Part shown: positions 1-64,000 of the stretch, in pieces
Position numbering within the stretch: position 1 is the stretch's first letter
How the letters are laid out: the number at the start of each line of letters is the position of its first letter
Translations under genes and position numbers: made by a program
Assembly (NCBI GenBank): GCA_002897115.2
Contig: BCIH01000008.1
Location: forward strand, 83,971-147,970
DNA from: Prototheca cutis
Taxonomy: Eukaryota; Chlorophyta; Trebouxiophyceae; Chlorellales; Chlorellaceae
Length of the DNA: 64,000 nucleotides
Direction: 5' to 3'
Notes under the pieces: model-generated
Seen by the model: only the letters and a program-made list of their open reading frames with translations
Databases searched by the model: none
What the model was told of the DNA's origin: nothing

Positions 1-58
1 CCCCCCCCCGCACACACACACTCTTCAAAACAAGACAAAAAACCTGCCTCTACCACAG

Positions 59-1581
59 GCCAGTCCAATGATGGCTACTTCCGGCTGGCTTACAAGGGCA
101 TCCTCCATTGCATCGTGGACAAGGTCGTCTCCCTGGAAGACTCTGTCGCCGGTACACTGGGTGGGGCAGGGGCATCGCACATGCAGGCGAACAAGTCTTG
201 CTTCACATGAGTTATGTGGGGGGCCGTGCACGTGCGTTCTCCGTCCTGTGATGGAGGCACGCATGGAATATGCTCACCGTCCACCGCACCGTACTTCCGT
301 GACAGTGCTGGCTTCTGGGGAGAAGCTTCCCTGTGACCTCTTTGTGGTGGCTGCCGGGTGCAAGTACAACCTGAGGCCATGCTTCCTCAAGGAGCTGGAC
401 CTTGGTGCGCGCGAGTGCTTGCGACTTGGATTCACTGCACAGCCGTCCGCTGTCAGCGCAATTGAGCATACGGGACCTTGGCCACTGGTGGAGGTTAACC
501 GACCCCTTCCGTCTGTGCACCCCATCCCCGTTGCCAGGATTTGGAGATCTGCACAGCTACGCTTTCCTGGGCAAGAACCCCAGGATCGGGACGGCGTCGG
601 ATTTCGTTTTTGCCTTTGTCCCGGCAGGCCCCATGAAGCAGCTGGAGATCTACTTCCATGGCGTGGACTGCTGCAAGAAGGGCCTGGAAGCGGTAAGAAG
701 GGCAGGGCGCTGCTCTGGCCCACAGCTCCGTGTGATCTGCTGCCCGCCATACGTTTCTTGGGCAAGGCGGGAAGTTCAGTGTATGCTGTTCTGGCGTCCT
801 CACATGTCCTTCATGGTCACACGCTGTCGCCCCACGCTGCCCCTTCAACCCAATCAAATGTCCAGCACGTCGAAGAGGCGCTGGAGCCGACGGCTCTGCC
901 CGAGCACTCTGGGGGCAGGCTCAAAGGCGGCCGGATGGCCGGATCTCACACCTGGTTTGAAAGCCGGAATGCCCTGTCCTGCTTCAACATCCCCATCGAG
1001 GTACAGTGGTGGGAGACAGGGACGTTCAGGCATGCGGGTGCCCCGCATGCTGGCTGGCAAGGGGTGAACCCGTGCCATTGCCCATGGGAGAAAGAACTTC
1101 CAACACCAAAACCTTGCATCGAAACCACCTGGTGTCACAGGAGCGGTCGCGGATCTACCTGAAAATGATGTCTGTCGGCAGTAACGGTCTGCAACGTGCA
1201 GATCTGCGGGTCAAGGTTCGTTGGAGCAAATTGTATGCCACGCATGGTCGACCCCGGAACTTGGGGGGCACCCGCGCTGCCTTAACCTCGTTTCCGACCA
1301 GCTGCCGACCCCCTTCGATCACGCCGCCCAACTTCGCAGCTTCATGCGGTCACACTCGGGATATGGATGATATCATCTGTGCTTGGACTCGTGGAAATTC
1401 TCCGGTTCCCGGTGTTCGGATGGAGAGCTCCGTGAGGGGAACGGAGCGGCCACGTCGCGTTAGTAATCTCTCGGTCAGAGAGGGTTTCGGAGCGGCAACC
1501 ACCGCGCGTCATCGATGCGATGTTGGTCGGAATACACATACCGTAAAAACTAAAACGGCAATGCATCCGTGCAGAATTTGA
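59..1581 (+). CDS. Flavin-containing monooxygenase-like protein, 3' part (5' end outside window)
   Basis: Exons read as 59-151, 306-404, 538-692, 878-1000 and 1141 onward, with GT-AG introns and matching phases (1, 1, 0, 0). The joined product reads EDSVAVLASGEKLPCDLFVV followed by AAGCKYN, the kind of segment that ends the NAD(P)/FAD domain of class B flavin monooxygenases. A later block runs FGDLHSYAFLGKNPRIGTAS and then DFVFAFVPAGPMKQLEIYF. The FAD-binding N-terminus lies left of the window. The last exon stays open to the stop at 1579-1581, but the protein beyond about 1215 looks less convincing and a GT at 1216 could end the exon, so the 3' end is uncertain. The exon at 878 has a weak acceptor. 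I am fairly sure of an oxidoreductase of this general type and unsure of its substrate. Confidence 0.5.
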
Positions 1582-1613
1582 CATTTCACACTTTATGAAC
1601 TGGGTTTGACGCT

Positions 1614-2045
1614 ATGGCTTCGTGTCAGAGTGAGAGTGAGACTGTGTCGACAGTGCCGAGAGTGACCGACCCAGGCCAGTGCCTGCCCCCGCGGCCGTGT
1701 CATGTGCAAGCAGCCAGTGCCCCAACGCACAGGCCCATCCACATGGACGATAAACGCAACAATGCATCGCCTGGTGGCTGGGTGAAGCTGACGTCGTCCT
1801 TGGATGACGAGTACGACCCCATACGGGTGAGTGCTCTTCGGACGACCCCATCCCGATCTCAGTGCTTTGAAAGTATCTCAAGATCTCTGTGCCTGCTCAC
1901 AGCGTGACCGAGTGTGTCATTCCCATGTGCGACTTCTGATCGCGTGTTTGGTGTATCGCAGGCTCAGGGAAGCCGACCTCCCAGTCGGGCTCCGACACCG
2001 GCTCAGTCGACCGACAGCGAGTTACTGGAGTTTCCCCTGTTTTGA
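1614..2045 (+). CDS. Small two-exon protein of unknown function (98 aa)
   Basis: Exon 1 is 1614-1826 and exon 2 is 1962-2045. The donor is CGG|GTGAGT, the acceptor is CGCAG|GCT, and the junction is phase 0. A start at 1743 in the same frame would give about 55 aa. The C-terminal part reads GWVKLTSSLDDEYDPIR, then a Ser/Pro/Arg-rich tail ending in SELLEFPLF. No domain, signal peptide or membrane segment is visible. The strong splice pair and the frame that survives splicing are the main support. I do not recognise a family. The tail rich in SR/SP pairs could be a phosphorylated disordered region, which is inference. Confidence 0.45.
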
Positions 2046-2770
2046 GCCATGCCACACCCCGCCATGACGCCCTCCGCCTTTCTAAGGCATGTAATGTAGC
2101 GATGTCACGTGTGCCTTGTTTTCCCTGCTTCCTGTTTCTGCACCGGTACCGTCTCATGCTGATGCAGGCAGGGCCAGCCAGTGCCCGGCAGTGCACCCTC
2201 TTCAGTCTTTGAGCCAGGGACCATCAGTTGAAACCGTGTGCCCGAACCCGCTTTCATTGGGTGTGATTCTATAGCTTTGTCGGAACCATTGTCCCTGGCA
2301 CCTCACAAGTCCGGTATTCTTTTAGGCTCCTGGGTAGCTGGTCTCCCCCACTGCCCAGGCGCCAGGCTCCTCAATCTCATGCGCTTGTCAATGCGGTGGC
2401 AGGTCGGCGCTCGTTTGGCCCGTCACCCCGTGCAGATCAGCGACCGGACACTTTCACAGTTGAATGCACACTTGCTGAAATGCCCTGCCCGGTACAATTT
2501 GTTTTGCTTGATACCTGATGAATGGCGGTCTTGATGATGACCACGCATGTACCAGGCCACGCACGCACTTGTAATGCCTGTTTGGCGGATGAATCGAATC
2601 ATTCTTCAATGGCAAAGGTCATCGCATGTCATGCTTGGTTGCAGAAAGGGGATTGGGGGTGTGATTTGGAGGTTCCTCAACAGCAAATGTAGCAGACCGA
2701 AGGCCCACTCCGCAGCGGAAGCCACGCGCTGAATGCCCAGGGGCCACAGCGGCCACTGCCCAACAGGTTC
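2046..2770. other. Intergenic stretch between convergent genes
   Basis: This lies between the 3' end of the small gene at 1614-2045 and the stop of DPH1 at 2771. Short open frames exist (for example 2238-2534) but none shows a recognisable domain or a convincing splice partner. It probably holds two 3' untranslated regions. Confidence 0.5.
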
Positions 2771-4649
2771 TCACGCAACAGCAGCTTGCGCCGCAGCGGC
2801 AGCCCGGCTGGCCCGCAAACGAGCCAGCGCTGCGGCGGCGGTGCCCTTTGGCTTGGTTCTGGGCCATGCCGAGGACCAGTCGCCGCCCGCGGCGCTGTAG
2901 TAGTCCATGGGGTATGGGTCGCCGCCCTCCCACCAACCCGGCACCGCGCCCAGGGCAACGAATGCCTCGTAAGGGTTGAGCGTCGGCTGAGTAAACTCGT
3001 CGCCCCAATCGATGCTCAGCCGTGGGCACGCAATCTGCACCCACGTGTCCACCGGCGTTTTTCTTGTTGCTCTCGTTGCGGTGGCATTGCTGGCATTGTT
3101 GATGGTGTCAGGAGCTGCTGCTGCATCATTGTCATCACCACCAGCAACAGTGCCAGAAGTCTCCACCGTCACCCCTTTCCCCAGTGCGGCCAACTTGGCA
3201 GGGCTGACTTCTGACAGCAGCACGCAAACGGTGCGTTTGCCCTTTGCAGCCAGCAGGCGCTGAAGCTTTTCCAGCAGCGCGGGGTTGCCCTGCCGGCCCA
3301 GCGTGCCCAGCACCAGGCCCCACACAGCGCCGCGCCGGCCGGCCTCTATCGCCCGGCGACGGGCCGCCCGCATGCCGGCGTGGTCGTACCCTTCTTGCGT
3401 GAGCACTCGGGCATAGGGGTCGTAGCGATATGCAGGGACCTCGGGGTTGGCCATCATCGCCGCTTCCAGGTGGAACCGGCCGTCCGCCAGGAACACAAGG
3501 GCTTCCGTGCCCGCGGGCAGTCGCGGCGCGGTGCAGCCCAGCACCTCGCCAGGCGACAGCGGTGATGCCTGCGGGATGGAAGCTGCCGGGTAGTCGGCCG
3601 CCAGCTCCGCGCGGGCCGCCTGCAGCGAGCTCGCAAACTGGATGGTCCCCGCCAATTGCAGCTGTGTGCCTTGCGGGAATGTCAACCTGTGCGTGCGTGC
3701 GTGCGTGCGTGCGTGCGTGTGTGCGTGCGCGCGCGCCTGGGATTGATGTGCTATTTTGCAATCAACACACTCAGCCACAACGAGAAAGAAAGAAAGAAAG
3801 AGAGCCACCTGACGCTGTCCACGAGGTGCTGGAGGTCGACCTGGATGTCCACAAAGACATACATGCATGGGATGTTGGTCACATCCACGGGCACAAGACA
3901 GCTGTGCCCATAGTGCACCAGAAAGTCAGCGCCTGCGGTTCACGGTTGGCACGGAAGAGGGGATTGGTGGGGCAACACATCCCGTTCCCATGCTGCACCA
4001 TCCGTGCAGCAGGTTGCACCTCCAAAACAAACCCTCCAGGACTCACCCAGCGCTGCGGCAGAGAAGTCGTCGACGCAGCAGGCGCCAAAGGTGACGTCAC
4101 CCATGACGTAAATGCGACGAATGCCCGCGTGTGCTTGCAAGATATCTGAAATAACGCAGGAGTACATGAGCAGGCCTTCAGGGAACTGCAGCGCCACGGT
4201 GCGGGCGCCGGCCTGCCTCAGCCGCCACACCGTCTTCCGGATCTCAAAGTTGTAGTTGGCGGGGAGCAGCGCGATGGCCGCCGCCAGCTCCTCATTGTGC
4301 AAAATGTCATCAGGGATCTGCGGAGTTGTCGAGGGATGTGTGTGGGTGTGTGCAGGGTGGGGTTCATGCTTCGCAAAGGGTCGAAGGCTTCTCACGCAAA
4401 CCGCCTGCAGCATGTGCGTGCGCACAGAAAGCCCGGCCATACAGGAACCTCTTGCGCTTTTAGGACCGTGCACATGCCCGTGAATCCCAAGTTCACAACA
4501 CACTAGCATCCCCTTGCCTGGTGTCCTATCACGCGTCGCGTGGTGCGCGCCTGCGGCACGATGGATTGGCCACTGGTGCTTGGCGGCGCGGCACCCTCGC
4601 TGCTACGCCCGGAAAACCGGGCTGGAGGGGCTGGCCGATCTTCCTGCAT
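2771..4649 (-). CDS. DPH1: Diphthamide biosynthesis protein 1 (2-(3-amino-3-carboxypropyl)histidine synthase subunit 1)
   Basis: Four exons on the minus strand: 4533-4649, 4047-4317, 3809-3932 and 2771-3686, with phases 0, 1, 2 and 475 codons. With DPH2, DPH1 forms the radical-SAM-like [4Fe-4S] enzyme that transfers the 3-amino-3-carboxypropyl group of SAM to a histidine of elongation factor 2, the first step of diphthamide synthesis in the cytosol. The product shows [37 protein letters not shown], and the three cluster cysteines in [30 protein letters not shown] and [16 protein letters not shown]-terminal tail rich in Ala and Arg follows. The start at 4649 gives a short Pro/Ser-rich leader that splices in frame to [11 protein letters not shown]. 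The length fits the family (about 440 aa). Intron 3 contains a GTGC microsatellite. Confidence 0.93.
3689..3736. repeat. GTGC/GCGC microsatellite in DPH1 intron 3
   Basis: This is a tandem GTGC run passing into GC dinucleotides. On the gene strand it lies directly before the acceptor of the last DPH1 exon, so it replaces a normal pyrimidine tract with CGCA repeats. Confidence 0.9.
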
Positions 4650-5095
4650 GCTATTATCTTCTCAAAAGTGCAAGAAGGCGACCTCGTTCACTCGGTACAC
4701 GCTCGTTGGCTCGAAAGAGCTCCGCAGTCCTCTACCGCTGCTGCCAGCAGGAGGTTGGTTCGCATGAATGGCCCTGTTCGCACATAGCGGGACGTTCTGT
4801 ACATGTAAACAACCCGAACAGATGGATGAATGAATGCAGCAAGGAACAAGCGCGTGTGGTGGGCATGTTTCCGGGGCTCCTTTCGCAATGCCATGCAGAC
4901 ATCTTTCGCATTCGTGGGTGCACAGCAAGGCGTGCCTGCCGTGCCAGCCAATGGACCGTGAGGGTTCCCACGCAATGTCCCCAGTGCATCCCTGTCAGTG
5001 ATGTCACGCATTTTAGTGTGTTCATTGTTTGTCGGCGTGGCGGCCGCGATGCACAGCCTGGTGCAGGTGTAGGGCCGAGCTTGCGGAGCGAAAGG
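4650..5095. promoter_or_regulatory. Divergent promoter region, DPH1 / SULP2
   Basis: This 446-bp interval separates the start codons of DPH1 (minus) and the sulfate permease gene (plus). It must hold both promoters unless an untranslated first exon exists. No clear TATA box stands out. Confidence 0.45.
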
Positions 5096-6188
5096 ATGCA
5101 GGGACCAGGGAGCCACGGCTCGTCGAGGCCCCCGCTGGGCTCGATTCGATGTCCAAGCTCCCTGGTTCAACCCCTGCATGCTTTCTCGCAGCGGTCCAGG
5201 GTGAGGCCGTTCGGCAGTTTGGCAGGCCATGTCGGACGGGCCTCCCTGGTCCGTTCCCTTGGGCCTGCAGGCCAGTGGTCAGCCCTGCCTGAGCCAGTTG
5301 GCCTAGGACGCACAGTCCAGACACCATGCTCTGACCCCAGGCGGGTCATTCTTCCGCCCGTCGCTGCTGGAGGTGTCCCTGGGAGCATATCACGGAAAAA
5401 ACCAAAGCACATGCGGCCCGGTCGCCCCGTCAACACGCCTGGCGCCTTTCTCATGGTTGGCTTCGTCTGGACCTGGGTGATGCTGCTGATCGGCATTCCC
5501 TTTTCCAGCCTCTTTGTCAAGGGCCTGGCTAATGGCATTGGTCCCTTTTTCGCTGCGATGACCCAGCCAGACTTTCGGCACGCGCTCAAGCTGACGATGC
5601 TGCTCAGCGCCGTCGTGGTGCCGATCAACACCCTCTTCGGCGTTGTGGCAGCCATCTACGTAACGAAAAACCGCTTCTTTGGGCGGGAAATCTTCATTTC
5701 CCTCCTAGACTTACCATTCGCCATCAGCCCTGTGATGACTGGTGAGACTGTTTTTTTTTGGCTTGTTTGTGACTGGTTTGTTCTGTTCTGGTGGTGATGC
5801 ATCGTGGGGCTTGTCCAGCTGCCCGGCATGCACCAGTCTGGGGACAGCTGTTCGATGCCCACCTCCAAATCACCCCAATCGCCCGCTTCCAACGCACGCA
5901 TGCAGGCATGATGTTTCTGCAGCTGTATGGCCGCAACGGTTTCTTTGCTCCCATCATCAAAAAGTTTGGTTTCAACATCGTGTTTGCCTTTCCTGGTATG
6001 GCGATAGGGGGAAGGCGTTGGCACCGCGTTGGTGGCGGGTTCTTGGCGCCGCTGCCGTGTGCGCAGGACAGTGCCAGTCATCGACACAGTTGTGGCCCGA
6101 TCTTCATGTGCACTTGCCTCCATGCCTTGACAAATGGTTTATGTACTCCAGCCCCTCACCCACCCACCCACCCACCCACCCACCCACC

Positions 6189-6243
<55 letters not shown>

Positions 6244-6947
6244 GCGCACGCACACAGGCATGGCACTGGCGACTCTGTTTGTGACGCTACCATTTGTGGT
6301 GCGGGAGCTGCTTCCCCTGCTGGCAGACATTGACCCCGGCGAAGACGAGGCCGCCAACACGCTGGGCGCCAACTGGCTGAGGACCTTTTTCAAAGTCACA
6401 CTGCCAAACATCAAGTGGGGACTCCTGCACGGCGTGCTCCTCATGAATGCGGTCAGCGGATTTTGGTGGAGGGGAAAGGGGGCCGCCTTGGTGTGCTCTG
6501 CCTGCATCTGTTCCCAGGAGATTCAAACCACACCCACGGAAACTCCCCGCATTCATTCAACAGCGCGCGATGGGAGAGTTTGGGGCCGTGAGCGTCGTTT
6601 CCGGCAACATCATCGGCCAGACGCAGACACTGACCCTGTTTGTCGAGTCCTCCTACAAAGAGTACAATGCCCGTAAGTGCGCCTGGCAAGAAAGAAGAAG
6701 AAGAGTGGTGCAGGGATTTGCTGTGTTGGGAGAGATGACTCGGCTCGGGACAGGATACTGCTTGCCAGATACATTCCTCAGACGCTTTTCTTCGAGCAAC
6801 CCCACGTATGAACGACGACATATTCTTCATCTCGCAGAGGCGGCGTTCTCAGCAGCTGTGTTGCTTGCGCTCATGGCAGTCATCACCGTTTACTTCAAGG
6901 AGAAGTTGGAGGAGAAGGCCGCCGAGCAGGCCGCCTTGGGCAAGTGA
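5096..6947 (+). CDS. SULP2: Chloroplast sulfate ABC transporter permease, CysW type
   Basis: Exons 5096-5741, 5906-5995, 6258-6451, 6564-6672 and 6838-6947, with phases 1, 1, 0, 1 and 382 aa. It is the second membrane subunit of the plastid-envelope sulfate importer, partnering a CysT-type permease, a CysA-type ATPase and a binding protein. After a Ser/Arg/Gly-rich transit-like leader of about 100 residues come hydrophobic segments, including [18 protein letters not shown] and [20 protein letters not shown]. The ATPase-docking EAA loop reads [20 protein letters not shown]. The segment [20 protein letters not shown] matches CysW rather than CysT, which carries AVGEYGS. The start at 5096 is the best in-frame Met before the conserved part; the frame is open further upstream. 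Intron 2 carries a large CCCA/CA/CG microsatellite. Confidence 0.9.
6157..6256. repeat. Compound (CCCA)n(CA)n(CG)n microsatellite
   Basis: About 100 bp of CCCA, then CA, then CG repeats run up to the acceptor of SULP2 exon 3. The alternating CA/CG stretch is a purine-pyrimidine repeat of the kind able to form Z-DNA. Confidence 0.92.
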
Positions 6948-7385
6948 GCATGGCATGGGCTCAGCTCGGCTTGCCAGCGTAGCGCGCGTTGCTGATTCCT
7001 GTACCAAATGTCCTTGAAGCGCTGCCATGTATCACATGCACGAGAGGTGCTGTTGAATGGAGAATGGACTGAACTGTGATGTAGAAAATGGAGCCCGGGG
7101 ACGAGTCGCACCAGGTTTCTTGCTTGGGCATCCAGGGGCATTTTTCACCCCTTCACCTGAGTCGGCCCAGCCGTGCCGAAACAATTACCGTGGGCCAAGG
7201 TTCTCATTCCATCACCGGGTGGACTCACCATTCACGCAACATGGAGTGGGGCAAACTGCACGTGTTATAGGCGTTTGTGGCTTGGCGCAACGCGTTTGCT
7301 TGGGCTACCTGACTCCCCGTGTCGCGGTGACACCACAGGTTCGTGGTCGCCATCCCACAGCACCCAGCCTCGCAGCTGGGGCGCC
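6948..7385. other. Intergenic stretch (SULP2 3' end to CBM20 gene 5' end)
   Basis: Nothing coding is supported here. It should hold the SULP2 3' untranslated region and the promoter of the CBM20 gene. An open frame runs through it into the first exon of that gene, but its upstream residues look random. Confidence 0.45.
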
Positions 7386-9468
7386 ATGCTTGGCGCTCGA
7401 CACCCATCGGGAAGCGTTGCGGGGTCTTTCTCGGTACAGGGACACAAACTGCTCTGCGCGGCTCAAGCGCATGAGCTGAGCGTGCGAGGTTCCCGGCGAC
7501 GGCTGGCGCCCTTCACAGCTCGCACCAGGCCGGGTACGTGCTCGCCGGCATGCATGCAGCTGCATGGGACATGTTGTTATGGTACATTATCTCCCTCCAA
7601 GCACGGTCCGCGCTGTATTGCAGGTGCGGCGAGTGTCTCCCAGCAGGGCCAAACCCTACGGGCAGAGCCGGTGGACCGGGCCTGGAATGGGACCCCAAGC
7701 CCCAGTGAGGACGAGCCTGGGCCCCCTCCCTCCAGCCAGATCCTGTCGGATCTGCAGGAGCGTCGCGCTCGACGGCGCGAGGTGAGGACTCGCAGCAAGC
7801 AGAGGGTGCATGATCCACCTGAACACCAGTCCTGCCGGCCATGGAATGGGTCGTAGGGGTGGGGCGGGCATATGACTGAGCTACAACACCGAGCTGGCCT
7901 TGCCTTGACTGGAGTGCGGCTACCAGCCCTTGTTTGCAGCAGTGTCAACTTCATTCACCTGCTGATTGAACCCCTCCCCTTCCCACCCTTGTGAATTATC
8001 GCTGATGAGCAGCGGTTCCAGCGGCACTTGGGCCAGTGGCAGCCGACCGGCGAGCAGCAGCAGCAGGACAGTCCCTCTGGACGGGGGGCCTCTGGGGATT
8101 CTGGATCCAAGGACGGCAAGGTCCTGGCTCTAATCCCTACTTCGCCTGCGCCGCTGGCCGGCAGCGCTGGCGTCGGGGACCAGACTCCCTTGGCCATGGC
8201 TTCGCAGCAGCATCACGACAGCGCGCGGGTCCACTTTACGCTGCGGTTCCGCACCGAATGGGGCCAGCGGCTGCGGCTGGTGGGCAGCCAGACGGCGCTG
8301 GGTGACTGGAAGCTGCAGGACGGCATCGACATGAACTGGACGTCGGGGGACAATTGGGTGGCCGAGGTGCGGCTGCCCACGGGCACGGTGTACGAGTACA
8401 AGTTTGTCGTCGTGTCCCATGAAACAGGACAGGCCCTGGCATGGCAGTCCGGGAACAATTCCGTCCTCGCCCTGCGGGAGGAAGACTCCCAAGTCGACGT
8501 CTTTGACAACTGGTACATTTCGGGTTGTGCAGGTGTCTCGTTTTGGTGGTTTCGTTTGCGGAGTTTCTCGTCTTGTTGCATGGTTTGAACCCCCCCTTGC
8601 CCCCCGCCCGACCACCCCAACCCCCACCCACCCCCAAAAACCAAATGACAGGGGCGGGGAGCCTGGGGCCAAGCTTGTAGCTGACGGAGGCAAGGCCCTG
8701 ACACGGGAGCAGCGGCTGCTGAGCTGGGCAAACGAGGTCGAGGCTCAGATGGTGGGCGCGCGGCAAGAGCTCCGCCGCGCGCGCATGGAGCTCGCAGCCG
8801 TCCAGGAAGACGCGCGCAAGGCACGGGAGGAAGGCAAGAAGCTGTACGCGCGGCTGGCGGAGAGCGAGGCGGCGCGCGTCGCCGCGGCCTCCAACCTCCG
8901 CGCCGCCGTCACAGCCAACGAGGTCTGTCGAATGGAATTGTTCGATGGTTTTAGTTTTTATGTGTGTGCGCAGCATGTGGATATAGTGAGGATGGTCATG
9001 GTGATGCGATGCGTTCCACCTTCCTTCATTCAAACCCATAACAAAAACCCTCCAAACACTTCCCTGCAGGTGCTGACCGTACAACTGAACGAGGTGAACA
9101 CGTCCTTCCGGTCGGCATTGGAAACCGCGGCGCACCTGCTGACGGCACTGAACAAGCCACGGCGGCGGCGGGGAGCTAGTGCGGAGGAGCCGGCCTCGCC
9201 TGGCACCGGGCCCTCAGCCGCAGGAGCACCCTCGTCCTCGGAGGCCCCACTCATCGACCGGCCAGGCAGTGCATCGGCGCCTCACAAGGCGCCGGCCGGC
9301 GCCGAGCTCGCGGCACAGAACGGCGGCGAGGCTGCGGCACCGGCACCGGGCCCGGCGTCCGACCTCCCGGGAGACGAGGAGCAGCAGCCGAGCAACTCTG
9401 CGGCCTCTGTTGCCACGAGTGCGGCAGTGGTACCGGCTTCGTCGGCTGACAATCGTCGGCGGAAGTGA
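7386..9468 (+). CDS. CBM20 starch-binding, coiled-coil protein with a plastid-like transit peptide
   Basis: Exons 7386-7533, 7624-7781, 8013-8512, 8652-8922 and 9070-9468, with phases 1, 0, 2, 0 and 491 aa. Residues 1-50 are a Ser/Arg/Ala-rich leader (MLGARHPSGSVAGSFSVQGH) typical of chloroplast import. A Pro/Gln-rich linker follows, then a CBM20 fold: VHFTLRFRTEWGQRLRLVGS, ALGDWKL, and a later VYEYKFVVV strand with conserved Trp residues. Next is a charged Ala/Glu/Arg coiled coil (about 100 residues, EQRLLSWANEVEAQMVGARQ onward), then a low-complexity Ala/Pro/Ser tail ending in RRRK. CBM20 domains bind starch. No catalytic amylase domain is present, so a structural or targeting role at starch granules or the pyrenoid sheath is inferred. 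In Chlamydomonas, CBM20 joined to a coiled coil is known from SAGA1, which is much longer. Confidence 0.85.
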
Positions 9469-9840
9469 AACCCCCACATCCAGGCCCCCCGTTCTCTGGG
9501 AGACCCCCCCTGTTGGCCAGCTCTGCATTGATTGTTGTGATATCCCCTGACCCTTGTCTGCTTGGGTGCCAGCCCTCATGGTGTTTTGTGCTGTAGATTT
9601 TTTTGCTCGTGTTTCAGAGAAGACAAGACAGATTGGGGGGGGTACACACAGACAGAAGGGGTGTCGGGCAGTCCTGCCGGCGCGAGCTCCAAGGATGGGA
9701 GCAGACACCGCAGGCTACCCCCGCCACACTCATCACAACAGAGTTTCTTGCAAAAGGCGAGCAGCACACAGACAGCACAGACACCCGATGAAGCTTGCAG
9801 GGTGCATTCTCATGTTTTGCCGGCGACATGCCGGGGCCCC
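9469..9840. other. Intergenic stretch between convergent genes
   Basis: The 3' ends of the CBM20 gene and the SLC37-type transporter gene meet here. No convincing gene is seen. Confidence 0.5.
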
Positions 9841-12800
9841 TCACATCACGCGGCCTGTCTCGTTATCGATGGTGGCCTCGCGCTGCTCCGGGTCCACACC
9901 CGGCGGAAGGTACCGGAAGCTGTCCAGCGTCGAGACTTGGGTGTGGTCCAGCAAGGCCGCGATGTCAGGGTCGACCGCCGACTCCTTGTGGTAGCCACGT
10001 GCCTTGCGCATCAACTCCTTGGACTCTTTCACCAGCAACTTCATCAGCAGCAAGCCTGTGACACAGATTGTTGGTTTGCTTATCTTTATTAAGAATTCAT
10101 TGGGCTGTTTGTGTTTGCGTGTGGGTACACATGAATGGACGGAGCCCTTAGGGGCCTGCATGCATCTGGGCCCCCAGAATCAGAGCCCCCCATCAGAAAA
10201 AAATAATAAAATAAATAATAGAATAGAATAAAATAAAACCTGATCATAGCATTGACTTCCCAATCCCACAAACGCCGCACCTGCACAGGCGGCGGCGCCG
10301 TAGAGCATGATAAACACGTTATCAAAGCCGCCGGGAAGCTCCGAGATGTACCCCGTCACCATGGGCCCAATGGCAGCGCCCACAGAGCCCATGCCGTCGA
10401 TGATGGCCGTCACTGTCGCCAGCACCTTTTCGTTGCCTGCACATCATTGTTTTGGCATCATTGCACACGGGTTTGGCGGGGGCTGCTCGTCGTACGGGGT
10501 TTGAGATGCTGCTGTCAAATCGTGGCGGCGGGGNTCATGGGTCTCCCATTGGCCTTCCACAGCCAGAGTCCGTGTTCCGCCAAAGCACCAGCAAGTGCCC
10601 CCTCCTAACAACCACCCTCCTGACAACCACCCACCTGTCAAGGATGAGCCCAGGTCGGCTGAGACCGCCGTTGTGATGAGGGCGTAGGGCCCATTCACGA
10701 AAAAGCCCGCTACCATCATCAGAACAACGTTCACTGTGTTGGGGTGGAGCGATGTGTGGGTGGGTGGGGGGAAGAGGGGGCCGCTGAACAACGGAAGGGT
10801 CTCCACGCGTGAGCGCACACATCCCTCCTCCAGAACATGTTGTAGGAATGCATAGGCAATAAGAGACACATGCAACCAACCATTGCCCTGAGCAACAATC
10901 ACACTCCGCTCCCCAACCGCCCCACCTGGGAAGCTGGTGCTGCCAAAGGTGCGGTAGCACCACAGGACGGGGATGGTGAGCCACACGAAGCAGGAAGAAA
11001 CCACGGCTGACGCGCCGGTGACATCAGACAGGTGTCCTGCCAGCGTGCCGCCGAGCACGCCACCCACATCAAACAGGATGGACAGCTGTCCCGCCTCCTG
11101 CACTTGCGGTTTGTTGCTGAGAGGTATGGTCAGCGGTCGACTGAAAAGCATCCTTCACGCGCATGCTCCCACCGCCCCCCCCCCACCACCACCACACATA
11201 CACACACACCCAACCCACCGTGGGGCTGAGATGACGTGACCCGATTTCAGTGGCGTTGATGTAGTAGGGCAGCCAGTACAGAAACGTGTAGGCCACGAGC
11301 TTGCTGAAGAAGAGCGTGAACGCGTACACCGTCACGCCAGGAATGGCCCAGGCGCCAAAGAACCCGGCGCTCACCTATGCAGTCGTTGCAAAGCAGGGCT
11401 ATGTACGGCACTGTTGTCCGGTGGGTTCTGCACAAATCATCTAGTCCCCTGGCTTTCCCATACCGCCTGCCCTGCCGGTAGGAGTGGACTACCAGCAGGC
11501 GTACCAAACAACCTGCCAAATCCCCTCCATTCTCCCTTTCCACCACAGAAGCAGCAGCACCAATGACCCCTCCCCCAACAAAAAAAGAAAAACAGGAACC
11601 TCTGTACCTTGCGTTCGGGCTGGAGGGGCCCTAGCTCATCCTCGATCGTGGGCGCTCGCGCCTTCTCTTCGTCGACGAGGACGAGGGTCGAGCCCATTCC
11701 AAACATGCCATGCCGGGGCGCGGGCCGCACAGAGTGGTGCTGCGCCAGCTTGGCCGCCACATGGGCTGGCACCAACGATCCGCCTGCACCTCGCTGGCGA
11801 TCCGTCATGGCCGTCAAGTGCCGCCGCAGGTAGTCTCGAGCATCGTCGCCCAAATCAGAGCCAAATGAACGCTCCGAGCGTGGCGTCTCCGCCTGTGACG
11901 CAGCCTGCGCATTTGTTGGGTGGGGGTGGTGTCCATTTAGGGAGGGGAGACGGCATTGACTCGTCCAACTGTTCCTTTTGGGAACGGAGACTGACGACGA
12001 AGAGGGTGCCTTGGGGTCGTTGCCAGCAGGCATACCGATCGCACTTGACTGGAATCAGCACACCGGGGACAAAAAAGGGCCTTGTTGGCCATGCACTGCC
12101 TCTCTCACCATGCTACCGACCACTGAGCCCGACTGGGGGAGGAACCCAATGTCCTGTGGCTCCACCACCAGGAAGGAGAAGATGATGAAGCCTGGCATGT
12201 GTGTGGGGGGGGGGGGGGGGGGNNNNNNNNNNNNGGGAAGAAGGGGGAGTCTACAAATGCTCATCGTCACAGCAAAACTGTGCTGAGCTGGACCACCATG
12301 CTGCCCATGTACCCCCCTCTTCAATACCCAACCAGCGCCACGCCATCCAAAACCCACCCATGCCGACGATCAGAAAACCGGGGACAAGGAAGGCCCAGCC
12401 CCAGCCGTAGCGGAGCATGTAGGCCGACAGCAGCGAACCCGTAATGTTTCCTGGCCATGCCGTGGGTGGGTGGGAGTCGATGCATGGCGGCTGCTGACGA
12501 TGCTTTGTCGGCGCAGGTGATGCAGGCGACGGAATAGCTGACAGAAGACACATGCGGGACAGCATGGCAAACAAACAGCCTCCTCCACGTACCGACAGAG
12601 GTGTGGGCATTCCAGACGCCCATGATGAGGCCACGCTTGCCCTTGCCAAACCAGTTGGCCATCACACTGACCACGCTGGGCCACCCCGTAGCCTGCAGCA
12701 GTCCTGCAAGACGATGGCGTTGATTGTAAGCGGGTGTTATGCTGCGGCTGGGATGGCAATGCACCAGAGGCCTCCTGAACCCAACCAGGTTCTGCATTCA

Positions 12801-14252
12801 AAAAGGGAACTGATCCTGAACACCCCCCCTCACCTCCAACGATTTGCACGGCAATAAAGTAGGCCAGGACATGGATTTCAAAAAAGTATGCCAGACCCAT
12901 CAGACAGACACAGGCTCCGCTGCCGATCATGCCACCTGGAGTTTGGAGTGTGAGTTGTGGTGGGAAGGTGGGATGAGTCATCATTTTCAGATGCAAGCTG
13001 TGTGCATGGGACACATGCGCTCGCATCCATGCGCTCGTCAACCGAGGCATAGCCGTGTCCCAGCCCCCACACCACTCTCTTCAAAATCCTGCCTGTGAGA
13101 AAGTAGCGGAGGTCCACGCGGTCCCCGACGTGCCCGGCCACAAACATGCTCACTGCAGTTGATGGAGGGGTTGGAGTGCGTGTGAGCCGGAGCATGTGTC
13201 AGAGGGGAGCACTATCCATGCTCCAAGGCAGTAGCACGGGGCGCCATCACACCCGTCTGAAGAACCGGCATGAAGGGCCAACAGGGCGTCCCTCACCACA
13301 CACCGGCATAGGCAGCCAAGAACGAGAGATCCAGGGCCCCCAGCAGGGCATTGCCCTTGGCAGGGTCGTTGAATGGCGCCCAACCGCCTGCAACCGTCCC
13401 ATTCCCTATGCCAAACGCTGCATTGATTGGGTCATGGTGATGCATTGTCCAGCATGTGTTCCGGAAAGGAGCTGTTTTCCTTCGAGGGGAGCAACAACTC
13501 CGTTGCCGAAGAAGCGCGTCCCCTCTTGGCAATCGACTGCCTCCCAATCATCCAGCCAGCCAGCGCATGACCCGCCTGCCCGGCGTGCGTGCATGCACCA
13601 GTGATAAGCACCCAGGAACACACCCTTTGAGAATCAACCAGAAACGCAGCAAACTCGACACACAAGCCACGCCTTCATGGTGGTGAATCTCGCCGGCATG
13701 CGCCGCGCCTGACCCTCCGTGCAGCACCGACTTGACAATGGACGGCGGCTTTCGGGATGCGTGGTACGCCGTATAGCACAGGAACGTCAGGCCCAGGACG
13801 ATAAAGCGGTTTACCTGGGAGTGGGGGAGCAGGAAACTGTGAGCGGAGCAGGGCGAGCGGAAGAGAGCAAGGCCGTGGCATCCAGCAACCGCACACACAG
13901 GCACAGGCAAAACAACCGAGCTCAGTACCTTGAGGGAGAATCCTCGGCCACCCGTGGCCTTTTCCAGCAGGCGATAGCCCCAGGGGGCGGAGTATCCAAA
14001 GGGGTCCATGCCCTGCCTTCCCTCTGGTGGCCCGAGCGGCTCTACGTCCCCGGTGGAGGTGCCGACCGTCGTCTCAAAGGCCACGAGCCTCCTGCGCCGG
14101 CCCTCTGATACCTGGACAGGCTCCGCACTGGTCCCGTCGGCCCGGATCCCGGGATCTTGTCGGAGGTTGCTTTTGAGTCGCTGGCCTTCCGTAGCCGCCG
14201 CCGCCGCAGCCGCCGCTGGTGGCTCGCTGGTGGAGGGACCCTGGTCGTCCAA
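9841..14252 (-). CDS. SLC37-type sugar-phosphate / glycerol-3-phosphate transporter (MFS)
   Basis: Fourteen minus-strand exons: 13929-14252, ~13664-13814, 13304-13387, 13093-13152, 12834-12935, 12593-12703, 12358-12450, 12109-12191, 11608-12048, 11241-11374, 10926-11116, 10635-10733, 10257-10436 and 9841-10055. This gives about 755 aa, with all phases consistent. Family blocks include [80 protein letters not shown] with [26 protein letters not shown] and [15 protein letters not shown]. It should exchange a phosphorylated C3 or hexose compound across an inner membrane; the exact substrate is unknown. The protein is longer than usual (about 500 aa) because of a 108-codon hydrophilic N-terminus and a 147-codon central exon forming the loop between the two halves. 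Exon 4 uses a GC donor. The end of exon 2 is the least certain junction. Confidence 0.9.
10534..10534. other. Ambiguous base
   Basis: A single N lies in an intron of the SLC37-type gene, next to a run of G. Confidence 0.99.
12205..12234. repeat. Poly-G run ending in an assembly gap (12 N)
   Basis: There are eighteen G followed by twelve N at 12223-12234. On the gene strand this is poly-C just upstream of the acceptor of SLC37 exon 8, so it probably serves as the polypyrimidine tract. Its true length is unknown. Confidence 0.9.
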
Positions 14253-15136
14253 GTTGCCACCAGAGGGAGCACGTGGCGATAAAACGCCCCGTGCAGATCC
14301 CCTAATCTATGCCTCGCGCTGCAGCGACACACAAGGGCAAGCGTCATGCCTATTTCTGTTGGCGGCTCTAATGACAGCCCCGTGGACCACCCACATGGAC
14401 CAGCAGGCACGAGCGGTAGCCGCAAGACCGGGGGACGCATGGCTCATGAGACGATCGTACCTGCTGGTGAAAGACTGCTGATGCCACGACCGTGCTCAGC
14501 TCATCTACCTGAGAGGCGACAGGGCGTGGGAGATCTCACGGGCAGGGCGTGCTTGGCCGACGTGCCCGAAGCATGCGCCGGGAACTGCCCCGATCAGGCC
14601 CGAATGCCCAGATGCCCATTCCATGGAGCCCGATCTTCCATGCAACATACACAACAGCGTCAAAGAACGCGGAGCCGGCACCCTCGAGCGGCACAGCTGC
14701 CGCATTCCAGCATGGGGCTCGCCTTCTCCCCACAACCCAGCCCAACACTCCACGACCGGCAGACGCCTCTGCTCACACACCGGCCCCAAACAAACACTCA
14801 CTGCTCGATATCATGAAAATCAGCATGATAGGGACGAATGGGCGGGCAGCTGAGCGTGGGACCAAAGCATATTGGGCCGAGGAGCCCTACCAAGCGGGCG
14901 ACCGACTGGCACTTCGCACGGCAGGTCCCGTGGCGATCAATTGTCGCCGCGGCAGGCCGCGGGCTCAGTCGAGGGTTTCTCCACAAGGATCCCAACAACT
15001 CACACTCAGAATGATGACGTATCGAAGAGTATTGGATAATATCAGAATATATCTGTGATTTCCTTCTTGACCTGCATTTGCTGGACTTGTCACTGGCGGC
15101 GCCGACAGTCTGTTCCGATTTCCCGACACAGCAGCA
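14253..15136. promoter_or_regulatory. Divergent promoter region, SLC37-type transporter / sarcosine oxidase
   Basis: These 884 bp lie between two start codons on opposite strands. Open frames on both strands are arginine/serine-rich and lack domains. An AT-richer patch sits near 15000-15060, just upstream of the plus-strand start. Confidence 0.45.
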
Positions 15137-17597
15137 ATGGCCGAATACGACGTCATCGTGGTCGGGGCGGGTGGCACCATGGGCTCCAACGCCATGCTGC
15201 ATCTGGCCAAGGCCGGCGCCAAGGTAGGATCACGATCGCGCGCGACATTGGCGCTTGGCCGGCCGCCTGTCTGGTGGGGTTTTGAGCAACTTGTCCGTCC
15301 GGACTTGGAGAGAGGGCTCCTGACTCAGATGAGAGTTGCCTCCTCAGCATTGATGCTCGCACTCCCCAGAACCCCATGTGCTTGGCATGAAACCTGTCAG
15401 CTGTGGTAATGGGCGTAGCTGAAGATGCTTAGGGTGTCCTCTTACCCCTCTCCCCAAAACATGAGCACACAAATATTCAGGTGCTTGGGCTGGAGGCCCA
15501 GGCCGAGACCCCGCATGTCTGGGGCTCCCACCATGGCCTCACACGCATTATCCGCCTTGCCTACGCGGAGCATCCGTCATACGTGCCGCTGCTGCGCAGG
15601 GCGTACAAGCTGTGGGACGATCTGGAGCGAGAGAGCACCAAGGTCAGCTTTGGGGTTATCATCGCGTGGACACAGCTGGGTGTTTCGGTTGGACGCATGG
15701 TGGCTGTATGAAAGAGAATCACCCTGTTCTCCTCTGCCGTTTCACAGAAGCTGCTGACGACCACAGGCTGCATCAACATGTGTGAGGCCGGCAAACCTGG
15801 TGGGTGTGCCACAGGGGCTCTGGAGTCGGCCAAGCTGCATGGCCTGGAGCACACAGAACTGACCCCGGCACAGACGCGTGAGCAGTTCCCAGGATACTGC
15901 CCGCCCGATACCTTTGCGGTGCGCTGGCTTGCCGGATGGGTCTTATGGTTTTGGGGCGCGGGATGGTGTGGTGGGTGTCCTGGATGAGAACGTGAGGGAT
16001 GGAGCTGTGACAGCGCACGTTTTATTTCTGTTGTGCCGAGGGCTCAGGCATCACGGATTTGCTATGAGAGGATGGTGGGCAGGGGCGTCGGGGTTGGCGA
16101 CCGTTCTTTGCACCCTTGCACCGCCACGATCACTGCCTTGGGCCCCCAACTCTGGACCCCCAACCGACCTGCTGTCCAGGTGGTGCATGAGAGCTGTGGT
16201 GGCGTGCTCTGCCCAGAGGCATGCATCGAGGCTGCCATCACCGCTGCTGTCGCGGCAGGGGCCAAGCTGGAGACTGGCGCCGCGGTTTCTTCTTGGAGTG
16301 TGGGAGCTGATGGGACTGTCACCGTGCAGACCAAGGCGGGCAAGAGCTTTACTTCCAGGAAGCTCGTTTTGGCCGCAGGCGCCTGGATGCCGGTGCTCGT
16401 ACCGGAACTCAAGGTAGTGGCACGGGCTGGGTGTTGTCGCTGTCCTAGGGAATGGAATGCAGGCCTGGGTGGCTCGGCATCGCACTGGGTGCATGAGGCC
16501 CGTGCACACGCAGGGCTGCTGGCATGTATCTGCCCCAGCGCACAACATCATCAAAATCTATTTCACAGGACTTTCTGGTGGTGGAGCGGCAAGTGGTGGG
16601 CTGGTTTGAGGTGCAAAAGGACCCCGAGAACTTTGATCCCTCTCGGTTCCCGGTCGTGGTCCTGGACGACGAGAATGGGTGGGTTATGTAGTGGGGGACT
16701 GGCACGAGTCGTGTGGTGTTGAGATGAGGCGATGGGGATGAGGCAAGGGCTGCATGGTTCCACACAATTGCCTGGGATCCTGCGAGAAAAAGGCGGCATG
16801 TGGTCGTTACCACAGGTGCTCATCTCTTTCTGGTCGTCACCACGAAGCTCCCATGCGTGTACGCCATTGCAGGATGTTTTACGGTGCGAATGAGGAGCAG
16901 TGCGATGTCTGGGCCGGAGGAAGCTGCGCACTCGTGCACTCCAGCACGGTCATGTGGATGGCTTGCTTGGGCAATGGAGGGTCTTGTGCATGCTCCCGTG
17001 ACTGCAGATACCAGGCCAGCCATCGAGCGATTGCACCACCCACCACTGCTGTCGATAATCCACAAAGCCCACATACCCCTCCACTCACCCCCTCCCAAAC
17101 AAGCACAGCCTTCCCTGGCGACGAACATGGGTTCAAGATTGGAAAGATGCATCACCGCAAGCAGCGCACTGATCCGGACGCTCTGGACCGGGCAGTCACG
17201 CCCGAGGACGAGGCCACCCTCCGGGTAACCGTGGAGCGCTACTTCCCAGATGCCGGTGGCAGGATGACCCACTCTGCGGTCTGCATGTTCACAAACACCC
17301 CCGATGAAGATTTCCTCGTGGACCTGCACCCCAAGCACAGCCAGGTTTGTTGGGCAGAGGGGTGGTGGGTGTGGGATTGGACCTCGGCGGCCTTGGTGCA
17401 GCAGCGACCCCCCCACACACAACAACACACAGGTGGTGCTGTGCTCGGCCTGCTCCGGCCACGGTTTCAAGTTTGGCAGCGTGATGGGCGAGATCCTCAA
17501 GGACCTGGCTCTCAAGGGCGAGACGCCACTGGACATCGAGTTCCTGCGGTTCAACCCGGAGCGCAAGGGCCACGCTGAGGTGCTGGCCAAGTTTTAA
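15137..17597 (+). CDS. Monomeric sarcosine oxidase / L-pipecolate oxidase family flavoenzyme
   Basis: Eight exons: 15137-15223, 15481-15642, 15748-15918, 16180-16413, 16569-16678, 16873-16883 (11 nt), 17109-17344 and 17433-17597. The 391 aa match the family (about 390). The enzyme oxidises N-methyl or cyclic amino acids using covalently bound FAD and O2, giving H2O2. Visible features: an N-terminal Rossmann loop [20 protein letters not shown]; the flavin segment [37 protein letters not shown], holding the Cys that carries the 8-alpha-S-cysteinyl flavin in MSOX and PIPOX; and [20 protein letters not shown] near the C-terminus. The 11-nt exon is needed to turn DENG into the family-like DENGMFYAFPG. 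Animal PIPOX ends in a peroxisomal PTS1, but this protein ends in AKF, so a peroxisomal location is not supported by its C-terminus. Confidence 0.92.
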
Positions 17598-17858
17598 GGC
17601 TGGCTTTTTCTATGGTTCTGCCGCCTGCTGCTGGGCGGGCAGGGGTTGCTCCATTTGTTTGTTCTCAACAAGACGTCCAACTCTGGGGACCCAGCTGTAT
17701 ATGCGTGCCGGTGTTTCTGGTGTCATGGTCACGTCCGCAGACGAGTGTCGTGTGATATTGACAGCACCACTCAGCGGCGCACAGAGTCTGTAGAGAAAAG
17801 GGCCAGATCCGGTGCAAATTTGTGGTTGGTTGCATGCGAAAGAAAGAAGTGCGCCGAT

Positions 17859-19987
17859 TCACGAGGAGATCTTGAGTGTCTTGGGCTTGGCGCTGTTTCG
17901 AGAACCTGTCCGTTTCCGCTTCGAGTCGATGGGCAGGCGAAACTTTTTCACAGCGGGCACGGGCTCGGACCGGGCCTCTTCCTCCTCGCTTTGCTCGCCC
18001 TCCGACGGCACTGCTGATGCCTCCTCGGCTCTCGCGGCCACCTGTCCCGTAGCCTCAGGCCCTGGCGCTGCAGCCACGAAATGGCAACCTGGATTGGTGC
18101 AAAGCGTTGTGTTGAGGCTTTGCTGCTGGAGCCGGACGATGCCCTGGCACGATCTGCACACTAATCCGCCGCCATCATCATCGCCGCAATGCATGCCAAA
18201 GAGAAACCAGTCTCCAATAAGATCTCCCTGCCAGTCTAGCAACCAGCTGCAACAAACTCCTGCACACCTGTCAGTTGGCTCTTGAGGTAGATCCGGGCGA
18301 GAAGCTGCCGGGAACCCGTGGAGTGCAGCCGGAGCATCCTGTCAAGTCCCACGGAGGCCAGCACGGGCTGGGACGGGTGCAGCCTCAGGCAGCGCACAGA
18401 CCCTGTCGGGACCGAATGGAAGGAGTAATTTAATCACGCATGACTGTGTTGTGCACAGAACTACATTTGTAACAAGGAAAAAAGAGCCATCTGCTCTGTC
18501 ATCGACCGACCACCCGCCTCCCACCCAGCCACACGGAGCCCTGCCTGCGGAGCCCTTGACGCCGCCCAGAAGCCCGCCGTCAGCCAGCTGCATTGCCGCC
18601 ACCTGCCCAACGCCATTTGCCACCCAGAACCGCGACGCTGTTAATGAGGGCGGAGAATTAGGCATGTAGCGGTGAACGTACAAGCATTGTGTGGTGGCGG
18701 AAGGCGACCGGTCAGTCAACCGCCTGTCGGCGAACAGGGCCCAATTTCACAGCCATCGCATGAAACAAATACAAAGACTGTCACCCTGTCAAGCAAATAC
18801 GAATAGCATCAAAGCCTTTCAATCGCACCTGCTTCCTCTGCCGCCAGGGCTGTGATCCGGGTCTCGCCCCAGGAGACTTCGACCTTGGGCTTCTTGCCAT
18901 GCAAGCTATCGTACAGCCGGATCTTGTGATGCCCTGTTCCGACCAGCAGCCTCAGCGTCGGTGCAGCACCATCGTCAGCGCCCTCTGCCGCCGCCCCATT
19001 CCTCAAAAACGACACTGCCGTGTTCCAGGGCCGGTCATGGAGACCCGTTCGGTTGGGTTTGCCGCCTCTTGCCGCAAAAACAATCTCGCCATCCTCAACC
19101 TTGTGAACCCTCAGCTCCGTGCCCTGACCACCAATGGCTATGTACTGCTGGCTCTCATCCAGAGCCTGAAATGCGTGGATCGGGGCATGGCAATCGTCGG
19201 GTTTTGATTTGTCAGAGCATGCCCGTTTCAAGCATGCACGGTATAACATGCAATCGCCATCCACCCCTCCTCCCGCACCGTGCAGATGACTTCTTTGCAG
19301 GGCGTGTTCCATTTCCAGCATTCCTCCCAGACATTGTCTCCGGTTTGCCGGAAACCACGCACAAGGCCAGACTCTGTCACTGCCAGCACCGTCGTTTGTT
19401 TCCGACCGGTAGTCCCCTCTTCAGCCTGGCTGGCAACATGCACACCACGCACGGCGTCCTTGCCGTCCCCCGGGCATACAACAGCTGTCACCACCCCGGT
19501 TCGGGCGTTGAGGCATGCCACCTCGCCGCTGCTGCGCCCCGTCACGACCAGCACGTCGGGGGTGGAGCCATCAGACCCTGCCAGGACAGCGCTGCTGGTG
19601 ATGTGCCTGGAGGCACTGATGGGTCCCCTGGAATCGGTGCAGTGACAGAGGAGTTGATGGGTACTTGTTATGCTGTAAACGACCCCGTCATGAAGATGAT
19701 GACAAAGAGATTGACAGCAGCCTCAGCTTTGGACCCTCCAACTATTCCAAGGCTCTTTCTCCTCCACACCCCTCACCACGAGGAGGCGATGGTCGTCGCG
19801 GTAGACGGCGCCTGCTTGACGTCGATGACTGCAAAAGAAAGCACATATTGTAAACTCTGAATGACAAGCATTGTGCATAAAAGCACGACTGAAAAGCATA
19901 CCGGACCGCCACACGGCACCCACCTTTCACTACTCCTATCTCGTCGGTCACCAACACAGCGTACGGCGCGAGGTCCTCCCTTTCCAT
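17859..19987 (-). CDS. NSA1: Ribosome biogenesis WD-repeat protein NSA1 / WDR74
   Basis: Seven minus-strand exons: 19924-19987, 19777-19828, 19279-19627, 18829-19165, 18545-18637, 18268-18402 and 17859-18088. This gives 419 aa with consistent phases; exon 5 ends in a GC donor. NSA1/WDR74 joins nucleolar pre-60S particles and is released by a AAA ATPase. Visible features: a beta-propeller beginning SGEVACLNARTGVV; AIGGQGTELRVHKVEDGEIV; LRLLVGTGHHKIRLYDS; and the diagnostic end LHPSQPVLASVGLDRMLRLH with RIYLKSQLT. An acidic then basic tail (SEEEEARSEP, KRKRTGSR) looks like a nucleolar localisation region. The gene is head-to-head with NOP53. Confidence 0.88.
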
Positions 19988-20203
19988 CGCGACACAGTGT
20001 ATATATTACATGCACATATGAATGATATAATGCAGACGTTCCAAGGACAGAACCACCCCCCTTGCCTGGCCATGGACGCATGTCAACGAATACCGGGATG
20101 TGCGCCGTGCGACCGCGCCCTGGCTCAAAATCCTCGGGGAACAGCATATGCATGGGCCACGAAATGGCCCTCGAGCACAGAGCGGATCCACTAATGTTCA
20201 GCC
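19988..20203. promoter_or_regulatory. Short bidirectional promoter, NSA1 / NOP53
   Basis: Only 216 bp separate the start codons of two 60S assembly factor genes on opposite strands. The segment contains an AT-rich core around 19997-20035 with a TATATATT-like stretch. Confidence 0.6.
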
Positions 20204-21433
20204 ATGGGACGAAAAAAGCTTGGAGTAAAGAGCCGCTCTGCGCAAAAGGGCAAGAAGGCCTGGCGCCGTATCAACACAGACGACGTGCGGAGGGCTCAGA
20301 CTGTAGTGTTGCCCAGGGGTTCATTGGGGTGTTCCAACGAAGGCTGTTGCAAGATGATTAGCACCATATACACCCCAAACATGCAGTTGAATGAGAGTCT
20401 AGCGGAGAAATCGCGGGATGAGAGGCAGGGACTGGACTTTGAGAGGGTACCAGACGCCGACCTCTTCTATGTGGACAAGGTGGGGAGCCTTTTTAGTGTG
20501 GGGTATATTGTGTTGGCCAATCTTTGGAGCAATGCACCTGCGGCGGTACCCCTACTCTGGACAATGCATCTATGGTATAGAGCAGAAACAAGGACAGGGC
20601 TCTTGACAGTATCTTCTCCAAGAGGGAGTCCTTGATGCTCTGTCCGCTCCATCCACAGGGTTTGGATGACAAGGCCCCAGCGGCAGTGGCCCCAGCAGCA
20701 GTGGCCCCAGCGGCAGCCACAGCAGCTGCAGCCAAACCCGTGACAAAGAAAGAAGCGGCAAGGGCTCGGACTCTGAGGTCTGAGGCCATCCTCGAAGCAG
20801 CACACAAGGCACGGCCCGTGGCCGCCGCCAACCCCCGGGCCAAGAAGGAAAGCAAGAATGGTGCGTCGGTTGCGGTGCATGTCCTGCCTGACAAGAGCAA
20901 GGGGCTCGCTGTTGTGGCGTCCAAGACGAAGACCAAGACCAAGCGGACCAAAGAGCCCTCGGGGTTATATGATCTTTGGGCAACTGCTCCGGGACCAGCG
21001 GCGAGGCGGCGGGAGCCTGTCATCGAGGTCCAGACACCGGCGGTGGTGGTCGATGGGCCGGGCTGCTCCTTCAACCCCGACCCCACCCTGCACAGCGAAG
21101 CTGTTGCCGAAGCGGTGGCCGCTGAGATGAAGAAGATCAATGCCAAGGTGGTTGTGTTTTGCAGGAAATATGAAGAGGGGGTGGTGGGTTACGTGGTGAC
21201 ATGGACTGAGGATGGAGCCAAAGGTCTCATATGTGATGGCATGCAGATTCCAAACAAACCTCTGCTGCTTCTCTTCCAGGATGTGATGCCTGTGGCACCA
21301 GCGACGACTGTGGATTATGATGTGGATGATGACGAGCTGGCCATGCTTCAAGTGGATGAGCCTGAGAGTGAGGATGAATCCGAGCCTGAGCCTGAGGAGG
21401 GTGGGGAGTGGGCATCCAAGAGCCTCAAGCCAC

Positions 21434-21494
<61 letters not shown>

Positions 21495-22584
21495 GGTATG
21501 CAGGACTTGTTGCTGTTGTTATTGCACATGAGCTGATGCTGTTGGACAAGGGATGCTGCTGCTTGAAAAACGAGAGGTGCCAGGCTCTAGGCTCGGCCCG
21601 ATGCTGCTGAAGAGCAGGCAAGCTGCCTGGTCCACTTGCCCGCAACCCCATGACCCTCACCCGTCCTCAGCATCAGTCCCGCCAACCAAACAATTTCAGA
21701 TAAAGAAGACCCAGACTGAGAGAAACCGGTTGGCCCGGCGCAAGCTCACTGAGGCTGCGTTGGCCGAGGCTCGGGCAGAGAAGCTCCAGCGCCGGTCCAT
21801 CGCGCATGTCACGGAGATTATCAAGGATGTGGAGGAGGAAGAGGCCGCCAATGCCACACGGCGACAACGCATCGAGGTCCGCTGGGTGGTCGGCCTGCAT
21901 GCATGTTCCTCCTTGGCAGTGGTGCATGGTCTGCTGTGTATGTGTGTTGGCTGGGGAGGGAGGGGGACATGGCAGAGCACCTTCCCAGGATGATTTTAGC
22001 TGTTCTGGCTGTGTGCTCTCAGCACCTCGCACTCACCCTGTCCTATCTTTTCTTGAACAATTAGCAACCCCCTTCCCCGGGCACCTCCCACCCCCGCTTC
22101 CAGGCTGATAAGGCAGAGTCACTGACTGGACTACCCCCACGATTGAGCAAGCTCAGGTTTGAGCCCATGCAATCTCAGGTGTTGCCATCCAGTGAAATTT
22201 CGGGCAGCCTGCGCAAGCTAAAACCCACGTCCTTCCTGGCAAAAGAGCGGTGGGCTAACTGACAGTGTTCAGTGGGTGTGTAGGGGGTGGGCTTGGGCCT
22301 TCACAAGACACCAGTCGGTTCCTGTTCCATTCTCGATACCCACTGCTGCACTGCTCTCGTCTTCCACACAAGAATACCCAACTGAGCTCCACACCGTATC
22401 AAAACACACAATTCAATTGTGCAGGTTCAAGAGCCTGCAGCAGCGGGGCATGATCGAGGTGCGCAAGCCCACCCAGCGCAAGGGAGCCAAGCGTGTGACG
22501 TACATTCGTGGAGAAAAGGGCGAGCGGGAGCGGGAGGGCCACGCCGAGATCATGGCTGCTCGCAAGGCTCGCAAGGGCACGTGA
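20204..22584 (+). CDS. NOP53: Ribosome biogenesis protein NOP53 (GLTSCR2/PICT1 family)
   Basis: Exons 20204-20284, 20387-20479, 20659-21147, 21280-21435, 21700-21876, 22104-22249 and 22425-22584, giving 433 aa with consistent phases. NOP53 binds pre-60S particles near the ITS2 foot and recruits the exosome helicase MTR4. Visible features: the start MGRKKLGVKSRSAQKGKKAW with RRINTDD, then ADLFYVDK; an Ala-rich basic linker; YDLWATAP; CSFNPDPTLHSEAVAEAVA; an acidic patch DDDELAMLQVDEPESEDESE; a basic helix RNRLARRKLTEAALAEARAE; and the conserved C-terminus LSKLRFEPM, SLRKLKPTSFLAKERFKSLQ, QQRGMIEVRKPTQRKGAKRV. The human protein is 478 aa. No MTR4-binding arch motif was assigned. Intron 4 begins with a TG microsatellite. 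Confidence 0.9.
21436..21490. repeat. (TG)n microsatellite at the 5' splice site of NOP53 intron 4
   Basis: A 55-bp TG run starts exactly at the exon boundary, so the donor GT is itself the first repeat unit and many alternative GT donors lie side by side. Confidence 0.9.
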
Positions 22585-22725
22585 AGCAGCTGCTGCTGTA
22601 ATCCCGGTGCACGAGACCCAGAGAAATGGTTTACACACCATTGTGTTATGTCCTTGGGGCAGTGCAGCTTGCTCGAAACCGCCAAATCCAGGCGTGGCAG
22701 TGTGCGGTTGAGCTCACGAGTCAAT

Positions 22726-24073
22726 TTAAGGGTTGCTGTCTGGGACACCATGTTCCGCCGGCACAGCCTGGTCCTGGAGTCGCTGAAGCTCGGATCGAAG
22801 CCGGGTAATCTCTTTGGTCCGCAGGGCCAAGAGCCTGCGAGCAGGGTTTATGTACTCATTTATTTATTCAAAAGAGGAAACTCACACAGGTCCAAAGATG
22901 CTCCATCATCTTGCCAAAATGCAAGCATACCACACATTCAAGTAAACGCAACCACTCCCTTTATACCTGCGAGCTCGCTGGAGCTCCTGGCTGGGTTGGG
23001 CCAGCTGCTCGGCGGCACTGGCGGTCAGCGCCGCGCTTTCCTCCTTGAAGGCCACTGCCAGGCTGAGCACGTCTGCTTCCAGAGCAGCTACCCGTCTTTG
23101 GGAATTCTCCAGCCGTGTTCCCTGAATGATGCGAGACATGGGTTCAGAGAGAGCGAACAGTGTGTTGCTGGCATCGCTCACAAACCCCAGCCCAGTCAGC
23201 CCCCTGCCCCATGCAACACATATACGCACCTGGAGTGCCAGCTGGTGCATGGCTTGGTCTTTCAGCTCCCGCTCGATCTGGGCTTCCCGGGTAGCTGTGG
23301 CCGCAGTTTCCTCCATAGCTACCAGCTTTCGTTGCAGATCCTGAGCATCCTGTAGTCAGGAAGGGAGAATAGTTCTATGAAGCAGGGAATCTTGTGTCAT
23401 GTTCGAATCACCTTGAATCAACCGGCATCGTCAGCATCAATACAATTGTGCGGTTCCACGAGTACAGAATTATCCTTTCCTCACACTACCCCGCATCCAT
23501 GCCTGGGCGAAAACCTCCATCCTGCATGAGAGGGCCCTGTTCGCAGCTAACAGGTCGCCCAAATGTGCGGCTGTGAGCTGACCCATTCCATCCTTTGATG
23601 GTCCCCCCCCCTGATCAGTGTGTGTTTGCAGGGCCAGCCGGTTTCGGTGGCTGGACACCTCCTCCCGCAGCGTGTCAATAGTGAGCAGCAGCTGAGTGCG
23701 TTGCTGGAGTTGGCCGGTCAATTGCTGAGTCAGGGCCGCCAGCTCGGCCTGGTGCCTGCACGCTGCAGCCTCGAGCTTCGTCAGAGCATCATCACGCTCC
23801 TGCTGCACCTGGCGCACCTCCCGGGCACTGGAATCTGCCTGCTGGCATGCAGCAGCCCTTGCTCGAGCGAGGTCCCTGTCCGACTGTTCCAGCTGGGCCC
23901 CTCGAGCAGCCAGGCTGGCCTGCAGCTCCTCAATGGTCTTGTGCAGTCCCACAGTCACCAGGTCGTGATCCCGCTGTGCCTGGCGCGCTCTCTCATCCGC
24001 ATCCAGTCGCTCGCCATGGGTATTCTTGAGCATGACCTCGGCATGCTGGACCTGGGCTCGAAGGCCGATAATT
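22726..24073 (-). CDS. Coiled-coil protein of unknown function (5' exons not resolved)
   Basis: Four minus-strand exons are supported: 23485-24073, 23230-23349, 22967-23121 and 22726-22834. They cover about 324 codons with matching phases (0, 0, 2). The product is almost wholly heptad-like and charged: RARQAQRDHDLVTVGLHKTI, RDLARARAAACQQADSSARE, QERDDALTKLEAAACRHQAE, and near the end LLALRTKEITRLRSELQRLQ. No enzymatic domain was seen. The first supported exon opens in phase 2, so at least one more exon lies upstream. Candidate coding sequence occurs on the minus strand between 24250 and 24557, but no splice path to it is convincing. A G run near 23600 in the large exon could hide a frame error. 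The style resembles centrosomal, cytoskeletal or Golgi coiled-coil proteins, but no family is claimed. Confidence 0.6.
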
Positions 24074-24677
24074 CTGCAGCGTCGTGGTGTTGGGATCCGG
24101 GCCAACTCGCACATGGGCCCCCCCCAGCACATTGCATTCTTTGCTTACGTGGCTCTTTTCGGTGCACTAGAGCATTGATATTACCATGTACATACACACG
24201 ACACCCACGTACGTTGTCTCTGCTTCCTCTCTGTACTGTGCAAATGCATCAATCGTCGGCTGCTGTGTGTCGGGGGCTCGAGAAGTTTTCGCTCCTCGTT
24301 GCATGGCGCAGCATGATACCTCCTTGCATTTTTTTCTGAAAATGTTCCCATATATTTTGACGAAAATTTGCTTGGCATCGTGCTTCTATTGCAGCCAAAC
24401 TCGTGGGCCTGCATCCGGTGGTCAAACTCGTGGATTGCCCTCTCGGAGAAAATCGTGCGGCCCCCTCAGGGGAGGTTTCGCCCAGTCCCCGTTCCAGCAG
24501 GGCTCCGAACTGATCCGCGCTCACAGAAATGTAATCGCCAACCCTCATGAGCACCATTGTGGATATGGCGTGTCAGTAGGTGACGCCCCAGGGATTACGC
24601 ACGGATCGGCCCCTGCAGCTCGAGGCCGGGGGCCCCACGGCCGTGCGGGCAAGAATTGGGCACGCGAGGCTTGCTCC
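24074..24677. other. Region with unresolved 5' end of coiled-coil gene and promoter of AP-4 beta gene
   Basis: Minus-strand open sequence at 24249-24557 starts MVLMRVGDYISVSADQFGAL, and another frame reads RAIHEFDHRMQAHEF. Both look partly coding, but no clear exon could be fixed. The AP-4 beta start codon is at 24678 on the plus strand. Confidence 0.3.
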
Positions 24678-27600
24678 ATGGCGCGCAGCCGTGGGCACCG
24701 GCCCAGGGGGGAGGCCTCGGAGATGACCAAGGTGTTGAACCACCTGTGCACCCTGAGCGGGACCAAGCCGGAGGTCGTCAAGATGAAGCGGGACTGCCTG
24801 CAGAAGTTGATCCGGTACCTGACTCAGGTCCGCGGGGCGCCGGGGGCCGAGCTCCCGTCGTCATTGGTGTTGCATGTGGAGTGGGGTACTCAGGATCCAA
24901 TGAGATCACCAATGCAACACGGGCCTGGCTGCGTTGACATTGGGGTGTTGGGGGCTGCGACTGAAACGCACCCCCCCCCCAAAGCCCTGGTCCTCTGGTT
25001 CTCCCCGATCGCCATGATCTGCTTTATGCCTGTGAGATCCAGCGACGCCCGCCTTGGACGCTGACCAATGAATTGAACAAGCAGGATTCAATTTCTTCAC
25101 CCTGCCTGTTCACTCCAACAAACCTCCAGGGCATCGACATGTCGTCGGTTTTTGTGCCCGTGACAAAGTGTGTGGCGCTGTCCAAGCAGGACCTGCCGCT
25201 GAAGAAGATGCAGTACCTGTACTTGCGCGCCGCTGCCCGGCAGAATCGGGCGGTGGCGCTGCTGGTAGTCCAGCCCCTGCTGAATGACTGCCGGGATCTT
25301 GACCCCGCGATCCGGGGAGCCGCGCTGCGATCCATGGCTTCCCTCCGCGTCCCAGAACTTATGGAGAGCGTGGTATGCGTGCTGGCGGGGGNGGGGGGTT
25401 ATGTGGGAGTGGGTGTGGTCCGTTTCCGGGACTGACCCCAGGAATGGCCCGCGTGACATACCGCTAAAAGCCATTGAACCCCCCCCCCCCCTATTTATAG
25501 TTTATGGTGGTGGAGAATGGGCTCAAGGATCCACACCCGTACGTGCGGGAGGCAGCGGTGCTCGGCGTGCTCAAGTGCTGGCATGCTGACCGGGCCGGCA
25601 CGACCCTGAGGGGGCTGCTGGACCGCGTGGATTCTCTACTACGCAGCGACGGCGACCCGAGGGTGGTGGCCAACTGCCTGGCAGCGCTGCGTGAGTGCGG
25701 GCAGCTGCGTGTGAGCCGGGAGCTCATCGTCTCGCTGCTCAACCACATCCGTGCCTTTGCCGACTGGGTGCAGTGCACGGTACTGGAACTGGTACTGCAG
25801 TACACCCCCGCCAGCGAAGCCGAACGCTTTGATATCCTGGAAGTCCTGGATTTCGGTTTGGGCCACGCCAACTCTGCGGTGTTCATGGCTTCGGCCAAAC
25901 TCTTCCTGGCGTACACCGCGGGGTTCCCGGACCAGGCAGCACAAGTGCTGGCCCGCATCCGTGACGCGCTTTCCACTACTGTCACGGGACGCGAGGACGA
26001 AGTCGTCTACGCCGCGCTCTGCAATGCCCTCGTCATCCAACAACGATACCCAGGCGTCTTTGCGCCGGTGCGCAGGGATGGGTTTTGGCGCGAGGGGTAG
26101 CCATGTTTCCGTGTACTGCTGTCTGGCTGCTTATTGTTGAAGGGTGTGCATGTGCTGGTGTTGGTCCTCGTTTTGGAGGGAGGGAGATTCTGTGGAAATT
26201 GAGACGCCTCTCCTTGTGCAGCCACACTCCACACAACGACCTGCAACCTCCCCCACTGCAGCTGTACACCGACTTTTATTGTCGGTGGCAGGATCCCAGT
26301 TACTTGAAGGCGGTCAAGATTGACATGCTGGTCGCGGTGGCAGAGCACAACAATGCCTACGACATCGCCGAGGAGCTGAGTCAGTACATCCGGGAATCCG
26401 ATGAGCGCCTGGCCCGTGCCGCAATCGCTGCCGTCGCAGCCATCGCTCTCAAGGTACAATCGCTGAAAGGTTCTCAACGAGCATGACGGCATTGTGCAGA
26501 TGGCTGGGCAGGAGATGAATGCACAGACCAACGACGACACCCTCCTTGCTTCTCAACCTCGAAATCTCAACACAAGAAAATAGGTTCCCGAGGTGAACGG
26601 CATTCTGGACCGGCTGCTGCTGTTCCTCAGCTATGACAAGCCATTTGTAACGGCGGAGACCCTGGTGCAGATGGTCCTGGTCCTGCGACGGTACCCGGAT
26701 GCTGCCGAGGCCTGCCTGGACGCCATTGTCGAGATTGACCCTGCGGTAGGGGGGCCAGGTGTTCTGGTCATGCAGTCAGTGATTGGCTGCATGGGAAGAG
26801 AAGGGATGGCTTTACTGCCGGTTTGCAGAGCAGAAAATGGATCAAGCTGCCAAATGAATTGTCAGCCACGCAGCGTTCCCAACTCAACCAATCGCTCCAT
26901 CACAAAAAAAATTACGGTGAACAGGCACTGGAGGGAGAGGAGGAGCGTGCGGCATTTGTGTGGATGCTGGGCGAGTACGGGCATCGCATCCAGGCGGCGC
27001 CTTACATTCTTGAGTCGCTGGTGCAGGGTTTCACGGGAGAAGGGGTGGCCGTCCGACTCGCGCTCCTGGCGGCGGTGCCACGCCTGTTCATGCGCCGCGC
27101 CCCCGAGTGCCGCCCCGCCCTGGGTCGGCTGCTGGTCGCCGGGGTCGCGGACCCGGCCGTCGCCGTGAGGGGCCGCGCGCTCTTTGTCCACGGACTGCTC
27201 CGCCACGACGCCGCGGCCGCCAGGGATGTCCTGGCCGCGCCCCTGCCGGGCGTGGACACCGAGGCTGGCGACGTCGCGCCGGAGACGCGCGATCGGATCT
27301 TCGATGAGTTGAACACGTTGTCGGTCGTCTACTGTGCCCCTGCGGCATCGTTCATCGAAGCCGAAGCCGCCAAAGCAGGTACAGCTGGCGCCTTGTTTGT
27401 GCAAGGCCCTGGAGCCTGGAGTGCATGGTCTCACCATCAATTCATCAATGCCACGTGGCCAGCAATAAGCATCACCACCACCATACTGCGGCAGGTCAAT
27501 TTGACCACGAGGAGGAAGTGGGGGAGGAGTCTTCCGCGCCCGAAGCAGCCACGGGTCTCCTGCTGGACCTCGACGCGGGATCCGAAGCCAGCACGGCTCC

Positions 27601-28408
27601 CAGCCCGCGGCCAGGGTCAAGCGCCGCAGACCTCATGGGTCTGGGGGGCTCGGCCACGACCGGAGCCAACCCCTCTGCCGGCCCGGCCCCAGCAGCCGAG
27701 AGCAGCTTTGATCTCCTAGGGGCCGGCGGTGGTCTGGATGCCGGCACGGCATATGTCGCGCCCGTGGCATCGCTGGATGCAGGCCCCCTGCCGGCCTCTG
27801 GTTCTTCTGGGGGCGGCACCGGTCTGGAGGATTTGCTCGGGGGGCTGCAGGGTACCCCGGCCGCGGCACCACCACCGCCAGCAATGAATTCGTCCGATGT
27901 GGACTGGCTGGGCGTCCTGGCTGGTGGCTCTGGCATTGGAGCATCTTCATCTTCTGCAGCAGTAGCGCCCACAGCCTCGACGGCCGACGGATTAGGCGAT
28001 CTCCTCGGGGGTCTGGGCTTTGGCGACAGTGCCCCACCGCCTGCAGCCGTCACTGGTTTGCACGACGGAACTCCCAACGGCTCTGGCTGGGACGACCTCG
28101 TGTCCACGGCACAGCATGCGCGCCAGGACTTACCGCTGGGCGTGCTGGGTGGCGTGCAGGCCAATGGGTTTGCGGATTTCGGTCGGCACGTCGGGCAGGC
28201 CGGCTTCTCCGTGGCTTCCGCGCCTGCCCCAGGGATGCACCCGCCGCTGCTATTCAGGCTGCACCATTCGGACGGCTCCCTGGCGGCGCTGAGCCTGACC
28301 GCGCCGGGCATGGCCGTGCACGCCGAGCTGGAGGTCCGGGGTCGCGGCGGTGCGGCGCAGCTGCAGGAACGTCTGCAGACGCTGCAGCACCTGCTGCTCT
28401 GCCTGTGA
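24678..28408 (+). CDS. AP4B1: AP-4 adaptor complex beta subunit (beta-4 adaptin)
   Basis: Exons 24678-24827, 25130-25372, 25501-26067, 26262-26453, 26584-26745, 26925-27378 and 27495-28408, giving 893 aa. All junctions are phase 0 except the last (phase 1). AP-4 sorts cargo at the trans-Golgi network. The HEAT-repeat trunk shows GIDMSSVFVPVTKCVALSKQ, LPLKKMQYLYLRAAARQN, PAIRGAALRSMASLRVPELM, DPHPYVREAAVLGVLKCWHA, SYDKPFVTAETLVQMVLVLR and FVWMLGEYGHRIQAAPYILE. The GID.SSVF start of block 2 and the trunk end RIFDELNTLSVVY identify beta-4 rather than beta-1/2. A Gly/Ala/Pro-rich hinge of about 270 residues contains LLDLD and several DLL triplets. A short appendage-like C-terminus ends the protein. 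The plant protein is about 840 aa. A Met 45 nt downstream (24723) is an alternative start. Confidence 0.9.
25392..25392. other. Ambiguous base
   Basis: A single N lies within a G run in intron 2 of the AP-4 beta gene. Confidence 0.99.
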
Positions 28409-28629
28409 TGCCTGCAAGCTCTGCCTGCCTCTTGCTGTTTGGGGCATCTGCTGAGGGATTGTGCTCATCATTCTCTGTTACACACCATGCGACCAACCCA
28501 ACACCCTGCAGAGGGCACTCCATGACACGTCATTGTCCGCGCCAGGGAAGACCGAAGAGCATCACCCGTTCGAGAAAGAACAGTGACAAGCGTCAGCCTG
28601 GAAGAATAAACCAGCATCGCACACCATGC

Positions 28630-30385
28630 TCATGGCCGCAAGTGTTGGAGGGCCTTTAGCAGGTCTTCAAGGTCATGGATGTACCAGTCGGCCCGCGCAG
28701 CCACGGCCTCCCGCCGCACGACGCCTCCATACCTGGGTGTAACAGCCGGTGGCAGAGGAATCTGCACATGGACTCTCGCTCGTAAATCATGTACAATTCC
28801 CAGTCTGTACCATCTGCTCCGGTTGCCCTCAAAAACACCCTTGCAACTCCACACGCCACCCCAAATCCAAAGCGCTCACCCAATGAAGATGTCTGCTCCA
28901 CCGGGGGCCTTGGCCTCAGCGTCGGTGGCACCGTCTCCGACCATTACTACATGCTTCAGGCCACGGGTGGCACGCAGGTGCTGCACAGCTTCCCTCTTCC
29001 CCCCCGACCGCGACGTGAAGCAGGCGGGGTCAAACCCAGTGTACTCCCCAGTCTCCTGCAGGAGCTCCGGGACGTCAGGATGCCGTCATCGCAGTGTGCA
29101 CTGAGGAGCTTCAGTGCAAGCCTGCAATTCCCACAAAGCGCGTCCAAATCCGTAAACAGGTGCGTGTGTGTGGAAGGGGCCCAAAACACCGCACACATCA
29201 AAACAAGGCTTGCCTCGTTAAATAGCAGGCGGTTGGCAAAGATGTTGTCCTGGGGAATGCCCAGAGATGCGGCCATGGGGTTGATGATCTGGTGGAAACC
29301 TCCAGACACAAGGAAGACGGAAATCCCTCGAGACTCGCAGTATCGCACAATCTCCGGAATGCCTGCCCAGTGCAAGGGGAGGAGAGTGATTGAGTGCATT
29401 GTTGTTCGGGACTGGGGTGAGAGCTCAGGGTGCAGCATGATAACAAGGCATGGATGGAGCCCCCCTCCCCCCCTGCTGTGCACACTATGATAGCACACAG
29501 GCATGCACACCCATACACGCCCCGTTGAAGAAAGAAAACAGGATCATACTCAAACCCCACACCATGGCGCAAATCACAGCCATACATGCGCTGATGCGAG
29601 GGGGGTGGGAGGCCAGGAACTGTTCGAGGTCGGCCAGGCCTGGGTTCATGATACCAAGGCGAGCCGCCAGCGACTCCTGGAACGTCACGGTTCCGCCCAT
29701 GGCCTGAGCAGTCATGGCTGCGATGGCCTCCCCGACGCCAAGATGCGCCGCCAGCTCATCGATGGACTCATCCTCACAACTGTTTTGGAAATCAGTGCTG
29801 GGAGGAGTTCAAGGTGTGGTGGGGCTGCCTGCTGCCAGGCACAGACACACACGCCGGCCAATCCCGCACCAAGGACACAAGCATCCAAGTCAATTCAAGA
29901 CCCATAGCACCAATCTGCCTCACAAGGTGCTGTCAACGTCAAAGCAGATCCCATCCGCGAGGCGAAGCACATCCTCCACGGCAGGTGGCGGCTGCACATA
30001 GTCTTCCGCTGTGGGTGTGTTCAAAGAGCCAAGGAAAGAGGTGGGCAAAAAAGGTCCAGAAATCAACTGCAACGGGGATGTACATGACATCTACCCCACA
30101 TGCAGGGCATGGCCCAAAGACAGCTCATAGAAGCTGGACAGCCCGTTCCCTCCGAGCTAACCCACCACTCTTTGTTGTGCTGGAAATCGGCGCAGACTCT
30201 GGCGCCGATGCACGTGTCATGACGAGCCTGCTCTTTCCTTGCACCGCTGCAATGGATACTGGACGGCTCGCGCCCTTCGCGCTCGACCGTGGAACAGGGA
30301 TCAGAGGGAACGCTGGCAGCCCAGCCGGCGGTGCCCTCACGCCGAAGGGGGCAGCAGGCCGCGAGCACGAGGCCACGCCAGCCAT
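28630..30385 (-). CDS. PSP: Phosphoserine phosphatase, plastid-type
   Basis: Six minus-strand exons: 30166-30385, 29924-30008, 29586-29779, 29214-29362, 28880-29055 and 28630-28732, giving 308 aa with consistent phases. Exon 4 ends in a GC donor. The enzyme performs the last step of the phosphorylated serine pathway (O-phosphoserine to serine). It is a HAD-superfamily phosphatase: nucleophile loop ICFDVDSTFCEDESIDELAA (first Asp of DVDST), motif II Ser in SVFLVSGGFHQIINPMAASL, and motif III/IV VVMVGDGATDAEA with GGADIFIGYGG. The first about 75 residues (MAGVASCSRPAAPFGVRAPP onward) are rich in Ala, Pro, Ser and Arg and poor in acidic residues, as in a chloroplast transit peptide. Plants usually have Val after DST; Phe here follows from the exon 2-3 junction. 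Confidence 0.9.
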
Positions 30386-30648
30386 GGCACGATGTGAAAC
30401 TGCAATTCTGTGGTAAAAACAGCCCAATGGGATCGGTGCAGCCCCGACCAGCTTGCTTTGTTGTGCTGCATGTCTCGGTGGGGTGGAGTCCGAATGCTGG
30501 GTGTCGGCGCGGCGATGGCTCCAGATCGAGCTATCACTCCGCATGGACGGCTCCAAAGGCTCATGCCTGCTGCTTACTCTTCATTTTTTGGGGGGCCATT
30601 TTGCCATGCATTAAGCCGCAAATTAGCATTTCCGCTGCGAGCAGCAGC
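30386..30648. promoter_or_regulatory. Divergent promoter region, phosphoserine phosphatase / DEAD-box helicase
   Basis: These 263 bp lie between start codons on opposite strands, so the two genes probably share regulatory DNA. Confidence 0.45.
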
Positions 30649-36197
<5,549 letters not shown>

Positions 36198-36438
36198 GCT
36201 GCGGAGATTTTGGTGGTGGTCCTGTGCATCGGCTCTTGATATGGCGAAATGTGCGCCTGCCTTTTCTGACTGATCTCCCTCCCTTTCATACATGTGGTTG
36301 CAAGGATTCTTTTCTTGGAAGGATTGTTGAAGAAAAATTGTTCGCCACCAAGCAAGTTTGCAACCGTTCATAATTTGAGCTTCAGTTGGCAACACGGGGG
36401 AGTACAGAAAGGCTCTCTGACCATGTATCTCTTCTCCA

Positions 36439-37811
36439 TCAGACGGTGGCGTACTGGAGACGCATGTTCTCAGGCCGATTGATGGGGCTGGTCGGTAGCC
36501 TGCCCTCGACCACCCTCTGGATCTCATCTGTCAGTCGCTCGGCCATCGATTGGTCTGCAGGGGGGGGGGAGAGAAGGATGGAATTCCTGGTGAGAGAGAC
36601 AGCGCTGGCTTCTGCATGACGGAATGTATTGTTCGAGTCCCTGCGTGCCGTTCCCACATGCCACACCAGCAGTCATTCACATGAGACGGCGGTCACTCCC
36701 GCGACGTGCGGGGTCATGTAGACGCGGGGATGCTCCGCGATGCCATCGTTGGCATGCAGCGGGCTGGAGCCGTAGGGTTCGTCCCAGTACACGTCCAGAC
36801 CCATGCCGCCAATCTTGCCGTTTTTCAAGCTTTCTTTTACTGCTTCCCGGTCCAACAACCCCCCTGCAGTGTGTTCATGGAAGATGCGGGTGTTGGGGGA
36901 TCTTGCCACCTTTTTTTGGACCTAGGGACTCGCAGAGAGCAATTCCGCCCCGAGTGGACCATGTTCTCCGGCTCCCCAGTCGCAACGCACCACGCTCGCA
37001 CGCGCACAGGAAATCACGCCAGTTCAGATCCCACTGAAAGAAAAAGCCAGCAACACACTCAAATAATGTACCGCGAGCAATATTGACAATGTGGACGCCC
37101 GGCTTGCATGCAGCGAGAAACTCGGCGCCAATCAAACCAGCTGAGGTGGGGTTGAGCGTGGCTGCAACAATGACGACATCGGCCTGCGCGGCAAACGCAG
37201 CCATGTCCCTGGCAAAGACGCCCTGTGCCTGGACACCTGCCTCCCGGGCTTGCGCCGCATCCTCCTCCGTCCATTCGCTCGCACGCAGGCAGAGCACGCG
37301 AGCGCCAAACGGCTGCAGCCGAGACACAATGTGGCGGGCTATGTGCCCATACCCAATCACCAGTACGGTGCTGCCGAACAGCGTCTGCCCCTCGGGAATG
37401 CCAATGAGCTGGCTCCGCAGTGACTGTGCCATGGCTTTGGGGTGCCGCAGCGTAGCAAGGGCCAGGAATATCGCATGCTCGGCCACACTCAGCGCGTTTC
37501 CGGTACCGGCTGAGGGGATGTTGGCTACAAGCACCCCCGCTGATGTGGCAGCGGCGAGGTCAATTGCATCGATGCCCACGCCATACTGGATGATGAGCTT
37601 CAGGCGGGGTGCAGCCTCGACCATGGCAGCGGTGACGGGAACGATGATGGGCACCACGATGTCTGCCGACCGAATTGCCTCAGCCGCTTGAGACCGATGA
37701 CACTGCACCACCTACACATATGTGAAGGACAAGGCGGTGCTCTGCTTGGAAGAAGGACACCCTTGCAGTACCAGGACAGTAGCCCGCCACAGGGACAGCT
37801 CAGTGCGCCCC

Positions 37812-37885
<74 letters not shown>

Positions 37886-38118
37886 CACAATCACAACAGC
37901 GCTCCCACCTCCACTCCTGGCAGTTGTTTGGCCATTACGGCCTTGGTGCGTCTGTACGCCGATTCCATATCCTCGGTGCAGAACAGCACGCGCTTGATGG
38001 AGGTGTCATGTCCCTGATGCGAGACCGTGGGCGATGCATGCGCCTGCATTCGGCTGGGACGGGGCACTCCCACCCCGGGACCGGGCCGCAGGACCGGGCA
38101 CCTCATTCCCCGATCCAC
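36439..38118 (-). CDS. D-isomer-specific 2-hydroxyacid dehydrogenase (phosphoglycerate dehydrogenase-like)
   Basis: Four minus-strand exons: 37909-38118, 37072-37711, 36681-36863 and 36439-36554, giving 382 aa (phases 0, 1, 1). The NAD(P)-dependent enzyme reduces a 2-keto acid or oxidises a 2-hydroxy acid; the substrate cannot be read from sequence. Visible features: LKLIIQYGVGIDAIDLAAAT; nucleotide-binding TVLVIGYGHIARHIVSRLQP; substrate Arg in VHIVNIARGGLLDREAVKES; Glu in LDVYWDEPYGSSPL; and catalytic His in MTPHVAGVTAVSYQSMAERL. The first exon offers Met at 38118 or 38046. The longer start adds an Arg/Pro-rich leader that could target an organelle. Intron 1 contains a 70-base homopolymer. 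The gene lies 271 bp downstream of the CDIN1-like gene on the same strand. Confidence 0.85.
37814..37883. repeat. 70-base homopolymer (C on +, G on gene strand)
   Basis: This is pure C on the plus strand. For the minus-strand dehydrogenase gene it is a sense poly-G tract starting 25 nt after the 5' splice site of intron 1. Confidence 0.97.
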
Positions 38119-38389
38119 CGCCTCACTCTCAACAGTGCATCTGATTTAGAGAGAGAAACAATAACAATTGGGTTTCCACTTTTTCTGGAGTCGATGTGCA
38201 GCACGAGTGGATCCGACATCGCTTTGTATGCCCTTATCATTTTGCATGTCGTCAGCAGCAGGGGTCTGAGGTGGCGGGCCGCCGGCACAACAGTCTTCTC
38301 AGGGCGTCACTCCAGCCCTCTGGCTGGCCTGTCTGGCGTGGATGGACCGCTGCAGCCCTTCTTAGTGGTCGCTCCATGCCATGCCTTCA

Positions 38390-39451
38390 TCAACACTCCA
38401 CGCTTGCAGTCGTGCTGCTGCCAGCACTATGACATACTCCAGAGTCATCTGAGCCAACTTGAGGGATACCGACGAGGTCTGCGGCCCGCAAGCGGGGCAG
38501 GTGGGTGATGGCGAAAGCCATCGGGAAGCCATCTGTCACCAGCACGCCCGGGTGGCGCGCGATGTCGTCGACAAAGCCGTGCCAGTAGATGACCATGCCC
38601 GGTCCAAACCTGTGAACATACAGTTCATACTGCTCTTCCAGCAGCTGCCGGTGCATGCGCCCATCGCCAAATGTTGCCTTGCTGTCGATCCAGTGCACCA
38701 CGCACCCTGCCACCGCCAGCGGCACGGCCAAGCACGCATCCGGGGTCTTGAAAAAACCTCTCGCACGCAGCGCCGGCTCCGTCCAAAATGCCGCACCGGC
38801 CATCTCCAGCGCAGCATCCAGCCGCCCCTCCGCGGCCGCTCCCGCCGCCCGGCGGCCCTCGTCGGCCGCCGGGCTGCAGCACGTGTCGGCGTCAACACAG
38901 GCTGCCAGCTGGCGGCCCAGCACACGCAGTGCGCTGGGTGTTGGTGCCCGTGCTCCACCGCCACGCACGAGCTCCGGCAGGCGACCGGGGTCGCGCAGCG
39001 CGGCAGTGGCGCCGGCTCGGCCCAGTCCCAGGTCCAACGCCTCCAACACCCGCCGCGCCAGCACGCAGGGAGGGACGTCCTGCTCGTATGCCGCCTGAAC
39101 CAGATCCAGCTCGGAAGGGATTGGCAGTGAGTGTTCGGAGGGTTGGTTGCCCCCGACCACCCCGGGGCCGTCCTCCTGCTCACCGCCCGCCCCATCGACC
39201 GGCAGGCCCCAGGCCTGCAGCCACCGTGCAGCCAGGGCTTCGGCGGGCACGGTCAGCGCGGCATGGCGCCGTTTAACATTGGCCTGCACCTCTTGTGCAT
39301 ACACGCTGCGCGCCGCATCCTCAGACACGCCGTGCGCGACGGCCACGAGTCGTAGGTGTGGCGCTGCGCTGCTGGGCAACCTCAGCGTGCGCACCAGGGC
39401 ACGGTAGCGCTCCGGGTCCATGCCCCGACCAAGCTCGAGCCCCGGACGCAT
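38390..39451 (-). CDS. CDIN1: CDIN1 (C15orf41)-type predicted nuclease
   Basis: A single uninterrupted frame of 353 aa on the minus strand. A start at Met 11 (MDPERYRALV, 39421) fits the family N-terminus better than 39451. Human CDIN1 partners codanin-1 and carries a PD-(D/E)XK-type restriction-endonuclease fold. The N-terminal half matches the two-helix region (ARSVYAQEVQANVKRRHAAL). The C-terminal domain carries the TPD signature KTPDACLAVPLAVAGCVVHW, then IDSKATFGD with the nuclease-like Asp and Lys, EEQYELYVHRFGPGMVIYWH, and GVLVTDGFP. The human protein is about 280 aa. The extra length comes from an Ala/Gly-rich insert near the middle. It is the only sizeable intronless gene recognised with confidence in the window. 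Confidence 0.85.
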   Translation of the reverse strand: MRPGLELGRGMDPERYRALVRTLRLPSSAAPHLRLVAVAHGVSEDAARSVYAQEVQANVKRRHAALTVPAEALAARWLQAWGLPVDGAGGEQEDGPGVVGGNQPSEHSLPIPSELDLVQAAYEQDVPPCVLARRVLEALDLGLGRAGATAALRDPGRLPELVRGGGARAPTPSALRVLGRQLAACVDADTCCSPAADEGRRAAGAAAEGRLDAALEMAGAAFWTEPALRARGFFKTPDACLAVPLAVAGCVVHWIDSKATFGDGRMHRQLLEEQYELYVHRFGPGMVIYWHGFVDDIARHPGVLVTDGFPMAFAITHLPRLRAADLVGIPQVGSDDSGVCHSAGSSTTASVEC

Positions 39452-40741
39452 CGTGCCAGTCGGAGAGGCGCAGCAGGTGAGCCGGGGACACCCGAATCAA
39501 TTGCCCAGCCGGTTCATGGTGTCGGTGGGGGGGTGTCAGGACATCCACCGCACCCCACACGCGCTCCTAGGAAATGTGATACACGTGCATCGTCATGATC
39601 GGATGCCTCGTGTAGATGTGAGCTGCGAGGTCGCGGGTCCACCCCGATCCAGGGTACCTTGGCCTGGCGCTCCCAAAGTGATCCGCGGGCTCGCAAAGAA
39701 GGCCGCCACGCTCGAAAGACAGTGATGGATGCTCAGAACTCCAATGCCCGTAATCCATGTGTATGCAGAAGAAAGTTTCAGAGGCTGACAATCATCGAGG
39801 GCGTGCCATGCAATGCATCGGATCGACGCCGTCGATCACCACTCCTCGGGACGTCCCCCACGCAGGCCGCGAACGTCCGGCACCCTCGGAACCGCCTTTC
39901 GCGGCGCCTTGGCCCCTCCCTTTCTGAAATTCACTCATCTCCTGCAAGCATTACATTGTATCATGGGGGCCTGGGCTGCCAGGTCACCGCGCTGCCTTTG
40001 CATGCCAAAGAGGCAGGCAAGCGGGGGTTGGCACGTGAAATTGCAAGGGTGGGGGTCATCAATGCGTACCATGGAAACAGGGGTAGAGGTGAGTGTGATG
40101 CATGCACTAAAGTCCAGAGACCAAGAGCAGTATCGATGGTCGATGCCGTGAACATGTTGAGGGTAGTAGTGTGGGTGGACGTTGGAAATATGATGAGCAG
40201 AAGGGTACATTCGCGCGAATTCCGTAGCGCAGTTCCTTTTTGTGAAACGAGAGACGACGTCGCCAAGATGCGGCGTGCCAAAGATCAAGGCAGCTGGCTG
40301 GCTGTGTGACGAAAATGCAGCAGCAATGAGCATGGCCCGGGAGGCACTCCAATTGAGTAGACAATGGTTTGTCCTGGGAACAGCGAACGAGAAAGATCAA
40401 TTCGACGCTGGGCAGGGTTGAGGCAGTGAGGGGAGGCCTCGGTGCGGCTCTCCAAAAATGGCAAAAGGATTATTAATCAAACAATCGATGGAGCGATATA
40501 CACGCAGTACTGACGCAGTGTTTCAAGTGCGTGGGTGGACTCGGGGTTTGGACAGGGGCAAAGGGGGGGGGCGCGTCAGCCGCGCGAAGAGTCGCCCCTT
40601 TGCCGCTGCAAGGTTCCGGACACTTATTCAATGGCCCTGGGACTCCTTGCCATGCATCGATACAAGGCTGGGCCCAAGTCTGCGACGCTAAGCCGATGCC
40701 GTGAGCCTTCAGCACTCTGGGCCAGGGGCAGAGACGAAACC
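39452..40741. other. Intergenic stretch without convincing genes
   Basis: About 1.3 kb upstream of the CDIN1-like gene. An open frame at 39659-40309 (plus) has random-looking composition and no splice partners. No RNA gene or repeat was recognised. Confidence 0.4.
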
Positions 40742-41422
40742 TCAGCACTCCAGGCCAGAGCCCTGCACCCAGGAGTCCAGGGACTGCACGCGGCCAACAG
40801 AGATTGCGGGCCCCGACGAGGGCACGGGTCGGCAGTCCTCGCTGGCCGCTGGGACGGGCCTCGGGCGCGCCCTGGCCGCCGGCGGGCGAGGCGGGCGGCC
40901 GCTGCCGATTCGGGCGGGGCCAGCCCAGTCAGACAGCGAGGCCTCCCGGCGTGAGTGCGCCAGTGAGATGCCGCCACGGTTCCCGGGCTCGCCGTCAGGT
41001 ATGGGGAATGGGGCATACGCTGCGAACGCAGAGCTCGGGGCTGCTGGGGGCCAAGGCCACGGCGCTTCTCCCACACATATCATGGGGGTGGCCGTGGCAG
41101 CAGGTGGGGGGCTGGGAAAACCCGTCCAGCCCGTTTCGTTTAAAGCCGGACCCTGGGCCCGCTCAGGGGTCTTGTCCGGGGTAGAGGCGCTGGCCTGGGC
41201 GCTGAGCGCGACCTTGAGCGCGGTTTGGGCCTGATCGGGGGTCAGACCCAGGGTCACGAGCACGCTCAGCACCTGCTCCTCCGTCTGGCACAGAGAAAGC
41301 GCCAGGGCCACGTTGGACGTTGGGACCTCAAATCCCAGCGGGCAGCAGGCGTCCGCCGAGCCAGGCATCGGCGCGGGATCATTGGATGGCCCGGAGCTCG
41401 AGTTGGCGACCAGGGCGCTCAT
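40742..41422 (-). CDS. Hypothetical protein, Pro/Ala-rich with a short UBA-like helical segment
   Basis: One minus-strand frame of 226 aa. After a Ser/Pro-rich start comes NVALALSLCQTEEQVLSVLV with TLGLTPDQAQTALKVALSAQ, which has the spacing of a small three-helix bundle like UBA/CUE domains. The rest is low-complexity Pro/Ala/Ser/Arg. No introns are apparent. It sits in a gene-poor, GC-rich region, so it could be a chance frame. The regular hydrophobic pattern in the helical part is the reason for listing it. Confidence 0.35.
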   Translation of the reverse strand: MSALVANSSSGPSNDPAPMPGSADACCPLGFEVPTSNVALALSLCQTEEQVLSVLVTLGLTPDQAQTALKVALSAQASASTPDKTPERAQGPALNETGWTGFPSPPPAATATPMICVGEAPWPWPPAAPSSAFAAYAPFPIPDGEPGNRGGISLAHSRREASLSDWAGPARIGSGRPPRPPAARARPRPVPAASEDCRPVPSSGPAISVGRVQSLDSWVQGSGLEC

Positions 41423-42399
41423 GTGTCCACAACCCGATGGATGCGCCTCGAACCACGCCTGAGTTGGGGTAATTCCAAAGTCAAAATCTCAGAAACGGCA
41501 GCGCCAGACCAATGACGCGTGCAGCCCGAGACAGGCCCCAAGTCCTTGCCCCGAGCGAAGACCGGCCTGTCACCTTCACCGTGTGGAAAGAACGTTTCCT
41601 TGTACTCTCTATACCTTTAAATCTGGAACTGGTCTCTTGGTATGTTCGTGTCAGACAGATTCATACACCTATAAGCAGTGAACAAACGAACGTGTTTTGG
41701 CTGAAAAATTGCCCCCGTCCGACTTCGACCAATGAGGGGCCGCGGAAGCTGGCAGTCCAACGTGAATGGCATCGTACAGGTTTACAAGCCTTGGCTCGCC
41801 CGACCAGAGATGCCATGACCTCAAACGATGTAGTAAAATCGATCAATGACAGTTATGTCTTGCAAAGAGCCCGATGGTCAGTGTTGCTGACGGAAGTGGC
41901 AGCGCGCGCTGGTGGGTCATTGACGAAACGCTGGCGTGGAATCCCCCGACACTGCCGCGACCCCGAAGCTAACAGTGCGCGTGGCAAGCTGCACCCCTGT
42001 CGGTTGCAAACGTGTGTTGTAGCAGCCCTTTTATTTGTTGCTGGTTGTAGGAAGCATGCATGTTCTGCGCCGAGCCGATGGAAGCCGGACAGACACCGGT
42101 TGAATTCGCAAAGCTTATCTGGTGGGCAGAAGGCGGTGGGCACTATTTTAACAAGTCGTCTTAGGGGCCCTTATACGCCCACCAACCTCGCCCACTGCAC
42201 GACACTTTTTATTCCAAAGCACTTACGCAATGGGCGGGCACCTCTGGGAAGGAAGTGGGCGTGTCTGCACGCAGCTCCCCTCTGAAGCCCCCCGGGAGGG
42301 CCGACCCAAGATCGGGCACTTTGAACAGCGTGGACAGGCCTTTGAAAATGCCAGTTCCTTTCATAAATACGTATATAAAAGGAATTTATACGATTAGAA
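41423..42399. other. AT-richer intergenic stretch
   Basis: Holds CCAAT-like boxes (near 41507 and 41729). A plus-strand open frame at 41512-42285 shows no domain and no coding-like pattern. Probably regulatory or neutral DNA. Confidence 0.35.
42372..42380 (+). promoter_or_regulatory. TATA-box candidate
   Basis: TATATAAAA lies 28 bp upstream of an ATG at 42400 and inside an unusually AT-rich patch for this genome. Confidence 0.4.
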
Positions 42400-42669
42400 A
42401 TGGAAGAGAGCGCCGTATATTCGCGATTGAAGTGGTTTGCCAAACCCCGCCTCCTGACCCTTACGCACGACGGTGGGAAGAGTGCCCAAGGGGGACAGGG
42501 AGGAGCTTGGGGCGCCCTCTTTGGAGCCCTGAGGACGCCCGTCCTCTGGCCCGTTCCCTTGGGGGAACTCGTGGTTTCACTTCTGGATGATTATTACATT
42601 GTTGCGCTGACAATTCAAAGCAGGAAACATGTGATCAGGGAGTTGCAGACAATTCAGTCTGGGAGTTGA
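42400..42669 (+). CDS. Possible small protein downstream of a TATA box (89 aa)
   Basis: The frame begins MEESAVYSRLKWFAKPRLLT and includes a hydrophobic run VPLGELVVSLLDDYYIVALT. There is no recognised domain. Its 3' end overlaps the end of the minus-strand hypothetical gene by about 35 bp. Support is limited to the nearby TATA-like element. Confidence 0.2.
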   Translation: MEESAVYSRLKWFAKPRLLTLTHDGGKSAQGGQGGAWGALFGALRTPVLWPVPLGELVVSLLDDYYIVALTIQSRKHVIRELQTIQSGS

Positions 42670-43531
42670 GTACCAGCGTCGGGGGCAGTGAACCAAATGG
42701 CGCCACTGAAGCTTTCGGGACTGCAAGAATTTTAGCCCTGGCACTCTTCTTGAGCTTCGGGGGCTTGGCCTCCATGCAAGACTTGTGTTTTTTCGACCCG
42801 GGAGGGGGGTTGGTGTGGAGGTGTTTGTTGTAGCGGCACTCCTGCTCGAGGAAATCCATCAACACAGAGCGTGCTGTCTCAGGAAGATCAGTTGCAACCT
42901 CGCTGACAACCTCCCGAAGCACATCCCTTTCGTGGTCGGGCCCGTTTCTTCCATACGCCCAAGCGAAGCCATCCGAAATGAACTCAGCTTCGCGGTCCCG
43001 CCGCACATGGAATGAGGTTCCAGCCCCATCCCCAGTCTAGCTCCCAACACCAGGAGGTAGGCCGACCAGCTGGCTGTCCTCGGCGATGCGCTGGGGCCTG
43101 GCATCAGCGCTAGTCCCCAGCGAATCCCGTTGGGCATACCGCGTGTTGGGTCGGCACTGCCTGGCACTCAGCGAGTCCTCCTCGCAAATTTCCTCCGCAT
43201 CCTCCTGCAGCGATAGCCAAGAAGCAGGAATATTTCAACGAGCCATTCAGTGTGTCTGTTGGGGGGGCCCCCCCACCCGCAGGCCAGGACACCCCTCCGA
43301 CAAACGATATGGTGCACGTGCTTACCCTGGGACCTTAACAGAGACCTCCAAATCTCGCAGCAGATCTGGGTACTTAGGCAGGATGTGGGTGCATGCGCCA
43401 AGCGTCTCGTTGTCAGGGATCCCCGCCTGTTCTCGCTCACGGAACTTGACTGTCCTTTCGAGAGTGTCATTCGTCGCGCATGCATCTCTTGCCAGCTCCC
43501 CTAGCACCGCTTCCCGGCATGCGCTCGACAT
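42635..43531 (-). CDS. Hypothetical protein with an in-frame stop or 30-nt intron
   Basis: Minus strand. Exon 1 is 43334-43531 (MSSACREAVLGELARDACAT, then a Glu/Arg/Leu-rich stretch) and splices in phase 0 to an exon starting 43204 (EDAEEICEEDSLSARQCRPN). That frame reaches TAG at 43037-43039, then stays open for 134 more codons to 42635, including RDREAEFISDGFAWAYGRNG and EVATDLPETARSVLMDFLEQ, which look genuinely coding. The TAG is the last triplet of a 30-nt GT...AG segment (43037-43066) whose removal keeps the frame. The three options are a very short intron, stop-codon readthrough, or a decayed gene. No family was recognised. Confidence 0.4.
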
Positions 43532-44381
43532 CGAGGCGCATCCCTGGTGCCGTCAAGCACCATTCGCCGCTGGAACAGCCTCGCCCTTGGCAGCGTGAGG
43601 CTGAGTTCAGACGTCCACTCTCATCAGAGTCGCATCGGCCCTCAATGTCGCCACTCTGAAATAGGCTTGGCATCCCTGTTGGACAGTGACCGTTTTCTTT
43701 GAACTGCTATTGTGGTTCCGGAGTTCAGGCCCATGTGCGCATTTGTGCCGGATAACGTTGTAACGGTCCCTGTGCGCGGAGAGTGCATGCGGACAGAAAG
43801 GTGAGGAAGGTGCTCAGGACAGCCGCCATCGCACGTCTCTCACGCACCCTCACAACCTCACCGCTTCTCTCGGCACAGAGGAATGATGGCTTGCCGCATG
43901 CAGCCTCGCCATACCCAGAGCGAAGTCTTCGAGCCTGTTAGAAGGCACGAGTGCGGACAGGAGCGTATTCCTGCCCCGGTTGGTCGGCACGAGCCCCAGT
44001 CCCATCCAGCTGATGGGCCCCTCGAGGCTCAACCACGGGAAGATCGGCATCGCCACTGTGCTCCTCATCAGCCTCCTCAGACGTAGCAAATACTTTTCTG
44101 CATAAAATAAAAAATATTCGAGCGGTAGACAGGCCTCCAGGATGCGACAGCTGTGAGATAACCAGTTTTAAAATTCGACAGCGCCGGCAACCAAAGTTCC
44201 GACATGATCAGGCCTGCTTGCGCAAATCCCTGGTGAGACCGTTTTCCCATTGCATTCGCGTTATTCTGGTTGATTAAACTGGATCGAAACCTCGTGGCCG
44301 AGGTGGGTGGGAAGCCGCTGATCAGCTGTGGTGAGAGGCGCGCCGCCTGGCAAGCCGCCTCCGGACCAGGGAACCAGAACC
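43532..44381. other. Intergenic stretch with unexplained open frames
   Basis: Minus-strand 43850-44089 is open (MLRLRRLMRSTVAMPIFPWL) and plus-strand 43883-44086 is open on the opposite strand. Neither is convincing. An AT-rich patch at 44088-44125 and the PRMT4 promoter follow. Confidence 0.35.
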
Positions 44382-46367
44382 ATGGAGAGGAGCGCGCGGG
44401 TGAAGCATGCCGGGGGCGTGATGGGGGACTTGGTTTCCGTCGTCGACAGCTCCATCCTGAGATCGGACGTTCTCCTTCGGGTCTGCCACTTGGACTCGGG
44501 GGAATGCGGGCTGGAGGTGGTCTGCGGGGCGGTCGAGACCTCACTCCAGCCCCATCAGGCAAGAATTTGGGTTGTCCTGGGACGTGCTTTGTTTTTGGCG
44601 GGGAATCGTGACTGCTGGCCGTGGTTGGTTGTATCAGGAACTTTTGCTTGCCATGTGAGCAACAACACCGACCATCGCCACATCCCGTTTTGCATGGTGA
44701 CACGGCGCATGTGCAAAGGTGTTCCGGGGGAAGCCGGGCATGGAAGTGGAGCAGTCGGAGTTTCAGACCCAATCACCCACGCAACTCCAAGCCGGCCCAC
44801 CAATGCGTGTGCAGGTCTGGCGTGAATCAGAGGGCAGTGTCATGCTTCGCCTGCCGGCGGGTTTTAACGACGGGGCACACGCAGTGACGGCCCGGATCCA
44901 GCCGTTCACCCCTGAACTCGGCCGACTGCTGGACAGCTTGCAAGCGGGGGTCGGGGAATCCTCGATGATGGCGGGTCCCAGTGGTGCGACCAACGCTGTG
45001 GATGCGACTGCCCGCAGCGTCTTCCAGTGTCGCACTGAGCCGTCGTCAGCCGAAGCATATTTCGGATACTACGGCCAGCTGGCTTCACAGCAAAACATGC
45101 TGACCGATGCCATACGGACGGGGACCTACCACGCCGCAATCACACGCAATGCTGCTGACTTTGCTGGCGCAACGGTGCTGGATGTGGGCGCGGGGTCGGG
45201 CGTGCTTTCTTTGTTTGCCGCAGCCGCCGGCGCTTGCCGTGTCTATGCGGTGGAGGCTTCGGGCGCCGCTGCCCACGCCGAGGCGCTGGCGGCAGCGCAG
45301 CCCGCGCTGGCGAGCCGGGTGTCTGTCATTCGGGGACGCGTCGAGGAGGTGCACTTCCCGGAACGGGTCGATATCCTCGTCTCCGAGCCCATGGGCACGC
45401 TGCTAGTCAACGAACGCATGCTGGAGAGCTACATTGCCGCCCGAGACCGGCATCTCAAGCCGGGTGGAAAGATGTTTCCTGTGAGTCGTTGCTGTTAGGG
45501 ACTCACGGTTGTTTCTTATAAAACTTATTTTTCGTCCTGCTTCTTTCTTTCTTTTGGGATTCTTTGCTATAGCTCGCGATGACCAAGGCCTGCTGTCATC
45601 CGAACACCACCGAACAGGGGGCTGCTGTCCCACACCGATACCCACTCATACCATAATCAATCAATGAGCAGGGCTCAGCGACGATCCATGTGGCGCTGTT
45701 CAGCGATGCGACACTGCACGCCGAGGTGGCGGCTCGCGGGGCGTTGTGGCAGAACGGCAACTTCTATGGCCTGGATCTCCGGTGCCTGGCCGGCAAGGCC
45801 ATGTCCGGGTACTTTGCCCAGCCCGTGGTGGATGCCATCCCCGCCGGCGTCCTGGTGAGCAACGCCGCCGAGCATGGCATCGACTTCCACACCGTCACCG
45901 CGGCCGAGCTGCAGGACATGAGCATTCCATTTGCACTCCAGGTGTCGGCACCGTGCATCGTCCACGGCGTGGCCACCTGGTTTGACGTCCTGTTCCGCGG
46001 TACCACAGACACGAGGCGGCTCAGTACCGCGCCTGGAATGCCAACCACGCACTGGTACCAGCTGCGTTGCCTGTTGGAGCGCCCGCTGCATGTGACCCAG
46101 CCCGGCCAAACGGTGTCAGGAGAGCTCCGCCTCACAGCGCACGCACGGCAGTCGTACGACGTGGAACTGGAAGCGCGGGTCGACGGCGCCGACGGACCCT
46201 CCAGCCGCGGGCGCTACGATTTGAAAGATCCCTACTACCGCCAGAGCATGGCGGCATGGTACGCTACCCCAGCCCCGGCAGCCACAGGCGAGGCGGCTGC
46301 TGAGGCTTCTTGCCTCGTTCACGACACAGCGCCAGCCACGGTGGCGCCTGCCCACGATCATGCCTGA
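44382..46367 (+). CDS. PRMT4: Protein arginine methyltransferase 4 (CARM1)
   Basis: Three exons, 44382-44558, 44719-45480 and 45672-46367, all phase 0, 544 aa. The first intron starts with GC. The enzyme makes asymmetric dimethylarginine on histone H3 and other nuclear proteins. Visible features: [20 protein letters not shown] with [12 protein letters not shown]-binding motif [21 protein letters not shown]; acidic end of motif I YAVEASG; double-E loop [20 protein letters not shown]; post-[24 protein letters not shown] loop [20 protein letters not shown]; and [15 protein letters not shown] in the barrel. The N-terminal PH-like region encoded mostly by exon 1 is poorly conserved, as usual. The length matches plant PRMT4 (about 530 aa). 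Confidence 0.93.
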
Positions 46368-46776
46368 GCATGTTAGGGTTGACTTCCCCGACGCAAAGAA
46401 CGCTGGATGTTTTGCAGGCAAATTCCCCTGGATGCTCAGTCTTCAGAAGAGACCATATTCCTGGACAGTACGACCAGAATTTGCATCATGCAAAAAAAAA
46501 CCCCAATAATCTTTGGATCACTTTTTCCCGGATCGGGCGGGCCAGGGTGTCGTGCCGGCACGGCCCCCAACATCCTGCTCGGGGTATATCCGCGCTCGCA
46601 TTGCGCTTTGGTGTTAGAGAGAGGGCAGGGGTCTGTCTGCGAGACTGGCCGGGCACGGCGAGGTACCAGCGCCCAAGTCACCCGGGTACTGCCTCGAGCG
46701 GGTCTCGCCATGCGTCCGGTCCCGGCACGCTGCATGACTGTATGACACGCGCCCCCTGCTCCGACCCAGTGCCGAA
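46368..46776. other. Intergenic stretch, PRMT4 to PPT1-like gene
   Basis: Holds the PRMT4 3' untranslated region and the promoter of the thioesterase gene. No gene is seen. Confidence 0.5.
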
Positions 46777-48417
46777 ATGATGCGTTGCATGGAGAAATTC
46801 TGTCGTGCGGTGCTGGTCGTCTTGCTTCTGACCCTGGTCCTCCCCGCGTCGGCCTCCCGGGAGAATGGCACCGCCGAGCACCTCCCGATCGTCCTGTGGC
46901 ACGGTGAGACGACCTGGACTCCTGTGCACCGATGCCATGACTCTGGGGAAGGGAAGGAATGTTGTTACCGCTGTGAGCCTGGCCTGGATGGATGAGGATA
47001 GTGTGACTATGGTGGCGCCCATGCTGCACCCCCGTCACCCGCACACAGGCATGGGCGACTCTTGCTGCAATCCCCAGGGCGTGGGCGCGGTGATGGATCG
47101 CATCCGTGCGGCGCTGCCAGGCGTGTTTGTGCACAGCATTGCGACCGGGAACACGCAGGCCCGCGATGTGATGTCCAGCTACTTTGGCGACGCCAACGCC
47201 CAGGTGGCGACGGCCTGTGACACACTGCGTGCGCTGCCCGAACTTCAGAGAGGCTGGGTGGGCGTGGGGTTCAGTCAGGGCGGTCTGCTCATGAGGGCCC
47301 TGGTCCAGCGGTGCACACGGCCGGGCGATCCTCGGCCCCACTCCCTGGTCACCATGGGGTCGCCCCACCAGGGCGTCATGGACATCCCGGGGTGCTGGCA
47401 GCCGGAGCAGGCCGTCTCCCGCAAGCTCGGCTGGTCCTGGTGCGAGGTCAGCTGGAGAGACGAAGTTTTGGGTGATTCGGACTGAAGCATTCGAGCTGTG
47501 ATTCCCCATGCCGCTGCACAGTCACACACGACAAGCAAACTCGGATTCCTCCCAATGTTAAAACTTCCGCAGGCAATGCAGTCGCTGCTGGGGCAGGGCG
47601 TCTACTACCCCTGGCTCCAGCATTCCCTGGTCCAGGCGCAGTACTTCAAGGTTCGTGGGGAAGGGAAGGTGGAACCTGTCTTTCTGGAAGCAGATGGTAC
47701 GAACGAACACCCCCCCTCCAAATCGTTGCAGCAGAAATAACAAAGCAGGTGCTATGCTATGACAATCAACACACAGGATCCGTTCCACCTGGACTGGTAC
47801 CTTGACCAGTCGGCCTTGCTTGCGGATATCAACAACGACCGGGCCGAAAAGAACACAACATACAAGGCGGCCCTCACAGCGCTACAGCGCTTGGTCCTGT
47901 TCCAGTTTGACAATGATATCACTGTCGTTCCACGCGGCAGCTCCCAGTTTGGGTTTAACAATGGCACCACGCTGGTGCGTGGGCGGGTGGTGGGAAGACT
48001 GGTGGTGCATGGAGCGAGGGCCAATGCGCCTGAGAACAAGATCCTGGACCCTCACTCAGTTTGGTCTTTTCCTGCCTTCTTTCATGAATCGAATCAATGC
48101 ATTGCAATACACGTGCCACAAAATACTCCCCCCCCCCTTCAAAAAAAATAAATCAACATACAAAATAAACTCAGGTCCCGCTGCGGAGCCAGACGCAATA
48201 CAAGGAGGACTGGCTGGGGCTCAGGACTCTGGACGAGGCGGGGCGTCTCGTGCTCGAGCGCTGCCCCGGTTTCCACATGCAGTTCACGCTTGACTGGTTC
48301 GAGGACCGAGTGGTGAGTCCACTGCTCGCCGTGCCGGCCAGCGAGGGCCCCGGGACCTGGGGCGAACGCGGCGCCGAGGGCGGGCCAGTGACCATGGGAG
48401 CCGTTGCCACTGCCTGA
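46777..48417 (+). CDS. PPT1: Palmitoyl-protein thioesterase (PPT1 family)
   Basis: Five exons: 46777-46903, 47049-47446, 47573-47650, 47777-47974 and 48175-48417, giving 347 aa with consistent phases. This lysosomal/vacuolar enzyme removes fatty acyl groups from cysteines of proteins. A signal peptide is clear (FCRAVLVVLLLTLVLPASAS). Then come IVLWHGMGDSCCNPQGVGAV, the nucleophile elbow GWVGVGFSQGGLLMRALVQR (Ser of GFSQG), SLVTMGSPHQGVMDIPGCW, FHLDWYLDQSALLADINNDR and KNTTYKAALTALQRLVLFQF. The catalytic His is likely in CPGFHMQFTLDWFEDRVVSP. The stretch that contains the catalytic Asp in animal enzymes reads VVPRGSSQFGF here and lacks Asp, a point plant homologues seem to share. A tail of about 30 residues extends past the usual end. 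Confidence 0.92.
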
Positions 48418-48965
48418 TCATTGTTTTTCCGCTGGGTGACTGGAATCCCTCACACATCAGCAAGTCCTTTGCAATGCAGACTTGTCTGTAGCGATTTCGT
48501 TTCTTCTGTATGCACTTGCTGCATGGAGAGTTTTTGCGTCTGCCTTGGCCGATGGGCCCGGAGGCGCACGGTCCTTCGGTGCTCGGTGGACCAGGACTTT
48601 TGTACCATTTCATAACCCGTAAAGATTTCACACGCCCACCAAACATGTATGCGACTGGTTCTCCCTACATAATTGCTCCCAATATCTTGGGTCGTACCAC
48701 CTTCTCTTTACAGTGAGATCGATCAGTGCTGCAGACACGCAGTTTTAGGGAGGGTCAGGGGACGGGAAGACTCCAGAAGACTCCCAGAGAACAGGCAAAA
48801 GGGAGAGAAGCTCAATAACATGCGCGGCCTGCCGTTCTGCTGCGCTGTTGATCGCAGACGACGAGGTCAACGAACAATCCCTCCTCCATCAATCAAGCGC
48901 ACAGAAACAGACATGCAAGAGGGATCATCTCTTCCCCCTCGCAATGCCACTGCCACTGCTCCTCC
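48418..48965. other. Intergenic stretch between convergent genes
   Basis: The 3' ends of the PPT1-like and GPHR genes face each other. There is no convincing gene. Confidence 0.5.
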
Positions 48966-50774
48966 TCAGTCGGCGATGGCATGGAGGGGCAGGCGGTCTG
49001 CGGCTTCCTCCCGTGCCTGTCGGACTTGGACGGCGTACACGGCGATGCTGGCGAGTGCAGATCCTAGGAACAGACGGTCAAACCAAGACTGGAGCAGGGC
49101 CTGGGGTAGCTCCCCGCCCCCGCCCAGCGCATCGTCCACCGCGGCCCGAGCGCTTGGCGCCAGCTGGCGCCGCAGGAGCAGCAGCACCGAAACCGTATAA
49201 AAGCCCAGCAGCTCTGTCAGCACGGGCACGGGCGGCACGGAGAGAGGCGCTGCCTGGTGTGAAGGGTGGGAAGTTGAAGTGCTAGCACCGGTACCACCGC
49301 TACCATTACCACTCCGTCGCCGGCCTCCTGCCCGGCGACCAAACCGACCCAGCAGTCGCCTTGCCTGGCCTAAAAACCCTCGGAGTGACGTGACGGAGAT
49401 GACGCCAACAAAGACGAGCGTGATGTACTGACTGAGCTGGCGTGCGTCAAGCCTCACCGCCCCGCGCGAGGCAAAGGCCAGGACCAGTCCTGCGGCCCGG
49501 CCCGCAGGGTCGGTGACCGCCGCAGCCCCAAACACTAAGGATCGTGCCGCAGCCAGCATGCGGTAGACGCAGTACGCCGAGAGGAGGTAGCCGAGCACGT
49601 TGCGCGCGTGGCCCGCGGGCGTGCGCGCCGCGAGGGCCCGAGCGCGCTCGCGCCGCAGCTCTGCCGCCTCGGCCCGCAGCGCCTCGGCCAGACCCACCAG
49701 CGCGCCGACTTCACCGCGCAGCGTGCTCAGCGTGCGCGTCGTCTTGGAGCCACCGAATGCGGTGCCGCGCAACCACCGCAGCAGGCCACCGGCGGCGTTT
49801 TGCGTCGAGCCACCGCTGCCCTCCAGCAGCCCGGGCCCCGGAGTTCCTAAGTCACTTCCGCCACCATGGCCATGGCCACCCCTGCCCCGGAGCTCTTCCT
49901 CCAGCTCGACGATGCGGGCGCGCTTGTGCTCGACGGCCCGCACCGCAGCAGCGGCTCGCTCCTCCGCGGCGGTCACCTCGCCGCGGCGGACGGGAGTGAT
50001 GAAGAGCGAGACGTAGGAAAAGGGCAAGCTGACCGAACCGTAGCCCGACAGCACTGCCACCAGGACGATGCCCACCGCGCCCACGCGGGTGACCACGGGC
50101 AGCAGCACGCGGGCGCGGGCGCTCGACCCCGGCACGGACGCTGCCGCCACAGCGGCACCGCCGCCGGGCAGCGCCCCGGCTACACGCCAAAAGGCAAACA
50201 GCCACGCGCCCAGCACCACCGCTGCGAGGGCAGGGGCCAGCGCACCGGGCACACGGCGTCGGGCGAATCCCAGCGCCGAGAAGAAGGGCAGCGCAAGCAG
50301 CAATGCTACCAGCAGCACTGCCAGGTCAGCACGCCACATGCGTGCCCGTACCCTGCATTGTGAGCAGGATTATTTGACAGGCACCGGTCTTCGTGTGTGT
50401 GAGCAGGGCACGTGGTCTGCTGTCGGGGAAGGCAGCATGGAAGCAGAGCGGATGGCAGGGCCTGGATTCAAGGTGCCACCACTCTTCTGCTTGCTTTCCC
50501 GGACCCACTCTGTTACAACGGCAATGACGACGGCTTCGCCAAAGCACAACGAGCCCCTCCCGCAGATGGCGTACCCGGGGTCCAGGATGTCCAGGACTTG
50601 GCAGAGGAGGAGGAAAAACTGGTGGGAGCAGAGGGCAAACACGGAGGCAAAGCCCAACTGCTGGCTCCGGTCCAGCCTCACCGACTGGCCCCAGTCGCTG
50701 CGGCGCAGGAACGTCCAGCCCCCCCAGTACAGGGCCCACCAGATGGCAAGGCATGCTACAAGGTCCAGCCACAT
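48966..50774 (-). CDS. GTG1: Golgi pH regulator / GPCR-type G protein (GPHR/GTG/COLD1 family)
   Basis: Two minus-strand exons, 50575-50774 and 48966-50352 (phase 2), 528 aa. The family forms multi-pass anion channels of Golgi/ER membranes, and plant members are implicated in ABA and cold signalling. Membrane segments are visible at LDLVACLAIWWALYWGGW, QLGFASVFALCSHQFFLLLC, LAVLLVALLLALPFFSALGF, AVVLGAWLFAFWRVAGAL and VGAVGIVLVAVLSGYGSVSL. The last leads into the family signature SGYGSVSLPFSYVSLFITPV. A long coiled cytoplasmic loop follows, then LGYLLSAYCVYRMLAAARSL, YITLVFVGVISVTSLRGFLG and VLTELLGFYTVSVLLLLRRQ. A Gly/Ser-rich insert in the loop makes it longer than the usual about 460 aa. 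Confidence 0.88.
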
Positions 50775-51367
50775 GCCGGGCTCGCCCAGCTGCGTGCACC
50801 CAAGGCCCGGACTGGGGGTGAGAGCGCCGGTGCGGTCATCGGGCGCCTTCCGAGCGCCCCAGATCCCTGTCAGCCAGCGCGATGAGCTGATCTAAACTGC
50901 AGAAAAATGTTTCCACGCACCACATTGTGTGGGGGGAGGTGGTTCCGGCACAAGCCTTGTCTGGATCGCTTTGTCCGGAATGGAACGGAGGCCCGCAATC
51001 TCTGATCTCAAAAATTTTCCAGACCCCATTTCCCCTCCCCAAGGGAAAATACCAGTGAATGCTCAGCGCTAAAATCCTCCTACCCTGTGTGCGTTGGTCA
51101 CAGGCTTGTCACTGCCTTTGGGGGTGCCTCACCCGTATTCTACCATTACAGCTGCAATTGCAGCGAACGATGCATTTGTGGCAAGGAGATGAGGACGCGC
51201 AAGCTGCGTCAAGTCTGGATCCTGGTGGGTGAGCCGACCAGGCAGAGGCGTCATGCACTGGCGCTCGCCAGGACGAAATGGTAGCTCATCATGCGCTTGA
51301 AATTCAGGCGCACTGCATGGCGCTGTGGATACGCACTGACCACATTGCCCCCTCCTTCCCTGCAGCC
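50775..51367. other. Intergenic stretch (tandem minus-strand genes)
   Basis: Lies between the GPHR start codon and the stop of the DUF155 gene. It holds the promoter of the former and the 3' untranslated region of the latter. No gene is seen. Confidence 0.5.
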
Positions 51368-53448
51368 TCAGATTTGACCCCGGTGATAGAAATCCAGCAA
51401 TGTCAGCATGATCTCGACGGCGATGAGCACGATGATGATCCACTCCAGGGAGTCCGACTGCAAGGGGGAAGGTTTCGAGTTTGAGTTTGGGTTGTGTATT
51501 TGCAGTGGCATGACGAGCCGTGGCAGGAGCAGGGAACTGTCCTGGCATGCATAGGTAGGCTTTTCCCGCCGTCGATATGATGCCATGCCAGTGGAATGCC
51601 ATGGCTGCAATGCCCAGTTTGCAAGGCAGTTGTGAAAATTGAAATAGTCACACCATTAAAGACAGCCCCTTCCCCCCCCAAAAAAAAACAAAAACAAAAA
51701 AAACAAACTTTGCGGTTCTGGAAAATTTCCAGAAAATATTTGAGGCCGTCCTGGACCAGGTCCAGCTTGAGCTCCAGCAGGCGGAAGCGGGCGTCCATTT
51801 CTAGCTCGGAGCGGAGGTAGTCCCAGATGCGGCCGTACTGCCCGTACTTCCAGGCCACGTCAAAGCGCTCGTTCACGCCCAGCTTGTTGATGATGTCGGT
51901 CAGGGTGATGTTGTTCTCGGCCACCAGGCGCAGCAGCTCGCCGCGGTTGATACGCCGGATGTCCAGCGTCTCAACCATCTCCCGATTGACCTGCGTAAAC
52001 TGGCTCAGCATCTGCTCCACACGACTGTTTGGTGTTGATCCGGGGGGAGGAGAGGCAGATGGAGAATGGATCGAGGAGAATGGGAGCTAAGGAAGCGGCA
52101 GGAGAGGCATGGCAAACCCTCCTCCCCTCCTCCAACAACAAGAACCGGATCCTCACGATCACTCCCTCGTCATCCCCAGACACCCACCCACGTCTCTACG
52201 CAAATCCTACAAACCTGCTGTAATAATCGAGCGCCACGGATTGCCCCATGACCTGAGAGATGACCTGCAATTGGAAGCAATGGACATCGGTGGAGAACGC
52301 TGGCTCAGCGGCATGTATCGCTCCGCCCGGGATGGCAGCAGCAAGAAGACATGTTCCACCCGTCAGATCCATTGCCCTCGCTCATTCCCCCAAACACCAC
52401 ATACCTGGATGTTTTTCAAATCCAGTTGTTGCAGGAGGATGTTGTCGGGTGTGAGCTGGCTCCACACAGGCAGATCCGATCGGACCGACAGCATGTACTC
52501 TGTCCAGCAGGGGTGGCATGCCAAGGAGGATGACGAAGGAGGTAGTAGGATCTGTACCACTTTTCTTGAGGCACACAACCCACTGCGGTCCAAATCAAAA
52601 CACCTTCTGCGCTCGCTTCACAGCGCCCTCTACACAGGCCTCACAATAAATACTCCCCAGCACATTCACACCTTCTGTGAATGGTCTGTCGGAGGGTGGG
52701 AGGGGGTTTGAGGCGGCTTCCCGGCACGCTTCCAACCAGTGCTCCCTCTCCGGCAACTTTGCCTTGCCGATCATCACCACAGAGCCGTAGGGGAAGGCCA
52801 CCAGGTAGGGCCCGTGCGACTTGCCCTGCATGCACGACACATGCTTTGTGTTTTACGAACCCAGAGCAATCCTAGCGCACGAGCTGTGCGGTTGGAGAAA
52901 GGGCGCCGAGCTCTTTTCTTCGCCCTCTCCCCCCCCCAAAAATGCATCTCATCCTCCCCTCAGCAAGCCCACATCCACGGAGACGAACAAACTCATCGTC
53001 CACAAAGCCAGCTCGCCTCCTCCTCGGCGGTGTCTGGGTCCATGCTCTGGTGCGGGCCGAGCAACAGCGCGCCCCGGTGCTTGGCTGAGAAGCAGCCCTG
53101 GAATTCCGGGCGGGCATGCAGATCGTTGACGTTGATGAATGATCCAATGTAGTTGGCCTCCACCTTGTAGTGCTGACTGGTGGGGGGGGCGTCCGGGCGC
53201 CGCACCACCAGCGCCCGGTTGTGCTCCGCCAGGCCATCACTGGCGCCGGCGTCTGGCGTCGCCGGGTGGGTCTCCCAACCCGGTGGGATGATGGTCAGGG
53301 TGCTCTGACACCTCGGCCATCGAATGTCCAACAGCGCCTTATTGCATGCTGATGTGGAAGGAGCTGCCAGGCCCGTCCTCACCGCAGGCGCCACAGCGCA
53401 CAGGAGCCGGGCAGCCCGCAACATGGGCGGTGCGGTCAGCCCCACCAC
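51368..53448 (-). CDS. DUF155 protein, RRG / RMND1 (Rmd1) family, probably mitochondrial
   Basis: Six minus-strand exons: 53017-53448, 52672-52825, 52405-52499, 52215-52252 (38 nt), 51709-52024 and 51368-51457, giving 374 aa with consistent phases. It resembles Arabidopsis RETARDED ROOT GROWTH proteins and human RMND1, mitochondrial inner-membrane factors needed for organelle translation. Visible features: Arg/Ala-rich leader MLRAARLLCAVAPAVRTGLA; YLVAFPYGSVVMIGKAKLPE; EYMLSVRSDLPVWSQLTPDN with ILLQQLDLKNIQVMGQSVAL; RINRGELLRLVAENNITLTD; RFDVAWKYGQYGRIWDYLRS; and a C-terminal membrane anchor DSLEWIIIVLIAVEIMLTLL. The first junction is best explained by a GC donor after GAG at 53017; a GT there would break the frame. 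Confidence 0.85.
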
Positions 53449-53732
53449 CCAGACGTTGGATCCTGCCCTTGAAAATTTTCTTCACTGCATGTAATTTTCG
53501 TAAAATATATGCAAAGTAATGCTACTACATTTGTGTCGCTCGTTGGAAGGGAAGACAGGTCGAACAACAGGATGAAACGTCATCGGCTCGGTGAACAAGA
53601 TTCATGTCCTCTGGACCACCAGGCATGATCCCCAGGGGCCCAAGCTACGAGGTGAATCTCAAGCCAACAGCACCGCGAAACAATGATTTAAGAGACAATG
53701 CATACATGATGGAGTAGGGCGTTTTGGAGGAC
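53449..53732. promoter_or_regulatory. Divergent promoter region, DUF155 gene / P-Q-M-rich protein gene
   Basis: These 284 bp lie between start codons on opposite strands, with an AT-rich core near 53468-53530. Confidence 0.45.
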
Positions 53733-56097
53733 ATGGCGGACGACCTGGAGTTGGAGATCGACTTTGGGGAGGACGGTGTCGAAGGTATGGTTAGGCCGGC
53801 TGGTGCACTCCCACGCCACCCCACTGGACGATTGGTGGCACGATGAGCACAATGCACCGACTATTACTCCATGACAGATGAAGTTGACTACGAGGAGAGC
53901 TCAGATGTCTCGGCTCGCCAGGCGAAGGAGCCCGGCGTGGGAGTGAGCTCCGCACAGGTAGGGCCCAGAGGGCCCTGGCACCCTGTTGTGATTGGCGTCT
54001 TGCGCGCCAGCACGTGCCGGCAACCGATGCCTGGGTCCGTGTGCAAACCATTCCTTCTCATGTGCAGGCCTATGGCGACTTGGACGGTGCTGAAAGCAGT
54101 CAGCGGACCGAGCAGGGAAAGGGCCGGCTGCCGGCCGAGCAACGAGCGGAGCCCCCCAAGCGAGACTCCCGCTCTCGGCAGGATACTTCTCGTACCTCTG
54201 GTGAGTGGATCGTATAGATATGCTGGATGTGTTTGCGACACACCTGGACACAGCAGGGAGATCTTGTTTGGCAAAGGACACCGTCTCATTCCAACGTACT
54301 TGCTGCTTTGCAGGAGGTAAGCGACTGAGGGCAGGGTCAGCACAGCATCATCGATCCAGTCGCGCTCCGCATGGACCGCCCAGCATGCCTGGCGGCATGC
54401 CACAAGGCTTGCCAGGCATGCCGGGACCAATGCCGGGGCAGGCGCCGGGTCCCCCTGGGTTGCCTGCAGCCATGGTGGTACGCGTTCCTTTGTCTGAGTT
54501 GCGGCAACGAGTTGCAGGGCGGATGGAGCCCTGCCGCAAAGATGTGTCTGTGATTGGACAACCCGCAGTCTCTGCATTAGCGTGCTCTGGGGAATTGACC
54601 GGAGGGGGGCCTTGTTTGGGGGAGGCAACAGCAACAGCGCCTTGAGCCTAAGATCAGCTGTGCTTGCAAGACCCTCAGCAGCAGCAAGATTTCGACGGCT
54701 TGACACCCGACCCATCCCCTCCATTCCACACGATGCAGGGCGGCCAAGCCCCTAACCCGGAGCTCCTAAAGTACATGCTCATGCAGCAGCACCAGCACCA
54801 GCTGCTGGCCTACCAACAGGCCATTGGAATGCAAGTGGCTGCCGCTGGAGGCGGTGCCATGTTCCCCGGCGCCCTGTTCCCGGGTGCCATGATGAACCCG
54901 ATGCTGGGCATGCCCCAGCAACAGCAGCAGCAGCAGGTGTCTGGGTTTCAGATGTCCATGCCCGGAGGGCTTCCTGTGCCTGGAGCCCTGCCATACCAGC
55001 CCTCCAGACCCCCTGCTGGGCATCCTCCTCCGCCGCCAGACGGGTCGAGCAGGCTGCCCCCACCCAGCCAGGGCCGGCGTGGACCGGGCCCCCATACACG
55101 TCCACGGCCCCAGGGTCAAATGCCAAGACCCGGCAGTCAGCAGGGCGTTCCGGCCCAGCAGCATCCGCGGCCAGGGTCTGTTGGTGAGGACCGGACGGCA
55201 GCGGGGCACCAGCCCGGCGGCCCGCAGGGTGCTTTGCCGGGCGGTCCCGCCGGCCCAGCACCCGCTCAGGGTGACTCGGCAGAACGCGATGCAGCGTCAG
55301 AGGCGGCGCCGCCGCTGACTGAAGAAGAGCAGGAAGAGCGCAAGCGCCGGCGTCTGGAAGAAATCGCAGAAGAGCGGGCAAAACAGCAGGCCGAGAACCG
55401 CCGACTGGCTGAGGAGCGGCGGCGGATCCTGCAGGAGAAGGCCGCCAGCAAGGCGGCTGCCCTCTCGGTACGCTCGTTCTTTGTATCGGGTGACTGGGTG
55501 GTTGTTGACATGCAGGGCTGTAGCAGGCAGGAGAGAATCTCATTCTCAAGCCACCCCCCTGGCATGGAGGCGCTTGGGTTGGTCACAAGGTGAGACCAAA
55601 GGGATCAACCCCACCAACACGCTCCCCCTTTCTTCCAACAGAAGCGGGACATCAGCGCGCAAATGGAGCGGCTCAAGCGCCAGATCCAAGAGGAAGAAGC
55701 CCGGCTCAAGCGTGTGATGGCGGATGCCAGCACAAGCGGCCAGGCTGCCGAGGAACCCCGGCCCGGTTCAGCAACGGGTGAAGCCTCAGTCTCAGCTACG
55801 AATCAGGCGTCATCCGCACCGGTACCGCAGTTGAGCGACGGTGGCGATGCAGCAGCAGCGCCGCCGGGGCCAGCCTCCTCTGATGCGCCCATCCTCCCCT
55901 GGCAGCCGACACTGCAAGCCCCGACGCCCACCTTACCGGAGGTGGTGCAGCTGGGGGAGGAAGAGCAAGGAAGCTCAAAGGATAAGCAGTGCTCGAGCCC
56001 AGTGGCCGTTGAAGGATGTAAGCCCATGGGCGAGGAGGAGAATGCCCCAACATTGCAAGCTGGGATTGAAGCAGGAGATCAGACCGAGGCGTCATGA
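53733..56097 (+). CDS. Low-complexity protein rich in Pro, Gln, Met and Gly with a C-terminal charged helix (563 aa)
   Basis: Six exons: 53733-53784, 53878-53957, 54068-54200, 54314-54474, 54658-55467 and 55642-56097, with phases 1, 0, 1, 0, 0. The N-terminus is strongly acidic (MADDLELEIDFGEDGVEGDE, then VDYEESSDV). A basic Ser/Arg patch follows, then Met/Pro/Gly repeats (PSMPGGMPQGLPGMPGPMPG), a Gln/Met region, a long Pro/Gly region, and a helix of Glu/Arg/Lys (EEEQEERKRRRLEEIAEERA, then MERLKRQIQEEEARLKRVMA). The tail is acidic and Ala/Pro-rich. No globular domain was found. The layout resembles nuclear RNA-processing or transcription-condensate proteins, but the family is not recognised. 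Splice phases and the strong composition signal make a real gene likely. Confidence 0.75.
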
Positions 56098-56821
56098 CTG
56101 GCAGGCTTGATCGCTGCATTGGCCCACGTGTCTTCCAACAGGTATCATTCTTTACTGACAGTTTGTATGAATGGTGCTTGTACGTGCAAGGAGCTTTCAG
56201 CATCGTGTGTGATTGTGTTTTGGGGAGGGGGACTTTCCCAGCGCATGGCTGGGGCTTTTCGGCGGCACACCTGTGTGTCGTGCGACGAAGCATGTGCTGC
56301 TGTTGCCGTGCGGAACCCCCGTTTGAATGAATGCGCATGTTTCCAGCGTTGCATTGCACTGCACCGAGGGATCTGTTTCTGCTTGCATCTTCAGTCCTTC
56401 CCCCCATTTGCATGCTTGATGGGAAGGCTGTCTCGGAGAAGGAACTGCTATTTGTTTGCATGGCAATGCCACTTTACCTCACGCCACATTCGTTTCCCGC
56501 ATCATTTCATCCGCCCCACTTGCCCAGAGAGACCACGAGAGCACCGTTCCCAACAACCGAGGCGAGCCGCAGACATGCCCGTTGTAACTCCAACGGCACA
56601 ATTCCCTGCCTCGTTATCGTTTGCAGTGATAGTTGGTATCGCAGCGACAGTTGCTAGCATGAAAATGGCTAGAGGAAAGCGAGATCGCTCTCTCTGTAGG
56701 GCGTTGTCAGTGACAGATCATGTGTGGCCCCCTGGCTGGCAAGGGAAACCACGCCATCCATGACGCCATGCCATAACCCAGCGCTGCCTTCAGGGGGTTG
56801 CCATTACTACTCCCCCCCCTG
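56098..56821. other. Intergenic stretch between convergent genes
   Basis: About 720 bp separate the P/Q/M-rich protein stop and the COG3 stop. The open frames (for example plus 56107-56763) look non-coding. Confidence 0.5.
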
Positions 56822-59800
56822 CTAGGCCTCCAGGGGGGCCAGTGCAGCATCCAGCTCGGCCTTGTCGATGGCCACACCCGGCGCCAGGGCTCCCGCTGGG
56901 TACTCCTTGTCCAGCAACGAGTTGAGTTGGTCGATCGCCTCGCGCACATTGGCGGCGATGGGCCCCGTCAGCGCCCGCCGCGCATCGGCGTGCGGCAGGG
57001 CGGCCACCAGCGCGGCGGCTGCGCCGGGGACAGCCCCATGCAGCCCCGCCCGCAGGCGTGCTGTCAGCTCCGCGACACGCTCCGGGGAAGCAAAGGCCTG
57101 CATTCATTGGTTGCTTGCTTGTTATTTAGAAGCGCACCTTGCATAATCGATGGAGGGCCGCCCGTTGAGGTCGCCAATGGGCGGTGGGCACTACACAAAG
57201 TTTGCCCCACCACCTGGCACGCAACCATCCCCATTGAGGCAGCTGGTCAAAACGGAACTAAAGATAACAAGTGCACGAAATAGAACAATACAAAAAACAC
57301 ACCAGTTCGAAGAGGGGTTTGGGAGTCGGCGGGGCCTGGTCGGCCTGACCCTTCCCGCCTCCAGCAACCCCCAGCGGGCGGCTGGATGCTGCGGATGCTT
57401 TGCTGAGGAAGGACAGCGCCGGGTCGACGACGGTCTTGGTGATGCCCATGATAAGGCTCTCGCAACCGGCCTTCAGCTCGCGGTCCAGCTCGCGCTTGGC
57501 ATCTGAGGTGCTTTCGGCCAGCCGGGGGGCGCCCCGGGACAGGAGCTGCACCACCACGCTCGACGGCGCGAGCGTGAACAACGGCAGCTGACCGGCAGCT
57601 GCCCGGCGCAGCGTCTCGCGCGTATGACTGAAATCCAGATCCCGCTCGACGACCGAGAACGCGCCGCGGTGCGCCGCCGCGCCGCCGCGCAGTGCCAGCA
57701 GCTGCGATACCACGAAGAGCTGCGCCTGCAACGACGGCGGCAGCGGTTGCTGGAGGGTGGTGCTGGTGGTGGTTGGCGCTGCGGCCGGCACTGATCGTTG
57801 TTGCCCGGGGCCGACTGCCACCGCAACCCCACCCGAAACCCGGGTCAGGGCCCGGCCGGCCGAGAGCACCGACAGCGTCGCGGCGGCCAGCGCTTCGTGT
57901 GCCACACCGGCAAACGTCTGTGCCTCCAGCCGCGGCGCTAGCAGGTTCAGCAAGTAGAGTGTCGCCGCGACGGGCGGGTACGCATCGTTGCTGTTCATTG
58001 TAGCGGTTTCTTCTCCAGCAGTTGCAGCAGCAGCGGCGCCCTCACCACCGGTCCCATGACCACCACCGCTCCCGCTCCACCCGCGGGGCAGCTCGCGGTA
58101 ACCAGATACGCGTTCGCGGAGAAAGGCCTGCGCGCGGAAGATGAGCCGTTCGCGGAGATCACCCAGCAGGCGCCGAAGCATGGGCGCCAGCAGCTCCCTC
58201 GCCGCCTCGTCGTCCACTGGAGGTGGTGGGGCCACGGGCCCACTCCCATTCCCGTCGCTCCGCCGGCTGTTGTGAGTCATCACGGCGGCTTCAGCAGCGT
58301 CGACAGCCGCGGCCAGAGCGGTCACAGAACGTGAGGCGACGACACGTGGACGAAGGCCGTCGTAGGCGTGCTGCGTCAGCGGGTCGGCCAGGCCCGTCAG
58401 CGCCCGGCGCGCGGGCGAGCGCGGGAAGAAGGCGGAGAACAGCGATGCCTCTTCGCGCATGAGACGCCGCAGGTACCGCGCCGATCCCCGCACCGCTGCC
58501 GCCAGTGCCTGGTCGGCGGTAGCAATACTGTGGTCCAGGTTTATGCTCGCGGTGGTGGCAGGAATGCTGCTGCCGTTGAGCATGGCCCCGCCACCTCGCC
58601 CACCGCCGCTGCTGCTGTCCTCCCTCGCCCCGCCGCCAACCCCCTCCGTAGCGACGCGGCGGATGACGTCCGGCGCCAACAAAGACACGCGCGTGGCGCA
58701 GTAGGCGGCCTGGCAATCAGCGAGAAGCCGTGCGTAGTCGGCGCGCTCGCCGGCCCGGGCCTCGATGCCTGCCAGCAGCGGACCCAGTGCGGGCTCGGCC
58801 GCCGCACGGAAGCGCACCGCTAAGAGCGCACCCTCCGACGCAGAACTATCCGTCGCTGCCGTCGTTGCTGCTGCGCTAGGCATCGTTGCTGGGGGCCCGG
58901 CAGATGCTGGCACCTGATCCCCGTTACTAATGCCCTTGCCGGCCAGACGCGCCCGCTCCGCAACCACAGCAGCGGCAGCGGATCGGAGGACGGCCGCGAC
59001 GCGGGAGCGCAGCGTGCCCAGCGTGCGTGCTTGGAGCTGACGCAGGCTTGCCGAGGCCGCGGCCGCGCCCACCCAGTGCGGGTGTGCGGCCAGGAAATCC
59101 AGCGCCGCATCCAGGCGAGTGAGGAGAGCAACGGGGTCGGCCGCCGAGTTCCCGCCGCCGGCGGCAACTGCTTCACCAGCCAGTCGCTCCACCTCGTCAA
59201 AGCGGTCGAGCCGCGAACGCAGTGCAGCCGCCAAAGACTCGCGCGACGCCCGGGCTGCCTCCAGCGCTTCGCAAGGCGCCGACAGCGCCGACCCGGCGGC
59301 CGCCACGGCGCCGTGCTTGGAGGCGACGGCGTCCAGAGCGGCCAAAGCGCTGGACAGACGGCTCAGCACGGCCTCGGCGGAACCCACGTGTCCAGCCAGC
59401 TGGGCACGGTAGGCGCCAAACCGGGCCGTGGCCTCCTCGCCCCGCGCGCCTTCCAGCTCCGACAGCCATCGGTAGAAATCCGAGGAATGCTGCAGCACCG
59501 CGTCCTGAAACACCGTCGGCTGAGGGTGTGTGTTGCCACCGGCATTACAGGTGTGCCCGGCTTCGCCCGCGCCCGCGTGGGGCGACCCAGGCACGGTCGG
59601 CGAAGTCGGCGTGGGCGGGGGTTGCAACTCCGCCGCGGCCTGGGCTGCCGCTGCTTCGCGTGCCAACACCTGTGGGGTCGAGGTGATGAGGATGAGAGGG
59701 AGTTTTTCAAGCAGTAACCTTCTCAGAACCCCAGGATTCTAAGCAAGCGTGCAGACTGGGCGGGCTCGCAATAGATGGGAGTGATGCAGCTGTTGGCCCT

Positions 59801-60120
59801 GGACGTGCTCAACCCACCCCAGCATGGGGGACCATTCTCCCCAAACCGGCAACGAAGAACCGGCAGCTCAGGGCCCAGCCCAGCCCAGCCCCGCCCCGGC
59901 CACGCACCGCTACAGGCAAGGGCTGGTTGGCGCAGGCCTGGCCCAGCTCGCTGACGGCAACCTGCTGTTCCTCGGTCAGGGCAGCCAGGATCTCCCATTT
60001 GCTTCCCTGCGAGAGGTGTACGCGCACGCTTGGTTTGACATGGCGCGATCGGGGATGGCGTACGAGCCCCTTGGCAAGCGGAGGGGATCCCCCCGACACC
60101 GCGCCCTTCGCGCAGCACAT
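56822..60120 (-). CDS. COG3: Conserved oligomeric Golgi complex subunit 3
   Basis: Three minus-strand exons: 59908-60120, 57303-59669 and 56822-57097, all phase 0, 951 aa. COG3 is a lobe A subunit of the COG tether for retrograde vesicles in the Golgi. Visible features: LQHSSDFYRWLSELEGARGE near the start; SSALAALDAVASKHGAVAAA; SRLDRFDEVERLAGEAV; ALLTRLDAALDFLAAHPHWV with SASLRQLQARTLGTLRSRVA; RFRAAAEPALGPLLAGIEAR; and RDLDFSHTRETLRRAAAGQL. The C-terminus reads RELDRELKAGCESLIMGITK and then VREAIDQLNSLLDKEYPAGA. The central exon is 2.4 kb, unusually long here, with Gly/Ala-rich inserts that raise the size above the human 828 aa. The start at 60120 is simply the first in-frame Met, and an upstream exon is possible. 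Confidence 0.88.
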
Positions 60121-60630
60121 GCCATCGTACCAGGCTGCTGTGGCCCTGAGATAGGTGCTGCTTCACGCCGCCGGGCTGTGCTGTGGCAGCCATGGAGCTG
60201 GCGGGGATGCGGGCCACCTAACCACAAGGCCGCTGTCGAGCGATCGGCCCCTTTACTGATCCATCCTCTCGGCCTCTACTGATCGCCTTTCATCACATTC
60301 TACCCATTCCCTACGAGGAAAAAAGACGGGAGTATCTGATCACCTGTGCCCTCGATGGGCAGGTGAGCGGGCAGGCAGCTCCTCATCGACTGGCGGATGC
60401 CGTTCTGCAGGGGTTGCATCCGGAAGGGGAGGCTCCTGGTCTCGTCCTGCACCAGTTTCCGAGCTCCGTTCCACACCTCCACGTTTGGAAGGCCATTTGC
60501 ACCCATCCATCAAACTTTTCGGTGCATTGCCAGCAATTTAATGATCTAGGCATGGACAGACAGCCACCTTGCTGATTGCCATGACCTGCGGCCGCGCTTG
60601 TTTCTGCCAGCAGCAACGAAATAGCACTGC
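60121..60630. other. Intergenic stretch with one unexplained coding-like segment
   Basis: On the minus strand, 60352-60506 reads GLPNVEVWNGARKLVQDETR and LPFRMQPLQNGIRQSMRSCL, then a GT at ACAG|GTGATC. It looks exonic, but its phase does not fit COG3 exon 1 and no partner was found. Confidence 0.3.
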
Positions 60631-61512
60631 TTATATCCGGAAGCAGCGCTCTTCGGGCTTTTCCGGCTCAGTCTCCTCCTCCTCCTCGTCCGATCCCTCT
60701 TCATCCGGGTCTGTCTTGGGATTCTTCTTCTTCTGCATGGCGAGGGGGGTGCATGTGGTTCGATGTTTGTCGTAGAACGCCGGCACCGGACGATTGGCTG
60801 CCTAGAGACTGACTGGCACGACTTCTGCACAGCCACAGGCACCTCCATGTGTACCTCCTCTTCCTCCTCCTCATCTGGAATCTCCGGGTCACCCGGAAGC
60901 GGCTTGGGCAGCGGCGTTTCCAACTGGAGCGGTGGGCAGCGGTGTGGGTGAACGGCAAGCCATCGAGTATTGTTCCCCCACAGTCCATGTCACTTGCGGG
61001 CATGGGGATGCAAGGCATCAGAGCGTCCAAGCTATCGCGCACCCAACACATGAACCATACCCGGCATGCCGCCCACACCTTTTCAAACTCCGGGAAGATG
61101 TCAGGGCGCCGGCTGGGCTGAGGTGTAATCCATTCCTGTGCAGGCCAAGCACGCGGCACTCAACATGGTCGACGAGTCCATCTGGCATTCATGCATCGTG
61201 GTCTTTGCTTCAGAATACCCGATCCATGTGTGCACGGCATCCCAGCACATTCCAGGGCAGGACGGACAGAAAGCAGACTCCCTTCACCTGAGGGTAGTCT
61301 AGTGGCGACGGCTCCTTTTCAGTCTCAGGAATGGGATATATGGCTTTGGTCACAAGTGTTCTTGGTGCTGCTTGGCATGTTGCGCTTCGCTGATGCTCGG
61401 CAGGGCGTCTGTTCAAGGCCCTGAATGAGGGTCTCTCGGTGGTGAAGGGCCGGAAGACCTGCGGCGCATCAAATGTCACCGGGCGGTTGACGCACATTCC
61501 TCTGAGTTCCAT
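60631..61512 (-). CDS. Small acidic protein with plastid-like leader, function unknown (150 aa)
   Basis: Four minus-strand exons: 61288-61512, 61079-61135, 60855-60923 and 60631-60732, all phase 0. The leader (MCVNRPVTFDAPQVFRPFTT, then ERPSFRALNRRPAEHQRSAT) is rich in Arg, Ser and Pro, like a transit peptide. The mature part is short and Pro-rich: VTKAIYPIPETEKEPSPLDY, EWITPQPSRRPDIFPEFEK, LETPLPKPLPGDPEIPDEEE. It ends with a Lys patch and the acidic run TDPDEEGSDEEEEETEPEKP. The RRPDIFPEFEK-PLPKPLPGDPE block has the look of a conserved plant/algal motif, but I cannot name the family. Every junction keeps the frame, which supports a real gene. It is divergent from PCNA. Confidence 0.65.
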
Positions 61513-61802
61513 TTTATATGCGGTTTGAAAAAGCAATTAAAAATTTCGATTGGCCAAGGCGCACGGTGCTTCATGAGCTCTGTGCTCGGCATTTTGTTTC
61601 GACCCACCTAACCCCCGGCGGACTCCGAATCCCCTGCGGCCCACAGCAGGCGAAGCACTCGACGAGGATCTTCTGAAGATCAGTTTTTTTCCTTTTCACG
61701 ACATCGTTGGCCAGCCGTGACAACACTGTTCGGCATGATACTCTGAGATCATAGGGTGAAAATATTGTCGTCATAGAGTGGTTGGCCTGAAAAAGAGACG
61801 CC
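61513..61802. promoter_or_regulatory. Divergent promoter region, small acidic protein / PCNA
   Basis: These 290 bp separate two start codons on opposite strands. No exact E2F consensus was found, although PCNA promoters commonly carry one. Confidence 0.5.
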
Positions 61803-63515
<1,713 letters not shown>

Positions 63516-63920
63516 CGAGTTTGAGTCCGGACTGCACTGAGATGTTTGTTAACAACCACTGCGTTTGGTGCTGTAGCGGGCGGTGGAGTCTTGGTCCTGC
63601 AGGCAGCCGGGGAGGGGGAAGGCTGCGCTGCTTTCATGTGGAATGTACCAGCTTTCGTGGGCTTCATGTCAGATTCCAGCGGGTGACGAGATTCCAGCGG
63701 GTGAGGAGTCGAGGAAGGAGTTGCTTGGCCACCAGTTGGTGGGCTTCAACCCCCCTCCAAGCAGTCTGCCTCCACGGCACAGCGTTTGTAAAAGAATGTC
63801 ATTCGGCAAATTCGCGCAGAATAGGGCTTCGCAGACGCAAAACGACCAGGGCGGTGATCCACGGGAGTGCGACTCCAAATTAAACATGAGATATATCGCG
63901 CTGAAACACAAGAACAAGTC
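63516..63920. other. Intergenic stretch, PCNA 3' end to tRNA elements
   Basis: No gene is seen. No tRNA 5' half (GGCCCCATAGCTCAG or a close variant) occurs in this stretch, which matters for reading the tRNA pieces at the right edge. An AT-rich patch with GAGATATATCG lies just beyond it at 63888-63898. Confidence 0.5.
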
Positions 63921-63925
63921 TGATA

Positions 63926-64000
63926 GCTGCAGGTCAACGGTTCGAGCCCGTTTGGGGCCACTTAGCGTCTGGCCCCATAGCTCAGTTGGTTAGAGCGGCA
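63926..64000 (+). tRNA. Probable circularly permuted tRNA gene (3' half, 10-nt spacer, 5' half; truncated by window edge)
   Basis: The 3' half is 63926-63960: anticodon-stem 3' strand GCTGC (63926-63930), variable loop AGGTC, T stem AACGG / T loop TTCGAGC / CCGTT, acceptor strand TGGGGCC (63953-63959) and discriminator A. After a 10-nt spacer (63961-63970) the 5' half begins at 63971: acceptor GGCCCCA, TA, D stem GCTC, loop AGTTGGTTA, GAGC, then G and GCA, the start of the anticodon stem. The acceptor strands pair over all 7 bp, the D stem over 4, the T stem over 5, and GCA pairs with TGC of the upstream half. The B box lies upstream of the A box. The anticodon is not determined, because the 5' half runs off the window. 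Confidence 0.7.

Follow-up and report, generated by a model that had tools for sequence, protein, structure and literature searches.

Near the right edge of the window (the whole stretch of 64,000 nucleotides of Prototheca cutis DNA that was analysed), the 3' half of a tRNA lies upstream of a tRNA 5' half. Does this reversed order belong to a working gene, or is it what remains of an ordinary tRNA beside the start of another? The first-pass annotation proposed a circularly permuted tRNA gene, with a decayed ordinary copy as the rival. Our analysis of the locus, of its continuation past the window and of the rest of the genome indicates that this is, with high probability, a functional gene of the P. 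cutis nucleus, predicted from sequence, that encodes tRNA-Ile(AAU) in circularly permuted form with the junction at 37/38 (type II).

Anatomy and detection of the tRNA-Ile(AAU) locus

The features of the locus and of its neighbour are as follows:

63151..63512, + strand: neighbouring gene, two exon pieces from the end of a PCNA gene (Pfam PCNA_C at 63151-63237 and 63405-63512)
63891..63895, + strand: ATATA, a TATA-like element that precedes the tRNA 3' half by 34 nt and may act as a Pol III upstream promoter
63911..63924, + strand: end of the leader, AGAACAAGTCTGAT, presumably removed at the 37/38 junction
63925..63960, + strand: tRNA-Ile 3' half, positions 38-73 (sequence, covariance model, stem check)
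63961..63970, + strand: linker between the halves, 10 nt, CTTAGCGTCT (sequence, scanner)
63971..64000, + strand: tRNA-Ile(AAU) 5' half, positions 1-29 within the window (sequence)

The PCNA gene ends about 410 bp upstream of the tRNA 3' half and is not part of the tRNA gene. The 3' half contains the 3' strand of the anticodon stem, the variable loop, the T arm, the 3' strand of the acceptor stem and discriminator A73. Its position 10 nt upstream of the 5' half (63925-63960, 63961-63970 and 63971 onwards) is as the first-pass annotation had it, and the continuation which that annotation predicted past 64000 is found: G30 and T31 are followed by an anticodon loop, and likeness to a tRNA ends after position 37. 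The 5' half reads GGCCCCA TA GCTC AGTTGGTTA GAGC G GCAGT CTAATA, then tcgaaTTTTT, and ends at A37, equivalent to window position 64008 (C8:147978, the window being C8:83971-147970). Directly 3' of A37 lies tcgaaTTTTTcc; a Pol III-type T-run begins 5 nt past A37, and the linker has none.

The claim that the two halves fit one cloverleaf with 7/7 acceptor pairs is borne out, and beyond the edge all four stems are complete (acceptor 7/7, D 4/4, anticodon 5/5, T 5/5), pair 31:39 of the anticodon stem being T·G. The conserved bases U8, A14, R15:Y48, GG, A21, U33, A37, TTCGAGC and A73 are present. CCA is not encoded: A73 is followed by CTT in this copy and by CTC in a second copy described below. 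The locus has several features of type II genes, namely a 3' half that comes first on the same strand, a short linker, a canonical tRNA, a 37/38 junction and a T-run only after the 5' half.

The sequence CTGATA, just before the 3' half, had been likened to a tRNA-Ile(GAU) anticodon loop. This reading was rejected. The anticodon is AAU, and CTGATA is mostly leader sequence: its first five bases lie upstream of A38 and are replaced by TGGTC in the second copy.

Neither ARAGORN nor Rfam at the gathering threshold reported a tRNA in the 64-kb window. A permuted-aware search, which had been suggested as a check, detected the gene by both methods used. A permuted-tRNA covariance model gave it 73.1 bits (E 1.5e-19) when cut by the edge and 87.3 bits when complete, scores that are partly so by construction because the gene is one of the ten training sequences. 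A rule-based scanner detected exactly one permuted tRNA and zero in-order tRNAs in the window plus its continuation; on the window alone it is blank because the edge cuts off the anticodon. The scanner gave zero matches when it was run on one strand of ten versions of the window with shuffled mononucleotides (640 kb).

Permuted and in-order tRNA genes in the genome

A second permuted Ile(AAU) locus, the sole further match in the genome, is found on contig C3, also with the 3' half first and with the same 37/38 junction in the anticodon loop. The two loci are identical at 73 of 74 exon bases. The linker of copy 2, CTCGGTTCTCA, is 11 nt long and unlike that of copy 1. Identity between the copies is at the level of shuffled sequences in the linker (7/14), in upstream positions 11-60 (25/61) and in the 60 nt downstream (33/68), and exceeds that of shuffles in the last 10 nt of the leader (7/11). 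When the joined mature Ile tRNA was used as query (E<=10) in one whole-genome search, only the four halves were found, and no in-order copy.

The genome was searched over 19,886,974 bases in 23 contigs, with some short scaffolds seemingly left out; the assembly of P. cutis JCM 15793 (GCA_002897115.2) is described as 20,029,045 bases in 46 scaffolds, with 60.24% GC (PMC11302234). At least 20 complete permuted genes for 14 isoacceptors were detected, together with one degenerate copy, and at least 18 in-order genes for 11 other isoacceptors. No isoacceptor is shared between the two lists:

Permuted: Ile-AAU x2, Ala-AGC x3, Ala-UGC, Thr-AGU x2, Thr-CGU, Thr-UGU, Asn-GUU x2, Gln-CUG x2, Gly-UCC, Ser-GCU, Ser-CGA, Cys-GCA, Trp-CCA, Val-UAC
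In order: Lys-CUU x2, Arg-ACG x2, Arg-CCU, Phe, iMet, Leu-CAG x3, Leu-CAA, Leu-UAG, Asp x3, Pro-AGG x2, Pro-CGG

Linkers of the permuted genes range from 9 to 41 nt. Seven permuted duplicate pairs (Ile, Asn, Thr, Gln and three Ala pairs) match at 71-73 of 72-74 exon bases, and their flanks are mostly near shuffled identity. Exceptions are two linkers (13/13 in one Ala pair, 13/19 in Asn), two flanks (39/64 downstream in Ala-1/2, 34/57 upstream in Thr) and, in most pairs, the last 10 nt of the leader (5/12 to 9/10).

A search with Rfam RF00005, in which 63 of 246 candidates were scored, yielded 17 in-order genes over the cut-off and four weak matches. Three of the weak matches (L029-L031) are permuted genes, and none of the 20 permuted genes passes the cut-off in this genome search. 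The fourth (L028) is a weak candidate for an in-order Leu(UAG) gene with an intron (19.4 bits, below the cut-off, and no T-run within 20 nt); with L028 set aside, 17 firm in-order genes remain of the 18. ARAGORN, as run, reported none of the permuted genes and also missed the intron-bearing in-order genes L015-L021. The iMet gene (L011) was counted from ARAGORN, the scanner having missed it. An Arg(TCG) that ARAGORN placed at L055 looks spurious by eye and was excluded from the counts.

Five gapless D-arm patterns were also used. They are indifferent to the order of the halves, and two of them came from permuted genes already seen. The 29 places found comprise 17 complete permuted genes, one degenerate permuted gene, three in-order genes and eight places that are not tRNA (L048-L051, L056-L058, L060), in which the scanner finds a tRNA in neither order. 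The other three permuted genes are Ala-UGC, one of the weak Rfam matches, and two Gln genes met by chance in flanks. Because Rfam favours in-order genes and the patterns favour canonical D arms, neither ratio of permuted to in-order genes is unbiased.

The permuted covariance model was built from the two Ile genes and eight in-order tRNAs of the same genome, rearranged, and was run on 26 loci and then on 14; duplicates and L052-L060 were given to the scanner only. Among 41 matches with E<=1 in the 26-locus run, the six at 41 bits or more are permuted; half-matches to in-order tRNAs reach 27.8 bits, and the permuted Gln-1 gene, with its long linker, only 25.3. Model E-values thus mix permuted genes with half-matches, and the decision was left to the scanner and to reading of the sequences. 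Both model and scanner assume a 37/38 junction and intron-free halves, so that permuted genes with other junction types or with introns would escape both, and the uniform junction and absence of introns among the permuted genes reflect scans that see only such genes. Certain boundaries were adjusted by hand: Trp(CCA), for which the scanner had proposed a variable loop of 21 nt, and Val were re-cut (each with 4/5 anticodon-stem pairs), and the Cys 3' half was shifted by one base.

The degenerate permuted locus (L034:1448-1531, C2 ~1547192) has anticodon GGC, a 3' half 6 nt short and a T stem of 3 bp, and is probably a decaying permuted gene. Some permuted genes are close neighbours: Asn and Thr-CGU lie within about 1.4 kb on C18 (C18:44258-45700), and C10 (C10:42500-42850) has Thr-AGU and Gln-CUG on opposite strands, within about 0.35 kb.

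Pairing of the halves, predicted transcription and processing

Across the 20 permuted genes, 139 of 140 acceptor pairs and 98 of 100 anticodon-stem pairs are formed. Since the genes were partly selected by limits on this pairing (at least 6 acceptor and 4 anticodon-stem pairs), the informative part is the comparison with halves swapped between isoacceptors, which form 3.88/7 acceptor and 2.32/5 anticodon-stem pairs; the limits are passed by 8 of 366 swaps and by 20/20 own pairs. The 15:48 pair, which spans the halves and of which only R15 was used in gene selection, is G:C in 19 genes and A:T in one. The sequences of all four permuted Ala genes show G3:U70, an alanine identity element. Plain energy folding of the precursors produced the full permuted cloverleaf in 3/20 genes, the Ile gene of the window not being among them; intronless in-order tRNAs fare no better (2/9), and energy folding is therefore uninformative.

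A T-run of at least 4 T occurs within 20 nt of base 37 in all 20 permuted genes, compared with 3.4% of random window positions, and within 20 nt of base 73 in 15 of 17 in-order genes; no linker of the 20 permuted genes contains one. An upstream promoter is expected because the A and B boxes are reversed in a permuted gene (PMC3978253, section 5). Of the 20 permuted genes, 8 (L001, L029, L035, L041 (Thr), L055, L038, L012 and L045) have TATA or ATAT at -55..-30, versus 1 of 18 in-order genes and a background of 2.8% of random window positions, a difference (Fisher p 0.02) that comes from a small sample and an interval chosen after looking. At -60..-20 the counts are 9 and 1, over a background of 4.7%. 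In 11 or 12 of the 20 permuted genes there is no such motif.

The arrangement of halves at the edge of the window admits more than one explanation. One is a truncated tandem duplicate, that is, a decayed ordinary tRNA beside the beginning of an intact neighbour. In a published model, permuted genes originate by gene duplication in which the outer halves are lost (PMC3978253, section 10), and the locus may accordingly once have been a truncated tandem duplicate. As an account of the present locus, this explanation is very improbable. The first-pass annotation had regarded a T arm and acceptor strand of its own, downstream of the 5' half, as the mark of such a duplicate; the sequence past 64000 already refutes it, as no fitting T arm occurs in the 400 nt downstream. 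On the other side, the scanner looked through the 400 nt upstream and found no 5' half whose acceptor strand would fit, in agreement with what had been claimed. The same junction is shared by 20 genes of 14 isoacceptors, and the idea of a decayed copy fails because the second Ile(AAU) locus keeps the permuted boundaries with an unrelated linker and unrelated flanks.

An alternative is that the genes are permuted but dead, both loci being relics while an unseen in-order gene supplies tRNA-Ile(AAU). Such a gene, if divergent, could escape genome searches that provide lower bounds, and the degenerate L034 is a precedent for a decayed permuted copy of another tRNA. We consider this unlikely: exon identity between the two copies has been kept over diverged flanks, the T-run is kept in every permuted gene, and the search with the mature sequence finds no other match. 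It might also be thought that the halves, which are separate units in the gene, are transcribed separately and joined in trans to partners elsewhere. This we find scarcely credible, as only 10 nt separate the partner halves, no T-run lies in between, and a single T-run follows the second half.

The functional permuted gene is thus the explanation that we favour. Under it, Pol III would produce a single RNA that runs from the leader through the 3' half, the linker and the 5' half to the trailer, and this precursor would fold into a cloverleaf with its free ends in the anticodon loop. A Sen-type splicing endonuclease may then cleave after A37 and before A38, a ligase would seal 37 to 38 to yield a circle, and RNase P and tRNase Z would excise the linker at the acceptor end, followed by addition of CCA. 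Two loci encode tRNA_int_endo domains, whose best solved matches are Sen2 and Sen34, respectively. PF09511, the sole ligase family tried, has no match in the genome, a blank that carries no weight because control genomes are silent too. Apparent introns of 30-59 nt interrupt eight in-order genes out of 18 at 37/38 (Asp x3, Pro x3, Leu x2; L015-L021 and L028), which implies a working splicing pathway.

Pairing of the leader with the anticodon loop or trailer, scored with a bulge-helix-bulge-like structure in mind, is above chance for the 20 genes as a group, not for the gene of the window alone. The mean is -1.66 kcal/mol, versus -0.52 when leaders are permuted among the genes; values as low were reached by 4 of 20000 leader permutations with a 6-nt loop and a 9-nt leader, by 433 of 20000 when 4 nt of trailer were included and the leader was 10 nt long, and by 9 of 20000 when these lengths were 10 and 14. 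Against foreign leaders, the Ile leader of the window is average (rank 0.56 and 0.67 in two tabulated settings), and it forms only C32:G-3 and A35:U-6; in copy 2, the possible pairs seen by eye are C32:G-3, U33:G-4, A34:U-5 and A35:U-6. In Ser, Thr-CGU, Asn and Trp the leader matches the anticodon loop of its own gene, and the two Gln leaders pair with their own trailers, by different sequences. Leaders of Thr-AGU-1, Ala-AGC-1 and Ala-AGC-2 rank below most foreign leaders. Just before position 38, C is found at -1 in 14 of 20 leaders and T at -2 in 12 of 20.

The existence of at least 20 permuted genes suggests that much of the tRNA supply of P. cutis may be made via circular RNA. A broader proposal, which we put forward tentatively and with a little more doubt than confidence, is that the permuted layout prevails among the nuclear tRNA genes, that isoacceptors split into two non-overlapping groups, one all permuted and the other all in order, and that reversal of the A and B boxes has led the permuted group to rely instead on an upstream Pol III promoter of the TATA type. 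If this two-group reading were true, most cellular tRNA would pass through circular RNA.

Comparison with known permuted tRNA genes

The first-pass annotation was right about the permuted layout and less so about the host: P. cutis is a colourless trebouxiophyte, outside the red algal, prasinophyte and nucleomorph groups that it named. No chlorophyll-binding domain (PF00504) was found in the genome. A protein of the window, COG3, has its best relative in Auxenochlorella, with 46% identity across an alignment that covers 63% of the query.

A 2014 review lists 34 permuted tRNA genes in seven organisms, with at most 11 per organism (PMC3978253). Among the open-access papers listed, searched mostly by titles and abstracts, no report of permuted tRNA genes in Prototheca was found, and a single prior report was found for this lineage, that of Auxenochlorella in 2025. 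The genome paper of P. wickerhamii, for which tRNAscan was used and 64 tRNA genes were reported (PMC7941945), is not among the open-access papers that contain both "Prototheca" and "permuted". As far as could be read, the kind of gene is known, and the Prototheca host and the Ile isoacceptor are new to the open-access literature found; the scale of the set, at least 20 genes versus 11 in Cyanidioschyzon, may also be new. For annotation, the consequence is that permuted tRNA genes escape ARAGORN and the Rfam cut-off as run on P. cutis.

A parallel comes from a close relative, Auxenochlorella UTEX 250-A, in which permuted genes were detected after tRNAscan-SE had yielded an incomplete set (PMC12636532, PMC12633428). 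Those genes are presented in Supplementary Fig. S1 of PMC12636532; the P. cutis host differs in being non-photosynthetic. According to its authors, Auxenochlorella is readily manipulated by homologous recombination (PMC12636532). A genome with at least 20 permuted genes near such an organism makes testable how Pol III initiates with reversed A and B boxes, which requirements the endonuclease has at an open-ended junction, and how and why permutation spreads and becomes fixed.

The P. cutis genes resemble the type II genes of prasinophytes, chlorarachniophyte nucleomorphs and Cyanidioschyzon merolae in having the 3' half first and a 37/38 junction, and also in the downstream T-run, the absence of an encoded CCA and, in many cases, a TATA-like or AT-rich stretch upstream (PMC3978253, PMC4494063). 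Linkers are 5-64 nt in the type II entries of Table 1 of PMC3978253, compared with 9-41 nt in P. cutis. That table includes 8 of the 14 permuted isoacceptors of P. cutis (Gln-CUG, Thr-CGU, Thr-AGU, Ala-UGC, Ser-CGA, Ser-GCU, Asn-GUU and Cys-GCA), with Ala-UGC as type IV, whereas its junction is at 37/38 here; permuted Ile, Val, Trp, Gly(UCC), Ala(AGC) and Thr(UGU) are absent from it. In C. merolae, 11 of 43 tRNA genes are permuted, with several junction types, compared with at least 20 permuted genes in P. cutis from scans that covered 37/38 only (PMC3978253). Circular permutation is also found in archaeal tRNAs of Thermofilum pendens in the same table, but there the junction is at 59/60, CCA is encoded and introns are present.
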